Source of the DNA: Ectothiorhodospiraceae bacterium WFHF3C12
GTDB taxonomy: Bacteria; Pseudomonadota; Gammaproteobacteria; Nitrococcales; Nitrococcaceae
NCBI GenBank assembly: GCA_013519935.1
Contig: JACDUA010000009.1
Coordinates: 1 to 64,000 of the forward strand
Direction of reading: 5' to 3'
DNA length: 64,000 nucleotides
Every line of letters starts with the position of its first letter. Within the stretch, counting starts at the first letter, position 1. Made by a program: the position numbers and the translations under genes. This document shows, piece by piece, positions 1 to 64,000 of this stretch. Under the pieces are notes generated by a model. The model worked only from the letters and a program-made list of their open reading frames with translations. It did no database searches and had not been told where the DNA came from.

Positions 1-157
1 TGCCCGCCGCCGAGACGTGGGCCAGGCCCAGCGCCGCCAGCCATTCCCCCCGCAGCCGCAGCAGTGCGCCCAGCGGGGGCAGTGCGGCGGCCAGAAGCAG
101 ACCGGCCGCGAGCGGTACGCGGAAAAGGGGATCGAGAAGAAGGTTCAGCCACTCCAA
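1..157 (-). CDS. Zinc/manganese ABC transporter permease, N-terminal part (runs off the window)
   Basis: Only the first 52 or so codons are in the window; the rest lies beyond base 1. The readable start, EWLNLLLDPLFRVPLAAG, followed by an Ala/Leu-rich stretch fits the first membrane helix of an ABC-3 (ZnuB-type) permease. I chose a TTG start at 157 because GGAGG lies 7 bases upstream and the reading frame opens there. The gene overlaps the end of the ATPase gene by 13 bases, which implies translational coupling in a binding protein-ATPase-permease operon. It would form the inner-membrane channel for the metal. The alternative is a related Mn/Fe permease; substrate cannot be told from this fragment. 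Confidence 0.75.
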   Translation of the reverse strand, partial: MEWLNLLLDPLFRVPLAAGLLLAAALPPLGALLRLRGEWLAALGLAHVSAAG

Positions 158-711
158 GATTGCACCTCCACGATCCGGTCACAGACCCGCTCCATGAAGG
201 TGCGCTCGTGGCTGACCAGCAGCACGCCTCGATCGGGGTGGGGTTCCGTCAGTAGCTCACCCAGGGCCACCACGCCCTGGGGGTCGAGGTTGTTGGTGGG
301 CTCGTCGAGGCAGACCATTCGGGCGTTGCCGGCCAGGCGGGACCAGACGGTGAGCAGCTGGAACTGGCCGCCGCTGAGTCTGTCGATTCGGGTGTTCAAT
401 AGCCGGGCCAGGCGTTGCGGGCACGAAGCGTCCGGCGTAACTCCCAGGGCGTCCAGCAGCTCCCGGGCCCGGATGGGCATCGACGGTAAGCGCCGCGGCT
501 GCTGTCCCTGGTACGCGATGGTCAGCCCATGTGCTCGATGGATACGGCCGCCGAACAGGCCGGCCGTCCCGATTATGGCCTTCAGCAGGGTCGACTTGCC
601 CGAGCCGTTGGGCCCCCACAGGCCGACGGTCTCCCCGGCATCGACATGAAAGGACAGCGGGCCCACCACGGGCCCGCTGTAACCGGCACAGAGTGCGTCG
701 ACGTCGAGCAT
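145..711 (-). CDS. Metal ABC transporter ATP-binding protein (ZnuC-like, short)
   Basis: Cytoplasmic ATPase that would power the permease encoded just downstream. Walker A GPNGSGKST is at residues 33-41, the signature LSGGQ follows at about residue 115, and Walker B MVCLDEP with a D-loop (NNLD) and the switch His (VSHE) are all present, so it should be active. At 188 residues it is shorter than the usual 230-250; the helical domain between Walker A and the signature is compact. It starts 3 bases after the binding-protein stop and overlaps the permease start. Zinc is inferred from the Zur-box context; manganese or iron is possible. Confidence 0.85.
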   Translation of the reverse strand: MLDVDALCAGYSGPVVGPLSFHVDAGETVGLWGPNGSGKSTLLKAIIGTAGLFGGRIHRAHGLTIAYQGQQPRRLPSMPIRARELLDALGVTPDASCPQRLARLLNTRIDRLSGGQFQLLTVWSRLAGNARMVCLDEPTNNLDPQGVVALGELLTEPHPDRGVLLVSHERTFMERVCDRIVEVQSWSG

Positions 712-714
712 TGC

Positions 715-1611
715 CTATTGGGGCTGCAAGGCGTCGACGTAGCGTTCCAGCAGCGCCACGTAGGCCGCCCTGTCGGCACCGAGCGGCGGGTCCACCGGCA
801 GGGCCGTTGCCGGCCAGCCAAGGGTGTCCCCGAGACGGCGCACCGCGTCCACCGAGTCGAAAGACCGGTGGAGGATCACCCCGTTGCCGCGATCCTGCAG
901 CCGATCGACAAGGGACCTGATATGACGCGCGGTGGGCGGAACGCCCGGCAGCGGCTCGACGTAGCCCAGTATCGGCACGCCCAGGCGCTCCAGTAGGTAG
1001 TCCATGTCCTTGTGGTAGAGCAGCGCGCCGGGGGCGTTGCGAGTCATGCGCTGCCACTCTTCGACCCGCCGTGCCAGGTGCGCCGCGAAGGCCTCCGCGT
1101 TCTCCCTGAACGCCGCTTGACCGCCGCCGTCGATCTGGCCGAGCCGGTCAGCGAGCACCCCGGCGATTCGTCCCATACGGATGGGATCGAGCTGGACATG
1201 GGGATTGCCCGCCGGATGCACGTCACCCTGGGAACGATCGGCGGCCTGACCGGCGTCGCGCAGCGGGACGTGGCCCGTCGCCTCGAAGTAGCCGGGTTTG
1301 CCGGGCTGGATAGCCGGATTGGCCGCGTTGCGGATCGCGGCGGGCAGCCAGCCGACCTCCAGGTCCGCGCCCACGGCGACGACCAGGTCCGCGCGGCGCA
1401 GATCCCGGATCATGCCCGGCTTGGCCGCCAGGTAATGGGCATCCCGGTCCGGCGGCGCGAGTGCCGTCACTCTCACCCGCTCACCGCCGACCTCCCGGGC
1501 CAGCATCGCCATGCTGGTTGTCGTGGCGACGACCTTGAGCTGCGCCATCGCGCCCACGGGCATCGCGACGGTGCAAAGCAGTGTAACTGCAAGCGTCATC
1601 TTCCTGATCAT
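715..1611 (-). CDS. Metal ABC transporter substrate-binding protein (ZnuA/TroA-like)
   Basis: Periplasmic cluster A-I binding protein of 298 residues. A signal peptide (MIRKMTLAVTLLCTVAM, cleaved near AMA-Q) is followed by LKVVATTTSMAMLAREVGG, the standard opening of this family. Likely metal ligands are the His residues in DAHYLAAKP, GNPHVQLDP and LLYHKDMDYL. The frame stays open upstream to 1650, but the ATG at 1611 has AGGAGA 6 bases before it and does not overlap the preceding gene (ends at 1622). It is the first gene of the ABC part of the leftward operon. It is a second, divergent paralogue of the znuA at 3852. Confidence 0.85.
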   Translation of the reverse strand: MIRKMTLAVTLLCTVAMPVGAMAQLKVVATTTSMAMLAREVGGERVRVTALAPPDRDAHYLAAKPGMIRDLRRADLVVAVGADLEVGWLPAAIRNAANPAIQPGKPGYFEATGHVPLRDAGQAADRSQGDVHPAGNPHVQLDPIRMGRIAGVLADRLGQIDGGGQAAFRENAEAFAAHLARRVEEWQRMTRNAPGALLYHKDMDYLLERLGVPILGYVEPLPGVPPTARHIRSLVDRLQDRGNGVILHRSFDSVDAVRRLGDTLGWPATALPVDPPLGADRAAYVALLERYVDALQPQ

Positions 1612-1621
1612 CGCGGCTCTC

Positions 1622-2905
1622 CTAGAACGTGTGCGCGCCATGGCTGCCAAGGCTGAGCTGGTATTGCAGGAAGACCTGGTTGACCGGCTCGCGCTCGCCC
1701 TCCACCGAGAGGGAGCTCCGGGCCGCCTGCAGCCGGATCATGGAGAAGTGGCTGGGCCGGAAGGCCACGGCCAGGGTGCCGCGCTCCGAGCTGTCCCAGT
1801 CCTCGAGGGTGTCGCTGCCGTCGGTCTTCTCGTTGGTCCAGCCGGTGGCGTCGTAGCGGACCGCCACGTCCCAGCGCGGCGCGAAGCCGTAGACGGCCTG
1901 GGCGTAGAAGCCGTCCTGACGGAGCTCGCGGGTCTGGCCCACGGCGGCGGCGTTGGCTTCGTGGTAGGCGACCTCCAGGTCCTTCACGGCGTAGAGGTAC
2001 TCGGCCTGTAGCTTGAGATCGCCCTGGCCGTAGTTGCCGGCAGCATCATAGCCATACACCCAGTCCGTGCCGGCCAGCCATGCATCGCCTTCCAGGGCAT
2101 GGACCGCCGGGTCGTCGTGGATTTCCTGGTGCTGGGTGGCATAGGCGCCGAAAAGCCCCAGCCGCAGCGTGTGGCTATAGCCCAGGTCCGGTGACCATTT
2201 GGTGAACACGGTGAACAGCCGCGGCCCGTCCCCGCGGTCGTCCAGGCCGGTGACGCCGTCGGCCTCGATCTCGTCCTCGTCCGCCAGGGTGCCCAGTTTG
2301 TCCTGTTCACCCTGCAGGGCCTCGAAGCCCACTTCCAGGTAAGTGTCCAGCGCCGGCAGCCAGCGAAGCTGCAGGCCCGTGTCCTGAAGGCCGTGCTCGC
2401 CAATCAGGCTCTGATAGGCCAGGTTCTGATCGACAAAATCCCACTGATGCGGGTGCTGGTTATTGATGGTGCCGATGTCCGACAGGAACTTCCCGCCCTT
2501 GACCATGAGGCCCGCCGGCAGCCCGCGGCTGATGAAATAGGCCTCTTCCAGTGCCACGCCGCCGTCGGAGTCCACGGCGATGTTGGCGAAGGCCTCGAAA
2601 AGGTGGTCGACACTGCCCGAGAGGGTGATTTCCGTGGTTCGGAGGTTGAACCCCGGACCGGCGCTGCCGTGGCCGTGGCTATGCTCGCCCTCGTGGCCGT
2701 GGGCGTGGGAAATGCCGTCGACCTCGCCGAGGAGCTCGTTGCCCTCGCCGTCGACGTTGTCGTTGTAGTAAACGCCGTCGAAGATGACCGAGATCTTCGG
2801 GTTGAAATCGGTGCCCGAGGTCACGCGGTCCAGGGACGAGCCCTGAGCCAGCGCCACCGATACCGGCATGGCGACAAGCAGGGTCGCCGCGATTGTGCGG
2901 TGCAT
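1622..2905 (-). CDS. His-rich outer-membrane beta-barrel protein of a zinc operon
   Basis: 427 residues with a signal peptide cleaved near VALAQ. After about residue 30 come alternating aromatic and polar strands typical of a beta-barrel, ending in GSHGAHTF with a C-terminal Phe, the usual outer-membrane assembly signal. Near residues 65-85 an extracellular-looking loop is loaded with His and acidic residues (HAHGHEGEHSHGHG), a plausible metal-catching loop. There is no TonB box or plug that I can see, so it is more porin-like than a TonB-dependent receptor. SD AGGAG precedes the ATG. It sits between the small His/Cys protein and the zinc ABC genes, so I infer a role in zinc passage across the outer membrane. 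The family was recognised only in outline. Confidence 0.7.
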   Translation of the reverse strand: MHRTIAATLLVAMPVSVALAQGSSLDRVTSGTDFNPKISVIFDGVYYNDNVDGEGNELLGEVDGISHAHGHEGEHSHGHGSAGPGFNLRTTEITLSGSVDHLFEAFANIAVDSDGGVALEEAYFISRGLPAGLMVKGGKFLSDIGTINNQHPHQWDFVDQNLAYQSLIGEHGLQDTGLQLRWLPALDTYLEVGFEALQGEQDKLGTLADEDEIEADGVTGLDDRGDGPRLFTVFTKWSPDLGYSHTLRLGLFGAYATQHQEIHDDPAVHALEGDAWLAGTDWVYGYDAAGNYGQGDLKLQAEYLYAVKDLEVAYHEANAAAVGQTRELRQDGFYAQAVYGFAPRWDVAVRYDATGWTNEKTDGSDTLEDWDSSERGTLAVAFRPSHFSMIRLQAARSSLSVEGEREPVNQVFLQYQLSLGSHGAHTF

Positions 2906-2968
2906 GAGTCTCTCCTGAATCTGAAACGAAACCGGCTGCGGCCGTTTCCGGCCGTAATGGCATGGCGT

Positions 2969-3250
2969 TCAGACGGAGAGTGGGGGGCCTCTTGCCCGGG
3001 GTGTGGGCAGGCCCGCGCAGGTCAGGCGGTCCCGGGCGACGACAATCGCGCCGGCGTCCCGGAAGGCCGGCTCGGGAAGCTGCAGTTGCGGATGACCCGC
3101 GGTAAAGGGGTTCGCGGCGTGGTGAAGACAGACCTGGCAGTCCAGCGTTTCGCCCGTGTCGACATCGTGGCCATACGGATGCAGGGCGGACGCCGAAAAG
3201 GCGAACGCCAGCAGCAGGGCCAGCAATATCGGACGGTAGGTGCGTGACAT
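2969..3250 (-). CDS. Small secreted His/Cys protein, first gene of the leftward zinc operon
   Basis: 93 residues: a hydrophobic signal peptide (about residues 7-22, cleaved near SASA-LHP), then a short mature part with DCQVCLHHAAN, i.e. a CxxC-HH cluster, plus scattered His. This resembles DUF2946-type small periplasmic proteins, but I cannot assign the family firmly. The upstream in-frame ATG at 3298 would lie inside the Zur-box-like palindrome, so the ATG at 3250 is preferred. It begins 47 bases from the palindrome and is followed by the His-rich outer-membrane gene. A periplasmic zinc-binding or zinc-handing role is inferred from composition and context only. Confidence 0.55.
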   Translation of the reverse strand: MSRTYRPILLALLLAFAFSASALHPYGHDVDTGETLDCQVCLHHAANPFTAGHPQLQLPEPAFRDAGAIVVARDRLTCAGLPTPRARGPPLSV

Positions 3251-3296
3251 GGTGTCCCCGGGGCTCGGGTGCGCGGTTGCTGCAAAGCCGATGCGC

Positions 3297-3315
3297 AATG
3301 TTATATCATTACATT
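3297..3315. promoter_or_regulatory. Zur-box-like operator between divergent zinc operons
   Basis: The sequence AATGTTATATCATTACATT is an imperfect palindrome with AATGT/ACATT ends in an AT-rich patch, close to the enterobacterial Zur consensus core. It lies 27 bases upstream of the zur ATG and 46 upstream of the leftward operon start. It could therefore repress both directions in zinc-replete cells. Confidence 0.7.
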
Positions 3316-3342
3316 AACTTTCCGTCACCACCCACACAGCAA

Positions 3343-3843
3343 ATGGCCGACATCGACACTGCCACCTTCCCGCGCCGCCGGCACGATCACGACCGTTGCA
3401 TCCAGGACGCCCTGGCGGCGGCGGAGGCCCTGTGTGCCGAACGGCACGTCCGGCTCACGGCGCTGCGTCGCCGCGTGCTCGAGCTCGTCTGGCGCAGCCA
3501 TCGGCCGGTCAAGGCGTATGACATCCTGGCCGCGCTCCGGGACGGCCGGGCGGGCGCGGCACCGCCCACGGTCTACCGCGCCCTGGACTTCCTGTTGCAC
3601 GAGGGGCTGATCCACCGGATCGAGTCTCTCAACGCCTACGTCGGCTGTGCCGAGCCGGAGGGCCAGCACGCCGGGCAGTTCCTGATCTGCAGCGAGTGCG
3701 GCACCGTCGGCGAGCTCAACGACCCGGGCATCGACGCGCTACTGGAAGCGCGGGTGGGGCAGCTCGGCTTCCGGCTGCGGCGCCAGACCATCGAGCTCGA
3801 CGGCGTGTGCCCCCAGTGTGCGGACGCGGGCGACGCGGGGTAG
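3343..3843 (+). CDS. zur: Zinc uptake regulator, Fur family
   Basis: 166-residue cytoplasmic repressor. A winged-helix DNA-binding half (LTALRRRVLELVWRSHRP, then PPTVYRALDFLL, the Fur recognition helix region) is followed by a dimerisation half with two CxxC pairs (CSECG and CPQC) for structural zinc. Zur rather than Fur is inferred from the short His-poor regulatory region, the first position in a znuACB operon and the Zur-like operator just upstream, which would give autoregulation. The frame is open back to 3244, but the ATG at 3343 gives the normal family length and clears the operator. Stop is 8 bases before znuA. Confidence 0.85.
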   Translation: MADIDTATFPRRRHDHDRCIQDALAAAEALCAERHVRLTALRRRVLELVWRSHRPVKAYDILAALRDGRAGAAPPTVYRALDFLLHEGLIHRIESLNAYVGCAEPEGQHAGQFLICSECGTVGELNDPGIDALLEARVGQLGFRLRRQTIELDGVCPQCADAGDAG

Positions 3844-3851
3844 TCACTCTC

Positions 3852-4727
3852 ATGCAACAGTATTACGTATGGAGATCGCTGCTCCGCGCGGGTGCGGCGC
3901 TCGCGTTCCTGACGCTTCCGGTCGCGGCGCCGGCCCTGGAGGTGTTCGTGAGCGTGCTGCCGCAGCAGACCTTCGCGCAGCGCGTCGGGGGCGAGCATGT
4001 CGACGTGCGCGTCCTGGTTCAGCCCGGTCAGAGCCCCGCGACCTACGATCCATCCGCGCAGCAACTCACCGCGCTGGAGAATGCCGATGTCCTTTTCCGT
4101 ATCGGGGTGCCGTTCGAGCGGAGCTGGGTCGGCAGGATCCGCAAGGCCATGCCCGAGCTGCCCATCGTGGATCTCAGCGAGGGCCTGACACTTCGGCCAT
4201 TGACTGATCACGCGCACGATGGCGCCGATGGCGCGGACGAGCCCATTGACCCTCATGTCTGGACGAGTCCGCCGCTGGTCATGGAAATGACCCGCCGGAT
4301 CGCCGAGACCCTGTCTAGGCTTGATCCGGCTCATGAATCCGAATACCGGCGCAACGCCGATGCGTTCATCGGCGAGCTGCAGGGATTGGACGCCGAGATC
4401 CGGCAGACACTGGCCGGTGGCGAGGGGCGGGCATTTCTGGTCTATCACCCGGCCTGGGGCTATTTCGCGGACACTTACGGGCTGCGTCAGGTGGCCATCG
4501 AGGCCGCTGGCCGGGAGCCGGGGCCGAGGCAGCTGGCGCGCACCATCGAGCGGGCGCGTGAGGCTGGCGTGCGGGTCATCTTCGTACAGCCCCAGTTCAG
4601 CCGCACCAATGCCGATGCCGTGGCCCGCGCCATCGGCGCGCGCGTGGTGAGTGCCGACCCGCTCGCCGCCGACTATATGGCGAACATGCGAAGGGTCGCC
4701 GGGGCCTTCGCCGAGGCACTGAAATGA
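3852..4727 (+). CDS. znuA: Zinc ABC transporter substrate-binding protein
   Basis: 291-residue periplasmic binding protein with a signal peptide (cleavage near APA-LEVF). It shows the family opening [19 protein letters not shown], a DPHVWTSP motif and [15 protein letters not shown], each contributing a likely His ligand. Unlike classical ZnuA, the first ligand motif is [10 protein letters not shown], without the usual His. Between residues 115 and 130 a short [11 protein letters not shown] stretch replaces the long His-rich loop. The ATG at 3852 is the first after the zur stop and gives an intact signal sequence; its SD is weak. It overlaps znuC by four bases (ATGA). Confidence 0.85.
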
Positions 4728-5458
4728 CCGATTCCTTGATCCATCTGCATGGCGTCACCGCCGGGTACGAATCGGTTCCCGTCATCGAGGATGTCTCCCT
4801 GGAGATGCCGTCCGGAGAGTTTCTCGGGCTGGTCGGACCCAACGGCGGCGGCAAGAGCACCCTGTTGCGGGTGGTGCTCGGCCTGCTGGAGCCCTGGGCG
4901 GGCGAGGTGAGCGTGCTGGGGCGGACACCGACACGGGCCCGGCGCGATATCGGCTACGTGCCGCAATACGCCATGTTCTCGCGGCGCTTCCCGATATCGG
5001 TGCGGGACGTCGTCCGTACCGGCCGGCTGGGGCGGACCCGGCCGGTCTTCGGCTACCGCCGCCGTGACAAGGCGGTGGTGGACTGGGCCTTGTCGACGGT
5101 GGGCGTGGAGGGGCTGGCGGAGCGGCCCATCGGGACGCTCTCGGGCGGTCAGTTCCAGCGCGCGCTCATCGCGAGGGCGCTGGCCTGTGAGCCGAAGCTG
5201 CTGATTCTGGACGAGCCCACGGCGAACGTGGATCCCGGCGCGGAGAGTCATCTGTTCGACCTGCTGGCCGAGCTCAACCGCGAAATGGGCATCGTGGTGG
5301 TCAGCCACGACGTGGGATTCATCTCCGGCTACGTGCACCGGGTGGCGTGCCTGAACCGCACCCTGGTCTGCCATACCACCGCGGCGTTGACGCCGGAGGT
5401 CATTGAGAGTCTGTACGGTCATCCCGTCAGCGCCGTTCAGCACGCCTCGGAGGTCTGA
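4724..5458 (+). CDS. znuC: Zinc ABC transporter ATP-binding protein
   Basis: 244 residues, the usual family length. Walker [10 protein letters not shown], signature LSGGQ, Walker [14 protein letters not shown] and switch His VVSHD are intact. It overlaps znuA by ATGA and ends one base into znuB, so the three subunits are translationally coupled. It would supply energy for high-affinity zinc import, presumably repressed by Zur. A Mn/Fe transporter of the same family is the alternative, less likely beside zur. Confidence 0.9.
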
Positions 5459-6288
5459 TGTCCTTTCTCGGTGCCCTGAGCGAACATGGATTCCTGCAGC
5501 TGGCCCTGCTGGGCGGTGTGCTGGCGAGCATCGGCTGCGGGCTGATCGGCCCCTACGTGGTGGTGCGGCGAATCGGCTACCTGGCCGGTGGCATCGCCCA
5601 TGCGTCCATGGGCGGCATGGGCGTGGCCTATTACTACGGGCATGAGCCGCTCATAGGCGCCCTGGTAAGCGCGGTTCTGGCGGCCATGGCGGTTGGCTGG
5701 GTGAGCCTGCGCTGGAGCGAGCAGGAGGATATGCTGATCGGCGCACTCTGGGCGGTGGGCATGGCCGTGGGCATCCTCTTCATGTCCCAGGCCAGCGGCT
5801 ACAACGTCGATCTGATGAGCTATCTGTTCGGTAACATTCTCATGGTCACCGGCGCCGACCTGTATCTCATGCTTGGCCTCGATGCGCTGATGCTCGGGCT
5901 GATCGCGCTGTTCTACAAGCAGTTCCAGGCCGTGTGCTTCGACGAGGAGTTCGCGCGGCTGCGCGGCGTGCCGGTCACCGCCTTCTACCTGTTGTTGCTG
6001 GGCATGGTGGCGCTGGCCATCGTCCTGCTGATCCAGGTAGTGGGGCTGATCCTGGTCATCGCGCTGATCACGTTGCCGGCGGCCATGGCCGGCCACTGGA
6101 TGCGATCCCTTCTGGGCATGATGCTGTTGTCGGCGTTGGTTGCCGTCGTGGCGACGAGTGGGGGGCTGGCGGCGGCTTTTGCGCCGGATCTGCCGGCCGG
6201 GGCAACCATCGTGCTGATCACCGCAGCGCTCTACCTGCTGTCCCTGGCGGCGCGCCAATTCACGACGGGCCGGAGGGCGGCGCGGTGA
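5458..6288 (+). CDS. znuB: Zinc ABC transporter permease
   Basis: 276-residue integral membrane protein of the ABC-3 family with about eight hydrophobic helices. Recognisable parts are GLIGPYVVVRRIGYLAGGIAH near the N-terminus and FDEEFARLRGVPV, the cytoplasmic segment that docks onto ZnuC. The ATG overlaps the znuC stop (TGATG). It is the last gene of zur-znuACB; the convergent folX ends one base after it. Confidence 0.9.
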   Translation: MSFLGALSEHGFLQLALLGGVLASIGCGLIGPYVVVRRIGYLAGGIAHASMGGMGVAYYYGHEPLIGALVSAVLAAMAVGWVSLRWSEQEDMLIGALWAVGMAVGILFMSQASGYNVDLMSYLFGNILMVTGADLYLMLGLDALMLGLIALFYKQFQAVCFDEEFARLRGVPVTAFYLLLLGMVALAIVLLIQVVGLILVIALITLPAAMAGHWMRSLLGMMLLSALVAVVATSGGLAAAFAPDLPAGATIVLITAALYLLSLAARQFTTGRRAAR

Positions 6289-6289
6289 A

Positions 6290-6673
6290 TCAACGCGTCG
6301 CGGTAAGACTGACCGAAACGGAGTCGGCGAATCGCAGAGCGTGGGGCTTGTCCGCTTCCACGGTCACGGACTTCACCTGCTCGTGGGAGATGATGCTCTC
6401 CACGACGTCGTTAACCAGCTTCTCCAGCAGCAGGAACCGGTTGCCGTCGACCAGGGCGATGACTTCCTTGGTGATGGTCTTGTAGTTCAGAGCATGCTCC
6501 ACCTGGTCCTCGCGGACCGCGGGGTGAAGCTGATGGCTGATGTGCAGGTTCAGCACCACGTCCTGGAGCTTGTGCTGCTCTTCGTCGTTGAAGCCCACGT
6601 AGGCGCGCAGTCTCAGGGCCTTGACCGTAATCACGGCCGGCTGGACGGTGATTTCCCCGGATGGCTGGGACAT
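6290..6673 (-). CDS. folX: Dihydroneopterin triphosphate 2'-epimerase
   Basis: 127 residues of the FolB/FolX tunnelling fold. The start ITVKALRLRAYVGFNDEE, then ALNYKTITKEVI, NRFLLLEKLVNDVV and the end DKPHALRFADSVSVSLT resemble FolX of enterics more than FolB aldolases. It should convert 7,8-dihydroneopterin triphosphate to its 2'-epimer. It lies one base downstream of folE on the same strand, so it uses the FolE product directly. FolB aldolase activity cannot be excluded. Confidence 0.85.
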   Translation of the reverse strand: MSQPSGEITVQPAVITVKALRLRAYVGFNDEEQHKLQDVVLNLHISHQLHPAVREDQVEHALNYKTITKEVIALVDGNRFLLLEKLVNDVVESIISHEQVKSVTVEADKPHALRFADSVSVSLTATR

Positions 6674-6674
6674 G

Positions 6675-7229
6675 TCACTTACCGATCAGCTGCAGGAACT
6701 CGTTCCGCGAGGCCTGGGACTCGCGGAACGTCCCCAGCATAACCGAAGTGCTCATCTCGGAATTCTGCTTCGAGACGCCCCGCATCATCATGCACATGTG
6801 GTTGGCCGTTATCTGCACGGCCACGCCCTTGGCGTGGGTGACCTCCAGAATGGCCTCCGCCACCTCCTTGGTCAGGCGCTCCTGGATCTGCAATCGCCGG
6901 GCGTACATGTCCACGATACGGGCGATCTTGGAGAGGCCAAGGACCTGGCCGTCGGGGATGTACGCGACCTGGGCATGACCGCTGAAGGGCAGCATGTGGT
7001 GCTCGCACATGGAGTAGAGCTCGATGCTGCGGACGATGACCATCTCGTCGCAGTCGGACTCGAAAAGCGCGTCGTTGACGATCTCGCGCAGGTCCTGACG
7101 GTAGCCCTGGGTCAGGAATTCCAGCGCCCGCGCGGCGCGCAGCGGCGTCCGCTCCAGCCCACCACGGTCGGCATCTTCGCCGATGGCCTCGATGATAGCC
7201 CGGTAATGTCGTGCGAGTTCTTGCTCCAT
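6675..7229 (-). CDS. folE: GTP cyclohydrolase I
   Basis: Converts GTP to 7,8-dihydroneopterin triphosphate, the first step to folate and pterins. The 184-residue protein carries the zinc-site segments [12 protein letters not shown] and [16 protein letters not shown] and the catalytic region ([25 protein letters not shown]). An in-frame ATG at 7247 is possible; I prefer 7229 because GGGA lies about 7 bases upstream, while 7247 has no SD. This is the zinc-requiring type IA enzyme, not the zinc-independent FolE2 often found in Zur regulons, even though it lies next to a Zur island. Confidence 0.9.
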
Positions 7230-7255
7230 GGCGCGTCCCAGATTCATTGAACTGT

Positions 7256-7287
7256 CATTAGTGTAATGCAGCTGTACAAGAGTTGTA
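7256..7287. promoter_or_regulatory. Two short perfect palindromes upstream of folE
   Basis: CATTA-GTG-TAATG (7256-7268) and TACAA-GAG-TTGTA (7275-7287) are perfect inverted repeats about 20 bases apart, between folE and the divergent ars operon. They could be operators for folE or for another regulator. They do not match the Zur-type core seen at 3297. Confidence 0.35.
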
Positions 7288-7328
7288 TACCTCTATGACG
7301 GCCGATCTTTCTTCGGACTAAATGCGTT

Positions 7329-7358
7329 TTGCCATATATATGGAAGCTCATATATATT
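7329..7358 (+). promoter_or_regulatory. ars promoter with candidate ArsR operator
   Basis: Two CATATATAT units (7333-7342 and 7349-7358) separated by GGAAGCT-like sequence form an AT-rich dyad just upstream of the first ars gene. TTGCCA (7329-7334) and TATATA (7351-7356), 16 bases apart, give a plausible sigma-70 promoter that overlaps the dyad. Binding of ArsR here would block RNA polymerase. Confidence 0.55.
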
Positions 7359-7388
7359 GCCCATCGACAAACACGGATGAGGCACTCC

Positions 7389-7898
7389 ATGACATACAAC
7401 GTACTCTTCCTGTGCACGGGCAATTCGGCGCGCAGCATTATGGCAGAGGCGCTGATGAATCAGATAGGCGCCGGTCGATTCACGGCCTACAGCGCCGGCA
7501 GCGATCCGCGGGGCCAGGTGCATCCGATGGCCGTTGAGCTGCTGCAGAGCATGCGCTTCGACACCGGCGAGCTCCGCAGCAAGAGCTGGTCCGAATTCGC
7601 CGGCCCGAATGCCCCGGGCATGGATTTCGTCTTCACCGTTTGCGACAGGGCCGCCACTGAGCCCTGTCCCGTATGGCCCGGCCAACCCATGACGGCCCAC
7701 TGGGGTATCGAGGATCCCGCGGCGGTCGAGGGCAACGAGTCCGCCCGGAGAAAGGCCTTCCGCCGCGCCTTTTTCGCCCTCCAGCAGCGCATTCGCCTCT
7801 TCACGGCCTTGCCCCTCGGATCGCTGGACCGGCTGCGGCTGCAGAAGGCGCTGGACGACATCGGTTCCACGCCCGCGGAGGAATTCCAGGATGACTGA
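7389..7898 (+). CDS. arsC: Arsenate reductase, low-molecular-weight phosphatase family
   Basis: 169 residues of the LMW protein-tyrosine-phosphatase fold. The P-loop CTGNSARS holds nucleophile Cys9, and Cys85 and Cys93 (TVCDRAATEPCPVWPG) are placed for the reductase disulfide relay. It lacks the second P-loop Cys found in the paralogue at 8289. A C-terminal extension (from about residue 115) is unlike plain phosphatases but usual for reductases found with Acr3. ATG at 7389 has GAGG upstream; earlier in-frame ATGs fall in the promoter. It reduces arsenate to arsenite for export. Overlaps arsR by 8 bases. Confidence 0.8.
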   Translation: MTYNVLFLCTGNSARSIMAEALMNQIGAGRFTAYSAGSDPRGQVHPMAVELLQSMRFDTGELRSKSWSEFAGPNAPGMDFVFTVCDRAATEPCPVWPGQPMTAHWGIEDPAAVEGNESARRKAFRRAFFALQQRIRLFTALPLGSLDRLRLQKALDDIGSTPAEEFQDD

Positions 7899-8292
7899 CA
7901 TGACGACTGACACCGCCTTGTCGCTGACCGAGGACGCCTTCCTCAAGCTTCTCGCGGACCCGACCCGCCTGCGAGCCCTGCTGTTGCTGGCCCGCGAGGG
8001 CGAGCTCTGCGTCTGCGAGCTGGTGCACGCCCTCGATGTTTCGCAGCCCAAGATCTCCCGCCACCTGGCGCAACTGCGAAACGCCTCCGTGGTTGCAGAC
8101 CGTCGCGATGCGGTCTGGGTTCATTACCGGCTCTCCGAGGCGTTGCCTTACTGGGCGGCGCGGATTCTCACGGTCCTGCGAGACAGCACCGCCGAGCGCG
8201 ATCCCTACCGGCTCGACCGGCAGCGGCTGGAGGCGATGGTCGATCGCCCTGGCGGTCGATGCGCCGCCGATACGGCCGGGGACGACGCGTGA
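7891..8292 (+). CDS. arsR: Arsenic-responsive repressor, ArsR family
   Basis: 133-residue winged-helix repressor. ELCVCELVHALDVSQPKISR contains the As(III)-binding Cys40 and Cys42 followed directly by the recognition helix (SQPKISRHLAQLRNA). Binding of arsenite to the cysteines should release DNA. It is the second gene of the operon, overlapping arsC upstream and sharing a GTGA overlap with the second reductase, so it would regulate its own operon through the dyad at 7333-7358. The C-terminal tail after residue 110 is divergent. Confidence 0.9.
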   Translation: MTDMTTDTALSLTEDAFLKLLADPTRLRALLLLAREGELCVCELVHALDVSQPKISRHLAQLRNASVVADRRDAVWVHYRLSEALPYWAARILTVLRDSTAERDPYRLDRQRLEAMVDRPGGRCAADTAGDDA

Positions 8293-8705
8293 CGGTGCGG
8301 GTTCTGGTCCTCTGCACCGGTAATTCCTGCCGCTCACAGATGGCGGAAGGGTGGCTGCGCTCGATGGGTGGCGATGCCGTCGAAGTCCGATCGGCGGGGC
8401 TGGAGGCCCACGGCCAGAATCCCCGGGCCCTGGCGGTGATGGGCGAGGCGGGCGTCGATATTTCCCGCCAGCCGTCCAGTGTCGTGAACGACGAGGACAT
8501 CGCCTGGGCGGAGACGGTGATCACGGTCTGCGGACACGCCGACGAGCACTGCCCGGTTCTGCCGCCGACGGTCCGGAGATTGCACTGGCCGTTGCAGGAT
8601 CCGGTGAAGGCTAAGGGAGACGAGGCGCAGATCATGGCCGAGTTCCGCCGGGTTCGCGATGACATCCGCGACCGGGTCCGCTCGTTTCTGGCCAACCAAT
8701 CCTGA
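8289..8705 (+). CDS. arsC: Second arsenate reductase, thioredoxin-coupled type
   Basis: 138 residues. P-loop [14 protein letters not shown] carries Cys9 and Cys14, and [12 protein letters not shown] gives Cys81 and Cys88, the nucleophile and redox pair of the Staphylococcus-type thioredoxin-dependent ArsC. The frame is open from 8259, but a GTG at 8289 overlaps the arsR stop as GTGA and starts the protein at the family position ([12 protein letters not shown]). Having two reductases of different subtypes in one operon suggests two electron donors. Confidence 0.85.
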
Positions 8706-8731
8706 ACGTTCAGCAAAGGCAGGCAGAACAC

Positions 8732-9817
8732 ATGAGTGCACAGTGCGACGTTACGGCGCGCCGCAGTACCGGCGAGGTGATGGGGCTTTTCGAACGCTAC
8801 CTCAGCGTCTGGGTGGCCCTGGCCATCGTCGCCGGGCTGGTCCTCGGCAACGCCTTTCCGGGGATTTTCGATTTCCTCAGCGGCCTCGAGGTGGCGCGGG
8901 TCAACCTGGTGGTCGCCGTCCTCATCTGGGCCATGGTCTACCCCATGATGATCAACGTGGACTTCTCGTCCCTGCGTCACGTGGGGGACAAGCCGAAGGG
9001 GTTGACGGTCACCCTGGTGGTGAACTGGCTCATCAAGCCCTTCACCATGGCGGGCCTGGGGCTGCTTTTCTTCGAATGGTTCTTCGCCGGTCTGGTCAGC
9101 GAGGCGGAGGCGCAGTCCTTCATCGCCGGCATGATTCTGCTCGGCGCGGCGCCCTGCACGGCCATGGTCTTCGTCTGGAGCCAGCTGACGCGCGGTGACG
9201 CGACCTACACGCTGGTTCAGGTAGCGCTGAACGATCTCATCATGATCTTCGCATTCGCGCCCATTGTCGCGCTGTTGCTGGGGATGGCCGACGTCATCGT
9301 GCCCTGGGAGACGCTGCTCCTGTCGGTGGGGCTCTACGTGGTCATTCCGCTCATTGCCGGGACCATCACCCGCCGGGTGTTGACGGCCCGGGGCGGGGAG
9401 GCGGCCGTGCGCCGGTTCACCGACCGCATCAAGCCGGCGACCATCGTCGGCCTGGTGGTCACGGTGCTCATCCTTTTCGCCTTCCAGGGCGGGCGCATCC
9501 TCGATCAGCCGCTGGTCATCGCGCTTATCGCCGTGCCGCTGATCATCCAGAGCGTGGGCATTTTCGCCATCGCCTACGGCTGGTCCCGCGCCTGGCGGAT
9601 TCCCATCGCCATCGGCGCGCCGGCGGCCCTGATCGGCACGTCCAACTTCTTCGAGTTGGCCGTGGCGGTGGCCATCAGCCTGTTCGGTCTGAACTCGGGG
9701 GCGGCCCTGGCCACGGTGGTCGGCGTCCTGGTGGAGGTGCCGGTGATGCTGGCCCTGGTGGCGCTGGTGAATCGCAGCCGGCGATGGTACGGGGAGAGCG
9801 CTGGCGTCTCGGGATAG
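8732..9817 (+). CDS. arsB: Arsenite efflux transporter, ACR3 family
   Basis: 361-residue inner-membrane carrier with about ten helices that extrudes arsenite. The segments [28 protein letters not shown] (with the conserved Cys) and [11 protein letters not shown] are hallmarks of Acr3 rather than the unrelated ArsB permease; the symbol arsB is used as annotators often do for Acr3. It begins 26 bases after the second reductase with an AGGCAG-type SD. A second in-frame ATG at 8780 ([11 protein letters not shown]) is closer to the family start and is an alternative. Last gene of the ars operon. Confidence 0.9.
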
Positions 9818-9844
9818 GTCGGACGATTGGGCCGGGTTCGTGAA

Positions 9845-9930
9845 GGCACCTGCAGGAGCGGTGCGAACGGCGATTCACCTGGGCGAGCCCGGGAGGTCCG
9901 ATCGCGCCTTGCGGCGCTCCTACAGGTGCC
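9845..9930. repeat. REP-like inverted repeat
   Basis: GGCACCTGCAGGAGCG (9845-9860) is inverted as CGCTCCTACAGGTGCC (9915-9930) with one mismatch. A third copy of the unit, CGCTCCTACCGGTGCC, is at 10120-10135 beside a GCGGCC-agt-GGCCGC hairpin (10108-10122). These resemble the dispersed REP family of gammaproteobacteria. The whole 9818-10240 gap holds only such repeats and a terminator. Confidence 0.6.
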
Positions 9931-9959
9931 CGAACTGCCCGGGACGGTCGGCACGGCAG

Positions 9960-9987
9960 GGTGGATCAGGCGAAGCCGTAATCCACC
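9960..9987. repeat. Hairpin repeat (GGTGGAT...ATCCACC)
   Basis: Seven-base perfect arms GGTGGAT and ATCCACC enclose a GGCGAAGCC core. It is of the short intergenic palindrome type common in proteobacteria and of a different family from the flanking REP-like units. Confidence 0.5.
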
Positions 9988-10186
9988 ATCGCCAGACCCC
10001 ATCGCCACCATTGGGCGGCCTCCGGACTTCCGAGATTCCCCAGCCCGCGGAAATTGCGGAACGTTGGGTGAATCTGGCCAGGTGCTTGGGCTGTCCGGCA
10101 GGCGTTCGCGGCCAGTGGCCGCTCCTACCGGTGCCGTTCCCGAGCACGCGAAGATCGGTGTCTATCCGTGATCATCTGTGGCCAAG

Positions 10187-10213
10187 CAAAAAGAGGCCGC
10201 CCGAAGGCGGCCT
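10187..10213 (-). terminator. Rho-independent terminator of the cytochrome gene
   Basis: On the minus strand an 8-bp stem AGGCCGCC/GGCGGCCT with a TTCG loop is followed by CTTTTTG. It lies 28 bases after the stop of the leftward cytochrome c lipoprotein gene. Confidence 0.85.
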
Positions 10214-10240
10214 GAAGTCACGGGAATCGGTGCCTCGACT

Positions 10241-11923
10241 TCAGTCGTTCCAGCGCAGCCGGATATCGTAGTCGTCGACCCGGTGCTGGGGCTCCAGTGG
10301 CACGCTCTCTTCCGGGTCTATCTCCGGATAGACATTGTCCACGGGCTCGACGGTGGCGTCGCGGCCATAGATGAAGCTCTGTTCCTCCACGATAACGCGG
10401 TAGGCCTTGTTCAGCCGCAGCGCCCGGTCGCGCGATGGCGTGATGAGCTCGTACACGCTGGCCTCGCGCACCGCCTCTTCCTTGACGGTGCCGTCCTCGT
10501 TGAACCACCGGGCCTGCATCTCGTCGTTGGCGCGGAATTCGTTGCCCCCGCCCACGCGCCGAAGGTACTGCAGGATCTCCCCCTCGTTGCCACCGTAGTT
10601 GGGAACGTCGCGCATGCCGCGAAGATCGATGTAGCCCCACCCCGCGGCTCCCGTTACCTTGCGCGGGAAGGCGAACGTCTGGTCAATGGTGGTGCCGATG
10701 GAGGTGTGGCAGCCCATGCAGAACTTGTTCTCTTCGCGGGTCTGTTGACGCAGCGTACCGTCGGCGTCCTCGATGAAGCCGAGTACCAGCCAGCCGAATC
10801 CGTTGGACAGACCCTGGTCGCCCTGGTCGGCGTAGCGCGGCAGGTTGCCATCGCGCTTTTCCTGCTGCTCATTGCCGTACAGGGACCTTAGCTGGGCGTT
10901 GTCGTACATCCGGATCTTCTTCATGTAACGCACTTCCTTCATGCGCCGCGGGACGAAAACATCTCCCGCTTCATTCACGCCGACGTAGCGGACCGTGTGC
11001 AGGAATTGCGTGCCCTGCGGGTACAGCATGTCTGCCACGGGGACGTCGGAGGCATTGCCGAAATAGTATTCCGGCCGTGACACCTCGGAGACCACGGTGT
11101 ATTGACCGTCATTGTTGAGGTCCGCGCAGACCTGGTTCTCATCGATGGGCGGCGTGCTCACGCGGTCCAGCTGCTTGATGGCCGCTTCCAGCGCGGCCAG
11201 GTTCGCCATGTAGACGTCACCCGAATACGCCGAGCCGGTCTGTTGGCAGGCATTCTGCCGGAACGCCTCCGGGAGCCGGATCATGACGTCATCGGTGGAG
11301 CCGTTGGTCGGCCAGAAGGTGCTGGGCAGGGGTTTGTAGTTGAACGCGACCCAGCCGCTGCCATCCCGGGCAAAGCCGTGCTCGTCGAATGCCTCGGCGC
11401 CCAGCGCCAGATCCTCGATCCGGGGCACCGGGCCCTCCCACTGCGGATCGTTAGCCAACGCTCGGATGAACGGGTCGTAGTTGTCCTCATTGATCCAGGC
11501 GAGTATCTCCGCGTCGGAGATGGCGGCGACTTCCTCGGAGCGGTCCACGAAGAGGTTGGCCCAGTGGTTGGTCTCGCCCAGCTCGGAGAACGCATAAACC
11601 CCTTGAAGATGGGCGTCACTCATGTAATTGGGCCGATCCCAGTCGTCGTAGTTCTGGTGGCAGGTATAACAGGGATTGAAGCGGGCTTCGGTCTTCGTGT
11701 AGCACTGCGGCGGTATCGGCGCCTCGGCGTTCAGTACCTTGGCCGGGTCTGGCGGCAGCTGCCGCGCCACGGGCGGTTCGGGCTCGGTCTCCCCGGTCGA
11801 AGTGCCGGATTCTTCGGGGGCGGGCTGCTGGCGAGGCTCTTCCGGTGTTGAACCATCGGACCCGCCGCAGGCGGTGATCAGGACACTAAGCGTGAATAGC
11901 AGTGCAGGCTTCAGGGGATTCAT
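10241..11923 (-). CDS. Predicted diheme cytochrome c lipoprotein
   Basis: 560 residues. A signal peptide with lipobox (LITAC, Cys19) is followed by a low-complexity Pro/Glu/Thr linker (to about residue 60). Two CxxCH heme c sites are visible: CYTCH at 85-89 and CMGCH at 402-406; candidate distal ligands cannot be assigned. It should be a membrane-anchored periplasmic electron carrier. I do not recognise the family between the two hemes. It lies downstream of the PhoX-like lipoprotein on the same strand, separated by a GC-rich hairpin, and ends at a strong terminator. SD GAGGAAG precedes the ATG. Function unknown; a partner role for the PhoX-like protein is only suggested by adjacency. Confidence 0.75.
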   Translation of the reverse strand: MNPLKPALLFTLSVLITACGGSDGSTPEEPRQQPAPEESGTSTGETEPEPPVARQLPPDPAKVLNAEAPIPPQCYTKTEARFNPCYTCHQNYDDWDRPNYMSDAHLQGVYAFSELGETNHWANLFVDRSEEVAAISDAEILAWINEDNYDPFIRALANDPQWEGPVPRIEDLALGAEAFDEHGFARDGSGWVAFNYKPLPSTFWPTNGSTDDVMIRLPEAFRQNACQQTGSAYSGDVYMANLAALEAAIKQLDRVSTPPIDENQVCADLNNDGQYTVVSEVSRPEYYFGNASDVPVADMLYPQGTQFLHTVRYVGVNEAGDVFVPRRMKEVRYMKKIRMYDNAQLRSLYGNEQQEKRDGNLPRYADQGDQGLSNGFGWLVLGFIEDADGTLRQQTREENKFCMGCHTSIGTTIDQTFAFPRKVTGAAGWGYIDLRGMRDVPNYGGNEGEILQYLRRVGGGNEFRANDEMQARWFNEDGTVKEEAVREASVYELITPSRDRALRLNKAYRVIVEEQSFIYGRDATVEPVDNVYPEIDPEESVPLEPQHRVDDYDIRLRWND

Positions 11924-11975
11924 TGGGGGTCTTCCTCGGACGGGACCTTCATGGGGTCCGGGATGCCAACCAGAA

Positions 11976-12008
11976 GACGGGGACGGCCCCGGCAGGACCG
12001 TCCCCGTC
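11976..12008. terminator. Strong hairpin between PhoX-like and cytochrome genes
   Basis: GACGGGGACGG pairs perfectly with CCGTCCCCGTC across an 11-base loop. There is no clean T-run on the minus strand, so it may be a processing or attenuation hairpin that sets relative expression of the two genes rather than a full terminator. Confidence 0.55.
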
Positions 12009-12028
12009 GTTTGCGAACGTCCCGGGGT

Positions 12029-13897
12029 TCAGGCCTCCGGATCGAACAGCCAGAGCATGTTGTTCTCGTGCTCGCCGGTGTCCTCGCCGATGACCACCTT
12101 GCCGTCGTCGAGAACGATGACGTTGTCCGGCTCGGAGATGTTGTTGACGTTGCAGTTGTTCACCGCACGCTCCGGATAGTAAGGGCCACCCACGAGCACC
12201 GGTTCCATGCGGCTGATGTCGTAGTCGGCCTCCAGGGGCATGCGGTAGACCACCCCGCAGTCTCCGGCGATGTCGTCGATCTGGATGTCGCCCTGCCCGT
12301 CGGTCATGGTGGCGTTAACGTTGGACATGGCCACGTAGGCGAAGGCCTGGCTCACGCTGCCCGCCAGCGGGCCGGTGCCCTCGACGGCGGCCTCGGCGCG
12401 GTTGCGGTTGACGCGCAGGCCTTCCTTCTTCCGGAACTCGCCGGTGGCGCCCAGCGCGACGGCGGCCTTGCGGCTTTCCAGGAAAGCCACGCGATCGTCG
12501 CCGAAGCTGTCGTCCTCCACCGTGCCGTCGCCGTCCAGGTCCTGGCCGGTTTTGCCTTCGGCCCAGTTGTTGATCTCCTCGTCGGAGATGTAGCTGTTCT
12601 GGCCGGCCACGTAGTCGCTGGTATCGATGCCGTCGTATTCGTCGACCCAGCCCTCGATCGTTGCATTGTCGCCGCTGGCGAGCTCGATCCACTCGATGGC
12701 CAGCGCGGCTTCCGCGGGATGGGTTACGTTGGCCTGGGTGATGGCGGCCGCGTACAGGCTGCCGCTGGAGAGATCACCGGCCGCGTCGGCCACGAACTTG
12801 AAGAGGACTGTCCCGGTGCCGTCGTCGGAGAGGTAGACGGTACGGTCGTCCGGCATCACTTCGGCGTTCTCGTGGGAAAAGCGGCCCAGGGTAAAGTGCT
12901 TGACGGGCGTGGCCGCGCCGGCGGGGTCGGTGATCTCGACGATATAGCCGTAGTCGTACGGATTCGGGTACGTGCCGCCGAGATAGGTCTCCAGGGCGAC
13001 CTGGTCCCCGTGATAATCGTAGTTGGCGTTGTTCCAGTCGGCCGTATCGTCGAAATACAGCTCCTCCGAGGTCAGGGGCGTGCTCCAGGGGGACATGGTG
13101 CCGAAGCAGTTGACCCAGGTACCGTTGACGCTGGAGAAGTCGATCATGCCATTGCCGGCGTCATTGATGACGCTCCATTCCCCGGTACCGGTGTCGCGCT
13201 GCACGCGCAGCCGGCTCATGCCGCCGGGGCGGTCCTCCCAGTTCGAGAACAGCCAGCCGTTGTCGGCGTCGATCCGGACGTAACCATTGAAGTCGGGATC
13301 GTTGGACTGCTTGATGGCGGTGGTCCCGTCCGTGGCGACGATCCGCCCGAGGCCATTGGGCAGGTCGCCCCCGAAAGTGTCGCCTTCCTGGCCGAGAACG
13401 TTGTAGGTGCCCACTGCGGTGCGCACCGTCTCCTTTTCGGCCGCGGTAATCGGCAGCGCCAGATCGGGGATATCGGTGCCGCCGGCGGCGCTGAAGTCGT
13501 GACCGCGAATCACGCCGAGCGAGGCCAGGTTATAGGTGACGCCGGACGCGTCCGTCTCGTCGTTGGCGTCGTCCGGGTGCTGCACGTTGAAGAACAGATC
13601 GCCGTCCGCCGTGAGTTCGATGCCCGTGATCTCGGCACCGAGGGGCACGGTGGCCAGGCGCTTCAGGCCGGCCGGCCGTGCGCTGGTCAGGGCGTCCGTT
13701 CCGTCCTGCCCGTCGGCACCGTCAACGCCGTCCGCGCCGTCGGCGCCGTCGGATCCCGGCGCGCCGGCGGCGCCGTCGGTACCATCCACACCGTCATCGC
13801 CGTCGTCGCCACCGCAGCCCGCCACGCCGGCGGCCAGAAGGGCGGCCAGGGCGAGGGCGGACAGCCTGGAAAGATCAATCCCGTTGCGTTCCGTCAT
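12029..13897 (-). CDS. PhoX-like lipoprotein with collagen-like Gly-X-Y repeats
   Basis: 622 residues. Lipobox AGVAGC gives lipid-anchored Cys28. Directly after it, residues 30-68 form thirteen uninterrupted Gly-X-Y triplets rich in Asp and Ala (GDD, GVD, GTD, GAP, GAD), a collagen-like stalk. The rest (about 75-622) has the layout of the DUF839/PhoX family: propeller-like repeats, SHENAEVMPDDRTVYLSDDG, and the final DNVIVLDDGKVVIGEDTGEHENN. In PhoX, such acidic and Asn residues bind Ca and Fe for phosphomonoesterase activity. No Tat motif is seen; export looks Sec-type. SD GAGGAG precedes the ATG. Phosphatase activity is inferred, not shown; the cytochrome gene follows 105 bases on. Confidence 0.75.
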   Translation of the reverse strand: MTERNGIDLSRLSALALAALLAAGVAGCGGDDGDDGVDGTDGAAGAPGSDGADGADGVDGADGQDGTDALTSARPAGLKRLATVPLGAEITGIELTADGDLFFNVQHPDDANDETDASGVTYNLASLGVIRGHDFSAAGGTDIPDLALPITAAEKETVRTAVGTYNVLGQEGDTFGGDLPNGLGRIVATDGTTAIKQSNDPDFNGYVRIDADNGWLFSNWEDRPGGMSRLRVQRDTGTGEWSVINDAGNGMIDFSSVNGTWVNCFGTMSPWSTPLTSEELYFDDTADWNNANYDYHGDQVALETYLGGTYPNPYDYGYIVEITDPAGAATPVKHFTLGRFSHENAEVMPDDRTVYLSDDGTGTVLFKFVADAAGDLSSGSLYAAAITQANVTHPAEAALAIEWIELASGDNATIEGWVDEYDGIDTSDYVAGQNSYISDEEINNWAEGKTGQDLDGDGTVEDDSFGDDRVAFLESRKAAVALGATGEFRKKEGLRVNRNRAEAAVEGTGPLAGSVSQAFAYVAMSNVNATMTDGQGDIQIDDIAGDCGVVYRMPLEADYDISRMEPVLVGGPYYPERAVNNCNVNNISEPDNVIVLDDGKVVIGEDTGEHENNMLWLFDPEA

Positions 13898-14222
13898 GGT
13901 TGCTCCTCAGCTTCAATAGTGACGTTGCTCAGTCGGCCGCTTGGGTCCAGCACCCGCGTCGAGGCGTTCTGGTTGGATTGCGGTGGCTGGGTGCGCCGGG
14001 GCTGGCCGGTCAAAGCGGCACCACCGCGATGCATTCCCCCCGTACTGCCCAATGGCCGGACATGCAGGGGGGAGGCTGACACCGGAATGTTTAAAGAGAT
14101 TGGAGCTTCGGTGACGGTTGCGGGTCAGATTTGTTGCAGCGGGCGTGACCGCGTCGGTTGTTCCGCGGCTGTTCGGGGCCGGATAATCGAGGCCTTATTG
14201 GGCAGGTGGTGAGGAGTGGGCC
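13898..14222. other. Intergenic region between divergent PhoX-like and M23 genes
   Basis: 325 bases that should carry two divergent promoters. I looked for paired CTGTCAT Pho boxes and found none, and saw no clear -10/-35 pair, coding ORF or hairpin. The PhoX-like gene SD (GAGGAG) is at its left edge. Confidence 0.5.
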
Positions 14223-15056
14223 GTGCGCAGGATCGCGTCAGTCATATTGGTCGTACTTTTGGGGGCGCCCGCCGTTGTATCGGCACTGGAGCTCAGCGGT
14301 TCGCTGATTCAGGGCGGCGTCGTCCGCGGAGAGGTCCAGCCGGGTTCGGAGGTGGTCTTCGACGGGCGCAAGATCCGGGTGTCCGAGCAGGGCCGCTTCG
14401 TCCTCGGCTTCGACCGGGACGCACCGGAGAAGATGCGGCTGGAAGTCACACGCCCTGACGGGCAGACGTCCGTGAGGGCGTTGCGGGTCGAGCAGCGAGA
14501 GTACGACATCCAGCGCATCGATGGCCTGCCGCCGCGAAAGGTCACGCCCAACGAGGCGGACCTCAAGCGAATCCGTCAGGAGGGGGCGCTGATACGTGAG
14601 GCCCGCAAACGCAATGACCCGCGTACCGATTTCGCCACCGACTGGATCTGGCCGGTGACCGGGCCGATCTCCGGGGTCTACGGCAGCCAGCGCATCCTCA
14701 ACGGCGAGCCGCGCCGGCCGCACTACGGCTGGGACATCGCCGTGCCCACCGGTACGCCGGTCAAGGCGCCGGCCCCGGGCGTCGTCACCCTGGTCCACGA
14801 CGACATGTTCTTCTCCGGCGGCACGCTGCTGCTGGACCACGGCCACGGCCTGACTTCCGCCTTCCTGCATCTCAGTCGCATCACGGTGGCCGAGGGGGAG
14901 CGCGTCGAGAAGGGTGAGAAAATCGCCGAGGTGGGCGCCACCGGGCGCGTCACGGGCGCCCATCTGGACTGGCGCATGAACTGGTTCAACAGTCGCGTCG
15001 ACCCCCGGACCCTCGTCGGCCCCATGCCGGAAGACCGAGCTGCGGCCGGGGAATAG
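14223..15056 (+). CDS. Secreted M23 family peptidase (LytM type)
   Basis: 277 residues with a GTG start and a Sec signal peptide (cleaved near VSA-LEL). An N-terminal beta domain (about 25-110) precedes the M23 domain (about 140-265). The first zinc motif is HYGWDIA (HxxxD). The second motif reads GAHLDWRMNWF, so the usual HxH is HxD: the catalytic His is kept and the second zinc ligand is Asp. I recall this HLDWRMNW form as a recurrent subfamily, so it is not necessarily inactive. It would cut peptidoglycan cross-links in the periplasm. It overlaps the photolyase gene by one base, which implies one transcript. Confidence 0.85.
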   Translation: MRRIASVILVVLLGAPAVVSALELSGSLIQGGVVRGEVQPGSEVVFDGRKIRVSEQGRFVLGFDRDAPEKMRLEVTRPDGQTSVRALRVEQREYDIQRIDGLPPRKVTPNEADLKRIRQEGALIREARKRNDPRTDFATDWIWPVTGPISGVYGSQRILNGEPRRPHYGWDIAVPTGTPVKAPAPGVVTLVHDDMFFSGGTLLLDHGHGLTSAFLHLSRITVAEGERVEKGEKIAEVGATGRVTGAHLDWRMNWFNSRVDPRTLVGPMPEDRAAAGE

Positions 15057-16615
15057 TGCGCAACCTGGTCATCGTCCTCGGCGACCAGCTCGATGGCGGG
15101 TCGTCCGCCCTCGACGGCTTCGATCCCGCCCGGGACGCGCTGTGGATGGCGGAGGTCGCGGAGGAGCTGACCTACGTTCCCGTCCACAAGCTGCGTATCC
15201 ACGCCTTTCTCAGCGCCATGCGCCACTTTCGGGACGCGTGCCGCGGACTTGGCTGGACGGTTCACTACTCGGCGCTTCCCGGGAACGCGGAAGACGATGT
15301 CGCCGGGGATTTCCAGGGCATGCTGGAGCGGCAGGTGCCCGGGCTTTCTCCGCAACGGCTGGTCGTCACCGAGCCCGGGGACTTCCGGGTGCTGCAGCGG
15401 CTGCGCGATGCCGCCGGGCGACTTGATCTGCCGCTGGAGATTCGCGAGGACCGGCATTTTCTGATCACGGTCGAGACATTCGCTGAGTGGGCCCGGAACC
15501 GGAAGTCCCTGGTCATGGAGCAGTTCTACCGGTGGATGCGCCGGCGCTTCGACGTGCTGATGGACGGCGGCGAACCGGTCGGAGACGCCTGGAACTTCGA
15601 CCGGGACAACCTCGCGACCTTTGGCCGTGGCGGACCCGGTAACCTGCCGGCGTGGCCGCATCGGGCGGAGACCGCCATCGAGGATGAAGTCCGCGCGCTG
15701 GTCGAGGCCCGGTTCCCCGACCATCCGGGGCTGCTGGATGGAACGGACCTGCCGCTCACCCGGCAACAGGCACTGACGTGGCTCGAACGATTCGTGGACG
15801 AGCGGCTGCCCCGTTTCGGCGCCTACCAGGACGCGCTCTGGCAGGGCGAGCCATTTCTCTATCATTCCCGGCTGTCTTTCGCGTTGAACCTCAAGCTGCT
15901 CCGCCCGCGGGAATGCATCGACGCGGCGGAGGCGGCTTACCGCAACGGCCATGCACCGCTGAACGCCGTGGAGGGATTCATCCGGCAGCTGCTGGGCTGG
16001 CGGGAGTTCATCCGCGGCGTCTACTGGCTGAAGATGCCGGACTACGCCGATCTCAACGCCCTGGGCCACCGGGCGGAGCTGCCCGCCCTCTACTGGGACG
16101 GCGGCACGGACATGGCCTGCGTGGCCGACGCGATGGACGGGGTGCTGCGACACGGCTATGCCCACCACATCCAGCGGTTGATGGTGCTGGGCCTGTTCGC
16201 GCTGCTCTACGGCGCGCACCCCTACCGCTTCCACGAATGGCACATGGCCATGTACCTGGATGCCGTGGACTGGGTAAGCCTGCCGAACACGCTGGGCATG
16301 AGCCAGTTCGGGGATGGCGGCATCGTGGGAACCAAGCCCTATAGCGCCAGCGGTCAGTACATCAAACGCATGGGCAACTACTGCGCCGGCTGCCGCTACG
16401 AACCCGGGACGGCCAGCGGCGAGCGGGCATGCCCGTTCACGGTCTTCTACTGGGACTTCCTCGATCGCCACGGCGAGCGTTTTCGGGGCAACCCCCGCAT
16501 GGCTTTTCAGCTGAAGAACCTGGATCGCAAGCGCAATGACCCGGCGGCCATGGGCGCCATCCGCGATACGGCCGGGCGCCTGCGCCAGTCACTCGTCGAA
16601 GGTGAGCGGGTCTGA
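15056..16615 (+). CDS. phrB: Iron-sulfur bacterial cryptochrome/(6-4) photolyase
   Basis: 519 residues; GTG start overlapping the M23 stop. The N-terminal Rossmann-like domain begins RNLVIVLGDQLD, and the helical FAD domain includes the GWREFIRGVYWLKMP region and IQRLMVLGLFALLYG. Four Cys at 355, 443, 446 and 459 (DMACVAD, NYCAGCRY, ERACPF) match in number and spacing the [4Fe-4S] ligands of the FeS-BCP family, whose type member is Agrobacterium PhrB. The enzyme would use blue light to repair (6-4) photoproducts. The coupling to an envelope peptidase is odd and probably not functional. Confidence 0.9.
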   Translation: MRNLVIVLGDQLDGGSSALDGFDPARDALWMAEVAEELTYVPVHKLRIHAFLSAMRHFRDACRGLGWTVHYSALPGNAEDDVAGDFQGMLERQVPGLSPQRLVVTEPGDFRVLQRLRDAAGRLDLPLEIREDRHFLITVETFAEWARNRKSLVMEQFYRWMRRRFDVLMDGGEPVGDAWNFDRDNLATFGRGGPGNLPAWPHRAETAIEDEVRALVEARFPDHPGLLDGTDLPLTRQQALTWLERFVDERLPRFGAYQDALWQGEPFLYHSRLSFALNLKLLRPRECIDAAEAAYRNGHAPLNAVEGFIRQLLGWREFIRGVYWLKMPDYADLNALGHRAELPALYWDGGTDMACVADAMDGVLRHGYAHHIQRLMVLGLFALLYGAHPYRFHEWHMAMYLDAVDWVSLPNTLGMSQFGDGGIVGTKPYSASGQYIKRMGNYCAGCRYEPGTASGERACPFTVFYWDFLDRHGERFRGNPRMAFQLKNLDRKRNDPAAMGAIRDTAGRLRQSLVEGERV

Positions 16616-16619
16616 GCGC

Positions 16620-17609
16620 CTATCGGGCATTGGACGCCGGGGCCATCAGGAATCGCTGCAGCGACTCGGGGGGATCCACTCTCGAGATGCGCTCGCGGTC
16701 CCGCTCGGCGATCAGCACCGATGGCACGCCAGGTTCCGCCGCGGGCAGTAGCAACACGTCCGTGGGCCCCTGCAACCCATGGGCGAGGGTGCCCATCTCG
16801 ATACCTTCGGCGGAGAGCACGATCAGGCGATTGAAGCTGTAGTCGGTCAGGAGGAATCCGCCGCCGGGCAACACCCGGAAGTCATCCAGGAACGTCAGCC
16901 GCGTGGTGATGGTGCGGATCTCGCCCGGTCGGCCGCGCTCGTCCAGATCGATGGCGGATAGCCGGCCGGCGCTGGTCAGGTAAAGCCGGCCCGAGGCGTA
17001 CTGCAGGCCGTTGGGGAATCCACCCCGGGTGTCCTGCAGCCACACTTCCGTCTCCAGCTCGAATGCGCTGCTGGTGGCGCCGGTCACCCGCGTGATGGCG
17101 GCACCACCCTGACGACTGTCGGCGACATAGAGTGTGCCGCGATCGTCCGCGGTCAGGCCGCTGGCGATGGCGATGTCGGGCAGGGCGGCTGCGCCGCCGA
17201 GGACCGGCACGTTGCTTCCGATCTGCGCGCGCAGCAGGTAGGAGCCGTCTCCGACCGTGCAGACCACGAACAGCCAGCGCTCCCAGCTCTCCGCGCCGGT
17301 GAACTGGCAGCCCGCCGGTACGTTCGCCCTGACCGGGAGCTGCTCGAGCCGGGGCGCCCCTTCCGGGTCGCGCAGCTCGTAGACGCCGGATCGCCCGGTG
17401 ATGAAGACGCGGCCATCCCGGCTCATGACGATGGCCTCTGGACCCAGGATTTCCGCCACGGCGCTCGGGGTGTCGCCGCGCCCCAGGACCGCGCAGCCCC
17501 CCAGCGCCATGACGGCGGACAGTAACAGCAGCCCCGCCAGGCGACGGACGCCCTGACTCACGGGCGGAGCCGAGGGGCGGCATGGCGCCGTGCTATTGAG
17601 CTTTCCCAT
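16620..17609 (-). CDS. Beta-propeller lipoprotein (NHL/SMP-30-like)
   Basis: About 329 residues from the ATG at 17609. A hydrophobic segment ending in the lipobox ALGGC marks an envelope lipoprotein. The rest has repeats of the type IVMSRDGRVFITGRSGVYEL, ADDRGTLYVADSRQGG and LPGGGFLLTDYSFNRL, characteristic of a six-bladed propeller of the NHL/gluconolactonase group. The start is uncertain: ATGs at 17621 and 17609 and a GTG at 17561 (MSQGVRRLAGLL, the best signal-peptide start) are all possible. Substrate unknown. It converges on the photolyase gene and diverges from the DJ-1-like gene. Confidence 0.65.
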   Translation of the reverse strand: MGKLNSTAPCRPSAPPVSQGVRRLAGLLLLSAVMALGGCAVLGRGDTPSAVAEILGPEAIVMSRDGRVFITGRSGVYELRDPEGAPRLEQLPVRANVPAGCQFTGAESWERWLFVVCTVGDGSYLLRAQIGSNVPVLGGAAALPDIAIASGLTADDRGTLYVADSRQGGAAITRVTGATSSAFELETEVWLQDTRGGFPNGLQYASGRLYLTSAGRLSAIDLDERGRPGEIRTITTRLTFLDDFRVLPGGGFLLTDYSFNRLIVLSAEGIEMGTLAHGLQGPTDVLLLPAAEPGVPSVLIAERDRERISRVDPPESLQRFLMAPASNAR

Positions 17610-17661
17610 TCCCGGACTCATACCCAGGGCATCAGCAGACAGCGAAGCGAGTGAGGCGAGT

Positions 17662-18351
17662 ATGGCATCGAACAGGCTCATTTTCGTGGTTACGAACAAC
17701 GCGACCCTGGGAGAGACCGGTCGCGAAACGGGGCTGTTCCTGTCCGAGGCGGCGCATCCCCATCGCGTCCTGACTGAGGCCGGTTACAGCGTCGACTTCG
17801 TCAGTCCCCATGGCGGGCCGGCTTCTTACGATCCCAACAGTCTGGAGGATCTGGACGATACCTCCTACGCCTTCTATGAGAACCCGGCCATCCAGCAGGC
17901 CCTCAAGCGCAGTCACAGGCCCGAGGACGTGGATGCCACGCAGTATGACGGCATCTTCTATGCCGGCGGCCATGGCACCATGTGGGATTTTCCCGACAGC
18001 GAAGCGCTGGCGCGCTTGTGCACGGAGATCTACGAGCGAGGCGGCGTCGTAGGCGCCGTCTGCCACGGCCCTGCCGGCCTCGTGAACGTGCGCCTGTCGG
18101 ATGGCCGCTACCTGGTGGACGGCAAGGAGGTCGCCTGCTTCACCACGGAAGAGGAGGAAGCGGTGGGCCTGGAGAAGGTCGTGCCGTTCCTACTCGATGC
18201 CCGCCTGAGTGAGCGCGGCGCCCGCCACACCAAGGCGGAGCCCTTCCAGGCTCACGTGGTTCGAGACGGGCGGCTGGTCACGGGGCAGAATCCGCCTTCG
18301 GCCACGGGCGTCGGCGAAAAGATGCTGGAGGCCCTGAAGGAGAGCGGCTAG
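17662..18351 (+). CDS. DJ-1/PfpI family protein (Hsp31/glyoxalase III-like)
   Basis: 229 residues. The conserved nucleophile elbow AVCHGPAGL holds the reactive Cys, and GIFYAGGHGTMWDFP gives the family Glu/His-side region. The layout (EAAHPHRVLTEAGYSVDFVSP, then the long NPPSATGVGEKMLEAL end) is that of class I DJ-1 proteins, which act on methylglyoxal or as protein deglycases/holdases. Cytoplasmic. The ATG at 17662 has GAGG upstream; the frame is open from 17590, but that would extend into the divergent gene. It overlaps the convergent EAL-HDOD gene by 4 bases. Confidence 0.85.
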   Translation: MASNRLIFVVTNNATLGETGRETGLFLSEAAHPHRVLTEAGYSVDFVSPHGGPASYDPNSLEDLDDTSYAFYENPAIQQALKRSHRPEDVDATQYDGIFYAGGHGTMWDFPDSEALARLCTEIYERGGVVGAVCHGPAGLVNVRLSDGRYLVDGKEVACFTTEEEEAVGLEKVVPFLLDARLSERGARHTKAEPFQAHVVRDGRLVTGQNPPSATGVGEKMLEALKESG

Positions 18352-19580
18352 TCCGCGCTTCCCGGGTGCACGTCGGCGAGCAAGGCGCGTGTCTCGTCGC
18401 ACCAGCGAACGGCTGCATCGTAGGCGGGTTTGAGGCCGGTCAGGTCCTCGACGGGCAGGCTCGCCCAGCGGCCGGCCTCGTAGGCCACGGTCCGGCGCAG
18501 TAGCCGGCCCAGCTCGCCGTTACCGCTGACCAGCGCCTCGCGCACCGACCGTTCGAGACTGATCTGGTCCACCAACTCGTCGATGGGCACGCCCAGCAGT
18601 GCGTCGAGGGTGGAAAACAGTCCAGCGGTGAAGCCGGCATCCGCGCTGGCGATATGCTGCTCGGTGGTCAGGATCTGGCACATGCGAGCGCGCAGCAGCG
18701 CGCTGTCCAGCAGCGGTTCGGGGTGGGCGTCGCCGAAGCGGGCCAGTACCAGCAAGGTGGTCCACTGGCGCACCAGACGGGCCCCCAGCAGCAGCACGGC
18801 ATCACGCACCGTCTCGACGCGTCGGCTGAGTGAGAGCGCCGCGCTGTTGGCGTAGCGCAGCAATCGGTAGGCAAGCGTGGCGTCCTGGACCACGAGCCGG
18901 TCCAGTTCGTCCACCTCCAGGTCGGGATCCTGCAGACGATTCAGCAGGTTGAGCAGAACCGCATGGTTTCCGGGCAGGGACCGTCCGCGGATCAGCTCGG
19001 GTGCGGTGAAATAGTAGCCCTGGAAGGCGCTGCAGCGCAGAGCCCGTGCTTCTCGCAACAGACCGTGATCCTCCACGCCCTTGGCTATGACCGGCAGGCC
19101 GCTAGCGTGGGCGAGGGCCGCGTATTCCTGCAAACGCGCCGGTTCAAGGGCGGTCATGTCCAGCTTGACGCCGCTGGCGATCTCCAGCAGCGGTTCCAGC
19201 TCGAGGCCGTACTCGAAGTCGTCCAGGACCAGGCGGAATCCCTGCTCCGCGAGCCGTGTCGCGCCCTCGATCCGCGCCTCCGTGGCCGCGGCGTCCCCGG
19301 GCAGCTCCAGGACAATCCGGTCGGTGATTGCGGGCAATTCCAGCTGGCCTTCCAGAAAGGCGGGGCTGAGGTTGATGTGGGCCGGATGAGCGCGTACCAG
19401 CGTGTCCAGGCCGAGATCCAGAAAACCCGTGACCACGACCTCGGTGGTTGCGAGGTCGCGGTCCTGAACGGCCGCAACCGCTTGGGAATACGCGCGGTAG
19501 AGCAGTTCGTAGCCGACGATCCGGCCGTCGGCGTCGCAGATGGGCTGACGGGCTATACACAGGTCCTGCGGTTCGTCCAT
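18348..19580 (-). CDS. EAL-HDOD domain regulator (degenerate EAL)
   Basis: 410 residues: an N-terminal EAL-like domain (about 1-200) and a C-terminal HDOD domain (about 205-395). The start IARQPICDADGRIVGYELLYRAY is typical of YuxH-type proteins. The signature is ELL rather than EAL. Other metal-site residues are altered too: LDDFEYG for DDFG, and IAKGVED where AEGVE is expected (Glu to Lys). The domain is probably a non-catalytic c-di-GMP sensor or a protein-interaction module. HDOD domains link signalling to motility or growth control. It is followed downstream by the convergent DJ-1-like gene. Confidence 0.85.
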   Translation of the reverse strand: MDEPQDLCIARQPICDADGRIVGYELLYRAYSQAVAAVQDRDLATTEVVVTGFLDLGLDTLVRAHPAHINLSPAFLEGQLELPAITDRIVLELPGDAAATEARIEGATRLAEQGFRLVLDDFEYGLELEPLLEIASGVKLDMTALEPARLQEYAALAHASGLPVIAKGVEDHGLLREARALRCSAFQGYYFTAPELIRGRSLPGNHAVLLNLLNRLQDPDLEVDELDRLVVQDATLAYRLLRYANSAALSLSRRVETVRDAVLLLGARLVRQWTTLLVLARFGDAHPEPLLDSALLRARMCQILTTEQHIASADAGFTAGLFSTLDALLGVPIDELVDQISLERSVREALVSGNGELGRLLRRTVAYEAGRWASLPVEDLTGLKPAYDAAVRWCDETRALLADVHPGSAD

Positions 19581-19604
19581 GAATGCTCCCGATTCGGCGT
19601 TTCC

Positions 19605-20135
19605 CTACCGTGTCGGTTTGCCTCCGTTGATGTCTTCGAACTCCAGCAACAGCCTGCGGAGCAGGGCTTTGAGGGTTGCGGCTTCCTTCTCGCTGAATAC
19701 GGACGTCAGCGCCGTGGCACGTTCCACCTTGCGCAACAGGGCCGATTCTACAAGCTCCAGGCCGGTGTCCGTCAGGGAGACGAGCACGGCCCGGCGGTCT
19801 CGCGGATCCTGTGCACGGCTGACCAGGCCGCGTTCCAGCAGGCGGTCCACACGGTGGGTCATGCCGCCGGAGCTCAGGATGACGTCCCTGCAGAGCTCGC
19901 CCATGGACAGGGCGTAGGGCTTGCCCGCGCGGCGGAGCGTCGCGAGGACATCGAACTCGCCAGTCTGGAGGTCGAACTCGCGCAGCACCTCGGTGCCGTC
20001 GGTGTCCAGGTGATGGCCAATGAGCAGGATACGGCCGACCACGCCGAAACCATCCGTGTTCAGATCCTTCCAGCTCTCGTGCCATTCGGCTTCGAGCCGG
20101 TCGATCCGGTCGTCTCTGGGGTTATCTGGGGGCAT
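19605..20135 (-). CDS. MarR family repressor next to RND pump
   Basis: 176-residue winged-helix dimer. FDVLATLRRAGKPYALSMGELCRDVILSSGGMTHRVDRLLERGLVSR is the MarR DNA-binding core, with the wing DPRDRRAVLVSLTDTG. Its ATG lies one base from an 18-bp palindrome (20137-20154), and it is divergent from the efflux operon at 20373. I infer that it represses itself and the pump, and is released by a pump substrate. Confidence 0.85.
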   Translation of the reverse strand: MPPDNPRDDRIDRLEAEWHESWKDLNTDGFGVVGRILLIGHHLDTDGTEVLREFDLQTGEFDVLATLRRAGKPYALSMGELCRDVILSSGGMTHRVDRLLERGLVSRAQDPRDRRAVLVSLTDTGLELVESALLRKVERATALTSVFSEKEAATLKALLRRLLLEFEDINGGKPTR

Positions 20136-20136
20136 T

Positions 20137-20154
20137 TATCTTAACGTCAAGATA
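20137..20154. promoter_or_regulatory. MarR-type operator
   Basis: TATCTTAACGTCAAGATA is an 18-bp palindrome broken at only one base pair. It abuts the marR start codon, where it would cover the ribosome site and promoter, and lies 218 bases upstream of the RND adaptor gene. TTAACG within it and TAACCT 16 bases on could be a weak rightward promoter. The rest of the 237-base gap shows nothing else. Confidence 0.65.
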
Positions 20155-20372
20155 CTCGACACTAACCTAATACTGTGCCAGCCTATCAGCTTTCCGGCTG
20201 CCACGCCCGCGCGCCCGTTCATGTGGGTGAGACTGTCCGGGCGGTCGCCTGCGGGGGTGCTTCGCCCAGACGGCGGGCCGTCTCCGGCCGCCTCCCGCCG
20301 GGCCGGGCCGGCGAGGCCCAGCGGCGTGTCGCGGCCTTTCGACCTCATGCATAGGCAAATGGCTGCACGCTC

Positions 20373-21485
20373 ATGAAGAAACGCCTGGTAGTCCGACTGT
20401 TCATCGTGGTGGTTGTGCTCGCCGCCGCCGGCGGCGGGATCGCCTACTGGAAGTACGTCCAGATACAGCAAACCATGGCGCGCATGTCCCAGCCGACGCC
20501 GCCGCCCACGGTGTCCGCAGCCGAGGTTGAACAGACACAGTGGTTGCCGCGGGTGAGCGCCGTGGGCAGCGTTATTGCCATTAACGGCGTGGACGTGACC
20601 ACCGAGGTCGCGGGTATCGTCAGCGAGATCGCTTTCGAGTCCGGTCAGGCGGTCGAGGCCGGCGACCTGCTTGTGCAGCTGGAGGACAGCGTCGACCAGG
20701 CTGCGCTGGAAGGCCTGGTGGCGGACCGCAAGCTTGCCCAAGTGGAGTTCGAGCGCTCGGAAAACCTGCTGCCGCGCCGGGCGGTCTCCCAGTCGCAGTT
20801 CGACGAGGCCAAGGCCCGGTACGAGTCCGCCCAGGCGCGGGTGGCCGAGCAGCGCGCACGCATTCAGAAGAAGAGCATCGAGGCGCCGTTCGACGGCGTT
20901 CTGGGCCTCAAACGCGTGGATCTCGGCGAATATCTCTCTCCGGGCAACCTGATCGTCGAGCTGCAGATGCTCGATCCGATCCACGTGGAGTTCACCCTTC
21001 CGGAACGGCGTTACGACCAGGTGAGCACCGGGCAGCCGGTGGAGGTTCGCGTGGCGGCCTTCAAGGACCGGGTCTTCGAGGGCGAGGTCACCGCCATCGA
21101 CACGAGTGTGAACGCGCCGACGCGTTCCTTCACGGTCCGGGCCACGGTGCCCAACGCCGAACGGCGGCTGCGCCCGGGCATGTTCGCCGAGGTGGCGGTG
21201 CTGGAGCGCCAGGCGCGAACGGTGGTCACCGTGCCGCGCACCGCCATCAGCTACAACACCTATGGCGATTTCGTCTACCGGATCAACGAAGGCGACGACG
21301 AAAAGCTGACGGTGCAGCGCGTGCCCGTACAGGCGGGCGGCACCCGGGAAGGCCATGTGGAGATCCTGGAGGGGCTGGAGCCCGGCGAGCGAGTCGTCAG
21401 CGCGGGCCTGGTGAAGCTGCGCAACGGCCAGCCGGTGCAGATCGACAACTCGACTGAGCTGGATCACGACAAGGCGGCCCAGTAA
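20373..21485 (+). CDS. RND efflux periplasmic adaptor subunit
   Basis: 370 residues. An N-terminal membrane anchor (about 8-25) precedes the membrane-fusion-protein layout: barrel-sandwich/lipoyl halves (VSAVGSVIAINGVDVTTEVAG; APFDGVLGLKRVDLGEYL), an alpha hairpin (about 105-165) and a beta-barrel (FTLPERRYDQVSTGQPVEV). It would link the inner-membrane pump at 21485 to an outer-membrane channel. No TolC-type gene is in this cluster, so the channel must be encoded elsewhere. The stop and the pump start overlap by one base. Confidence 0.9.
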   Translation: MKKRLVVRLFIVVVVLAAAGGGIAYWKYVQIQQTMARMSQPTPPPTVSAAEVEQTQWLPRVSAVGSVIAINGVDVTTEVAGIVSEIAFESGQAVEAGDLLVQLEDSVDQAALEGLVADRKLAQVEFERSENLLPRRAVSQSQFDEAKARYESAQARVAEQRARIQKKSIEAPFDGVLGLKRVDLGEYLSPGNLIVELQMLDPIHVEFTLPERRYDQVSTGQPVEVRVAAFKDRVFEGEVTAIDTSVNAPTRSFTVRATVPNAERRLRPGMFAEVAVLERQARTVVTVPRTAISYNTYGDFVYRINEGDDEKLTVQRVPVQAGGTREGHVEILEGLEPGERVVSAGLVKLRNGQPVQIDNSTELDHDKAAQ

Positions 21486-24400
21486 TGAAGTTCACCGACG
21501 TATTCATCCACCGGCCGGTTCTGGCGACGGTGGTGAGCCTGCTGATACTGCTGATCGGCGCTCGCGCCATGTCGCTGCTGGAGCTGCGTCAGTACCCCGA
21601 GCTGAACAATACCGTGGTGACCGTCACCACCGCCTATCCGGGCGCGAGCAGCGAGCTGGTCAAGGGCTTCATCACCCAGCCGCTGCAGCAGGCCATCGCC
21701 GAGGCGGAGGGCATCGATTACATCAAGTCGACGAGCAGCCAGGGGACTTCGACCATCGAGGTCTTCATGGAGCTCAACTATGACCCCAACGCCGCGGTGG
21801 CCGAAATCCAGGCCAAGGTCGGCAGCCAGCGCAACGTTCTGCCTCAGGAGGCCCAGGACCCGGTGATCGAGTCCTCCACCGGCTCCACGACGGCGCTGAT
21901 GTATCTCGCGTTCTATAGCGAGGCCATGCCGGTACCGCAGATCACGGACTATCTGGCCCGTGTCGTGCAGCCGCAGCTCCAGGCGCTGCCCGGCGTGGCC
22001 AAGGCCAGGCTGATCGGCAAGCCCTTCGCCATGCGCATCTGGCTGGACCCGAACCGGATGTCGGCCCTGGGTGTCTCCGCCTCGGATGTCGTGTCCGTGC
22101 TGCGGGCCAACAACTATATCGCCGGCGTCGGCAGCACGAAGGGCACTTACGTTTCAATCAACCTCAAGGCCACCACCGACGTCAGCCAGGAGGAGGACTT
22201 CCAGGACCTGGTGGTCAGCAGCGAGGACGGCACCCTGGTTCGCCTCCGGGACGTGGCCGACGCCGAGCTCGGTGCCGAGGAATACACCACGGAGGCCCGT
22301 TACCGGGGCATCCCGGGCGTCTTCGTGGCCATCGAGCAAGCGCCGGGGTCCAATCCGCTGGACGTGGCGAAGGGCGTGCAGGACATCATGCCCAGCATCC
22401 AGAGCCAGTTGCCGGAGGAGCTCAAGGCGCAGATTCCCTACGACGCCAGCGAGTTCATCAACGACTCCATCGACGAGGTCTTCAAGACCATCGCCGAGGC
22501 CGTGCTGATCGTGCTGGTGGTCATCTATCTCTCGCTCGGGTCGTTCCGCGCCGCCCTGGTTCCGTCCATCGCGGTACCCCTCTCGCTGATCGGCGCGGGC
22601 CTGATCATGCTCGTGCTCGGCTTCTCCCTGAACCTGCTTACCCTGCTGGCCATGGTGCTGGCCATCGGCCTGGTGGTGGACGACGCCATCATCGTCGTGG
22701 AGAACATCCACCGCCACGTGGAGGAGGGCTACTCCAAGTTCGACGCTGCCATCATGGGTGCGCGTGAGCTGGCCGTGCCGATTATCGCCATGACCACGAC
22801 CCTGGTCGCGGTCTACGCGCCCATTGGTTTCATGGGCGGCCTCGTGGGGACGCTGTTCACCGAGTTCGCCTTCACCCTGGCCGGCGCGGTCATCGTATCG
22901 GGTATCGTGGCCTTGACCCTGTCGCCGATGATCACGGGCAAGGTGCTCAAGCCCCACGGCAGCCAGGGTCGTTTCGAGCAGCTCGTGGAGCGCTTCTTCA
23001 ACGCCCTGGCCGGCCTGTACAAGCGCGCCCTGGGGAGTCTGCTGCAGACCAGGTCGGTACCCTTGCTGTTCGGGCTCGCAATCCTGTGTTCGATCCCGGC
23101 CATGTGGCTGATGAGCCAGAGCGAGCTGGCGCCCACCGAGGATCAGAGCATCATCTTCACCCAGGGCACCGCGCCGCAGACGGCCACGCTCGATTACCTG
23201 CAGGTCTACGCCGACGATATCCAGGAGGTTTTCGAGAGCTTCCCGGAGTACAAGGAAAGCTTCATGATCCTGGGGCGGGGCGGTCCCACCGTGTTCGGCG
23301 GCTTCAAGATGGAGAGCTGGGCCGACCGGGAGCGCTCGCAGATGGATCTGCAGGGCCCGCTCCAGGGCAGGCTGCAGAGCATAGCGGGGCTGCAGATGGT
23401 TTCGTTCCCCAGGCCCAGCATTCCCGGCTCCAGCGGCGGCTTGCCGGTGCAGTTCGTAATCACCACCGGCCAGGGCTACGACGAGCTGGACCAGGTGGCG
23501 AGCGAGCTGGTCGGGCGGGGCATGCAGAGCGGCAACTTCGCCTTCCTGAAGAAGTCTTCCGAGATCGACCGTCCGGTAACGAATATCAGGATCGACCGCG
23601 ACCGGGCGGGCGATCTTGGCATCACCATGCAGGAGATCGGCAGCAATCTCGCCGCCCTGCTGGGCGAGGGCTATATCAACCGGTTCAGCCTTGAGGGCCG
23701 CAGCTACAAGGTGATTCCCCAGGTGGAGCGGCGCTTCCGTCTGGACCAGCAGATGCTGGAGGACTACTACATTCGCGGCGGTAGCGGCGACCTGGTGCCG
23801 TTGTCGAACCTGGTGACCTTCGAGCGCGAGGTGGAGCCTTCCCAGCGGGCGCAGTTCAACCAGCTCAACTCGGTGACCGTGGAAGGCGTGGCGACGGCGC
23901 CGCTGGGCCAGGCGCTGGGCTACCTGGAATCCCAGGCGGAGCAGATCTTCCCCCGCGGGTTCACTTACGACTTCACGGGTCAGTCTCGCCAGTACGCTCA
24001 GCAGGGCAGCGCGCTGCTGGTGACCTTCTTCCTCTCGCTGCTGGTCATCTATCTCGTCCTGGCAGCGCAGTTCGAGAGCTGGCGCGATCCGCTGATCATC
24101 CTCGTGTCGGTGCCCATGTCCATCGCCGGCGCGCTGGCGTTCATCTTCCTGGGCGCGGCCACCGTGAACATCTACACGCAGGTGGGCCTGATCACGCTTA
24201 TTGGCGTGGTGGCGAAGAACGGCATCCTGATCGTGGAGTTCTCGAACAATCTCCAGATCCGCGAGGGCTACGACAAGTTCAAGGCGGTGGTGGAAGGCTC
24301 GGCCATTCGCCTGCGGCCGATCATCATGACCTCCATCGCGTTGATCGTGGCCATGGTGCCCTTGCTGATAGCGGCCGGCCCGGGCGCTGTGAGCCGGTTC

Positions 24401-24529
24401 CATATCGGCCTGACCATCGCCACCGGGCTGGGTATCGGCACCCTGTTCACGCTGTTCGTTCTGCCGGCGGTGTACCTGCTGCTGGCCAAGGACCACAACG
24501 CGGACGGTGCTACCGCGCAGAGCGCTTAA
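21485..24529 (+). CDS. RND multidrug efflux pump, HAE1 family
   Basis: 1014 residues, the normal size for AcrB/MexB-type pumps. MKFTDVFIHRPVLATVVSLL begins the first helix. The proton-relay acidic pair is in IGLVVDDAIIVVENIHRH (helix 4), and the basic relay residue is expected in helix 10 (GVVAKNGILIVEF). Two large periplasmic loops (about 40-335 and 560-870) form the porter domain. It would use the proton gradient to expel drugs or other hydrophobic compounds; the natural substrate is not readable. Likely controlled by the adjacent MarR protein. Confidence 0.92.
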   Translation: MKFTDVFIHRPVLATVVSLLILLIGARAMSLLELRQYPELNNTVVTVTTAYPGASSELVKGFITQPLQQAIAEAEGIDYIKSTSSQGTSTIEVFMELNYDPNAAVAEIQAKVGSQRNVLPQEAQDPVIESSTGSTTALMYLAFYSEAMPVPQITDYLARVVQPQLQALPGVAKARLIGKPFAMRIWLDPNRMSALGVSASDVVSVLRANNYIAGVGSTKGTYVSINLKATTDVSQEEDFQDLVVSSEDGTLVRLRDVADAELGAEEYTTEARYRGIPGVFVAIEQAPGSNPLDVAKGVQDIMPSIQSQLPEELKAQIPYDASEFINDSIDEVFKTIAEAVLIVLVVIYLSLGSFRAALVPSIAVPLSLIGAGLIMLVLGFSLNLLTLLAMVLAIGLVVDDAIIVVENIHRHVEEGYSKFDAAIMGARELAVPIIAMTTTLVAVYAPIGFMGGLVGTLFTEFAFTLAGAVIVSGIVALTLSPMITGKVLKPHGSQGRFEQLVERFFNALAGLYKRALGSLLQTRSVPLLFGLAILCSIPAMWLMSQSELAPTEDQSIIFTQGTAPQTATLDYLQVYADDIQEVFESFPEYKESFMILGRGGPTVFGGFKMESWADRERSQMDLQGPLQGRLQSIAGLQMVSFPRPSIPGSSGGLPVQFVITTGQGYDELDQVASELVGRGMQSGNFAFLKKSSEIDRPVTNIRIDRDRAGDLGITMQEIGSNLAALLGEGYINRFSLEGRSYKVIPQVERRFRLDQQMLEDYYIRGGSGDLVPLSNLVTFEREVEPSQRAQFNQLNSVTVEGVATAPLGQALGYLESQAEQIFPRGFTYDFTGQSRQYAQQGSALLVTFFLSLLVIYLVLAAQFESWRDPLIILVSVPMSIAGALAFIFLGAATVNIYTQVGLITLIGVVAKNGILIVEFSNNLQIREGYDKFKAVVEGSAIRLRPIIMTSIALIVAMVPLLIAAGPGAVSRFHIGLTIATGLGIGTLFTLFVLPAVYLLLAKDHNADGATAQSA

Positions 24530-24617
24530 GCGGGTGCAGACCGTGTTTGCGGAGGGATGCGTCGCTCACGGCACCTGTGGGTAGCCGGGTCTTGGTTCAG
24601 CGGCTGGCACGTAGGCT

Positions 24618-24649
24618 GGGGTGAGCCGCGCACCTGCGCGGTTCACCCC
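24618..24649. repeat. Intergenic inverted repeat
   Basis: GGGGTGAGCCGCGC and GCGCGGTTCACCCC (one mismatch) flank ACCT. It lies between the RND gene and the convergent GGDEF-EAL gene. It may act as a bidirectional terminator, but has no T-run. It belongs to the dispersed-palindrome type rather than the 9845 unit. Confidence 0.55.
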
Positions 24650-24690
24650 CGATAGAACGGTAAACCGGGGCTCATCGGCGCTTGGCCGGC

Positions 24691-27006
24691 TCAATCCCCC
24701 GCGGCAGTGGCGCTGGGTGGTGTCGACGCCCGGAGATAGCGAGCGAATGCCGCCTGGCTCAAGGGCTCGCTGAAATAGAAGCCCTGGAATATCTCGCAGC
24801 CTCTGTCCATCAGGAATGCCAGCTGCTCCGGGGTTTCCACGCCCTCGGCGACCGAGGAAAGACCCAGATGCCGGGCCATGGTCAGGATGGTGTCGACCAT
24901 GGCGGCATCATTGCTGTCGACAGTTATGTCGCGGACGAAGTCCTGGTCCACCTTGAGCACGTCCACGGGCAGCCGCTTGAGGTAGGTCAATGAGGAATAG
25001 CCGCGGCCGAAGTCGTCCACCGCGAACCGGACCCCCAGTTTCTTGAGTGCGTGCATCTTCGCCGTGGCCTCGGCGAGGTCTTCGATGAGCACGCCTTCGG
25101 TGAGCTCCAGGGTCAGTGCATTGCCCGGCACGCCCGCCGCGTCCAGGGTCTGCCGGACCCGCTCGACGAAATCGGCCTGGCGGAACTGGGCGGGGCTGAC
25201 GTTCACCGAGATGCGCGGCAGCGTGCCGTCGGGCGTCTCGGCCCCCAGCTCGGCTATGGCCAGGCAGGCTTCCCGCAGCACCCATTCCCCGATGTTGAGG
25301 ATGAGCCCGGTCTGCTCGGACAGGGGGATGAAGTCCGTGGGCTTGACGCTGCCGCGGACCGGGTGGAACCAGCGTACCAGGGCCTCGGCGCCCACCAGGT
25401 ACTGGTTGCGATCCACCAGGGGCTGGAAGTTCAGAGACAGCTCGCGACGATCCAGCGCCCGGCGCAGATCGCTTTCCAGGGCCAGACGTTCGTCGGCCTC
25501 GTCCTGCATGCTGGGCAGATAGAAGCGATACGTGGCGCGCCCCTCCGCCTTGGCGCGGTACATGGCCGCGTCGGCGTGGCGGAGGATGTCCTGGGCCGTA
25601 TCGGCATCCCCAGGGAATAGCGCCAGGCCGATGCTGGGCGTGACCTGGAGCCGGAAGCCGTGGATTTCGTACGGGGACTCCAGGATCTTCTGAACCCGCC
25701 CGGCGAAGCCCTGGGCCTGGGCCATCGCCTCCTCGCTGCGGTCGCCGAGCTCCGGCAGCAGCACGACGAACTCGTCGCCGCTCAGGCGCGCGGCGGTGTC
25801 CTCCTCCCGCAGTGCCTGGCCAAGCCGCTGGGCCACGCCCCGGAGTATCTCGTCGCCAACGCCGTGGCCCAGCGAGTCGTTGATGCGTTTGAAATGGTCC
25901 AGATCCAGGAACAGCAGAGCGCCGCTGTGGCCGTGCCGCCGGCAACGCGAAAGGGCCTGCTCCAGGCGGTCAAGGAGTAGCCGGCGATTGGGCAGCTCGG
26001 TGAGTGCGTCGTAGTAGGCATGACGCTCCACCAGCGCTTCGGCGCGCTGGCGCTCCGTGAAGTCCTCGACGACGCCCACGCCGCCGGTGATTTCCCCGAC
26101 ATCGTCGCGGATACCGTTGAAAAAGACCCGGACGGGCGTGGCCTTGTCGGCGGTGACCGACTCGTAGGTGCCCTCGTAGTAACCCCATCCCGTGCTCAAG
26201 GCATCGCGCACGGCCTGCTTCATGGCGTCGTCGCGCAAGTCGTTGACCATGTTCAGGCCGAGCAGCCGATCCCGGCTTGAGCCGATGATCTCGACGAACT
26301 TCTCGTTACAGTCGATTATGTTGCCGTCGGCGTCGAAATGCAGAATGCCCAGCGGCGCCTGCTTGAAGATCAGCCGATACAGCTCCTCGCTTTCCCGGAG
26401 GGCGGTCTGGCGCACCGCCATCTCCAGGCGCAGGCGTATGTTCGCCAGATTCGTGGCATGGATGCGCCGGCCGGTGAGCAGCAGCAGGAGCAGGAAAAGG
26501 CCCCAGGCGGGCACCATGGGCAGGGCCACCGACGGCTCGAACCAGGCGTAGCGCAGCATCAGCGGCGTGAGCACCGGGATTATGAAGATCGCCGCCGCTG
26601 TCCAGACCGGTGCCAGGGTCGTGACGCCCGAGGCCGCCACACCGGCCAGGATGACGCTCACGATCAGCTGATGGGGTAGATTGTCGGGCGGGAAGATCAG
26701 GAACGCGGCGCTTCCCCAGGCCAGGCCCGTCAGGATCACGGCAATCTGGTACCGGCCCAGCCAGACGCTGTCGCCGCGCTGCCGGTCGGCGCGCTGCTGG
26801 TAGGAGCGATACATCAGGGTTCGCGCCCCATAGGCGCCAAGCACCAGCCCCAGCCAGATCGCCGGCATGGGTCCCTGCATGGTCGTGGCCTGGGTCGCGG
26901 CGAGCAGCATGGCAACGGCAACGCTGATAACGCAGGTCAGCGGGAAGCCGTCGTAGAGCTGACGCGTCTGCTCACTGCGAACCTGTTGCGCGATCTTCGC
27001 TGTCAT
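24691..27006 (-). CDS. Membrane diguanylate cyclase/phosphodiesterase (PAS-GGDEF-EAL)
   Basis: 771 residues. About five or six hydrophobic helices (about 22-180) form a MASE-like membrane sensor. A PAS domain follows (about 205-330, FKQAPLGILHFDADGNIIDCNEKF), then GGDEF (about 340-500) and EAL (about 515-765). The cyclase signature is SGDEF at about residue 410, a variant that is often active. The EAL motif GAEALVRW, VDDFGRGYSSL and VAEGVET are complete, so c-di-GMP breakdown is likely. The ligand of the membrane part is unknown. Monocistronic as far as can be seen. Confidence 0.9.
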   Translation of the reverse strand: MTAKIAQQVRSEQTRQLYDGFPLTCVISVAVAMLLAATQATTMQGPMPAIWLGLVLGAYGARTLMYRSYQQRADRQRGDSVWLGRYQIAVILTGLAWGSAAFLIFPPDNLPHQLIVSVILAGVAASGVTTLAPVWTAAAIFIIPVLTPLMLRYAWFEPSVALPMVPAWGLFLLLLLLTGRRIHATNLANIRLRLEMAVRQTALRESEELYRLIFKQAPLGILHFDADGNIIDCNEKFVEIIGSSRDRLLGLNMVNDLRDDAMKQAVRDALSTGWGYYEGTYESVTADKATPVRVFFNGIRDDVGEITGGVGVVEDFTERQRAEALVERHAYYDALTELPNRRLLLDRLEQALSRCRRHGHSGALLFLDLDHFKRINDSLGHGVGDEILRGVAQRLGQALREEDTAARLSGDEFVVLLPELGDRSEEAMAQAQGFAGRVQKILESPYEIHGFRLQVTPSIGLALFPGDADTAQDILRHADAAMYRAKAEGRATYRFYLPSMQDEADERLALESDLRRALDRRELSLNFQPLVDRNQYLVGAEALVRWFHPVRGSVKPTDFIPLSEQTGLILNIGEWVLREACLAIAELGAETPDGTLPRISVNVSPAQFRQADFVERVRQTLDAAGVPGNALTLELTEGVLIEDLAEATAKMHALKKLGVRFAVDDFGRGYSSLTYLKRLPVDVLKVDQDFVRDITVDSNDAAMVDTILTMARHLGLSSVAEGVETPEQLAFLMDRGCEIFQGFYFSEPLSQAAFARYLRASTPPSATAAGD

Positions 27007-27174
27007 ATGAAGGTTGGACGTTCCCCGCCGAATGGCAGATGGGCGCGGTGCCGCGGCCCCTGATGGAAGGCGCGGTATCCCGGCGATTTCCCAACTACTG
27101 CCAGTTTCCGAATAGTAGCAGTCTTTAGGCAGCCACTGTTTGGTTGTACGACGGGCCGTCGTGGTTGGCGGGGC

Positions 27175-28011
27175 TCACTCGAGACTTTCCAGCAGGTAGG
27201 TCGGGCGTGGGCCCTGCGGCGGCAGTATGAGGCCCGAGAGGCCGCCTCCGAACAGCGCGGAGTCGATTTCCGCGGCGTTGGCACCGCGTATGTCCGTGGC
27301 AAGCTGGTCGCCGATCATCACCACCGACCGGGTTCCGGCGCGCCGGCAGGCCTCTTCGAACAGCGCGGTCGCCGGCTTGCCCAGGCGCTGGAAGCGTAGG
27401 TCGGGCCGATGGGGATAACGCTCGGCGAGAACCGCTTCCACAAGCGCGGCAATGCTCCCACTGGTCATGCCCACCGCGCCGTCACGGCGCGGGAAGAGCA
27501 GGTCCGGGTTGGGCAGGAGAAGGGTGATATCGCCCCCGGAGTCGATGCGCCGCAGAAGGGTTGTCAGCGTCGTGTTCATGACATCCAGAAAGGGTTCCAG
27601 TCCCGACTCGTCGCCGATGACCAGAATCTCGAAGTCCTCCGCGGGATCAACGATCTCGCCGCCGGCCAGTTCCACGTAGCGATGGCTGTCGGCAGGGCCG
27701 AGCACGGCGCAGCGCAGTCCCTGGAGACGGTGGGCGCGGAAATAGGGGTGCAGCAGGCTGCCGGAGGTGACGATCCGCTGCGGGGGCACGGCGAGCCCGA
27801 ATCGCCCGTAACGCTCGGACGCGGCTTCCGGTGAGCGTGAAGCGTCATTGGTGACCACGAAGTACGCCGGGCCGTCCTGGTTGAGGCTGCGTATCAGCTT
27901 TTGGGCGCCCGGCACCGGCCCGTCGCCATGGACGAGGACACCGTAGGCGTCCAGGAGCAGGCAGGCGTATCTGTGCCTGAGTTCGACCATCGTGATCGTC
28001 TCGCTCGACAT
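27175..28011 (-). CDS. HAD superfamily hydrolase, subfamily IIA (NagD-like)
   Basis: 278 residues. Motif I is LLLDAYGVL, with nucleophile Asp but an unusual second position; FVVTNDASRSP gives motif II; LGKPATALFEEACRR supplies the Lys; and MIGDQLATDIRGANAAEI is motif III/IV. The layout matches NagD/4-nitrophenylphosphatase-like enzymes with a type IIA cap. It should dephosphorylate a small phosphorylated metabolite that cannot be named from sequence. The 168-base gap to the next gene upstream of 27175 shows nothing clear. Confidence 0.85.
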   Translation of the reverse strand: MSSETITMVELRHRYACLLLDAYGVLVHGDGPVPGAQKLIRSLNQDGPAYFVVTNDASRSPEAASERYGRFGLAVPPQRIVTSGSLLHPYFRAHRLQGLRCAVLGPADSHRYVELAGGEIVDPAEDFEILVIGDESGLEPFLDVMNTTLTTLLRRIDSGGDITLLLPNPDLLFPRRDGAVGMTSGSIAALVEAVLAERYPHRPDLRFQRLGKPATALFEEACRRAGTRSVVMIGDQLATDIRGANAAEIDSALFGGGLSGLILPPQGPRPTYLLESLE

Positions 28012-28183
28012 CGGGTCTCATTCTCCGGCGTAGGCTCGCCCCAGATTATCGCAACCCGAGGGTCTCCCGTTACGGTTGCCGCGGACGTGGGTATAGGGCC
28101 CGCCGGTGCTGCCGGACGGTGGATTCGGCAGGTTTCTCGGGGGTGCGGCCGGAGCCCGGAAGGCGGACTCCGGCCGCGGCCCG

Positions 28184-29056
28184 TCATGCCGCGGGCTTGT
28201 GGGCGGTGATGGACCAGGAGCTGGAGCCCATGACGATGGACCCGTCCGGACGCTGAAACGCCGCGAGCTGATCCGCGAGAGCGGACTCGATCTCACCCCG
28301 TCGCCGTTCCGCCTCTTCGCCGGCCTCCCGGAAGACCTCGCCGGCCGGCCCGATGGCAAGCTGGAAGGCCACCGCCTGTTCGACGTTACGTCCCACCATC
28401 ACCGGCCCGTCGATGCGGTCGAAGGTGATGTCGGTGAATCCACCGGCTTCGAGCTGCGCCGTGACCAGATCGGGGCTTGCCATGGAGAAGGGGCCGGGCC
28501 CGCAGGTTTCGGCATCTTCCCCCGGTGGCGGCAGGTACCGTAGCACCAGTTCTTTCGGCAGCCCCAGCCAGGGGTTGTCGTCGATGGTCCGCCAGACGAT
28601 GAAGTTCAGCCGGCCGCCCGGCTTCAGGGCCTTGTGCACGTTGCGCATGGCCGCCACCGGACTGGCGAAGAACATCATGCCGAAGCGGGAGAAACACAGG
28701 TCGAACCGTGTTTTGAACGGATAGGTCTCCACGTCCGCCGCGATGAAGTGGACGTTGTCCAGGCCGGCCTCGGTGGCATCACGGCGGCCTTTTTCCAGGA
28801 ACGGCTCGCAGCAGTCCAGGCCCCATACCTCGCCGTCCGGGCCGACTCGGCGGGCCAGTTGCAGGGCGGTGTCTCCCCATCCGCAGCCGATGTCCAGCAC
28901 CCTGGCGCCGGTTCTCACTTCCAGCGCGTTCAGGCCCACGTCGCTGTGGTAGCTGAGCCCGCCCATGAGAATGTTGCGGAAGCGCTCGAACTTCTCCACC
29001 AGGACGTCGTTCCAGAACGCCACGTATTCGTTCTGTGCGGTCGCTGTCTCGGTCAT
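28184..29056 (-). CDS. Class I SAM-dependent methyltransferase
   Basis: 290 residues. Motif I VLDIGCGWGDTALQLARRVG, an acidic end of strand 2 (WGLDCCEPFL), DVETYPF and the post-motif LKPGGRLNFIVWR identify a Rossmann methyltransferase of the UbiE/Methyltransf_11 kind. It has a long C-terminal half (about 185-290) with no match I recognise. Good SD (GGGAGG). It is 33 bases downstream of the MddA-like gene on the same strand, so both may act on related small substrates, but this is inference. Confidence 0.8.
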   Translation of the reverse strand: MTETATAQNEYVAFWNDVLVEKFERFRNILMGGLSYHSDVGLNALEVRTGARVLDIGCGWGDTALQLARRVGPDGEVWGLDCCEPFLEKGRRDATEAGLDNVHFIAADVETYPFKTRFDLCFSRFGMMFFASPVAAMRNVHKALKPGGRLNFIVWRTIDDNPWLGLPKELVLRYLPPPGEDAETCGPGPFSMASPDLVTAQLEAGGFTDITFDRIDGPVMVGRNVEQAVAFQLAIGPAGEVFREAGEEAERRRGEIESALADQLAAFQRPDGSIVMGSSSWSITAHKPAA

Positions 29057-29089
29057 GGCCGTTTCCTCCCAATTGACAATGGTGATGCG

Positions 29090-29857
29090 TCAGGCGCGCA
29101 GGCGGGGAAGCAGTGCGCCGACCTCGCGGCAGTAGCGGCGGTACTCGTTGCCGAAATGCCCGGCCAGCTCGCGCTCCTCGAAGGCCACGCCGATTGCGAC
29201 GTAGGCGGTAAACCCCGTGGCCAACACCAGGTGGTCGGCGCGCATCTCGGGCGTGGCCCATAGACCGACCAGGATCCCGGCCATCATGGGGTGGCGGCTG
29301 TAGCGGTACATCCAGTGGCGCACGAAGGGCACCGGGGTGTAGGGGCGTTCGCGCAGGTGCAGCCACGCCTGGCGCAGCCCGAACAGGTCGAAGTGGTTCG
29401 TCGCAAAGGTCGCGGCCACCAGGTACAGCCAGCCGGAGGCGAATAGCGCCCAGATGAAGCCCCTGGCGAGAGGACCGCTGACCGACCAGATGGTCGACGG
29501 CATGGGCTGCCAGAGCCACAACAGCAGCCCCAGCGCGAGACCGGCCGTCAGTACGTAGGTGCTGCGTTCGGCCGCCGGTGGAACGCTGCGGGTCCACCAG
29601 TCCTTGAAACGCTGCCGCGCCATGACGGAGTGCTGCACGCCGAATAGCACCACCAGCGTCGCGTTGACGGCCAGCGCGCCGGCCGTGGTCGTGGTTTCCA
29701 GTGGTCCGGTACCGAAGGGGCACAGGCCCGCTGCGGAGGCAACAAGCCAGACAAGCGCCGTCATGCCCAGCGCATAGGCGACGATGCTGTAGGCGAATAT
29801 GGCGGCTCGCGGGCGGTAGCCGGTGGTGGATTGGGTATGGGTCCGTATGGTCGACAT
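29090..29857 (-). CDS. mddA: Membrane methyltransferase, MddA/NnrU-like (possible methanethiol S-methyltransferase)
   Basis: 255 residues with six or so hydrophobic helices. VVLFGVQHSVMARQRFKDWWTR, ERSTYVLTAGLALGLLLWLW and YRYSRHPMMAGILVGLWATPEM, followed by FEERELAGHFGNEYRRYCREV, are the features I associate with MddA-type enzymes, which make dimethyl sulfide from methanethiol and SAM. Related NnrU or isoprenylcysteine methyltransferase-like proteins share the C-terminal Glu-Glu/Arg-Tyr pattern, so specificity is not certain. SD GGAGGG precedes the ATG. It is first in a two-gene unit with the soluble methyltransferase. Confidence 0.65.
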   Translation of the reverse strand: MSTIRTHTQSTTGYRPRAAIFAYSIVAYALGMTALVWLVASAAGLCPFGTGPLETTTTAGALAVNATLVVLFGVQHSVMARQRFKDWWTRSVPPAAERSTYVLTAGLALGLLLWLWQPMPSTIWSVSGPLARGFIWALFASGWLYLVAATFATNHFDLFGLRQAWLHLRERPYTPVPFVRHWMYRYSRHPMMAGILVGLWATPEMRADHLVLATGFTAYVAIGVAFEERELAGHFGNEYRRYCREVGALLPRLRA

Positions 29858-30181
29858 GGTCTTCCCTCCCGTGCATCAACCCAGGAAGCACCCCGCGGCG
29901 TGGCGGCTTCAGGACCTTCGACGGGGCCAGCGCCCGGGGTGCGCGGTCCGTCCTTTGTGGAACGGTGAGTTCAGGCTATGCGTGCGGGCCGGCGCGGTCA
30001 TGAGGCCAATGTCCCGGTTTTGGGGGGTTTTTTGCGGGAAAGCGTTGCGGGGCAGGGACGGTTGTCCCGGGTTGGGGCATTGGCGCCGGATGCCTGGCCG
30101 CGGCGGGCTCGGAAGGCCTTGCGATGCGGATCAGCCGGACGGCCGTGACTCGCGGTCAACGGCGTGCGGCTGTCGAAGCGG
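29858..30181. other. Intergenic region, 324 bases
   Basis: Upstream of the MddA-like gene and downstream of the hydrolase-LuxR gene. It contains an 11-base inverted repeat with wide spacing (GCCAATGTCCC at 30005, GGGGCATTGGC at 30074, one mismatch) around a G/T-rich run. No gene or clear promoter was found. Confidence 0.4.
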
Positions 30182-31240
30182 CTATTCCAGGCCCGCCCGG
30201 CGGGCCTCGACGATCGCCTGGGAGCGTCCGGCGACGCCCAGCTTGTCGATGATGCTGGAGACGTGGTTGCGGACGGTTTTCGGGCGCAGGTCGAGCTCCG
30301 TGGCGATCTCCGGGTTGGTGCAACCCTGCGCCACGAGGCACAGCACCTCCCGCTCACGGCGGGTCAGGTCCGGGAAGCGGTCCTGTGCGGTGGAGTCGGC
30401 GTCGCCGTCCAGAAACGCCCGCAGCGCGTCGACGAAGCGAGGCCAGGCCCGGTCATCCTCGGTAAGGATGTGGTTCTGACCTTCCAGCACCATCAGTTCC
30501 GCGCCGGGGATCAGGGACGCGAGCCGTTCCCCCTCCTCCAGCGGGATCATGGCGTCTCCGCGCACGTGGGCGACCAGTGCGGGCAGGTCCAGGCGCGACG
30601 CGAGCTCACGGACGTCGAGAGACTGGAACGCCGTCCAGAGCCGGGCCGCATTGGCGGGTGTGACGGCCTCTCGCTGCAGCTCCCCGAGAAATTGCACGTG
30701 CTCCGGCGGCCCTTCGGGCATGAAGATCCGGGCGAAGAGCTCGCGAAACGCGCCGTGTTGCTGTCCCCAACCCAGCTGAATCATATCGGTCAGGGCGCGG
30801 GCCTGCTTCGCCGCCTCGGACTGGGGATCGCGGGCGAGGGCGCCCCGGGCGTACCCCCCATAGAGGGCCAGCCGGTCTACGCGCTCGGGTCGATGGGCGG
30901 CGTAGGCGACGGCGATGGCGCTGCCCTGGCAAACGCCCAGCAGGGCGAACCGGTCCAGCCCCAGGTCGTCAACGACCGCATCGAGGTCAGCGATCCAGCT
31001 GGCGACTGAAGGCTCCCCGAGCTCGCGGTCGGACAGACCGGAGCCGCGGGTATCGTATCGCACGACCGTGTGCCGCTCACCGAGTGCATCGATCCAGTGA
31101 CGCCAGATCGGGCCTTCCCAGTCGAGCTCCAGGTGGGTAAGCCAGCTGCCCGTCCAGACGACCGGCGGGCCCGTTCCGGCCGTCGAGTACGCGATTCTGG
31201 CACCGTCGTGCGTGGTGCAGACCCGGATTCTCTGCCGCAT
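30182..31240 (-). CDS. Alpha/beta hydrolase fused to a LuxR-type HTH domain
   Basis: 352 residues. An alpha/beta-hydrolase domain (about 10-278) is followed by a LuxR/GerE HTH (about 290-350; LTRREREVLCLVAQGCTNPEIA, KTVRNHVSSIIDKLGV). The nucleophile elbow reads GVCQGSA, so the usual Ser is Cys104. The other triad members look present as Asp229 (HVRGDAMIP) and His257 (GQNHIL). Such fusions can act as transcription regulators in which the hydrolase fold senses or turns over a small lipophilic ligand. It is on the same strand as the two methyltransferase genes and upstream of them, so these are possible targets. Ligand unknown. Confidence 0.85.
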   Translation of the reverse strand: MRQRIRVCTTHDGARIAYSTAGTGPPVVWTGSWLTHLELDWEGPIWRHWIDALGERHTVVRYDTRGSGLSDRELGEPSVASWIADLDAVVDDLGLDRFALLGVCQGSAIAVAYAAHRPERVDRLALYGGYARGALARDPQSEAAKQARALTDMIQLGWGQQHGAFRELFARIFMPEGPPEHVQFLGELQREAVTPANAARLWTAFQSLDVRELASRLDLPALVAHVRGDAMIPLEEGERLASLIPGAELMVLEGQNHILTEDDRAWPRFVDALRAFLDGDADSTAQDRFPDLTRREREVLCLVAQGCTNPEIATELDLRPKTVRNHVSSIIDKLGVAGRSQAIVEARRAGLE

Positions 31241-31307
31241 CCGGCAAGTGTAGTTCAGCCCCGGGCATTCCTCAGCCCCGGGAGCGGGAAAGGCGGGCGA
31301 GCGCGTC

Positions 31308-33239
31308 CTACCCGGCGCCGCTCTCCAGCTCGGCCTTCATTTCCTCCAGCTCCGCCCAGCGTTCCACGGCCGCGTCCAGGGACGCCTGCTGTGAGTCGAG
31401 ATCGTCGAGAACGGACTGGATGGTCTGCTGGTCCTGCTCGTAGAAACCGGGCGCGGCGATGCGCTGCTGAAGGGCCTCCACGGCCTGTTCCAGGCCATCG
31501 ATGCGCTCGGGCAGCTGGTCCAGCTCCCGCTGGAGTTTGTAGCCGAGCTTGCGTGCCCTGGGCGGTCTGGCCGTCGTGGGGCCGGGGCTCTGCGCTGGTG
31601 ACGCAAGCGTGGACGAGGATGGCTCCGGCTCGGGCTCGTCCGCCTGGGCCAGGGTGGCGCCGCGCTGCAGCCAGTCGCTGTAGCCGCCCACGTACTCCTG
31701 GACGCGGCCATTGCCCTCGAACGCCAGGGTGGAGGTGACCACGTTGTCCACGAAAGCCCGGTCATGGCTGACCAACAGGAGGGTGCCCTGGAACTCGACC
31801 AGCTGGCTCTCCAGGACCTCCAGCATCTCCACGTCCAGGTCGTTGGTGGGCTCGTCGAGCACCAGCACGTTGGCCGGCTTCGTGAACAGCCGTGCCAGGA
31901 TCACGCGGTTGCGCTCGCCGCCGGACAGGGCCTTGACGGGCTGGCGCGCACGCCTGGGCGAGAACAGGAAATCCTGCAGGTAGCCGATGATGTGGCGGTC
32001 CTTGCCGTTGACGGTGACGTGGTCGCGACCCTCGGCCACGTTTTCGGACACCGTCTTCTCCTCGTCCAGCTTTTCCCGGAGCTGATCGAAGTAGGCGATT
32101 TCCAGGTTGGTGCCAAGCTTCATGGTGCCCTGATCGGGCTGTAGCTGACCCAGCAATATCCGCAGCAGCGTGGTCTTGCCCACGCCGTTGTTACCGATGA
32201 GGCCAATGCGGTCGCCGCGCATGATCCTGATGGAGAAGTCCCTGATCAATGGCTTGCCGTCGTAGCCATGGGTAATGTTGCGGGCCTCGACGACCTTGCG
32301 GCCGGTCTGGTCCGCCTCCTCCATCTGCATTCTGGCGCTGCCCTGGCGGTGGAGGCGTTTGGCACGCTCGGCACGCATGGCCTGCAGCGCCCGCACGCGG
32401 CCCATGTTGCGGGTCCGCCGCGCCTTGATCCCCTGTCGTATCCAGGCCTCCTCCTGGGCCAGCTTCTTGTCGAAGAGGGCATTCTGGCGCTCCTCTTCCT
32501 CCAGCCATTTCTCCTTCTTCTCCAGGAAACTCTCGTAGTCGCCCGGCCAGCTGGTCAGCCGGCCCCGGTCCAGCTCGACGATGCGCGTCGCCAGCGCCTG
32601 GAGAAAGCGCCGGTCATGGGTGATGAACAGCACCGCGCCGGGGAAACCCTTCAGGGTGCTTTCCAGCCATTCAATGGTGCTGATGTCCAGGTGGTTGGTG
32701 GGTTCGTCCAGCAGGAGCAGATCGGGCCGCGAAACCAGCGCCTTGCCCACGGCCACCCGGCGCCGCCAGCCGCCGGAGAGGGTATCGAGACGCTTGCCCG
32801 CCGGCAGACGAAGCTGACTGATGATGGTCTCCACCTGCTGCTCGACGTGCCAGCCCCCGTGGGTCTCGATCTGCTGTTGCAGGGACTCCATCTCGCGTAG
32901 CCCCTTATCGCCGGGCTCACCCGTGGCCAGGGCGTGGTAGCGATCCACCAGGGCCTGGACCTCGGCCATGCCGGAGCGCACCACCTCACGGACGGTGCGG
33001 TCGCTGCCCTCGGGCAGCGTCTGCTCCAGCTGGCTGATACGCACGCCGTCCATGCGCTGGATGGTGCCGGCGTCCGGCTGAATGGCGCCGGTGATGAGAC
33101 TGAGCATTGACGACTTGCCCGCGCCGTTGCGGCCGATCAGGCAGACGCGCTCGCCGCGCTGGATGCCGAAATCGGCCTGGGAGAGCAGCGGCGTATCGCC
33201 GAATTCCAGGGAAACATTGTCGAGTCGAACGAGATCCAA
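31308..33239 (-). CDS. uup: ABC-F ATPase Uup
   Basis: 643 residues with two ABC modules, each with Walker A (GRNGAGKSS; GNNGVGKTT), signature (LSGGW; LSGGE) and Walker B (LLLLDEPTNHLD; VLVLDEPTNDLD). A linker (about 240-310) and a C-terminal coiled coil (about 560-640) are present. No membrane partner: a soluble ABC-F translation or DNA-structure factor. The frame is open to a GTG at 33269. I prefer TTG at 33239, which begins MDLVRLDNVSLEFGDTPLL and aligns with the start of E. coli Uup. A TATAAT only 8 bases before the GTG would otherwise make the mRNA leaderless. Confidence 0.88.
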   Translation of the reverse strand: MDLVRLDNVSLEFGDTPLLSQADFGIQRGERVCLIGRNGAGKSSMLSLITGAIQPDAGTIQRMDGVRISQLEQTLPEGSDRTVREVVRSGMAEVQALVDRYHALATGEPGDKGLREMESLQQQIETHGGWHVEQQVETIISQLRLPAGKRLDTLSGGWRRRVAVGKALVSRPDLLLLDEPTNHLDISTIEWLESTLKGFPGAVLFITHDRRFLQALATRIVELDRGRLTSWPGDYESFLEKKEKWLEEEERQNALFDKKLAQEEAWIRQGIKARRTRNMGRVRALQAMRAERAKRLHRQGSARMQMEEADQTGRKVVEARNITHGYDGKPLIRDFSIRIMRGDRIGLIGNNGVGKTTLLRILLGQLQPDQGTMKLGTNLEIAYFDQLREKLDEEKTVSENVAEGRDHVTVNGKDRHIIGYLQDFLFSPRRARQPVKALSGGERNRVILARLFTKPANVLVLDEPTNDLDVEMLEVLESQLVEFQGTLLLVSHDRAFVDNVVTSTLAFEGNGRVQEYVGGYSDWLQRGATLAQADEPEPEPSSSTLASPAQSPGPTTARPPRARKLGYKLQRELDQLPERIDGLEQAVEALQQRIAAPGFYEQDQQTIQSVLDDLDSQQASLDAAVERWAELEEMKAELESGAG

Positions 33240-33277
33240 GAGCGGCCACCGTCTGGGTGTTGCGGTCACGGAGGCGC

Positions 33278-33283
33278 ATTATA
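33278..33283 (-). promoter_or_regulatory. Consensus -10 box of uup
   Basis: A perfect TATAAT on the minus strand, about 39 bases upstream of the TTG start at 33239. No good -35 hexamer lies 16-18 bases upstream. Confidence 0.5.
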
Positions 33284-33397
33284 GACCCCAGACCCCGCCC
33301 GTCCCATGGGCGGACACGGGGTGGGATGGACCGTTTGTGCCGTGGCATAGCGCCCGCGCCTTGTACCGATCCCGGCCCGCGGCTCATGAGGATCGGC

Positions 33398-33511
33398 GGA
33401 TTACGGCTCCCGCCTGATGCACCCTACCGATACCGAGTGCCGGCTCGGTGCACCGGGCAACTCCGCACGCTGAGGCGAAGCCCAGGTTGGAATAGCGAAG
33501 CGTATTCCACC
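33398..33511. repeat. Cluster of intergenic palindromes between uup and betA
   Basis: The clearest unit is GGTTGGAATA-gcgaagcg-TATTCCACC at 33485-33511, a near-perfect hairpin. Before it, about 33398-33440 has a second palindrome-like unit (GGCGGATTACGGCTCCCGCC). Both belong to types dispersed in GC-rich gammaproteobacteria. The 270-base gap holds no gene. Confidence 0.55.
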
Positions 33512-33539
33512 GTCGATGCCGTACCGGCCGCCATTCCCT

Positions 33540-35201
33540 TTACCGCTGCGCCGTCTCCCAATCCGGCGCTTCGTACCAGCCCGCGTCGGCCCGGGGCAGG
33601 GGCTCGCGGCCGCGCACCACGTCGGCGATCTTTTCCGCCATCATGATGGTCGGGGCGTTGAGGTTGCCGGTGGTGATGCGCGGCATTATGGAGGCGTCCA
33701 CCACGCGCAGGCCTTCCAGGCCGTGGACGCGGCCCTGACCGTCCACCACGGCGCCGTCATCGTCGCCCATGCGGCAGGTGCAGGACGGGTGGTAGGCGCT
33801 CTCGCCCATCTTCCGTACCCAGGCGTCGATGGCATCATCGCTCGTGACGTCCGGGCCTGGCTCCAGCTCCCGTCCGCGATAGGGTGCCAGCGGAGCCTGC
33901 TGCAGTATTTCCCGGGTCAGCTTGACGGCGTCCCGCATCTCGCGGCGATCCCGCTCCGTGGCCATGTAGTTGAAGAGAATTCGCGGGGCGGCCTTGGGGT
34001 CGGCGCTGCGCAGGGTCACCGAACCACGGCTCTCCGGACGCATCGGGCCGACATGGGCCTGATAGCCATGGGTATCGGCGGTGCTGCTGCCGTCATAGCT
34101 TATGGCCATGGGCAGGAAGTGGTACTGGATGTTGGGAAAGCGCACGCCCGGCTCGCTGCGGATGAAGCCGCCGGATTCGAAGTGATTGGTGGCGCCGAGG
34201 CCCTTGCGCATGACCAGCCACTCCAGGCCGATCAGGGCCTGGTTCCAGGGTTTGAGCGCGCTGTACAGCGTGATGGGCCGGGTGCACTCGTACTGGACGT
34301 AAACCTCGAGATGGTCCTGCAGGTTCTGCCCTACGCCGGGCATGTCCTGCACCAGGTCGAGGTCGTGCTCACGCAGATGGTCGGCGGGCCCCACGCCGGA
34401 GAGCATCAGCAGCTGCGGGGAGTTGATGGCGCCGGCGCAGAGCAGAACCTCCCGTTCGGCCACGATCGTGTGCACGCCCTGGCTATCCTCGATTTCCACG
34501 CCGCTGGCCCGCTGGTCCTCGAAGACAATGCGCCGCGTATGGGTCTTGACGGAGATCTCCAGGTTCTCCCGCCGCATCGCCGGGCGGAGATAGGCATTGG
34601 CGGTGGACCAGCGAACACCGTCGCGGGTGGTCATGAACATGGGCCCGAAGCCTTCCTGTTGATAGCCGTTCATGTCCTCGGTATGGGGATAACCCGCCGC
34701 TACGCCGGCCTCCACGAACGCGCCGTACAGCGGGTTCTTCATGGGCCCGGTGGTGACATGCAGAGGACCGTCGTCGCCGTGGTAGTCGTTGGCGCCCTGA
34801 TCGAAGTCCTCGGCCTTGCGGAAGTAGGGCAGCACATCGCGGTAGCGCCAGTCCGGCAGGTCGAAGTCGTCCGCCCAGCCCTCGTAGTCGAGGGCATTGC
34901 CGCGCACGTAGGCCATGCCGTTGATGGAGGAGGACCCTCCCAGGACGCGGCCGCGGGGGCAGTACATCTCGCGGTTGTCCATGAACGGGTCCGGGGCGGT
35001 GTGGTAATACCAGTTGTACTTGTCGTCGGCCAGCGGGTGCGCGAAGGCCGAGGGCATGTGGATGAACAGGCTGCGGTCCATTGGCCCGGCCTCCACGAGA
35101 AGCACGGAGACTCCGGAGTCCTCGGTCAGCCGGTTCGCCAGCACGGCGCCGGCGGAACCGGCGCCGATGATCACGTAGTCGTAGCTGTGTCGTTTTGGCA
35201 T
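33540..35201 (-). CDS. betA: Choline dehydrogenase
   Basis: 553-residue FAD-dependent GMC oxidoreductase that oxidises choline to betaine aldehyde (and further to betaine) at the membrane. The N-terminal dinucleotide fold [19 protein letters not shown], the GMC signature [15 protein letters not shown] and the active-site region [11 protein letters not shown] with a downstream [13 protein letters not shown] are all clear. Length is normal. It is the last gene of betI-betB-betA, 22 bases after betB. Glycine betaine is an osmoprotectant, fitting a salty habitat. Confidence 0.93.
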
Positions 35202-35223
35202 GTCGTCCGCTGCGGGTTCGAGT

Positions 35224-36670
<1,447 letters not shown>

Positions 36671-36687
<17 letters not shown>

Positions 36688-37282
36688 CGGCGAACTCCTT
36701 CTGATGCATGGCGAGTTGGGTCGTGAGGTAGTCCCGGGCCAGCTCGCGGGCCTCGGTAAACGTGACGCCACCGGTGGATAGCGTGGCGCGCAGCCACAGG
36801 CCGTCTATAAATACCGAGAGGCCCTTGGCCACCCGCGCGGCTTCCTCCCTTGGCATGAGGGCGCGCAGCGAGTGGAGCAAGTTGCTGGTCAGCCGCGAGG
36901 CGACCACACGCTGGACCCGGGCGAGCTCGCGGCGGTGGTTGACCTGGGACCAGAACGACAGCCAGGCGCTGACCACGGCCGGCTGGGAGAGACGATCGGC
37001 GAAATTGGCTTCGACCACGGCGAGCGCCCTTTCCCGCGGTGTGCGGCAGCCGGACAGCCGGCGCAGGTATTCCTGTCCGAGCTCCCGCGCCAGGTGCTGG
37101 AACGTGGCGGCCATGAGTCCGGCCTTGTCGCCGAAGTAGTGAGCGACCAGCCCGGGGGAGGTTCCGGCACGGCGCGCCACCTTGGACAGGGTGGTCGCAT
37201 GCAGGCCTTCCTCGTGGATCACCTCCATGGTGGCCTCGATGAACTGCCGCTGGCGTATGGGCTCCATCCCCAGCTTGGGCAT
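36671..37282 (-). CDS. betI: Choline-responsive repressor BetI (TetR family)
   Basis: 203 residues. The N-terminal TetR HTH ([39 protein letters not shown]) is nearly the canonical BetI sequence, and the C-terminal ligand domain includes [10 protein letters not shown]. It represses the bet genes until choline appears. The ATG at 37282 has GGAG 8 bases upstream; in-frame ATGs further up are not needed for the family length. A perfect inverted repeat 60 bases upstream is its likely operator. Confidence 0.92.
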
Positions 37283-37341
37283 GACGTTCGCTCCTGTAAC
37301 CATGGTGGAACACACGGTCGATCGGGTTAGGTTATTTGAAA

Positions 37342-37361
37342 TTAATTGATTGTTCAATTAA
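37342..37361. promoter_or_regulatory. BetI operator between betIBA and choX
   Basis: TTAATTGA-TTGT-TCAATTAA is a perfect 8-bp inverted repeat, similar to the enterobacterial BetI site. It sits between divergent betI and choX, so one site can control both choline uptake and oxidation. Confidence 0.8.
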
Positions 37362-37441
37362 CGTTGACGGCGTCGACGTGAGCAAGCGGCGGCCGGCCCC
37401 GGCCGGAACCGCAGAATCACAAGCAGCTAGGAGGACACCCC

Positions 37442-38398
37442 ATGATTGTCGACCGATTCGCACGCACCGCCGGGCTGGTTCTTGCCGGCCTGCTGGCGCT
37501 GGGTACGGCCCACGCCGCTGAACCACAGGAATGCCGTGACGTCGGCATCGCCAACGTCAACTGGACCGGCGTATCGGTGAAGTCGGACACTGCGCAGCGC
37601 ATCCTCCAGGCGCTGGGTTACAAGACCACGCTCACGACCGCATCCGTTCCCATCGCCTTCCAGGCCGTTGCCTCGGGGGAACGCGACTTCTTTCTGGGCC
37701 TTTGGCTCCCCACCCAGCAGAGCATGATCAAGCCGTTCCTGGAGAAGGATCAGGTCGAGCAGGTCGTGGCGAACCTGGAGGGCGCGAAGTACACCCTGGC
37801 CGTCCCGACCTATGTCTGGGAAGCCGGGGTGAAGAGCTTCTCCGATCTGGACAAGTACAAGGACAAGTTCGACGGACGCATCCTGGGTATCGAGGCCGGC
37901 AACGACGGCAACCAGATCATCCAGTCCATGATCGACAAGGATGCGTTCGGTCTTGGGGACTGGCAGCTCATGCCGTCCAGCGAGGCGGGCATGCTCACCC
38001 AGGTGAAGCGTTCCACCCAGCGCGACGAGTGGGCGGTCTTCCTGGGCTGGGCGCCGCACCCGATGAACCTCAACATCGACATGAAGTATCTCACCGGCGG
38101 TGCGGACTTCTTCGGGCCGGATCAGGGCGGCGCCACGGTCTATACCATCGCCACCACGGGCTACACGCAGAAGTGCGCGAACGTTGGCCGGTTCCTCAAG
38201 CAGTACACCTACTCGGTGGAGGAGCAGAGCCGGGCCGGCGGCTACGTCATCAACCAGGACATAGATACGCTGGAGGCCGGCGTGAAGCTGATCCAGGAGA
38301 AGCCGGAGCTGCTCGATCGCTGGCTCAGCGGCGTCAAGACCGCCGATGGCGAGCAGGACGCGATCCCGGCGGTGAAAAAGGCGCTCGAGATGCAGTGA
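37442..38398 (+). CDS. choX: Choline ABC transporter substrate-binding protein
   Basis: 318-residue periplasmic binding protein of the OpuAC/ChoX group. Signal peptide cleaved near AHA-AEP. Aromatic residues for a quaternary-ammonium cage are in ANVNWTGVS, GLWLPTQQS, VPTYVWEAG and LGWAPHPMN. SD AGGAGG precedes the ATG. ChoX normally works with ChoW and ChoV, but neither permease nor ATPase gene follows; a terminator does. It may feed a transporter encoded elsewhere. Divergent from betIBA across the BetI operator, so likely choline-induced. Confidence 0.88.
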   Translation: MIVDRFARTAGLVLAGLLALGTAHAAEPQECRDVGIANVNWTGVSVKSDTAQRILQALGYKTTLTTASVPIAFQAVASGERDFFLGLWLPTQQSMIKPFLEKDQVEQVVANLEGAKYTLAVPTYVWEAGVKSFSDLDKYKDKFDGRILGIEAGNDGNQIIQSMIDKDAFGLGDWQLMPSSEAGMLTQVKRSTQRDEWAVFLGWAPHPMNLNIDMKYLTGGADFFGPDQGGATVYTIATTGYTQKCANVGRFLKQYTYSVEEQSRAGGYVINQDIDTLEAGVKLIQEKPELLDRWLSGVKTADGEQDAIPAVKKALEMQ

Positions 38399-38428
38399 GC
38401 CGGCCCGCCTGGGCTTGTTGACGGGAAG

Positions 38429-38454
38429 AGGCCGGCGTTCAGCCGGCCTTTTTT
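38429..38454 (+). terminator. Rho-independent terminator after choX
   Basis: Stem AGGCCGGC/GCCGGCCT with a five-base loop (GTTCA) followed by TTTTTT, 30 bases after the choX stop. Confidence 0.9.
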
Positions 38455-38723
38455 ATACCGCGTTTGCCTCAGCCGTCAGGGCACGGCGCCACAGTGCCCA
38501 CCGGCCTCTCCATGCATGCGGTTTATGGATTGGCATGCAGGCGAATCATTGGTCGGCTATCGTAGCGGCTGCGTAGGCTGACCACGCCCCCGGCAGCCCC
38601 ATTGCCGCGGGCAGGCCGAAGTCGGTCCCCGCGCAACGCCGGCGCGGACACTCGCCCGCCGGTTCCATGCCGGCTCCGGGCGCGGCACTGGACCCGAAAA
38701 CAGAACAGGAGGAGGAGCCCTCG

Positions 38724-40388
38724 ATGGCGTCCGTCACACCAGCCGATCAAGACCAATTCGTTGCGCAGCCCGTGCAGGACATCCTGGAACGCGTGGCGCA
38801 CCAGCATGCCCAGGCGCCCGCCATCGACTTCATGGGGAGCAAGCTCAGCTACGCGCAGCTGCGTGACCGGGTCCACCGCTTCGCGCGCGGACTGCAGGAT
38901 CTGGGCGTGGGCCCCGGCGTCCACGTGGGGCTGTTTCTGCCCAATACCCCGCACTACATGATTGCCTTCCTCGGGATCCTTCGCGCCGGTGGCACCGTCG
39001 TGAATTACTCGCCTCTGGATGCCGAGCGCACCCTGGCGCACAAGATCGAGGACAGCCGAACGGACATCCTCGTCACGCTCGATTTCGACGAGCTGTATCC
39101 CCGGGTGAAACCGTTCCTCCAGACCACGCGCCTGCGCACGCTGGTGGTGGGCGAATTGGCCGAGATGAGCGGGCAGCCGGACGCCGTTCGGGCCGCGCTG
39201 CAACAGGAAGGCCGGCTGGCGGATGTCGCGGATGAGGAGAGCCACGTGCGCTTCGCCGAGCTGCTGTCCAACAGCGGTGACTTCCAGGCGCATCCGGTGG
39301 ACGATCCCGGGAACACCCTGGCGGTGCTGCAGTACACCGGTGGCACCACCGGCGCGCCGAAGGGTGCCGTGCTCACCCACGGCAACCTGTCATGCGCCTC
39401 GCAGCAGATGGTCGCCGCCTTTGCCGGTGATCTGGAGCCCGGCCGGGAGAGGGTCCTGGCCGTGCTGCCGCCGTTCCACATCTACTCGATGGTGGTGAAC
39501 ACCCTGTTCGGCATGCAGCTCGCCGCCGAGCTCTATATCCATGCCCGCTTCGAGCCGGACACGGTCCTCAAGGCGGTGCACGAGAACCGGATTACCACGC
39601 TGCCGGCGGTGCCAACCATGTTCATTGCCATGCTTCACCAGCCCGAGGCGGCCCAATACGACCTCAGCTGCCTGAAGATCTGCAACTCCGGCGGCGCGCC
39701 ATTGCCGGTGGAGGTGCAGCAGCAGTTCCAGCAGCTCACAGGCTGCCGGCTGGGTGAAGGCTGGGGTATGACGGAGACCGCCTCGGCCGGCACTTACACG
39801 CCGATGAAGGGTGCGCGGCCGCCAGCGGGCTCCTGCGGCATCGCGGTGCCGGGCGTGGACCTTCGTATCGCGCCGCTGGACGGCGGCGAGGACTGGCTGG
39901 CGCCCGGCGAGCGCGGCGAGATCTGCGTGGCGGGGCCGAACGTCATGAAGGAATACTGGAACCGGCCTGATGCGACCCGCGAGTCAATGACGGCTGACGG
40001 GTTCTTCCGCACCGGAGACGTCGGCTACGTGGATGAGGACGGCTACGTGTTCATCGTCGACCGTACCAAGGACATGATTCTGTGTAGCGGCTTCAACGTC
40101 TATCCGCGCACCATCGAGGAGGCCATTTACGAGCACGAGGCCGTGGAGGAGGTCTCCGTGATCGGCGTGAAGGACCGCTACCGCGGCCAGTCGCCCATGG
40201 CCTTCATCAAGCTGCGCGCGGGCGCCGAGCCTTTCACCCTGGAAGCGCTCAAGGGCTTCCTGGCCCCGCGGCTTGGCAAGCACGAGATGGTGCAGGCGAT
40301 GGAGATCCGCGAGGAGCTGCCCAAGACGCCCGTGGGCAAGCTGTCCAAGAAGGAACTGGCCGAGGAGATGGCGTCGGTGGAGCTCTAG
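38724..40388 (+). CDS. Long-chain acyl-CoA ligase (AMP-forming)
   Basis: 554-residue ANL-superfamily enzyme. P-loop-like A3 motif YTGGTTGAPKGAVLTHGN, A5 GWGMTETAS, A7 FFRTGDVGYVDEDGYVFIVDRTKDMI with the hinge, and A10 PKTPVGKLSKKEL with the catalytic Lys are all intact. It activates a carboxylic acid, most likely a medium or long fatty acid, to acyl-CoA. The frame opens at 38667; ATG at 38724 has a GGAGGAGG-rich SD. The 269-base gap upstream shows no clear promoter. Confidence 0.88.
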   Translation: MASVTPADQDQFVAQPVQDILERVAHQHAQAPAIDFMGSKLSYAQLRDRVHRFARGLQDLGVGPGVHVGLFLPNTPHYMIAFLGILRAGGTVVNYSPLDAERTLAHKIEDSRTDILVTLDFDELYPRVKPFLQTTRLRTLVVGELAEMSGQPDAVRAALQQEGRLADVADEESHVRFAELLSNSGDFQAHPVDDPGNTLAVLQYTGGTTGAPKGAVLTHGNLSCASQQMVAAFAGDLEPGRERVLAVLPPFHIYSMVVNTLFGMQLAAELYIHARFEPDTVLKAVHENRITTLPAVPTMFIAMLHQPEAAQYDLSCLKICNSGGAPLPVEVQQQFQQLTGCRLGEGWGMTETASAGTYTPMKGARPPAGSCGIAVPGVDLRIAPLDGGEDWLAPGERGEICVAGPNVMKEYWNRPDATRESMTADGFFRTGDVGYVDEDGYVFIVDRTKDMILCSGFNVYPRTIEEAIYEHEAVEEVSVIGVKDRYRGQSPMAFIKLRAGAEPFTLEALKGFLAPRLGKHEMVQAMEIREELPKTPVGKLSKKELAEEMASVEL

Positions 40389-40423
40389 GAGCGCGACGCC
40401 CCGAGCGTACCGTCAATGGCGCA

Positions 40424-40450
40424 CCCGCCCGGCCTGTACGACCGGGCGGG
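40424..40450. terminator. GC-rich hairpin between convergent genes
   Basis: CCCGCCCGG pairs with CCGGGCGGG across a nine-base loop between the acyl-CoA ligase and the leftward binding-protein gene. No T-run, so bidirectional termination is only likely. Confidence 0.5.
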
Positions 40451-40461
40451 CGTTGCGCGTA

Positions 40462-41727
40462 CTATTCCGGCCGGTCCATGCTGCAATCGGTGGGCACGGC
40501 GGTCTGTTTCGGCGGGTATTCCGCCACGCCCGAGAGTCCGATTTCAGTACCTTCCAGCTTGACCTCCGCGGCGTCGTCGTACTTGCTCAGGTAAAGCGGC
40601 TGGAGGAACTGATGGTCCGAGTTGCGAATCCACACGTCGCCGTAGGGCGTTGAGTGGCGCATCTCCTCCATCGCTGCGATGACCGGAGCCGGTTCCGTCG
40701 TGCCGGTCTGCTCCACGGCCTTTTCCAGCATCTGCACGATCCAGAGCATCTGCGTGTAGTACCAGTAGTAGTTATCCGCGGCGTGGCGTTCCTCGAAGCC
40801 CTGGATGAAATCGGTCAGCCACTGCGGAGTCTCGGTTTCCCGGGGCAGGTCGCTGTAGAAGGTGCTGATGAGGAACACCTTGTCGTCGCCTGCCTGGCCG
40901 ATGGCCGTGGGCGCGCCGAGTCCGCCGGCGGCCTGGGTGAAGTACTTCACGTCGAGCCCGGCGTCGGCGCCGGCCTTGATCAGCAGCGTCAGGTCGTTGC
41001 CCCAGTTGCCGGTGATCACGGCATCCGCGCCGGCACTCTTGATCTGGGATACGTAGGGCGAGAAGTCCTTCACCTTGCCGATGGGGTGAAGCACGTCGCC
41101 GACCACTTCAACGTCCGGGGCCTTCTCTTCGAGCATCCGTTTGCCGACGCGCGACCAGCCCTGGCCGTAGCTGTAGTCCTGGTTGATGAAGAACACCTTT
41201 TCGATGTCGTCCGAGTTGGCGACATAGTCGGTGATGGCGTTCATCTTCATTTCCAGGTTGGCGTCCAGGCCAATATGCCAGTAGCTGCACAGCTCGTTGT
41301 AGAACTTTGGGTTCTGCGCCGCGTAGTTGATGTAGGCAATGCGGTTGTCCGGGTTCCGGCGGTTATGCTTGTTCACCCCCGAGATCAGCGCGCCGGCCAC
41401 GTGGGAGCCGAGTCCCTGGGTCACGTAATTGATGCCCTGGTCCGCCGCGCGCTGCAGCGCGACCAGTGATTCCTGCGGGCTGTTCTTGTTGTCCATGGGC
41501 ACGATTTCCAGCTTGTGCCCGTCGATGCCGCCGTTGTCGTTCACCCAGTCCGCCAGGTAGGCGTAGTGCTTGAAACCGAGGTCGCCGACGTTGGCGAAGG
41601 GGCCGGACAGGGGATCGATATAGGCGATCCGGATCGGTTCCTTGTCGGCCGCCTGGGCGGTCGTGCCGAGGGCGGCACCAAGCAGCAGGGGTGTGAAGAG
41701 GGGCATCAGATATCGACGTAGCTTCAT
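40462..41727 (-). CDS. Orphan ABC substrate-binding protein (branched-chain amino acid/amide type)
   Basis: 421 residues. Signal peptide (LMPLFTPLLLGAALGTTAQA) then a Peripla_BP_6/LivJ-type fold: IRIAYIDPLSGPFANVGDLG, YLADWVNDNGGIDGHKLEIV, VFFINQDYSYGQGW and GADAVITGNWGNDLTLLIKAG. It would capture an amino acid, amide or small carboxylate in the periplasm. The ATG at 41727 has GGAGGAGG upstream; the frame extends to 41877 without a better start. No permease or ATPase genes are next to it. Confidence 0.85.
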   Translation of the reverse strand: MKLRRYLMPLFTPLLLGAALGTTAQAADKEPIRIAYIDPLSGPFANVGDLGFKHYAYLADWVNDNGGIDGHKLEIVPMDNKNSPQESLVALQRAADQGINYVTQGLGSHVAGALISGVNKHNRRNPDNRIAYINYAAQNPKFYNELCSYWHIGLDANLEMKMNAITDYVANSDDIEKVFFINQDYSYGQGWSRVGKRMLEEKAPDVEVVGDVLHPIGKVKDFSPYVSQIKSAGADAVITGNWGNDLTLLIKAGADAGLDVKYFTQAAGGLGAPTAIGQAGDDKVFLISTFYSDLPRETETPQWLTDFIQGFEERHAADNYYWYYTQMLWIVQMLEKAVEQTGTTEPAPVIAAMEEMRHSTPYGDVWIRNSDHQFLQPLYLSKYDDAAEVKLEGTEIGLSGVAEYPPKQTAVPTDCSMDRPE

Positions 41728-42243
41728 TCTTTTCCTCCTCCGCGGGCCTTTTGCGCCCAGTTGACGGACCGCGGCCGCGCCGCGGCTCTTGCCGGGCAAC
41801 GCACGCTGGTACGAATGCCCGTTCCGTCTCAATGCTTGCAGCCGTATGGGGCGTGCTGCAACCGTTAACGGCGCCATGGAAGGCCTGAAGGGGTATGGTG
41901 TGTTGCACAGTGGAACGGCTTGGGACGATTCACGTTTTTGTCGCCGTGTCGATCCTTTCGCCGCTTGCGCGAGGCGGGCCGGTGGCCGGTCCGGGCGGGG
42001 TGAACGCGTCCCTTAAGGAAACGCTGAACTCGCGTGAGCCTCTGGCCGTCCAGCGCGTGCAGCCCGTGTTGCGCTGCTTGACTGTACAGACAGTACAGCG
42101 CTGCGCAGCGCGCCTTGTCTGCACACACGCTGGGCGGCCAGAGGCACACGCGAGTTCAGCGTTTCCTTAACACCGACGGGCAGAAGCAGGCCAGACCCTC
42201 GGCCAGCGCGTGCCAGTCCGCCCGATGCCTGGTTGATTCGCGC
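41728..42243. other. 516-base gene-free region carrying a MITE-like element
   Basis: Upstream of the leftward binding-protein gene. The left half (41728-42012) should hold its promoter, none clear. The right part contains the palindromic element at 42013-42170. No real ORF is seen on either strand. Confidence 0.6.
42013..42170. mobile_element. MITE-like palindromic element with 47-base terminal inverted repeats
   Basis: The ends begin TTAAGGAAACGCTGAA and mirror each other for about 47 bases (42013-42059 and 42124-42170) with only a few mismatches. The inner 64 bases hold further dyads (CTGTAC/GTACAG). There is no coding capacity, so it would depend on a transposase encoded elsewhere. No convincing target-site duplication is seen at the borders. 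Confidence 0.7.
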
Positions 42244-42771
42244 CTACTTGTCGAACAGGTGCCGTTCGAGCCCGAATACGTGGGCGTCCTGGGCACCGAG
42301 GTTTCGCAGGGCCTCGGCCAGCATCAGCAGGTAATCCCGGTTTGGGCCGCTCGGCCCGGCGGCATTGGCGATCTGGCGTGCCATTTCCGCTTCGGGCGCG
42401 TCCCCCAGGTAGGCCTCGTTGTCATCGGTTGCGATGTAGACGAGCCCTTCCGCGGTCGTGCCGTCGTCGAACGTCATTTCGGTGGCGAAGCGCAGATAGC
42501 CGTTCTTTTCGCGATGGTCCAGATGGGCGAACTCTTCCGGCGTGACGAGGTAGGCCATGCCGTGGCAGGTGGCCCCTTCCTGCTGAATCAGCGTGACGAC
42601 CCGGCCTGGTGCTCCGGGGGTGCCACGATGATCATGGGAGCCCTGCCAGAATCGGCGCACCCACCCCCTGATTGTTGCCGGGCGGGCGGCGATGTACGGG
42701 AAGTCCGCTTTGAAGATCAAGGAGCCATAACCGAAGAGCCAGACCCGGTCGCGGTCTTCGAAATGGCCCAT
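42244..42771 (-). CDS. chaC: ChaC-like gamma-glutamylcyclotransferase
   Basis: 175 residues from the ATG at 42771. WLFGYGSLIFKADFPY is the family substrate-loop signature, and FATEMTFDDGTTAEGLVYIATDDNEAYLG and IANAAGPSGPNRDYLLML are ChaC features; the catalytic Glu is expected near HLDHREKNGYLR. It should degrade glutathione (releasing 5-oxoproline) in the cytoplasm. No SD before this ATG; the frame is open to 42930, and a TTG at about 42813 is another possible start. A linked Crp/Fnr gene lies upstream on the same strand. Confidence 0.8.
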   Translation of the reverse strand: MGHFEDRDRVWLFGYGSLIFKADFPYIAARPATIRGWVRRFWQGSHDHRGTPGAPGRVVTLIQQEGATCHGMAYLVTPEEFAHLDHREKNGYLRFATEMTFDDGTTAEGLVYIATDDNEAYLGDAPEAEMARQIANAAGPSGPNRDYLLMLAEALRNLGAQDAHVFGLERHLFDK

Positions 42772-42945
42772 GCGCCGGTTGGCTTCAATGGTGTTGACGG
42801 GTAGCTCGTCCAATGCCTGACCTGATCGTGATGTTTGCTGCCGGGGAGAATCACGCAATGCTTCACTAGTGTACCAAGCAAGCGTGGCCTGGACCGACTC
42901 GGAGCCGCTTCGCACAGCGTCGGCCGGCATCCGGGGGGCTGCGCG

Positions 42946-43491
42946 TCAGCCGCGGCGGCGCGCGATTTCGCGGTACAGGGGTTCGGGGCGGACGCCCAGC
43001 TCCCGCGCCAGCCGGTACCACTGCCCCTTGGGCGGCAGCGGTGCATCATGCCAGGCGAGCCAGGCGTCCAGCCGTTCGGCGACCGTCTTCAACGAGAGCA
43101 ACTCGGCCCGGAAACGCGCGCGTTGGACCTCGTGAGCCAGGTAACGCGCCCAGGCCAGGGCGTGGTCCGGGTTTGCCGACAACAACCGGTGCACTTCCGA
43201 AATGGCGATTACGTCGACTTCGGCCGGCGTGGCGGCGACGGCGTCGCAGTGGTAGTGCGTCGCGAACACGGAGGCTTCCGCGAAGAGTTGGCCGGGGCTG
43301 GCGCGTTGCAGCGTCAACTCGCTGCCGTCGGGCTGGTGCCGGACAAGGCGCAGCTCACCCTCTTTGACGCGGTGCAGGGCGGTGATGGGATCGCCGCGGT
43401 GAAACAGGTACTGGCGCTCGCGCAACCTGCGCCGCCGGGCGGGCAGTGACTGGAGTTGTTCTCGCAGATCGGCGTACATGATCGCAATCAT
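42946..43491 (-). CDS. Crp/Fnr family transcription regulator
   Basis: 181 residues from ATG 43491 (a second ATG at 43479). The cyclic-nucleotide-binding-like beta-roll is clear: YLFHRGDPITALHRVKEGELRLVRHQPDGSELTLQRASPGQLFAEASVF. The C-terminal HTH is short and divergent (YRLARELGVRPEPLYREIARRRG). There is no Fnr-type Cys cluster. The cAMP-contact Arg/Ser pattern is replaced, so the effector is unknown. Its start codons lie inside an Fnr-like palindrome (43476-43493), suggesting autoregulation. It is divergent from the Spy-like gene at 43635, a likely target. Confidence 0.8.
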   Translation of the reverse strand: MIAIMYADLREQLQSLPARRRRLRERQYLFHRGDPITALHRVKEGELRLVRHQPDGSELTLQRASPGQLFAEASVFATHYHCDAVAATPAEVDVIAISEVHRLLSANPDHALAWARYLAHEVQRARFRAELLSLKTVAERLDAWLAWHDAPLPPKGQWYRLARELGVRPEPLYREIARRRG

Positions 43492-43493
43492 GT
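43476..43493. promoter_or_regulatory. Perfect Fnr-like palindrome over the regulator start codons
   Basis: ACATGAT-CGCA-ATCATGT has 7-base perfect arms and contains the TGAT-N4-ATCA core of Fnr/Crp-type sites. Both candidate ATG codons of the leftward regulator fall within it. Confidence 0.55.
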
Positions 43494-43634
43494 GCTCGAC
43501 GCGTCGTGGCTGGCAAGCTCCGCTGTAAGAGATACGCTCGCGCCGCCCAGCCGGCCCGGCACCTGTCCGTACCAGCAACCGTGGACCGGTGAGGTGTCCG
43601 GGCGAGGTGCGGCCCACCAGAGAGGCACGATGTA

Positions 43635-44216
43635 ATGAAAGCTTTACCGGTATCGTTCGTCGCGGCGGGCCTTTTGGCCGCGACCGCGGTTTCCGCGGAG
43701 CCGGATTACCGCTCTGAGTACGTCGGGCAGGAGACCCGCGCGATCAAGACGTTGTCCGCCGAGGACGTCGACGAGTTGCGCCGGGGCGCGGGCTGGGGGT
43801 TCGCCAAGGCCGCCGAGCTCAACGGGGTGCCGGGCCCGCTACACGTCCTGCAGATGGATGCGGAGATCGGCCTGACGGGGGAGCAGCGCAAGGCCGTGCA
43901 AGCGCTCCATGAGTCGATGAAGGCGTCGGCCGTGCCGCTGGGCAAGGAGCTGGTGGCATTGGAAGCGCGGCTCAACGAGCGCTTCGCCGACGGCACCATC
44001 GACCGCGCGGGGCTGGAGGAACTGCTGGTGGAGATAGGCCGGGTGCGCTCGCAGCTGCGCATGGTGCACCTGGAGAAACACCTGGAGACCGCCGACGTGC
44101 TTACCGACCGCCAGGTCGCCAAGTACAACCGCCTGCGCGGCTATGGCAGTGATCCGTGCGAATCCGTGCCGGCGGGGCACGACCCGGAAATGTGGCGGCG
44201 ACACAACGGCTGTTGA
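43635..44216 (+). CDS. Spy/CpxP-like periplasmic protein
   Basis: 193 residues. Signal peptide cleaved near VSA-EPD. A mostly helical mature part has LTGEQRKAVQALHESMKASAVPLG, which recalls the LTxxQ repeat and helical cradle of Spy/CpxP/ZraP proteins, and a second such turn near LTDRQVAKYNRLRGY. The C-terminus (PEMWRRHNGC) is rich in His, Trp and Cys, perhaps binding metal. It may act as an envelope stress chaperone or metal sensor partner. Family assignment is tentative. Divergent from the Crp/Fnr gene. Confidence 0.6.
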   Translation: MKALPVSFVAAGLLAATAVSAEPDYRSEYVGQETRAIKTLSAEDVDELRRGAGWGFAKAAELNGVPGPLHVLQMDAEIGLTGEQRKAVQALHESMKASAVPLGKELVALEARLNERFADGTIDRAGLEELLVEIGRVRSQLRMVHLEKHLETADVLTDRQVAKYNRLRGYGSDPCESVPAGHDPEMWRRHNGC

Positions 44217-44337
44217 GGCCCGCGCGCGGCGCGCATGGTGGCGTTCGCCGCGCTCACCACCGACCCCCGAATCCGGGAACCGGCAACGTCGAGCCGCAGG
44301 CCGTGTAAGCCGGACGTGCACCCCAACACACTCGCTA

Positions 44338-45123
44338 TCATCGGCTGCAGGCTGCCGGCACCGCTTGCCGGTAGCGCCGCTCGGCGCGCTCCATATTCGT
44401 CTGCAACAACTCGATGCGGGTGTCGTGGGCCGGGTGAGTGGAGAGGAACTCGATGGGCTGTCCGCTGCTCTGGTCCGCCATGTTGCGCCATAACGCTACG
44501 CTCTCATCCGGCCGGAAACCGGCGGCGGCCATGATGTTGAGCCCCATGACGTCCGCCTCGCGCTCGTGGGCGCGGCTGAAGGGCAGGGTGATGCCCAGTT
44601 GGGCGCCGAGGCCCAGTGCCTGCAGCAGTTCCCGGTTCTCGATGTCGGTGAAAAGCCCGACCACGATCAGTACTGCCTTGATGCCGAGCTGCTGGGTCAG
44701 CCGCTCATTGCCGTGATCGGCGAGCAGGTGACCCACTTCGTGGCCCATGACGGCGGCAAGCTGGTCCGGATTCCCGGCAACGCGCAGCAGCCCCGAATGG
44801 ACGCCAATGTGGCCGCCCGGCAGCGCGAAGGCGTTCGGCGTCGGGTTGTCGAAGAGCACGACTTCCCATCGCTCGGGACGCTCGGCCTCCGGATACTGGT
44901 CGGCTGCGGCGGCGATGACCGCTCGCGCCACGCACTGCACCATCTCCCGTGCCGCATCGTCTTCCGAGGCGCGGTGGGCGCGCTTCATCTCCGTGAAGGT
45001 CTCCTGGCCCATCCGCGTCAGCATGTCTTCGGGCACCAGGGCGATCTGATTGCGTCCGGTCGGGGTCTGGTCGCAGCCAGCGAGCCCGATCAACAGCGTG
45101 ACCAGCAGCATTCGCCTGAGCAA
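44338..45123 (-). CDS. M48 family metalloprotease lipoprotein (LoiP/YcaL-like)
   Basis: 261 residues. Lipobox IGLAGC anchors it to a membrane. The protease domain has the zinc motif AAVMGHEVGHLLADH and the downstream Glu in SRAHEREADVMGLNIM, so the site is complete. It should degrade misfolded envelope proteins. Start: TTG at 45123 is preferred because GGGGGA lies 7 bases upstream and it gives an MLRRMLLV signal start; ATG at 45111 and GTG at 45153 are alternatives. Confidence 0.87.
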   Translation of the reverse strand: MLRRMLLVTLLIGLAGCDQTPTGRNQIALVPEDMLTRMGQETFTEMKRAHRASEDDAAREMVQCVARAVIAAAADQYPEAERPERWEVVLFDNPTPNAFALPGGHIGVHSGLLRVAGNPDQLAAVMGHEVGHLLADHGNERLTQQLGIKAVLIVVGLFTDIENRELLQALGLGAQLGITLPFSRAHEREADVMGLNIMAAAGFRPDESVALWRNMADQSSGQPIEFLSTHPAHDTRIELLQTNMERAERRYRQAVPAACSR

Positions 45124-45189
45124 ATCGGCATCCCCCGGGTTATTCGGTATCACCCACGCGACGTGGGGACGCGGGGTGTTCAGTTCCAG

Positions 45190-46068
45190 TCAATTCCCGG
45201 GCGTGCTCAGTTCGAGGCGTAACCGGGCCAGCTCGGCCTTCTGTGTCCCGGTGAGCTCGGGATAGCGCAGCGGCAGGGCTTCCAGCGTTCGGGTAACGAT
45301 ATCCGCGACCTGGCAGCGCATGTAGGGCTTGTGGTCGGCGGGGATGGCGTACCAGGGTGCCCACGGCCGCGAGGTGGCATTCAGCGCCGCTTCGTAGGCG
45401 TGCATGTACTCGTTCCAGTAGCGTCGCTCGGCCACGTCCTCGGCGGAGAACTTCCAGTTCTTGTCGGGCCGGTCGATGCGTTTGAGGAACCGCTTTCGCT
45501 GCTTCTCCGCGGAGACGTTGAGCCAGAATTTGAGGATCACCGTACCCTCGCGCGCCAGGTGCCTCTCGTGGTCACGGATGGCCTCGTAGCGGCCCTCCCA
45601 GAAGGCTTGATCGGGCTGCATCCCGGGTATGTGCTGGGCCTTCAGCAACTCCGGGTGCACGCGGGTAACCAATACTTCCTCGTAATAGCTGCGGTTGAAT
45701 ATGCCGATACGCCCGCGCTCCGGCAGCCGCCATACCGTGCGCCAGAGGAAGTCGTGGTTCAGCGCTTCGTGGCTGGGCGGGCCGAAGGCGTGGACCTGGC
45801 ATCCGGCGGGGTTCACCCCCGTCATCACGGCGCGGATGGTGCTGTCCTTGCCGCCGGCGTCCATGGACTGAAAGATCAGCAACAGGCTGTGATGGTCGTG
45901 GGCGAAGAGCATGCGCTGGAGCTCGGCCAGTCGCTGGCGCGTCTCGCGGAGCCCGGCCTTCAGCTCGGCTTTGCGCGGGCTGTCGTCTGGCGGGTGTTGG
46001 GGAGCGTCGGCCAGGTGGAAGCTGCCGTCCAGAGGTACGCGGTAACGATGGTCGGGCGGCTCGAACAT
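45190..46068 (-). CDS. ppk2: Polyphosphate kinase 2 family protein
   Basis: 292-residue P-loop kinase. Walker A FQSMDAGGKDS, the lid-side TGVNPAGCQVHAFGPPS, Walker B region RIGIFNRSYYEEVLVTRVHP, and KFWLNVSAEKQRKRF identify a PPK2-type enzyme that transfers phosphate between polyphosphate and nucleotides (class I ADP/GDP use is likely but not certain). The Asn in IFNRSYYE replaces the common Asp of FDRSWYNR. ATG 46068 has GGGAGA upstream; the open frame to 46215 is not needed. The 180-base gap upstream shows nothing clear. Confidence 0.9.
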   Translation of the reverse strand: MFEPPDHRYRVPLDGSFHLADAPQHPPDDSPRKAELKAGLRETRQRLAELQRMLFAHDHHSLLLIFQSMDAGGKDSTIRAVMTGVNPAGCQVHAFGPPSHEALNHDFLWRTVWRLPERGRIGIFNRSYYEEVLVTRVHPELLKAQHIPGMQPDQAFWEGRYEAIRDHERHLAREGTVILKFWLNVSAEKQRKRFLKRIDRPDKNWKFSAEDVAERRYWNEYMHAYEAALNATSRPWAPWYAIPADHKPYMRCQVADIVTRTLEALPLRYPELTGTQKAELARLRLELSTPGN

Positions 46069-46249
46069 GCGTTCTCCCGTGCTCGGCGGTGGCTGTGGGC
46101 CAGGCCTCCGAGCTTGACTGCATCTCGCGTTTCCCCGCAATGCCGACATCGTGGCCGACCACCGCGCATCAGCGACCGGGGTGGTCGGGTAACCCCGGAC
46201 GGCGCGGCTGAACATGCCTTGTGCGGGCGGCAGTCCCTGTCAGTGCGGT

Positions 46250-49072
46250 CTATTCGAGCAGACGCAGCGGTTCCTGCCGCGACGTCGTGACCAGCGCCTG
46301 AAAGGCCTCCACGGGATCGGGGTGGGCGAACAGGAAACCCTGGGCGAAGTCGCAGCCGTTACGCCGCAGGAACATCAGCTGCTCGTCGTTTTCCACGCCT
46401 TCGGCGACCACCTGAATGCCCAGGCTGTGGGCCAGGGCGATAATGGCCGAGGTAATGGTGGCATCGTCCCGGTCGACGGCGATGTCGCGGACGAAGCTCT
46501 TGTCGATTTTCAGCGTGTGAATCGGCAGCCGCTTGAGGTAGCTCAGGGAAGAATAGCCGGTACCGAAGTCGTCGATGGAGATGCGCACGCCCATCTCGTT
46601 GAGCCGCATCAGGATGGCGATGCTCAGGTCCAGATCGTCCAGCAGCATGCTCTCGGTGAGCTCGATCTGCAGAAGCTCCGATGGGACGCCGGTTTCCTGA
46701 AGTATTTCGCGCACATGCGTAATGAGCTTGGGATCCTGGAACTGTCGGGCTGAGAGATTCACGCATACCGGTATTGCCGCACCCTCGGGTCGCTGCCAGC
46801 TCAGCACGTTCTCGCAGGCCCGGCGCAGCACCCAGTTGCCCAGGGAGACGATCAGGCCGCTGTCCTCGGCGATGGGGATGAAGCGCTCCGGGGCAACGAT
46901 CCCCAGCGCCGGGTCCTCCCAGCGTATCAGTGCCTCGGCGGCAACGATCCGCCCGTCGGCCATCGAGACCTGGGGCTGGTAGTAGAGCTCGAAGGCGTCC
47001 CGCTCCAGGCCGCGGCGCAGACCCTCCTCGATCTCCATGTGCTCGACGATCCGCTCGTTCATGCCGGGCGTGAAGAAGCGGAACCGGTTGCGGCCCTGCC
47101 GCTTGGCCTGGTACATGGCGGCGTCCGCGTTCTTCAGCAGCGTGTCCGCGTCCGATGCGTCGGTGGGGAAGAGGCTGATGCCGATGCTCGTGCTGGTGAA
47201 CAGCTCATAAGCGCCGGCGTAGAAGGGCTGGCCGAAAGCCGAGACCAGGCGGTGGGCGACCTCGGCGACGCGATCCTCGCTTTCCGCGTCGGGTACGACG
47301 ATGGCGAACTCGTCGCCGCCGAGTCGCGCCAGCGTGTCCTCTTCGCGCAGCTGATCCCGCAGCCGTTGCGCGACCCCCTTCAGCAGCTCGTCGCCGGTGC
47401 CGTGGCCCTTGGTATCATTGATGAGCTTGAAGCGGTCCAGGTCCAGGAAGAACACCGCCAGGCGGTCATGGTGCCGCGAAGCCTGGGTCAGCGCCTGGCC
47501 GAGCCGGTCCTGAAAGAGCAGCCGGTTGGGCAGGCCGGTCAGGTGGTCGTAGTAGGCCAGCTGATGGATGCGCTCCTCGGCCTCGCGGTGCTCGGTGAGG
47601 TCGTTGAACAGGCCCGTCCACTGACGCACGCGGCCGTCGGGCTCCGCGATAGTGGAGAACGTCAGCCAGGCCGGGAACTCCTCGCCATTGCGGCGGCGGA
47701 AGTAGACCTCGCCGTACCATTGTCCTTCCGATGCCAGCGCGGGACCGATATTGTCCAGCTGGTCCTGGTCCGAGGGGCTGGCGCCCAGGTCCCGGATGTT
47801 CATGCCGATGCTCTGAACGCTGCCGTGACCGGTGACGGCGGCGAAGGCGGGATTGACGCGCTGGATGCACCCCTCGGCGTCGGTGACGACGATGCATTCG
47901 GCCGTGTTCTCGAACACCTTCGAGGCCAGACGCAGCCGCTCCTCGTTGCGCAGGCGCTCGCTGACGTCCTGGCAGACGTACACGCAGCCGCTGAGCCGGT
48001 CATGCTCCCAGATGGGCGAGACCGAGACCGCCACCGGCAGCAGGGTGCCGGAGTGGGCCCGGGCCTCGGTCTCCTGGGCCAGTGCGTCCACCGCGCCCTC
48101 GGCGGGCAGGGCATCGACAGCGAGAACGTCCCGGATGTCCCGGCCGTTGAGCTCCTGGGGGCTGTAGCCGGTCAGCCGCGTCACGGCGCTGTTTGCCCGA
48201 CGGATCCGGCCCTCGCCGTCGGTCACCAGCAGGGCGTCGTTCATGCTGTCGATGATGCGGTCCAGGTAGGCCTTGCTGATGGTGGTCTGGCGCAGATTGC
48301 GCTGCATGGCCTGAAAGGTGTCGGCCAGCTCGCCGATCTCGTCACGGCGACGGATATCGACGGGGGCGGTGTTGCCGGTGCCCACGTGGGCGGCGACGGT
48401 ACGCAGCTGGCGTATGGGACGGATGAGTTGCCGGGCGACGGCGATGGCGGCGATGCCGCCGAGCAGCAACAGCGCCAGCGTCAGACCCACCACCGTGAGG
48501 TACTGATCCCGCCGATGTTCGTTGTACAGCGCCTCGAGCTGGTTCCCGAGATTGCCCAGCTCCGCCCGTGTGGCGGCCCGGGAAAAGCCCACACGAACCC
48601 CGCCCAGGTGTTGCCGGCCGAGGGCGACCGGAACGGCTACCTCGACAATGTCGTCGTTGGTCTGCACGAGCGGCTCGCTTATACCGGCGGCCCGTTCACC
48701 GAAGGGATCCTCCATGCGCGTGCCGAAACGGCTCAGGTGCTGCGAGCCGTCGTGGACGATCAGTCCGTCGGTGTCGAACACATAGACGTATGCCGTCTGC
48801 GGGCGTTCGAGGACATTGCGCACCTGACGGCCCACGGCCTCCATGTCGAACTGGTACAGCGGATTCGCGAGGTTCTCGGCCAGCAGCGCCGTTAGTGCCA
48901 TACCCCGGTTCACCAGCTGCTCCTGCATGGCCTCGTCGAGCACGCCGGAGCTCGCGCGCGTGGTTTCCCGGAGAGTGAGCTCGAAGCGGTACAACAGGCT
49001 CGCGCTGAGCACCAGCATGGCGACCATCAGCAGCCCCGTGATGATCAGCGTGTATTTGGGCTGCAGCCGCAT
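46250..49072 (-). CDS. Membrane-bound sensor with HAMP, two PAS, GGDEF and EAL domains
   Basis: 940 residues. TM1 (about 8-28), a periplasmic sensor loop (about 30-145), TM2, HAMP (about 170-225), two PAS domains (about 250-370 and 375-495), GGDEF (about 510-665, intact RLGGDEFAIV at about 584) and EAL (about 685-930, intact AAEALIRW, DDFGTGYSSL, VAEGVEN). Both activities should be possible. The ATG overlaps the stop of the PhnD-like gene (ATGA), so the periplasmic loop may read the state of that binding protein. A long open frame upstream to 49405 is only overlap with that gene. Confidence 0.9.
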   Translation of the reverse strand: MRLQPKYTLIITGLLMVAMLVLSASLLYRFELTLRETTRASSGVLDEAMQEQLVNRGMALTALLAENLANPLYQFDMEAVGRQVRNVLERPQTAYVYVFDTDGLIVHDGSQHLSRFGTRMEDPFGERAAGISEPLVQTNDDIVEVAVPVALGRQHLGGVRVGFSRAATRAELGNLGNQLEALYNEHRRDQYLTVVGLTLALLLLGGIAAIAVARQLIRPIRQLRTVAAHVGTGNTAPVDIRRRDEIGELADTFQAMQRNLRQTTISKAYLDRIIDSMNDALLVTDGEGRIRRANSAVTRLTGYSPQELNGRDIRDVLAVDALPAEGAVDALAQETEARAHSGTLLPVAVSVSPIWEHDRLSGCVYVCQDVSERLRNEERLRLASKVFENTAECIVVTDAEGCIQRVNPAFAAVTGHGSVQSIGMNIRDLGASPSDQDQLDNIGPALASEGQWYGEVYFRRRNGEEFPAWLTFSTIAEPDGRVRQWTGLFNDLTEHREAEERIHQLAYYDHLTGLPNRLLFQDRLGQALTQASRHHDRLAVFFLDLDRFKLINDTKGHGTGDELLKGVAQRLRDQLREEDTLARLGGDEFAIVVPDAESEDRVAEVAHRLVSAFGQPFYAGAYELFTSTSIGISLFPTDASDADTLLKNADAAMYQAKRQGRNRFRFFTPGMNERIVEHMEIEEGLRRGLERDAFELYYQPQVSMADGRIVAAEALIRWEDPALGIVAPERFIPIAEDSGLIVSLGNWVLRRACENVLSWQRPEGAAIPVCVNLSARQFQDPKLITHVREILQETGVPSELLQIELTESMLLDDLDLSIAILMRLNEMGVRISIDDFGTGYSSLSYLKRLPIHTLKIDKSFVRDIAVDRDDATITSAIIALAHSLGIQVVAEGVENDEQLMFLRRNGCDFAQGFLFAHPDPVEAFQALVTTSRQEPLRLLE

Positions 49073-50079
49073 CAGTCCGCGCCCTCCAGCACTTGAAGCA
49101 TTGCCCGGACGTCGGCGATGTTTCGCTGCAGCCCAGCGTCGGGCCGTTCGAACTGGCTGGTGCGCTGGTAGGCATACAGTGCACGCCGGCCGTCGGGATC
49201 CTCGTGAGCGCGAAGCAGGGTGGACATCAGCCGTTCCCGTACCGCCGGTTCGAGGCCCGGCCGGAACAGCTCCACCGCGCGCGCGAGGGGCGCCGAGCGA
49301 TGAAAGATGCGCAGGTTTTCCCGCAGCGATGGTGGCGTGTGGTCGGGCGTGTCCCAGTCCATGTCGCTGTAGGCACCGGCATCGGCCAGGCCCTCGTGAA
49401 CCCACATGGCGATGTTGATCTCGCCGCGGGCGAAGGCGAGTCCAACTTCCCCGGCGGCCGGGGAAGCCGTCCCGGGGTTGACGCGGCGGGGCGTCAGGCC
49501 GACCCGGAGCAGGAGATAGCGCGGCAGGAAATAGGCGCTCGTCGAGCCGGGGTCCTCCACCGCCAGCACCTTGCCCGCCAGGTCGGCAAGGGCCTGGATA
49601 CCGCTGTCCCGGCGCGCGATGAAGACCGTTTCATATTCCTTCGCGCCCTTTTTGTGTTTGAGGAGCACGATTCTGGCGCCTGCTTCATCCACGAAACGGA
49701 CCGCCGAGAACAGGGTTTCGGTGACCCAGTCCACGCGGCCTTCCTTGAGATATTCGATCATCTGGGCGTTGTCCCGCGCCATGAGGACCCGGCCCCTGCG
49801 AATGCCCACATCGGCGAGCCGCTCCGCGGCGTAGTCCACGATGGGCTTGAGCCGGTGATAGTGCTTGCGGGGATTGTCGCTGACCTTGCCGATGACCAGT
49901 ACCTCGGAGCGGTCCACCGTCGTATCGGCCCGAACCGTGGCGAGGGGTGCCAGCGACGCCATCACCAAGGCGCCGAGCATTACCCACGCGGCCAGCGCCC
50001 TCGGCGAGGCGCCCGCACGGTCGGGGCACCGTGCCGACGCCGGTCTAGAAGTCGACCTGGGCACGCAGCTGCCAGACAT
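49072..50079 (-). CDS. PhnD-like periplasmic binding protein
   Basis: 335 residues of the phosphonate/phosphate/phosphite-binding type. VLVIGKVSDNPRKHYHRLKPIVDYAAERL, YLKEGRVDWVTETLFSAVRF, LADLAGKVLAVEDPGSTSAYFLPRYLL and FARGEINIAMWVHEGL fit the PhnD layout. The start is uncertain. ATG at 50079 has GAGGAC 7 bases upstream and overlaps the porin end by 35 bases, with a long n-region before the signal helix; ATG at 49980 would give a shorter signal peptide lacking positive charge. It lies between a phosphate-type porin and a GGDEF-EAL receptor, with no transporter genes, so a sensing role is inferred. Confidence 0.8.
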   Translation of the reverse strand: MSGSCVPRSTSRPASARCPDRAGASPRALAAWVMLGALVMASLAPLATVRADTTVDRSEVLVIGKVSDNPRKHYHRLKPIVDYAAERLADVGIRRGRVLMARDNAQMIEYLKEGRVDWVTETLFSAVRFVDEAGARIVLLKHKKGAKEYETVFIARRDSGIQALADLAGKVLAVEDPGSTSAYFLPRYLLLRVGLTPRRVNPGTASPAAGEVGLAFARGEINIAMWVHEGLADAGAYSDMDWDTPDHTPPSLRENLRIFHRSAPLARAVELFRPGLEPAVRERLMSTLLRAHEDPDGRRALYAYQRTSQFERPDAGLQRNIADVRAMLQVLEGAD

Positions 50080-51277
50080 TGGGTTTGTCCTCGGTGAGAT
50101 CCGCCGGCGTCCCGTCCGGCAGATTGCCATCCTCGCGGGTAACGGGGCTCGCGGAGGCCCGCACATGGTTGAGCATGAAACGCAGGTTGCGGGCCGGGTA
50201 CCAGTTCACGGCCAGGGTCCAGTTCTCCTGCCGGCCGCCGTCGATGTCGGCGTCCTGGAGGTCCAGCTGGCTCCAGCGCAGCGCGATCTCCCAGGCGCCA
50301 TAGCCGTGGATGATGGTGTCGATCCGGCCGAATTCGCCGTCATCGGGCTGGTAGTCCCGGTTCTCGCCAGTGAGAAAGTAGCTGACGTAGGCATAACCGC
50401 CGTGGAAGCGGCGGTAGACGCCGTCACGGGTCTGGAAGCGCGCGGCGAGAAACTCGCCCTGGGCCGACCAGGGTCCCATGATCGCGGCCGCCTCCAGCCC
50501 GCCGCGCCAGACGTGGTCGATGTCTTCCAGGTCGTCCGTATCCACCAGCCGGGTGTCGGTGATATGGGCCTCCGGGCGGGCGCGAATCCGCGGCGACTCC
50601 TCCTGGCCCGGCGAGTGGTAGTTGGCCGACATCCCCAGGTGCAGCGCGCGGCGCCTCGCCGCCAGCGGGGCGACGGTGGCGCGCAGTCCCGCCCCCCAGC
50701 CTTCGTCGTCCTCGTCGTCATCGTCCTCGGTGTCGCCTTCCGACCCCACCACGGCCGCGGCAAGCGTCCAGCGGTCGCTGTGGGCGAACAGGCCCAGACC
50801 CAGCCGGCGGTCCGGAACCAGGGCGTTGGGCAGCGCCCGCTCCAGGAAAGTGAGGTGGAGCGAGCTGGTCTGCTCCTCCAGGCTCATGGGCGCCTTGAAC
50901 TGACCGACGCGCAGGCGATTGACGGGGCCGGTGCGGTAGCCGAGCCAGGCGTCGGCGATGTCCACCTCGTCGTTGGCGAAGCCGACCTCGAGCCGGTAGT
51001 CCCAGTCGAATGCCACCGTGCCGCTGACGTCGAGCCGCGCCCGGCGGATCTCGGTGCCGCTGTGAAAGTCCACCCGGTCGTCCTGGAAGTAGACCGTGTC
51101 GAACATCAAGCGACCGTTGAGGCGAATCCCGAACGCCCCGTCCATGGTCGCCACCTCCAGGCCGTCGCCGGTGCGCACCAGCACGTCGGCGTCGCCGTAG
51201 TCGGCGGCCCCCAAGGCGGGCGCCGCCAACGCGAGCGCGGAAGCGCAGCCAAGCCGGCGAAGTGCCCTTGTTGTCAT
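50045..51277 (-). CDS. Phosphate-selective porin-like protein (OprO/OprP family)
   Basis: 410 residues. Signal peptide (cleaved near LGAADYG), then beta-strands of a 16-stranded barrel starting GDGLEVATMDGAFGIRLNGRLMFD, with RRARLDVSGTVAFDWDYRLEVGF, and ending LRAQVDF with the C-terminal Phe. An acidic loop (EGDTEDDDDEDDEGW, about residues 180-195) stands out; OprP itself uses Lys/Arg for phosphate, so this loop hints at another preference or an external cation site. First gene of the porin/PhnD/GGDEF-EAL operon. ATG 51277 is the first after the long upstream open frame. Confidence 0.8.
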   Translation of the reverse strand: MTTRALRRLGCASALALAAPALGAADYGDADVLVRTGDGLEVATMDGAFGIRLNGRLMFDTVYFQDDRVDFHSGTEIRRARLDVSGTVAFDWDYRLEVGFANDEVDIADAWLGYRTGPVNRLRVGQFKAPMSLEEQTSSLHLTFLERALPNALVPDRRLGLGLFAHSDRWTLAAAVVGSEGDTEDDDDEDDEGWGAGLRATVAPLAARRRALHLGMSANYHSPGQEESPRIRARPEAHITDTRLVDTDDLEDIDHVWRGGLEAAAIMGPWSAQGEFLAARFQTRDGVYRRFHGGYAYVSYFLTGENRDYQPDDGEFGRIDTIIHGYGAWEIALRWSQLDLQDADIDGGRQENWTLAVNWYPARNLRFMLNHVRASASPVTREDGNLPDGTPADLTEDKPNVWQLRAQVDF

Positions 51278-51303
51278 TCTCTGGCGATCCTGTTTCCGAC
51301 TGC

Positions 51304-51332
51304 ACCGGATCCGGTAGCGTCCCGGGATTCTA
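51304..51332 (-). promoter_or_regulatory. Candidate promoter and palindrome upstream of the porin operon
   Basis: TAGAAT on the minus strand (51327-51332) is a likely -10 box. ACCGGATCCGGT (51304-51315) is a perfect 12-bp palindrome between it and the porin ATG. I saw no -35 match and no paired Pho box. Confidence 0.35.
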
Positions 51333-51383
51333 AACGAAAGCAGCCGGAGGGACCTATGAGCCGGCAGTCCCGGCGTCGCCGTG

Positions 51384-52784
51384 TCAGCGTCCGCGTGCGA
51401 GCAGCGAGTCCACGACCTGCTCGAGTTGCCGCAGGGTGCTGCAGGGGCGGACCTCATGACAGGCGCTTGCCATGCGGGGCATTTCCGAATCGCCGTAGCC
51501 CCAGAGCGCGCGTGGCTCGGGATTGAGCCAGACCACCCGCCGCGCCCGGTTGTAGATGCCACGCAGCTGCTCGACGCCGGGGTCGCCGTAGTTGCTGCGG
51601 GCGTCGCCGAGCACCACCACCGAGGTCCGCGAATCGATCTCCCGCAGGCAGGCATCGCTGAACTGCGTCAGCGCCGTGCCGTAGTGGCTAGGCTGGTTGC
51701 CGTAGCGTTGAATGGCCGTGGCAACGGCGGTCTCCAGCGCCTGCTGCTCGAACAGCTCGGTTACCTCGTGGGTATCGCTGCAGAAGACGAAGGCGCGCGT
51801 GCCCGGCATGACGTCGCGCATGCTGTAGAGGAACATCAACAGGAAACGGGCCGTGGCCTCGACGGAGCCGCTGATGTCGCAAAGGGCAATGACGCGCGGC
51901 CGGTCCCGGCGCTTCTGTCGCCACCGGGGATTGAACGGCACACCGTCGTAGGCGAGCCCGCTTCGCAGGGTGCGCCGGATGTCCAGCTGACCACGGCGGG
52001 TCTCGCGTAACCGTCTGGAGTGGACGCTGGCGAGCTTCCGGGCCATGCGCTCGACCAACCGGCGCATGTCGGCGTAGTGACGCTGTTCCAGGTTGCTCAG
52101 CCGCAGCTGGGGCAACCGCTCCAGGCGGAGGCGTTTTTCCTCGGGCGTGGCGAACAGGGCGATGTGCCGCTCGACGTGATCACGCAGGCGCTCGCGCAGG
52201 ACCTGGCGCCCGCGCTCCAATGCCAGGGCTGTGGCCTGCTCGGCGGCGTCGCCGGCTTCCAGACGGGCGATCTCGGCGTCCATCTCTCGCACGCCGATGG
52301 CGTCCGAGAGGGCGCGCATGAACCGGCCGCGCTGGGTGAAGCTGGCGATCCGGTTGATGCCCTCGCGTTGTCCGGCCGCGGCGATGGCCGCGTCGATGCC
52401 GGCCCATTCACCCTGCAGCAGCTGCCTCGACAGCGTCGATTCGGCATGCTCGGGTGCCGCCTCCGTTGCGTCGGCGCGGGGACCGCCGGACTCCGTGGTC
52501 TCGCCATCCGCCGCGTCGGCGCTTTCCCCGGCGGGATCCTCGGCTTCCGGCGATGACGCCGGATCGATGTCGTGATAGCGGAAGAAGCGCTCGAAACAGC
52601 CGTCGAATATGTCCCGTTCCTCGGACGTCTTGGCCAGCGTGGTCCCCAGCGCCTCGCGCAACAGGTCGCGGTCGGCGAGCCCCACGGCGCCGACGGCGTG
52701 GTGCCCGTCGATCACCTCGGCGGTGGATATACGCACGCCGGCGCTGCGCAGAACGCGGATGAAATCGTGGAGCGTCGCCTGCAT
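51384..52784 (-). CDS. VWA-domain protein (CoxE-like) paired with MoxR
   Basis: 466 residues. The N-terminal helical half has an acidic low-complexity segment (about residues 75-115). The C-terminal VWA domain has the MIDAS motif CDISGSVEATARF, a Thr/Ser in PSHYGTALTQF and VVLGDARSN. This matches the VWA_CoxE-type proteins encoded next to MoxR ATPases, which assemble or insert metals into enzyme complexes. Here no CO dehydrogenase-like or other obvious client gene is adjacent. ATG 52784 follows the MoxR stop by 5 bases. Confidence 0.85.
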   Translation of the reverse strand: MQATLHDFIRVLRSAGVRISTAEVIDGHHAVGAVGLADRDLLREALGTTLAKTSEERDIFDGCFERFFRYHDIDPASSPEAEDPAGESADAADGETTESGGPRADATEAAPEHAESTLSRQLLQGEWAGIDAAIAAAGQREGINRIASFTQRGRFMRALSDAIGVREMDAEIARLEAGDAAEQATALALERGRQVLRERLRDHVERHIALFATPEEKRLRLERLPQLRLSNLEQRHYADMRRLVERMARKLASVHSRRLRETRRGQLDIRRTLRSGLAYDGVPFNPRWRQKRRDRPRVIALCDISGSVEATARFLLMFLYSMRDVMPGTRAFVFCSDTHEVTELFEQQALETAVATAIQRYGNQPSHYGTALTQFSDACLREIDSRTSVVVLGDARSNYGDPGVEQLRGIYNRARRVVWLNPEPRALWGYGDSEMPRMASACHEVRPCSTLRQLEQVVDSLLARGR

Positions 52785-52789
52785 CGGTG

Positions 52790-53722
52790 TTAGCGGATCC
52801 GCGCGAGCAGGTCCGGGACGGCCCGGGCCACGCGCTCGGCGTCGTCCTCGTGCTTCATGATCACGTTCAGGGTGCGGCGGACGGTGTCGGCGTCCAGGCT
52901 GTCGCTGTTGAGCAGCAGCAGGGTGCGGGCCCAGTCGATGGTCTCGCTCACGGCAGGCTGCTTGCGCAGCTCCATCTCCCGGATGCCGTGTACGAACGCG
53001 ACCAGCTGATCGCGCAGATTGTCGCCGATTCCCGGGACCTGGGTTTCGACGATCTGGCGCTCTCGCTCGATCTCGGGAAAGTCGATGTGCAGGTGCAGGC
53101 AGCGCCGCCGAAGCGCCTCCCCGATTTCCCGGGTGTTGTTGCTGGTCAGCACGATCAGGGGCGGGTGCAGCGCGCTGACGGTGCCGATCTCGGGGATGGA
53201 CACCTGATAGTCGGACAGGATCTCCAGCAGGAACGCCTCGAACTCCTGATCCGCCTTGTCCACCTCGTCGATGAGCAGCACCGCCCCGGCCTCGCTCTGC
53301 AGAGCTTTCAGCAAAGGCCGCGGCTCGAGAAACTGCTCCGAGAAAAAGCCCTCCCCCATGCGGTGGAGGCGTTCCATGGCCTGCTCCAGGCCCTGGGTGC
53401 CCTCCAGGAACTCGCCCAGCTTCTCGCGCAGAATCTGGGTATAGAGCAGCTGCTTGCCGTATTTCCATTCGTAGAGGGCCTTGGCTTCGTCCAGTCCCTC
53501 GTAACACTGCAGACGGATCAGGGGCAGCGAGAGATAGCCCGAAGTCGCCCGGGCCAGCTCGGTCTTGCCCACGCCGGGCGGACCCTCGACCAGGATCGGC
53601 TTCTCCAGCGCGCGGGCGAGGTAGACGACCGTCGCGATCTCCTGATCGCAGACGTAGCCGCCGGCTTGCAGGCCGGATTTGAGGGTGGCGATGGCCTCTG
53701 AGGCGGGTGTCTCCTGGGTCAC
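52790..53722 (-). CDS. MoxR-family AAA+ ATPase (CoxD-like)
   Basis: 310 residues. Walker A GPPGVGKT (47-54), Walker B VLLIDEVDKAD, sensor 1 LIVLTSNNTREI and the Arg finger region EALRRRCLHLHIDFP are complete. It is a chaperone-like ATPase that works with the VWA partner encoded next. It is divergent from the TerB/J-domain operon at 53999; the 276-base gap holds the promoters for both, so a functional link is possible but unproven. Confidence 0.9.
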   Translation of the reverse strand: MTQETPASEAIATLKSGLQAGGYVCDQEIATVVYLARALEKPILVEGPPGVGKTELARATSGYLSLPLIRLQCYEGLDEAKALYEWKYGKQLLYTQILREKLGEFLEGTQGLEQAMERLHRMGEGFFSEQFLEPRPLLKALQSEAGAVLLIDEVDKADQEFEAFLLEILSDYQVSIPEIGTVSALHPPLIVLTSNNTREIGEALRRRCLHLHIDFPEIERERQIVETQVPGIGDNLRDQLVAFVHGIREMELRKQPAVSETIDWARTLLLLNSDSLDADTVRRTLNVIMKHEDDAERVARAVPDLLARIR

Positions 53723-53821
53723 GACGGTAACGCACTCCGGCTTTGCTGTTGGGGACGCTCGATTGCACCACTTGTCCGTACTGGGGGCAATGCGCGGGGC
53801 GTTCCGATGGCGAAAAAGCGA

Positions 53822-53850
53822 TTGGCGGCGCCGTTCGCTGAAGATACTAT
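53822..53850 (+). promoter_or_regulatory. Candidate sigma-70 promoter for the TerB/J-domain operon
   Basis: TTGGCG (53822-53827) and TACTAT (53845-53850) are 17 bases apart and match the consensus at 4 of 6 positions each. They lie at the edge of an AT-rich patch about 150 bases before the ATG at 53999. The rest of the 53723-53998 gap shows no other feature. Confidence 0.45.
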
Positions 53851-53998
53851 CTCGAAAGAATAACGATATATCACCTCTGCCGAACCGGGCCGCCGCGTGG
53901 AGCTCCGGCTAACCCGGTGTGACGGTCGGAGGAGACAGCGGCAATGGAAACCGGGACTGCCCCTGCCCCGGGGGCGCGGTTTCCGCAAAGGAACGGGT

Positions 53999-54721
53999 AT
54001 GAAGGCGGAGTATGATCTCAGTCTCGCCTCCGCGGCGGAGGAGGTGCGGCGCTGCGCCGAATTCTATCTGCTATGGGTGGCTTCGGCCGACGGCCCCGCC
54101 AACGATACACAGGTGGGTCTGGTCGCGCGGATCATGGCGGAGGAGGGCGAGGCCTCGGAGTCCTTGAAAGAGCTGGCCGCGATCGCCGAGGAGCGGGAGT
54201 TCGACAGCCTGCTGTTTGCCGCGCGGACCCTGAGGGACCGGCTCACCGACGAGGAGCAGCAGTCGCTGCTGGGGTTGGCCATGCAGGTGGGATGGCAGGC
54301 AGGGCAGCTCGGGCCCGGCGCCAACCATATCTGCCGTTTCCTGGCGGATCTGTTCGACATATCTCCGGTGGCGACCGACCAGCTTCACCGGGATCTGTTC
54401 GACCAGCCGCTGTACAAGCCCGCCGATGTGAGCGATCCGCACTGGTGGTTCACGGACAGTCCGCATGCTGCGGATTACATAGATGAGCGTCGCCAGGCAT
54501 TACTGGATGGGGCAGATCCGCTGACACGTGAAGAGGCTCTTCTGATTCTTGAACTCAACCACGGTGCCGGCGAAGAGGCCGTACGTCAGGCATATCGCCG
54601 CCTCGCTCAAGCTTATCATCCCGACCGAGTGGACGCTGCTACGCGCGGCGGGGTGTCCCGGGACAAAGCTCATGCTCGATTTTTGAGGGTGCGCGAGGCC
54701 TACGAGGTGCTGACGACATGA
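53999..54721 (+). CDS. TerB-like/DnaJ-domain protein
   Basis: 240 residues. The N-terminal two-thirds (about 1-150) is acidic and helical, with VRRCAEFYLLWVASADGPANDTQ, a TerB-like opening. The C-terminal J-domain (about 180-240) has EEAVRQAYRRLAQAYHPDRVD with an intact HPD, so it should stimulate an Hsp70. The arrangement resembles DjlA but without a membrane helix. SD AGGAAC 8 bases before ATG 53999. The last four bases overlap the next gene (ATGA). Codon use grows less GC-rich towards the 3' end, as in the next gene. Confidence 0.8.
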   Translation: MKAEYDLSLASAAEEVRRCAEFYLLWVASADGPANDTQVGLVARIMAEEGEASESLKELAAIAEEREFDSLLFAARTLRDRLTDEEQQSLLGLAMQVGWQAGQLGPGANHICRFLADLFDISPVATDQLHRDLFDQPLYKPADVSDPHWWFTDSPHAADYIDERRQALLDGADPLTREEALLILELNHGAGEEAVRQAYRRLAQAYHPDRVDAATRGGVSRDKAHARFLRVREAYEVLTT

Positions 54722-55788
54722 GAGACTTGTACCGGCGCAATGGCATTGAGCCGTACGAGTCCGACCGCGTAGTTCTGGAACGTCGGCTGACTGGTGCCAC
54801 GGAGGACGTAGAGCGGGGGCGGCAGATCCTGCTGCACCCCCATCGCAGGGCCCTCTATGATCGCTATCACGCGGATCTGAGCCGGCTGGGGCAACTTCGG
54901 CAGTCATTGCGGTTGGAGAATGGGCCCTTTTGCCGGGAAGACGAACTGGGGGATTTCCACGTCCGCCCGCAGGTTCACCATGAAGACTTTTTTGCAAGGG
55001 GGCCGTTCAGGGAACAGCAGGCGGAAGGCGACAGCGGGGATCAGCGTTTCAGTCGGGTTCGTCGCTGGAGCGCTCGTGCCGCGATCCTGGCGGCACTAGC
55101 CCTGGTGATCTCCTCTGAGATGGGGGTTGATGTCCCCTGGCTGACCGAAGGAAGTGGCCCGACTCAGGCCCAGAGCGACATGGCTGCTTTCGAGGCAAAC
55201 GGAAACCGAAGGTTCGCAGTAGCCGACATGATCAATATCCACGACCGGCCCGATTCTGATAGTCCCATAATCGGCCAGCTGGACCGTCACGATATCGTTC
55301 ATATCGATGAGGGCAGGGGCACATGGGTTCGGTTGCTTAACCGCGGTCAGAATGGCTATGTGGACAGACGGTTTCTGGCGTCGAGAGCCGACTGCGAAGA
55401 GCAGGGTATAACGCGGCCGAAGAATGAAGCGGTGTTGGGTGCCGGAGTCAAAGGAAACAACCGGCTTCGGGTCCGCAACGACTCGTCCCGGGATGCGGTG
55501 GTGAAGGTCTCGAACCCGCTGGGTGCCGAGGTGGTCACATTGTTCGTCCGTGCCCGCAGCACGGCGGATTACGACAAGCTCCCGGGCGGCGCCTACCGAT
55601 TCCGGTATGCCACCGGCGAGGATTTCAGCCCCTATTGCGGGGTGTTCCTGCGGGATATGGTCGCCAGCATGGCGGATGCACCGTTGCGGTTGCCCGACGG
55701 TGGCAAGGGGCAGCTCGTGACCTATACGATCCAGGGCGCGGCCCATGGGAACTTCGCCGGCGGCCGCATTCTCCTGGACGCATTCTAG
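54718..55788 (+). CDS. Membrane protein with J-like N-terminus and SH3b domain
   Basis: 356 residues. Residues 1-60 look like the tail of a J domain (ILLHPHRRALYDRYHADLSR), but there is no HPD, so it is probably non-catalytic. A single membrane helix follows (about 120-138). The outer part has a bacterial SH3 domain (about 165-222, VADMINIHDRPDSDSPIIGQL to GYVDRRFL) and a C-terminal beta-rich domain (about 235-356) that I do not recognise. DNA is visibly more A+T-rich than the flanks. Coupled to the TerB/J gene by ATGA overlap. I infer a membrane-anchored partner with its SH3 domain in the periplasm. Confidence 0.65.
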   Translation: MRDLYRRNGIEPYESDRVVLERRLTGATEDVERGRQILLHPHRRALYDRYHADLSRLGQLRQSLRLENGPFCREDELGDFHVRPQVHHEDFFARGPFREQQAEGDSGDQRFSRVRRWSARAAILAALALVISSEMGVDVPWLTEGSGPTQAQSDMAAFEANGNRRFAVADMINIHDRPDSDSPIIGQLDRHDIVHIDEGRGTWVRLLNRGQNGYVDRRFLASRADCEEQGITRPKNEAVLGAGVKGNNRLRVRNDSSRDAVVKVSNPLGAEVVTLFVRARSTADYDKLPGGAYRFRYATGEDFSPYCGVFLRDMVASMADAPLRLPDGGKGQLVTYTIQGAAHGNFAGGRILLDAF

Positions 55789-55918
55789 AGCGTCCGTCGG
55801 TACGCACTCGCGGACTGGCGCCCGGGCGCCGGTAGCGGTAGCGTGTGCGGCCGCGGCTACACTCGCTGGCGCCGCTGCAATCGCGGTGGCGCGTCCGTCC
55901 CGGAGAAGGAGAGAGAAG

Positions 55919-56464
55919 ATGAGCGAGGCTTTGCCACCCGTGCGCCGCATCGTTACCGGCCACGACGACCGGGGACACTCCGTGTTCGTGGAGGACGGGC
56001 CGGCGCCGGCCGTGAAGACCATACCACAGCGTCCGGACTACCGGCTGACCAACCTCTGGGTGACTCGCGAAACCCCGGTGCCGGTCGACGCGCCCGACTA
56101 CAGCCGCGAGCACCAGGGCATACAACCCCCGGAGAACGGCACCGTGATCCGGATCATCGATATTCCGCCGGAGCCGGAAGACCCCGAAGCCCACGCGGAG
56201 ATGGTGCGCTCGGTGTTCGCCAGTCAGTTCCCGGACGCCGACAAGAGCGACGCCGCGGGCAAGCATCCGGGCATGCACCGGACCGCCACCGTCGACTACG
56301 CCCTGGTCCTGCAGGGGGAGATCTATGCGGTGATGGACGACGAGGAGCGGCTGATGCGCGCCGGTGACGTGCTGATCCAGCGTGGCACCAACCATGCCTG
56401 GAGCAACCGCTCCGGGGCGGTCTGCCGGATCGCCTTCATCCTTATCGACGGGCGCAATGAGTAG
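55919..56464 (+). CDS. Cupin-domain protein
   Basis: 181 residues from ATG 55919, which has GGAGAAGGAG upstream. An N-terminal part with RRIVTGHDDRGHSVFVEDG is followed by a single cupin barrel (MHRTATVDYALVLQGEIYAVMDDEE, then AGDVLIQRGTNHAW). The first metal motif is incomplete (no HxH), so metal binding is doubtful. Similar proteins are annotated as cupins near aromatic or acyl-CoA pathways. It begins a co-directional unit with two crotonase genes 15 bases downstream. Confidence 0.75.
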   Translation: MSEALPPVRRIVTGHDDRGHSVFVEDGPAPAVKTIPQRPDYRLTNLWVTRETPVPVDAPDYSREHQGIQPPENGTVIRIIDIPPEPEDPEAHAEMVRSVFASQFPDADKSDAAGKHPGMHRTATVDYALVLQGEIYAVMDDEERLMRAGDVLIQRGTNHAWSNRSGAVCRIAFILIDGRNE

Positions 56465-56479
56465 CCGAGGAGCCTGAGC

Positions 56480-57340
56480 ATGAGCCACGAATGTTTCCAG
56501 GTCAGCATCGAGGACGGCATAGCGCACATCGTCCTCAGCCGGCCGGAGAAGCGCAACAGCATGATCCCCAGCTTCTGGGAGGAATTGCCCGCCATTGTCA
56601 GGGATATCGACGATAATGCGCGGGCCCGCGTGATCGTGATTTCGTCCACGGGGCCGCACTTCAGCTCCGGGCTGGACGTCAACGCCTTCGCGGCCATCGC
56701 CGAGAGCGACGCAGACGGAGAGGGCGAGGTCATGCGGCGCAGGCAGGCGGGACTGCGTTTCTACGAGAACGTGCGCCGCATGCAGGAGACCTTCAGCTGC
56801 CTGGAGCGCTGCCGCGTGCCGGTGCTCGCCGCGATCCAGGGCGGGTGCATCGGCGGCGGCGTGGATCTCGCCACGGCGTGCGACATGCGCTACGCGACCC
56901 GGGACGCGTTCCTGACGGTATTCGAGATCAACATCGGCATGACGGCGGACGTTGGCACGTTCCCGCGCCTTTACAAGCTCATCCCGGAGGGTGTGGCACG
57001 GGAGCTGGCCTACACCGGGCGGCGCATGCCCGCGGAAGAGGCCGAGCGCCTGGGCCTGGTCAACCGTGTCTTCGAGGATCAGGAGACCCTTCTATCCGAG
57101 GTCATGGCCATCGCCCGGGACATCGCCAGCAAGCCGCCCCTGGCCATCCACGGCTGCAAGCGCATGGCCAATTACGCCCGTGACCATTCCACGGCGGACG
57201 GTCTGGACTATATCAGCATATGGAATGCCAGTATGCTGCAGCACGAGGAGATCATGGAGGCCATGCAGGCTAACGCCGAGAAGCGCCCGGGCCGGTTCGC
57301 GGACCTGCCGCCGATCCGGCCGGTGCTCAGTGGCGACTGA
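56480..57340 (+). CDS. Enoyl-CoA hydratase/isomerase, dienoyl-CoA isomerase-like
   Basis: 286-residue crotonase-fold enzyme. IAHIVLSRPEKRNSMIPSFW, the oxyanion-hole segment SSGLDVNAF, IQGGCIGGGVDLATACDMRYA and especially INIGMTADVGTFPRL, which resembles the acidic site of delta3,5-delta2,4-dienoyl-CoA isomerase (ECH1). It would shift double bonds in unsaturated fatty acyl-CoA during beta-oxidation. SD and ATG are clear. Specificity is inferred from that motif only. Confidence 0.82.
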   Translation: MSHECFQVSIEDGIAHIVLSRPEKRNSMIPSFWEELPAIVRDIDDNARARVIVISSTGPHFSSGLDVNAFAAIAESDADGEGEVMRRRQAGLRFYENVRRMQETFSCLERCRVPVLAAIQGGCIGGGVDLATACDMRYATRDAFLTVFEINIGMTADVGTFPRLYKLIPEGVARELAYTGRRMPAEEAERLGLVNRVFEDQETLLSEVMAIARDIASKPPLAIHGCKRMANYARDHSTADGLDYISIWNASMLQHEEIMEAMQANAEKRPGRFADLPPIRPVLSGD

Positions 57341-57392
57341 GGACAGCTATGATTCCAGTAGGCACGCCAACGCCGACGTGGAGGGGCTCGAA

Positions 57393-58187
57393 ATGAGCGC
57401 AACGCAGAGCGAGGTTGCAGGCGAGGACACGGTTCTCGTCGAGCGCGACGATGACATCGTACGGCTGACGCTCAACCGGCCGGACAAATACAATGCTTTG
57501 ACCACGCCCATGATGCAGCGGTTGACCGGTTTGCTGGCCGATCTCGATGGGGACGAAACAGTCCGGGTGGTCGTCCTGCAGGCAGGGGGCAAGGCCTTTT
57601 GCGCGGGCCACGACTTCGCCGAGGTCAGCGCCACACCGGATCCGCGGGCGCTGTTCGGCACCTGCAGCGAGATGATGATGACCGTCCACCGCATCCGGCA
57701 GCCGGTGATCGCCCAGGTTCAGGGCATCGCCACCGGCGCCGGCTGTCAGCTCGTCGCCGCCTGCGACATGGCCATCGCCGGCGACGAGGCGCGGCTGGCC
57801 ACCTCGGGTATCAACGTAGGCCTTTTCTGCAGCACCCCCTCGGTGGAGGTGGGACGCAACGTGATGCCCAAACGGGCCATGGAGATGTTGTTCACGGGCG
57901 ATTTCGTCGACGCGGCCACCGCGGCGGACATTGGCCTGATCAACCGCGCGGTGCCCATGGACGCGCTGCCCGGGGAGGTCGATACCCTGGCCCGCAAGAT
58001 CGCCGCCAAGGCGCCCACGGCGCTGGCCTTGGGCAAGCGCATGTTTTACAACCAGATGGGCATGGACGTTGAGGCCGCGTATCGCTATACCAGCGAGATC
58101 ATGACCGAGAACCTGTGCGCCGACGACTGCCAGGAGGGCATCGCCGCGTTCATGGAGAAGCGCAAGCCGAGCTGGGCGAAGGAGTAG
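57393..58187 (+). CDS. Enoyl-CoA hydratase
   Basis: 264-residue crotonase-fold enzyme. VRLTLNRPDKYNALTTPMMQ, oxyanion segment AFCAGHDFAEV, VQGIATGAGCQLVAACDMAIA and INVGLFCSTPSVEVGRNV define the family; a Glu for water activation is not clear in the second catalytic position, so isomerase or other activity is possible. ATG 57393 with GGAGGGG upstream is preferred; a GTG at 57330 overlapping the previous stop region is the alternative. Likely co-transcribed with the preceding isomerase for fatty-acid use. Confidence 0.82.
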   Translation: MSATQSEVAGEDTVLVERDDDIVRLTLNRPDKYNALTTPMMQRLTGLLADLDGDETVRVVVLQAGGKAFCAGHDFAEVSATPDPRALFGTCSEMMMTVHRIRQPVIAQVQGIATGAGCQLVAACDMAIAGDEARLATSGINVGLFCSTPSVEVGRNVMPKRAMEMLFTGDFVDAATAADIGLINRAVPMDALPGEVDTLARKIAAKAPTALALGKRMFYNQMGMDVEAAYRYTSEIMTENLCADDCQEGIAAFMEKRKPSWAKE

Positions 58188-58454
58188 CGCCAGGCGCGGG
58201 TGCCGTCGTAATTGCAGGTGTCGGATGCGTATGCCATCGGATACCGGGTCACAATGTCGGCGCCGGCTTCGCCGGTGCCGACCTACGGGTACTCGCTCGA
58301 CCGCTGAACGGTGAGTCGTAGATCGGATGGGCTTGCCATCCGACGGTCGGTGCCGAACGCTCGATGGCCCCCAACATCCCGACCGTTCCCTCGGTCCCGG
58401 CGGCTCAACAGGGCCGGTTTGACGCGGCGTGAAACGGTTCGTATCCGGATTCGC
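58188..58454. repeat. Intergenic region with two hairpin repeats
   Basis: GTCGGCGCCGGC-ttc-GCCGGTGCCGAC (58256-58282, one mismatch pair) and TCGGATGG-gcttg-CCATCCGA (58323-58343, perfect) lie between convergent genes. They probably terminate transcription from both sides and belong to dispersed palindrome families. No gene is seen. Confidence 0.6.
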
Positions 58455-59876
58455 TCAATCTCCACCCAACGCCCAGTCCGCCGCTTCGTGGCACAGCGGC
58501 AGGTCGGGCATGGTCCGTCCCTGGCCGAGCTGACGGCGGGCGTGTTGCAGGGCCGCACGCAGACCCTCGGCGGTGACCGGGTGGTAGAAGGGCAGCTGCA
58601 GCACGTCGTCTAGAGTCAGGTCCTGCTGTATGACCCACGCGAGCATGTGTGCCAGGTGCTCGCCGTCGGGTACGGCCATTTCCGCGCCCAGGAGACGGCC
58701 CTCCGCCGCGTCGGCATAGACGTGGAGCCTGCCGGCATTGCGCCCGGCCATCAGGGCGCGGGGCTGTTTGCCGAAGTCGGCCTCCCCCCGGATGACATCT
58801 GCGGGCAGATCCTTAAAGGCCGCCCCCACCCGGGCCCCGTTCGGTTCGGTGAACACGATGGCCACAGGGGCCCGGCGTGCCAGGCACTCCGCCTCGGGGT
58901 TCAGCGCGTGGTAGGCGGCGACCCGCCCCTGGTCGGCCGCCTCGTGCATCAGCGGCCGTATGCCGTTGACGTCCCCGGCGATGTAAACCGGCAGCTCGCC
59001 CAGACGCAGCGTTTGCCCGTCCAGGTCCGGCTCGCCGCTCGACTTCATGGCGCCCGGCAGGGATTCGAGGCCCAGCTCCCGCAGGTTGGGCCGTCGCCCC
59101 AGGGCCGCCAGCACCCAGTCCACTTCGACGGCGCTATCGCCGGCCGAGACCGTGAGGGCACCGTCCGGGGATTCGCTCACCTCGGCGTCCGCGCCGGTAT
59201 GGACGCGCATGTGCCGGCCCAGAGCCACCGCCATGGCCTCGCTGACGTCGGGGTCGCTCAGACCCGCCAGTTGTGTGCCGCGGTTGAAGCCGTGAACGGT
59301 CAGTCCGAGCTGCGCCAGGCCCTGGCCCAGCTCGCAGCCAATGGCGCCCAGACCGATGACGGCCACGCGTGCCCCCAGGTCGGGCTGCTCGAATACCGTG
59401 TCGGAGGTGAGCACCCGATCCCCGAATGCCTGCCACGGTCCGGGCACGATGGGGCTGGAGCCGGTGGCGATGACGGTCGCGGCGGTCTCGATGCGCTCGC
59501 CGCCGACCTCGAGGGTATTGGCGTCGAGGAACCGTGGCCGGCCCGCGATGCTCTGCGCGCCCAGGGACTCGAACGCCTTGATGGGCCCGGCGATGAACTG
59601 GTCGCGCAGATCGCGGACATGGGCGAGCACCCTTGGTAAGTCAACGCGCAGGTCTTCCGTGCCCGCCACCCCGGCGTCCGCGAGGAAGCCGCGCTGATCC
59701 AGGCCATGGGCGACGGCCAGCAGGGCTTTGGACGGCATGCAGCCCACCCGCGCGCACGTGGTGCCCAGTGGGCCGTCGTTGATAAGGATTACATCTTCCG
59801 TATAGCGCTGGGCCTCCTTGAGCGCCGTGAGCCCGGCGGTACCGGCACCAATGATGACCAGACGGGTCCTGCGCAT
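58455..59876 (-). CDS. Pyridine nucleotide-disulfide oxidoreductase (dihydrolipoamide dehydrogenase-like)
   Basis: 473-residue FAD flavoprotein. FAD-binding LVIIGAGTAGLTALKEA, redox-active disulfide TTCARVGCMPSK (Cys41, Cys46), NAD site VAVIGLGAIGCELGQGLA and the FAD segment LPVYIAGDVNG are all present, as is the C-terminal His-Pro pair (YHPVTAEGLRAAL). No 2-oxo acid dehydrogenase subunits are nearby, so it may serve another thiol or quinone substrate. ATG 59876 has GGGAG upstream. Confidence 0.88.
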   Translation of the reverse strand: MRRTRLVIIGAGTAGLTALKEAQRYTEDVILINDGPLGTTCARVGCMPSKALLAVAHGLDQRGFLADAGVAGTEDLRVDLPRVLAHVRDLRDQFIAGPIKAFESLGAQSIAGRPRFLDANTLEVGGERIETAATVIATGSSPIVPGPWQAFGDRVLTSDTVFEQPDLGARVAVIGLGAIGCELGQGLAQLGLTVHGFNRGTQLAGLSDPDVSEAMAVALGRHMRVHTGADAEVSESPDGALTVSAGDSAVEVDWVLAALGRRPNLRELGLESLPGAMKSSGEPDLDGQTLRLGELPVYIAGDVNGIRPLMHEAADQGRVAAYHALNPEAECLARRAPVAIVFTEPNGARVGAAFKDLPADVIRGEADFGKQPRALMAGRNAGRLHVYADAAEGRLLGAEMAVPDGEHLAHMLAWVIQQDLTLDDVLQLPFYHPVTAEGLRAALQHARRQLGQGRTMPDLPLCHEAADWALGGD

Positions 59877-59976
59877 GGGTGTCGCTCCCTTATCGCGTGG
59901 ATGGGGTTTCCGATGGTACGGGATGACCATTGTGCGTCGGGTATGCCGGCGGGCGACTGACTTCAGTCAAGGATGA

Positions 59977-61101
59977 CTACCAGGTGAAGTCCAACTGCTC
60001 CGCCTCGTCGCCCGCCTCATGCAGGGCCGACGCGGTCACGCCGAGCAGTCGCACAGGAATTTGTCCGGCATCGGTGCGCGCAAGCAGCGTCTCCAGGGTC
60101 TGCATGATGGCGTCGAGATCGAGCCGCTGCCGCGGTGCCGTGTGCGAGCGGGTCACCAGCCGGAAGTCGTTGTACTTCACCTTGAGTGTCCAGGTTTCCG
60201 CGCTCAACCCGCGCCGGCGCAGGTTGTCCAGAACCTCCTCCGCCAGCGGGCGCAGGGCCTGGAGCATTTCATCGGTGGCGGTCAGGTCCCGGGCGAAGGT
60301 GTTCTCGCTGCCGATGGACTTGCGCTCGCGGCGCGGCTGCACGGGCCGCTCGTCGACGCCGCGGGCAATGGCGTGAAAAAAGGGGCCGCGCTTGCCGAAG
60401 TGGGTCTGAAGTGCGGCCACGTCCCACCGCGCCAGGTCAGCACCGGTATAAATGCCCAGCTCGTGCATTCGCGCTTCCGTGGCGCGGCCTATGCCGTGGA
60501 ATCGGCCGACGGCCAGTGCGGCCACGAAATCGGGCCCCTCCTCGGGTGTTATCAGGTAGAGCCCGTCGGGCTTGTCCATGTCCGAGGCCTGCTTGGCCAG
60601 GAACTTGTTGTAGGAGACGCCGGCGGATGCAACGAGGCCGGTCTCCTCGCGGATGGCCGCTTTGATCGAGCGGGCAATCAGCGTAGCCGAGCCGTTGTGA
60701 CGCTCCGACCGAGTCACGTCCAGGTAGGCCTCATCCAGGGACAGCGGTTCCACGAGCTCGGTGTAGCCCCTGAATATAGCCTGGATGCGTCGGGACTCCC
60801 GCCGGTAGGCGTCGAATCGCGGGCGGATGAACACGGCATCCGGACACAGCCGCACCGCACGAGCCGCCGGCATGGCGGAGTGAATGCCATACCGGCGGGC
60901 CTCGTAGCTGGCAGCCGCGACCACGCCCCGGCCGGTGGGCGAGCCGCCGACCACGACCGGACGGCCCCTCAGCGCAGGCTCGTCGCGTTGCTCCACGGAC
61001 GCGTAGAAGGCGTCCATGTCGATGTGGATGATCTTGCGGGTCAACTCGGCTGGCGTGACTGGCGGCGTGTACGGGGATGATAGCGTAGGAGGGCGCGGCA
61101 T
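59977..61101 (-). CDS. dinB: DNA polymerase IV
   Basis: 374-residue Y-family translesion polymerase. The catalytic acidic residues are in IIHIDMDAFYASVEQR and EPLSLDEAYLD; the thumb (ASAGVSYNKFLAKQASDMDKPDG) and little finger (KSIGSENTFARDL) are clear. It starts 30 bases from the divergent fusion gene, so their promoters overlap. No LexA box is visible in or near the gap. The frame is open beyond 61101 only as overlap with the fusion gene. Confidence 0.92.
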   Translation of the reverse strand: MPRPPTLSSPYTPPVTPAELTRKIIHIDMDAFYASVEQRDEPALRGRPVVVGGSPTGRGVVAAASYEARRYGIHSAMPAARAVRLCPDAVFIRPRFDAYRRESRRIQAIFRGYTELVEPLSLDEAYLDVTRSERHNGSATLIARSIKAAIREETGLVASAGVSYNKFLAKQASDMDKPDGLYLITPEEGPDFVAALAVGRFHGIGRATEARMHELGIYTGADLARWDVAALQTHFGKRGPFFHAIARGVDERPVQPRRERKSIGSENTFARDLTATDEMLQALRPLAEEVLDNLRRRGLSAETWTLKVKYNDFRLVTRSHTAPRQRLDLDAIMQTLETLLARTDAGQIPVRLLGVTASALHEAGDEAEQLDFTW

Positions 61102-61131
61102 TGCCCGTGGCCGGATTGTATGCTCGGGGGC

Positions 61132-63048
61132 ATGGAAGCGATCTTCGACGAACGTTTCGACGACCCGGATTCTGCCGTAGCGGCGCTGGCAGCGGCCGCT
61201 CAGGTCCCGCGGCGGGTGCTGATTGCCGGTCCCATGGGAGCCGGCAAGTCGACACTGGCCGGCACAGCGGCGGATGTGCTGGTGGAGCGCGGTCATGGCG
61301 TGTGCTGTCTCGGTGCCGATCCCGGGACGCCGGCTTTCGGCCCGCCCGGCGCCGTTTCCCTGGCCGCTCGCACGACGGGCGGTTGGTCGGTCGAAGCGTC
61401 GCGCCCGCTGTGCACGCTGGACGCGGCCCGCTTCCGGCTTCCTCTGATGGACGCGGTCAGAGCGCTGGCGGCAGGGGTGGACACGGCGTGTCTGCTGGTC
61501 GATGCGCCCGGTGTGGTGCGCGGCGTCGCCGGTGCCGAGCTGCTCGTCAGTCTGGCCGGGGTGCTCCGCCCGGACCTGCTGGTCTGGCTCGCGCCGCGGC
61601 CGCTGGATCTCGGCGGTCTACGTGAGGAGATCGCGGCCCTGCAGACCCGGCGCTGGGCGGTGACCGCTTCGGCTGCCGCGGCTCGACCGGCGCGCTCGGA
61701 ACGCGACCGCAGCCGCACCGCTCGGTGGAATGGCTACGTCGATGAACTCCCGCGCCGTCGGATGGATCTGGACGGCGTCGCCGTTCTCGGCACGCCGCCG
61801 CCCCGTGACGCGCCCGACGTCTGGCGCGGTCGCATGATGGCCTGTCGGGACGATACAGGCCGGGACTGGCTGGGGGAGGTGACAGATGCCGACGCCGGAG
61901 CCATTGAGGTGGCTCTGCCCGGCGAGGCGGGCGAGCCGCTCGCCGTGACGATCCGCGATGCCGGTCGGGATGGTGACGGCTTGCTGGTCAGTCGCGCACC
62001 TGTGCGCGAGGCCTCGATGACCGGCACCGTCGAGTCCGCGCCCCAGGGGCCGGGCGCCGAGGTGGGGCAGGCCTCGGTGTCGCTGGTCAACGGCATCTTC
62101 GGCGATCCGCTCATGCACCTGCGGCTGCGGCACCGTCGCCGCAGCCTGCTGTTCGACCTGGGCGAGTGCAACTGTCTGCCGACGCGCGTTCTGCACCAGG
62201 TCTCGGATGTCTTCATCAGCCATGCCCACGCGGACCACATCGGCGGCTTCATCGCGTTTCTCCGCGCGCGCATTGGCTTTGGCGGCCCGTGCCGGATCTA
62301 CGGTCCACCGGGGATGGCCTGGAACATCGAAGGGTTGGTGCGGGGCATCCACTGGGACCGCATCGGTGAGGCGGCCCCCGAGTTCCCGGTTACTGAGGTG
62401 TACGCTTCCCACCTGAAGCGTTTCCGCGTCCGTGCGGGCCGGCCGGGACCGGAACCGCTGGACACGATGCCGGCAGGGGACGGTACCGTACTGGGGGAGG
62501 ACGATTTCAGGGTGCGCGCGGTAACGCTGGACCACGGCACGCCGGTTCTGGCGTTCGCCTTCGAGCCCCGGGGGCAGGCCAATGTGCGCAAGGAATGCCT
62601 CGCGGCGATGGCGCTTCGGCCAGGGCCCTGGCTCACGCAGCTCAAAAGGGCCTGGATGGCCGGACGGCATGACGAATCCATAACCCTGCCGGACGGTGAG
62701 GTGCGAACGGTCCGGGCGCTGGCCGCGGAACTGCTGGTGGCATCGCCGGGCCGCCCGGTGGTGTACGCCACCGATTTCGCCGACACGCCGGCTAACCGCG
62801 ACGCCCTGACGGCACTGGCCCGGGGCGCCCACACCCTGGTCTGTGAGAGCCCGTTCCTGGCACGGGATGGCGAGCAGGCGCGATACACTGGGCACCTGAC
62901 CGCAAGGGCCTGTGGTGAAATTGCCGCGGCGGCGGGCGTGAAACAGCTCCTGCCGTTCCATTTCTCGCCGCGCTACGAGGCGGATCCGGATGCCGTCTAC
63001 GCCGAGGTGGCGCGGGCCTGCCCCGGGAGCATCACCGTACGCCGCTGA
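61132..63048 (+). CDS. Fusion of a Clp1/Grc3-type polynucleotide kinase and an RNase Z-type nuclease
   Basis: 638 residues. The N-terminal half is a Clp1/Grc3-like P-loop kinase: Walker A GPMGAGKST (33-41), then CCLGADPGTPAFGPPGAVSL, the Asp-Pro-Gly/PPG pattern of Grc3/NOL9-type 5' RNA kinases, and an Asp in LLVDAPGVVRG. The C-terminal half (about 310-638) is an RNase Z-like metallo-beta-lactamase: SHAHADHIGGF (His364, His366, Asp368, His369), LDHGTPVLAF (His468), YATDFADTP (Asp548) and PFHFSPRY (His610). Both active sites look complete. ATG at 61132 has GGGGG just upstream; ATG at 61120 is possible. Role inferred: joined RNA 3' processing and 5' phosphorylation. Confidence 0.85.
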   Translation: MEAIFDERFDDPDSAVAALAAAAQVPRRVLIAGPMGAGKSTLAGTAADVLVERGHGVCCLGADPGTPAFGPPGAVSLAARTTGGWSVEASRPLCTLDAARFRLPLMDAVRALAAGVDTACLLVDAPGVVRGVAGAELLVSLAGVLRPDLLVWLAPRPLDLGGLREEIAALQTRRWAVTASAAAARPARSERDRSRTARWNGYVDELPRRRMDLDGVAVLGTPPPRDAPDVWRGRMMACRDDTGRDWLGEVTDADAGAIEVALPGEAGEPLAVTIRDAGRDGDGLLVSRAPVREASMTGTVESAPQGPGAEVGQASVSLVNGIFGDPLMHLRLRHRRRSLLFDLGECNCLPTRVLHQVSDVFISHAHADHIGGFIAFLRARIGFGGPCRIYGPPGMAWNIEGLVRGIHWDRIGEAAPEFPVTEVYASHLKRFRVRAGRPGPEPLDTMPAGDGTVLGEDDFRVRAVTLDHGTPVLAFAFEPRGQANVRKECLAAMALRPGPWLTQLKRAWMAGRHDESITLPDGEVRTVRALAAELLVASPGRPVVYATDFADTPANRDALTALARGAHTLVCESPFLARDGEQARYTGHLTARACGEIAAAAGVKQLLPFHFSPRYEADPDAVYAEVARACPGSITVRR

Positions 63049-63062
63049 CTGAAGGGGGGAGC

Positions 63063-64000
63063 ATGACGGAACTAGGCGAGCAGACGCTCGCGAAAATGCT
63101 GGACGGGTTGCCGCCCGAGGGGCTGGCGTTGATCGACGGGGGGTCCCGCTGGGCCTACGCCGACCTGGCCGCGGCCAGTCGGCGGGTAGCATGCGGACTG
63201 GTTGAAGCCGGCGTCGAAGCGGGGGATCGGGTGGCCATCTGGTTGCCGAATATCCCCGAATGGCTGGTGGTGTACTTCGCCTGCGCCCGGGTCGGAGCGG
63301 TGGCGGTGGCGCTGAACACGCGATTCCGCAGCGCTGAGGTGGAGGACATCGTCGGTCGCTCGGGCTGTCGCGTGCTCGTCCTCTGGCCCGGATTCAAGGA
63401 CATCGATTTCTCCGGAATTCTCGCGGGCGTCGATGCCGACGCCCTGAAGAGCGTCGAGCGCGTCATCGTATGCCGGCAGGATGCGGACGCGCCGTCGCCG
63501 CTGCCGGGCCGGCCCGTCCACCACTACGGCACACTGGACGCTGCCCCGCCCCTGCAAAGCGAGCGCGGCGGTCCGGACAGCCCTTGCACCATCTTCACGA
63601 CCTCGGGGACCACCTCGGCGCCGAAGTTCGTCTTGCACAAGCAGTCGGTCATCGTCCACCACGCACGGGAAGTGGTCCGCGGCCACGGCTACGATCGCCC
63701 GGACGCGGTGCTGCTCCAGATCCTGCCGTTCTGCGGCGCCTTCGGCCACGCCCAGGCCATGGCCGCGCTGGCCGGGGCTCGCCCGCTTGTGCTGCAGACG
63801 GTGTTCAATGCCGCCGAGGCCATGGAACTGGGGCGAAGCCATCGCGTAACCCACTTCAACTGCAGCGACGAAATGATCGCCCGCATGCTGGACGCCGACG
63901 ACACGCCCCGGCCACTGCCGGACATCCATTTCGTCGGTTGCGCGCGCTTCGGCGGGATATCCGGCCTGGGTGCCCGTGCCGAGGAACGCGGCGTACCGCT
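63063..64000 (+). CDS. AMP-forming CoA ligase, N-terminal part (runs off the window)
   Basis: At least 312 codons before the window ends, with no stop. ATG 63063 has GGGGGAG upstream and lies 14 bases after the fusion gene, so both may be co-transcribed. The ANL-family A3 motif FTTSGTTSAPKFVLHKQS and the usual N-terminal helix VAIWLPNIPEWLVVYFACARVG are clear. It would activate a carboxylic acid; the substrate cannot be told from this half. Confidence 0.85.
   Translation, partial: MTELGEQTLAKMLDGLPPEGLALIDGGSRWAYADLAAASRRVACGLVEAGVEAGDRVAIWLPNIPEWLVVYFACARVGAVAVALNTRFRSAEVEDIVGRSGCRVLVLWPGFKDIDFSGILAGVDADALKSVERVIVCRQDADAPSPLPGRPVHHYGTLDAAPPLQSERGGPDSPCTIFTTSGTTSAPKFVLHKQSVIVHHAREVVRGHGYDRPDAVLLQILPFCGAFGHAQAMAALAGARPLVLQTVFNAAEAMELGRSHRVTHFNCSDEMIARMLDADDTPRPLPDIHFVGCARFGGISGLGARAEERGVP

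Follow-up and report, generated by a model that had tools for sequence, protein, structure and literature searches.

Introduction

Does a single bacterial gene that joins a Clp1/Grc3-like kinase to an RNase Z-like nuclease encode a genuine two-domain enzyme, and what would such an enzyme do to RNA? The question is raised by a reading frame at 61132–63048 (+ strand) of the window, the whole stretch of 64,000 nucleotides that was analysed here. An initial annotation had read both active sites of its product as intact, knew of no described bacterial protein with the same pair of domains, and proposed that it could prepare RNA for ligation or belong to an RNA repair or defence route. In eukaryotes as well as archaea, the same tRNAs are acted on by Clp1 kinases and RNase Z. 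Word searches of the open-licence literature gave us likewise no description of a bacterial protein that carries both domains. The length stated for bacterial Clp1 is 333 ± 74 aa (Saito 2019, PMC6777427), and the words RNase Z, lactamase, fused and fusion are all absent from the main text of that paper; in a passage of a 2023 paper, the domain structure of bacterial Clp1 is described as essentially simple (PMC10598085). Our analysis of the fusion suggests a so far undescribed enzyme that deals with broken RNA.

A single frame with two domains

The fusion gene comprises 638 codons plus a stop in a single frame, with no internal stops and with an alternative start at 61120, so that both domains indeed lie in one frame from 61120 or 61132 to 63048, as had been claimed. 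Positions given below are those of the window, and all parts of the fusion protein are encoded on its + strand. On one side the gene is flanked by a divergently oriented gene for a Y-family DNA polymerase of the DinB type (59980–61101, − strand, the start near 61101 being an estimate; IMS, 1.6e-50). On the other side, beginning 14 bases 3′ of the fusion stop codon, lies an AMP-binding gene of the acyl-CoA synthetase type (63063–64000, + strand; AMP-binding, 1.2e-47), within which the end of the window is reached. An AlphaFold2 model of the fusion protein, for which the input was an 18-row alignment whose 17 other proteins are 45–51% identical to the window protein, has a mean pLDDT of 85.6 and a pTM of 0.75. 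Its weak point is a flexible linker between the two halves (residues 293–304, 62008–62043), where pLDDT falls below 50.

The possibility that a frameshift or an assembly artefact had merged two separate genes is ruled out by comparison: in 33 of the 34 loci examined, both domains occur in the same order and in one frame, and the window gene is therefore not a pair of genes fused by sequencing error. The one exception (L016) has its two halves in different frames. These 34 loci, collected by a scan of genome contigs and by whole-genome searches, are the set that was left after removal of visible duplicates.

The kinase half

Residues 8–283 (61153–61980) correspond to a Clp1/Grc3-like kinase core plus C-terminal domain, by profile match to CLP1_P and by VIA fold match. 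The Pfam profile CLP1_P aligns with residues 33–202 over its positions 1–185 of 188, scoring 51.4 bits against a gathering cut-off of 26.6 (1.5e-13). No other family exceeds its cut-off in this part of the protein, which bears out a kinase-type N-terminus, and the fusion is the sole CLP1 match of its source genome. Other P-loop families were rejected, as their Pfam matches are confined to the Walker A region and stay below the cut-offs, while CLP1_P covers the domain; matches to MeaB, ArsA and midasin are likewise short, unlike the domain-wide match to CLP1_P. At the structural level, residues 8–280 of the model align with human Clp1 (8hmy_E) at a VIA Z of 25.6 (263 aligned residues, rmsd 3.0), and the kinase half aligns with C. 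elegans Clp1 (4ohw) at a Z of 25.2 (264 residues, rmsd 3.0). Since residues 8–283 align with both the human and the C. elegans structure, the kinase part is predicted to span the Clp1 C-terminal domain too.

Four stretches hold the residues that are invariant in all 32 readable rows of this half. The first is Walker A, found as previously noted at residues 33–41 (GPMGAGKST, 61228–61254; G33, G36, G38 and K39), where the consensus GxxxxGK[ST] is present in 32/32 rows. The second is the presumed general-base/Walker B region at residues 63–73 (61318–61350; D63, G65, P67, P72 and G73), which aligns with the DADVGQ-type stretch of standalone CLP1. An RFR motif at residues 100–102 (61429–61437; R100 and R102) follows, in a stretch that differs in four standalone CLP1 proteins. 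The last is DxPGVxRG at residues 124–131 (61501–61524; D124, P126, G127, R130 and G131), at the position of the Clp1 clasp (TxGW). Further on, of the lid-like arginines R185, R191 and R195 (61684–61716), the latter two are present in 33/33 rows and the first in 28/33.

How closely do these stretches follow the published Clp1 motifs, which are given in the text of PMC6777427 as [DE]hhQ for Walker B, [TSL]xGW for the clasp and RxxxxR for the lid? At Walker B, Asp is found in 32/32 rows but Gln in only 1/32, with mostly Ser, Thr or Asn elsewhere. At the clasp, residue 128 is V, L or A and Trp occurs in 0/32, whereas in the lid the invariant pair R191/R195 has the spacing RxxxR. Because two of the four published motif definitions do not describe the fused proteins, we name this half Clp1-like rather than a proven Clp1 kinase, and treat it as a putative polynucleotide kinase. 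Its similarity to the CLP1_P family is modest as well, since a class-wide search with that profile (E 1e-8, 8 candidates scored per genome) missed 8 of the 14 intact fusions and scored the other 6 at 44–58 bits, as against 105–112 bits for four standalone CLP1 proteins.

With the clasp Trp absent from 32/32 rows and the Walker B Gln from 31/32, the phospho-acceptor may not be RNA. The P-loop half might then not be an RNA kinase at all, but use ATP to gate the nuclease or phosphorylate another acceptor, which would also fit an RFR stretch unlike that of standalone CLP1 and the 8 of 14 intact fusions that the profile search missed. We consider this improbable, given that Walker A, D63, D124 and the lid arginines are invariant, that the fold match extends over the Clp1 core and the C-terminal domain, and that the clasp Trp is also missing (0/4) from the four standalone gammaproteobacterial CLP1 proteins, in which the Walker B Gln is retained.

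The nuclease half

Residues 314–637 (62071–63042) form an RNase Z-like metallo-beta-lactamase domain, again by profile and by VIA fold match. The best NCBIfam match is PRK02126, 'ribonuclease Z' (1.3e-81, residues 316–632), and Pfam places Lactamase_B_2 in the second half of the protein with 47.5 bits (cut-off 27). The label RNase Z-like is chosen because both curated cut-offs are missed, that of PRK02126/NF002558 with 274.3 against 315 bits and that of the TIGR02651 equivalog with 106.1 against 292.95 bits. In the model, residues 314–636 align with the B. subtilis RNase Z/pre-tRNA structure 4gcw_A at a VIA Z of 27.2 (280 residues, rmsd 3.4).

The metal site is complete in all 33 readable rows. 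It consists of HxHxDH at residues 364–369 (62221–62238), the metal-ligand candidate His468 (62533–62535), the metal-bridging candidate Asp548 (62773–62775) and the closing ligand His610 (62959–62961), and each of the seven presumed ligands (residues 364, 366, 368, 369, 468, 548 and 610) is conserved in 33/33; HxHxDH, Asp548 and His610 had already been pointed out in this protein. The sequence HLT at residues 588–590 (62893–62901), invariant in the same 33/33, we take to be the counterpart of the RNase Z HST motif. A further stretch (62569–62751) aligns with the flexible arm of B. subtilis RNase Z and presumably shares its role as a tRNA exosite; within it, PGPW..K at residues 497–505 retains G498, W500 and K505 in 33/33 rows and P499 in 32/33. 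Taken over both halves, the catalytic residues are invariant in 32/32 readable rows for the kinase and 33/33 for the nuclease, in agreement with the view that both active sites are intact, and from these alignments both look strongly constrained.

Recurrence and history of the fusion

Relatives of the fusion are scattered through the gammaproteobacteria, usually in genomes that have an RtcB ligase too. Among 369 genomes sampled from the class, 14 (from 13 families) carry the full-length fusion, and in two more (G341 and G364) it is truncated where the contig ends; outside the class, it was found in two genomes of one genus (G464 and G551). This patchy occurrence suggests that the gene was transferred horizontally or lost many times. 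Phage or plasmid cargo was rejected on the basis of scans of viral contigs and plasmid records. The pattern scan of viral contigs returned 54 stretches, none of them a relative of the fusion, and 27 plasmid records matched, none across more than 80% of the query. Six plasmid relatives were looked at for neighbours, and in the five that are annotated, if incompletely, no rtc gene lies within 4 kb.

A midpoint-drawn tree built from 77 nuclease-domain rows places all fused proteins in one clade with support of 95/95, next to a group of standalone PRK02126-type proteins and far away from canonical RNase Z. Within the fusion clade, the kinase is absent from proteins of Marinobacter and Halieaceae and from L024/L025, none of which is cut by a contig end; L015, L026, L093, L094 and L016, which appear as nuclease alone in the tree, are contig-cut or frame-split and were excluded from the kinase losses. 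The simplest reading of this tree would be that the two domains were joined once and that the kinase later disappeared about twice. Because the fused proteins form one clade, the fusion probably arose in one event and was retained from then on. The nuclease can presumably function without the kinase, as the kinase was seemingly lost about twice with the nuclease half retained. An unfused arrangement was found in one genome (G224), where CLP1 and an RNase Z-like protein come from two genes on one strand, CLP1 upstream, with 79 bases between them. No further unfused pair of CLP1 and RNase Z was found in 30 other genomes of the same order, and CLP1 is absent from ten neighbourhoods (4.9–12 kb) of other standalone relatives.

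Association with RtcB, archease and RtcA

Is the fusion connected with known RNA-repair genes? In a set of 80 genomes (24 with the fusion and 56 controls), in which the controls were hand-picked before the result was seen and related genomes are not independent, RtcB is present in 21/24 fusion genomes and 19/56 others (p = 1.7e-5, counting one fragment per side), an association that is new here. The 24 fusion genomes include G341 and G364 with their contig-cut copies, and G493, whose copy is split over two contigs. The excess is preserved when the fragments are left out (20/24 vs 18/56, p = 2.8e-5), among genomes drawn from the class minus near relatives (14/16 vs 15/42, p = 8e-4) and with one count per family (16/19 vs 18/47, p = 9e-4). 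Long-form RtcB is enriched at a cut of >540 bits that was set after seeing the scores (17/24 vs 12/56, p = 8e-5), and the short form is not (3/24 vs 5/56). An RtcB match is missing in three of the 24 fusion genomes (G388, G120 and G027), which are 75–95% complete and in 260–500 contigs, and another (G009) has only an RtcB fragment. Archease adjoins RtcB in 11 of the 12 contexts examined among the 21 fusion genomes with RtcB, and was confirmed by Pfam in the genome of the window and at locus L003. For the ATP-dependent RNA ligase family PF09414 (RNA_ligase) there was no clear enrichment, either in the 24 fusion genomes against the 56 others (9/24 vs 10/56, p = 0.08) or among class-drawn genomes (3/16 vs 1/42, p = 0.06).

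Physical linkage is seen in some genomes. In 3 of the 34 fusion loci, with 428 kb of flank counted, rtc genes lie near the fusion, where 0.26 would be expected on the assumption of two rtc loci per 3.3 Mb in every genome (P about 0.002). RtcA, which is usually encoded by a single-copy gene, begins 59 bases after the fusion on the same strand in one locus (L008) and directly precedes it in another (G098); in the third (L003), archease ends ~3 kb and RtcB ~0.9 kb upstream, both within ~3.5 kb. A fourth genome (G105) has RtcA-archease-RtcB ~9 kb from the fusion, just beyond the counted flank, and was excluded from the count. RtcA was also found ~10 bases upstream of an unfused relative (G047), and an RtcA-like stretch lies ~8 kb away in G336. 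In the remaining 31 of 34 loci, no rtc gene was found in the flank covered, several of these flanks being short. The locus in the window, between dinB and the AMP-binding gene, has no rtc neighbour, and its genome carries RtcB-archease on another contig (C130).

Among 30 neighbouring reading frames scanned, RtcA, nitroreductase (L003 and L006) and CheR (L005 and G236) each occur in two loci, the latter two being large families. No conserved operon extends across the fusion loci. The RNA repair route that had been suggested draws support from rtc genes near the fusion in some genomes and from the enrichment of RtcB. Against it stand the window's own locus, without rtc genes, the 31 loci just counted and the equal recurrence of nitroreductase and CheR. 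The suggested defence route found no support, and a defence system was rejected as a candidate: PADLOC returned no useful match, the best having an E of 0.005 and covering the P-loop only.

A possible role in tRNA 3′ maturation

The fusion might simply be the tRNase Z of its genome, a housekeeping tRNA 3′ maturase with an incidental kinase. No other strong RNase Z match turned up in the source genome, which is rated 100% complete (108 bits for the fusion, 30 for the next match), and the arm and metal ligands of the fusion are conserved. However, canonical tRNase Z cleaves before CCA addition, and in this genome CCA is encoded by every one of the 42 tRNA genes called by ARAGORN at 43 Rfam tRNA places. 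Across the class, a canonical RNase Z match of at least 225 bits was present in only 11 of 369 genomes and the fusion in 16 (2 of them cut), so that an RNase Z-type protein is far from universal. None of the 14 genomes with an intact fusion has a canonical match of this strength, which would suit a maturase, but ~0.4 would be expected; the difference is not significant, and complementarity between the two was dropped as uninformative. Because all 42 tRNAs encode CCA and such proteins are sparse in the class, we consider it unlikely that the fusion is a housekeeping enzyme of tRNA 3′ maturation.

Proposed function

We propose, with a probability of about one half, that the fusion protein processes RNA ends with two activities, either as part of an Rtc-type (RtcB/archease/RtcA) RNA-repair pathway or next to one. 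The proposal builds on the architecture, its conservation, the statistical association with RtcB and the rtc genes that are physically linked to the fusion in some genomes; from these we infer both activities, the substrate and the direction of the pathway. Judged by its fold, arm and metal ligands, the RNase Z-like half would use the arm to grip tRNAs or tRNA fragments and would trim 3′ extensions to a 3′-OH. The Clp1-like half would add a phosphate to the 5′-OH ends of RNA left by ribotoxins or other metal-independent nucleases. Metallo-beta-lactamase nucleases leave 5′-P and 3′-OH ends, so that the kinase would not be needed after the fusion's own cut, and its natural substrate would be a 5′-OH end made elsewhere, for example by a ribotoxin.

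The direction of such a pathway bears on the earlier proposal that the protein prepares ends for ligation. RtcB joins 5′-OH ends, and preparation for ligation by RtcB finds no support, because the kinase would destroy the very 5′-OH that RtcB requires. For the same reason we favour the sorting or diverting of ends over the feeding of RtcB, and the kinase would most likely act on fragments that RtcB has left unsealed, directing them to trimming, to decay or to a 5′-P/3′-OH route. In a more specific form, which we put forward tentatively, the fusion would be a bacterial end-sorting enzyme paired with archease-type RtcB, choosing between repair and disposal of 5′-OH fragments; those that RtcB did not manage to seal, or that it ought to leave open, would receive a 5′ phosphate and tRNA 3′ trimming. 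If this is true, bacteria would have, in one protein and joined to an RNase Z, a counterpart to the CLP1/RTCB competition that has been proposed in animals.

Clp1-family kinases recurrently partner nucleases, as in TSEN, CPSF and Las1, and Clp1 and Grc3 are the nearest solved folds of the kinase half. It could therefore be argued that the fusion is a Las1-Grc3-like nuclease-kinase module for decay, which phosphorylates 5′-OH RNA for 5′-P-dependent breakdown and has no part in repair. A review passage in which CLP1 is reported to compete with RTCB for 5′-OH ends in insect cells (PMC13247085) would agree with this. We find it rather doubtful, as the rtc linkage points toward repair. Moreover, unlike Las1, a metallo-beta-lactamase nuclease leaves 5′-P and would have no need of a kinase for its own cuts.

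If active, the end-processing enzyme that we propose in or alongside the Rtc pathway would be a single-chain enzyme that rewrites both RNA ends. Its association with RtcB and archease would give bacterial RNA repair a 5′-end kinase branch, which is directly testable. It would also provide a simple organism for an open question in animals, whether CLP1 helps or opposes RTCB, and the enzyme may prove useful as a tool for work on RNA ends.

Comparison with known systems

With Clp1/Grc3/Nol9 (C. elegans 4ohw, Thermus scotoductus Clp1), the kinase half shares the core and C-terminal fold, Walker A and the catalytic Asp, and it has lid-like arginines, though in the spacing RxxxR. It differs from them in lacking the clasp Trp, in having mostly Ser, Thr or Asn in place of the Walker B Gln and in its own RFR motif, and the fusion is without the eukaryotic N-terminal domain and is joined to a nuclease. 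With RNase Z/RNase BN (B. subtilis 4gcw and 2fk6, E. coli 2cbn), the nuclease half shares HxHxDH, His468, Asp548 and His610, a flexible arm with a GP motif and the fold (Z 26–27), whereas it scores under both curated cut-offs for RNase Z and the PRK02126 subfamily and has an N-terminal kinase in addition. In function, the fusion resembles Las1-Grc3, T4 Pnkp and Trl1, which likewise combine a 5′ kinase with a nuclease or 3′-end activity. Las1, however, belongs to the HEPN nucleases, Pnkp has a phosphatase and Trl1 a ligase, and to our knowledge none of them has an RNase Z fold. The link to RtcA-RtcB-archease systems lies in the co-occurrence of RtcB in 21/24 fusion genomes and in the few loci with RtcA or RtcB-archease nearby; in contrast to the members of those systems, the fusion is neither a ligase nor a cyclase, and its kinase would consume the 5′-OH substrate of RtcB.

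Gene neighborhood in the window

In the window, the gene encoding the kinase-RNase Z-like fusion (61132-63048, + strand) is divergent from a DinB-type polymerase gene (59980-61101, − strand), with only about 20-30 bases separating the fusion start from the estimated polymerase start. A scan of positions 60900-63250 found no sigma-70-like promoter. Further upstream, an ORF at 54718-55785 (+) matches in Pfam only the bacterial SH3 domain (PF08239), while its N-terminus looks J-domain-like by eye. On contig C13 of the same genome (G000), a place at 55729-55800, adjoining tRNA-Arg(ccg), has a weak tRNA-like Rfam match (30.2 bits), and ARAGORN called no tRNA there; it is possibly a tRNA remnant.

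Possible fusion partners and neighbors in related loci

The RNase Z-like domain may have partners besides the kinase. In a Haliea MAG, a permease-like stretch, recognized by eye as of the amino-acid permease type, continues in-frame into a standalone RNase Z-like domain (L017:5571-7964, +), which could be either a true fusion or read-through. On a Limimaricola plasmid, the domain forms the start of a protein of about 550 residues annotated as GXWXG domain-containing (L207:4025-5674, +), a possible further fusion partner.

Adjoining the fusion, we found a nitroreductase gene at two loci (L003:7087-7950, −; L006:6975-7670, +) and a CheR methyltransferase gene at two different ones (L005:6924-7739, −; L155:6780-7631, +). 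Because both families are large, these recurrences may be due to chance. Directly downstream of the fusion in genome G061 lies a PIN-domain (VapC-like) gene (L176:6340-6753, −), possibly encoding a tRNA-cutting toxin. In Nitrosomonas sp. Nm34, the neighbor is a Macro-domain gene (PF01661, Pfam match 5e-42; L010:6939-7475, −) oriented opposite to the fusion, and an ORF at a further locus (L027:6913-7449, −) equals it in length. Macro domains handle the ADP-ribose products of RNA 2'-phosphate removal.
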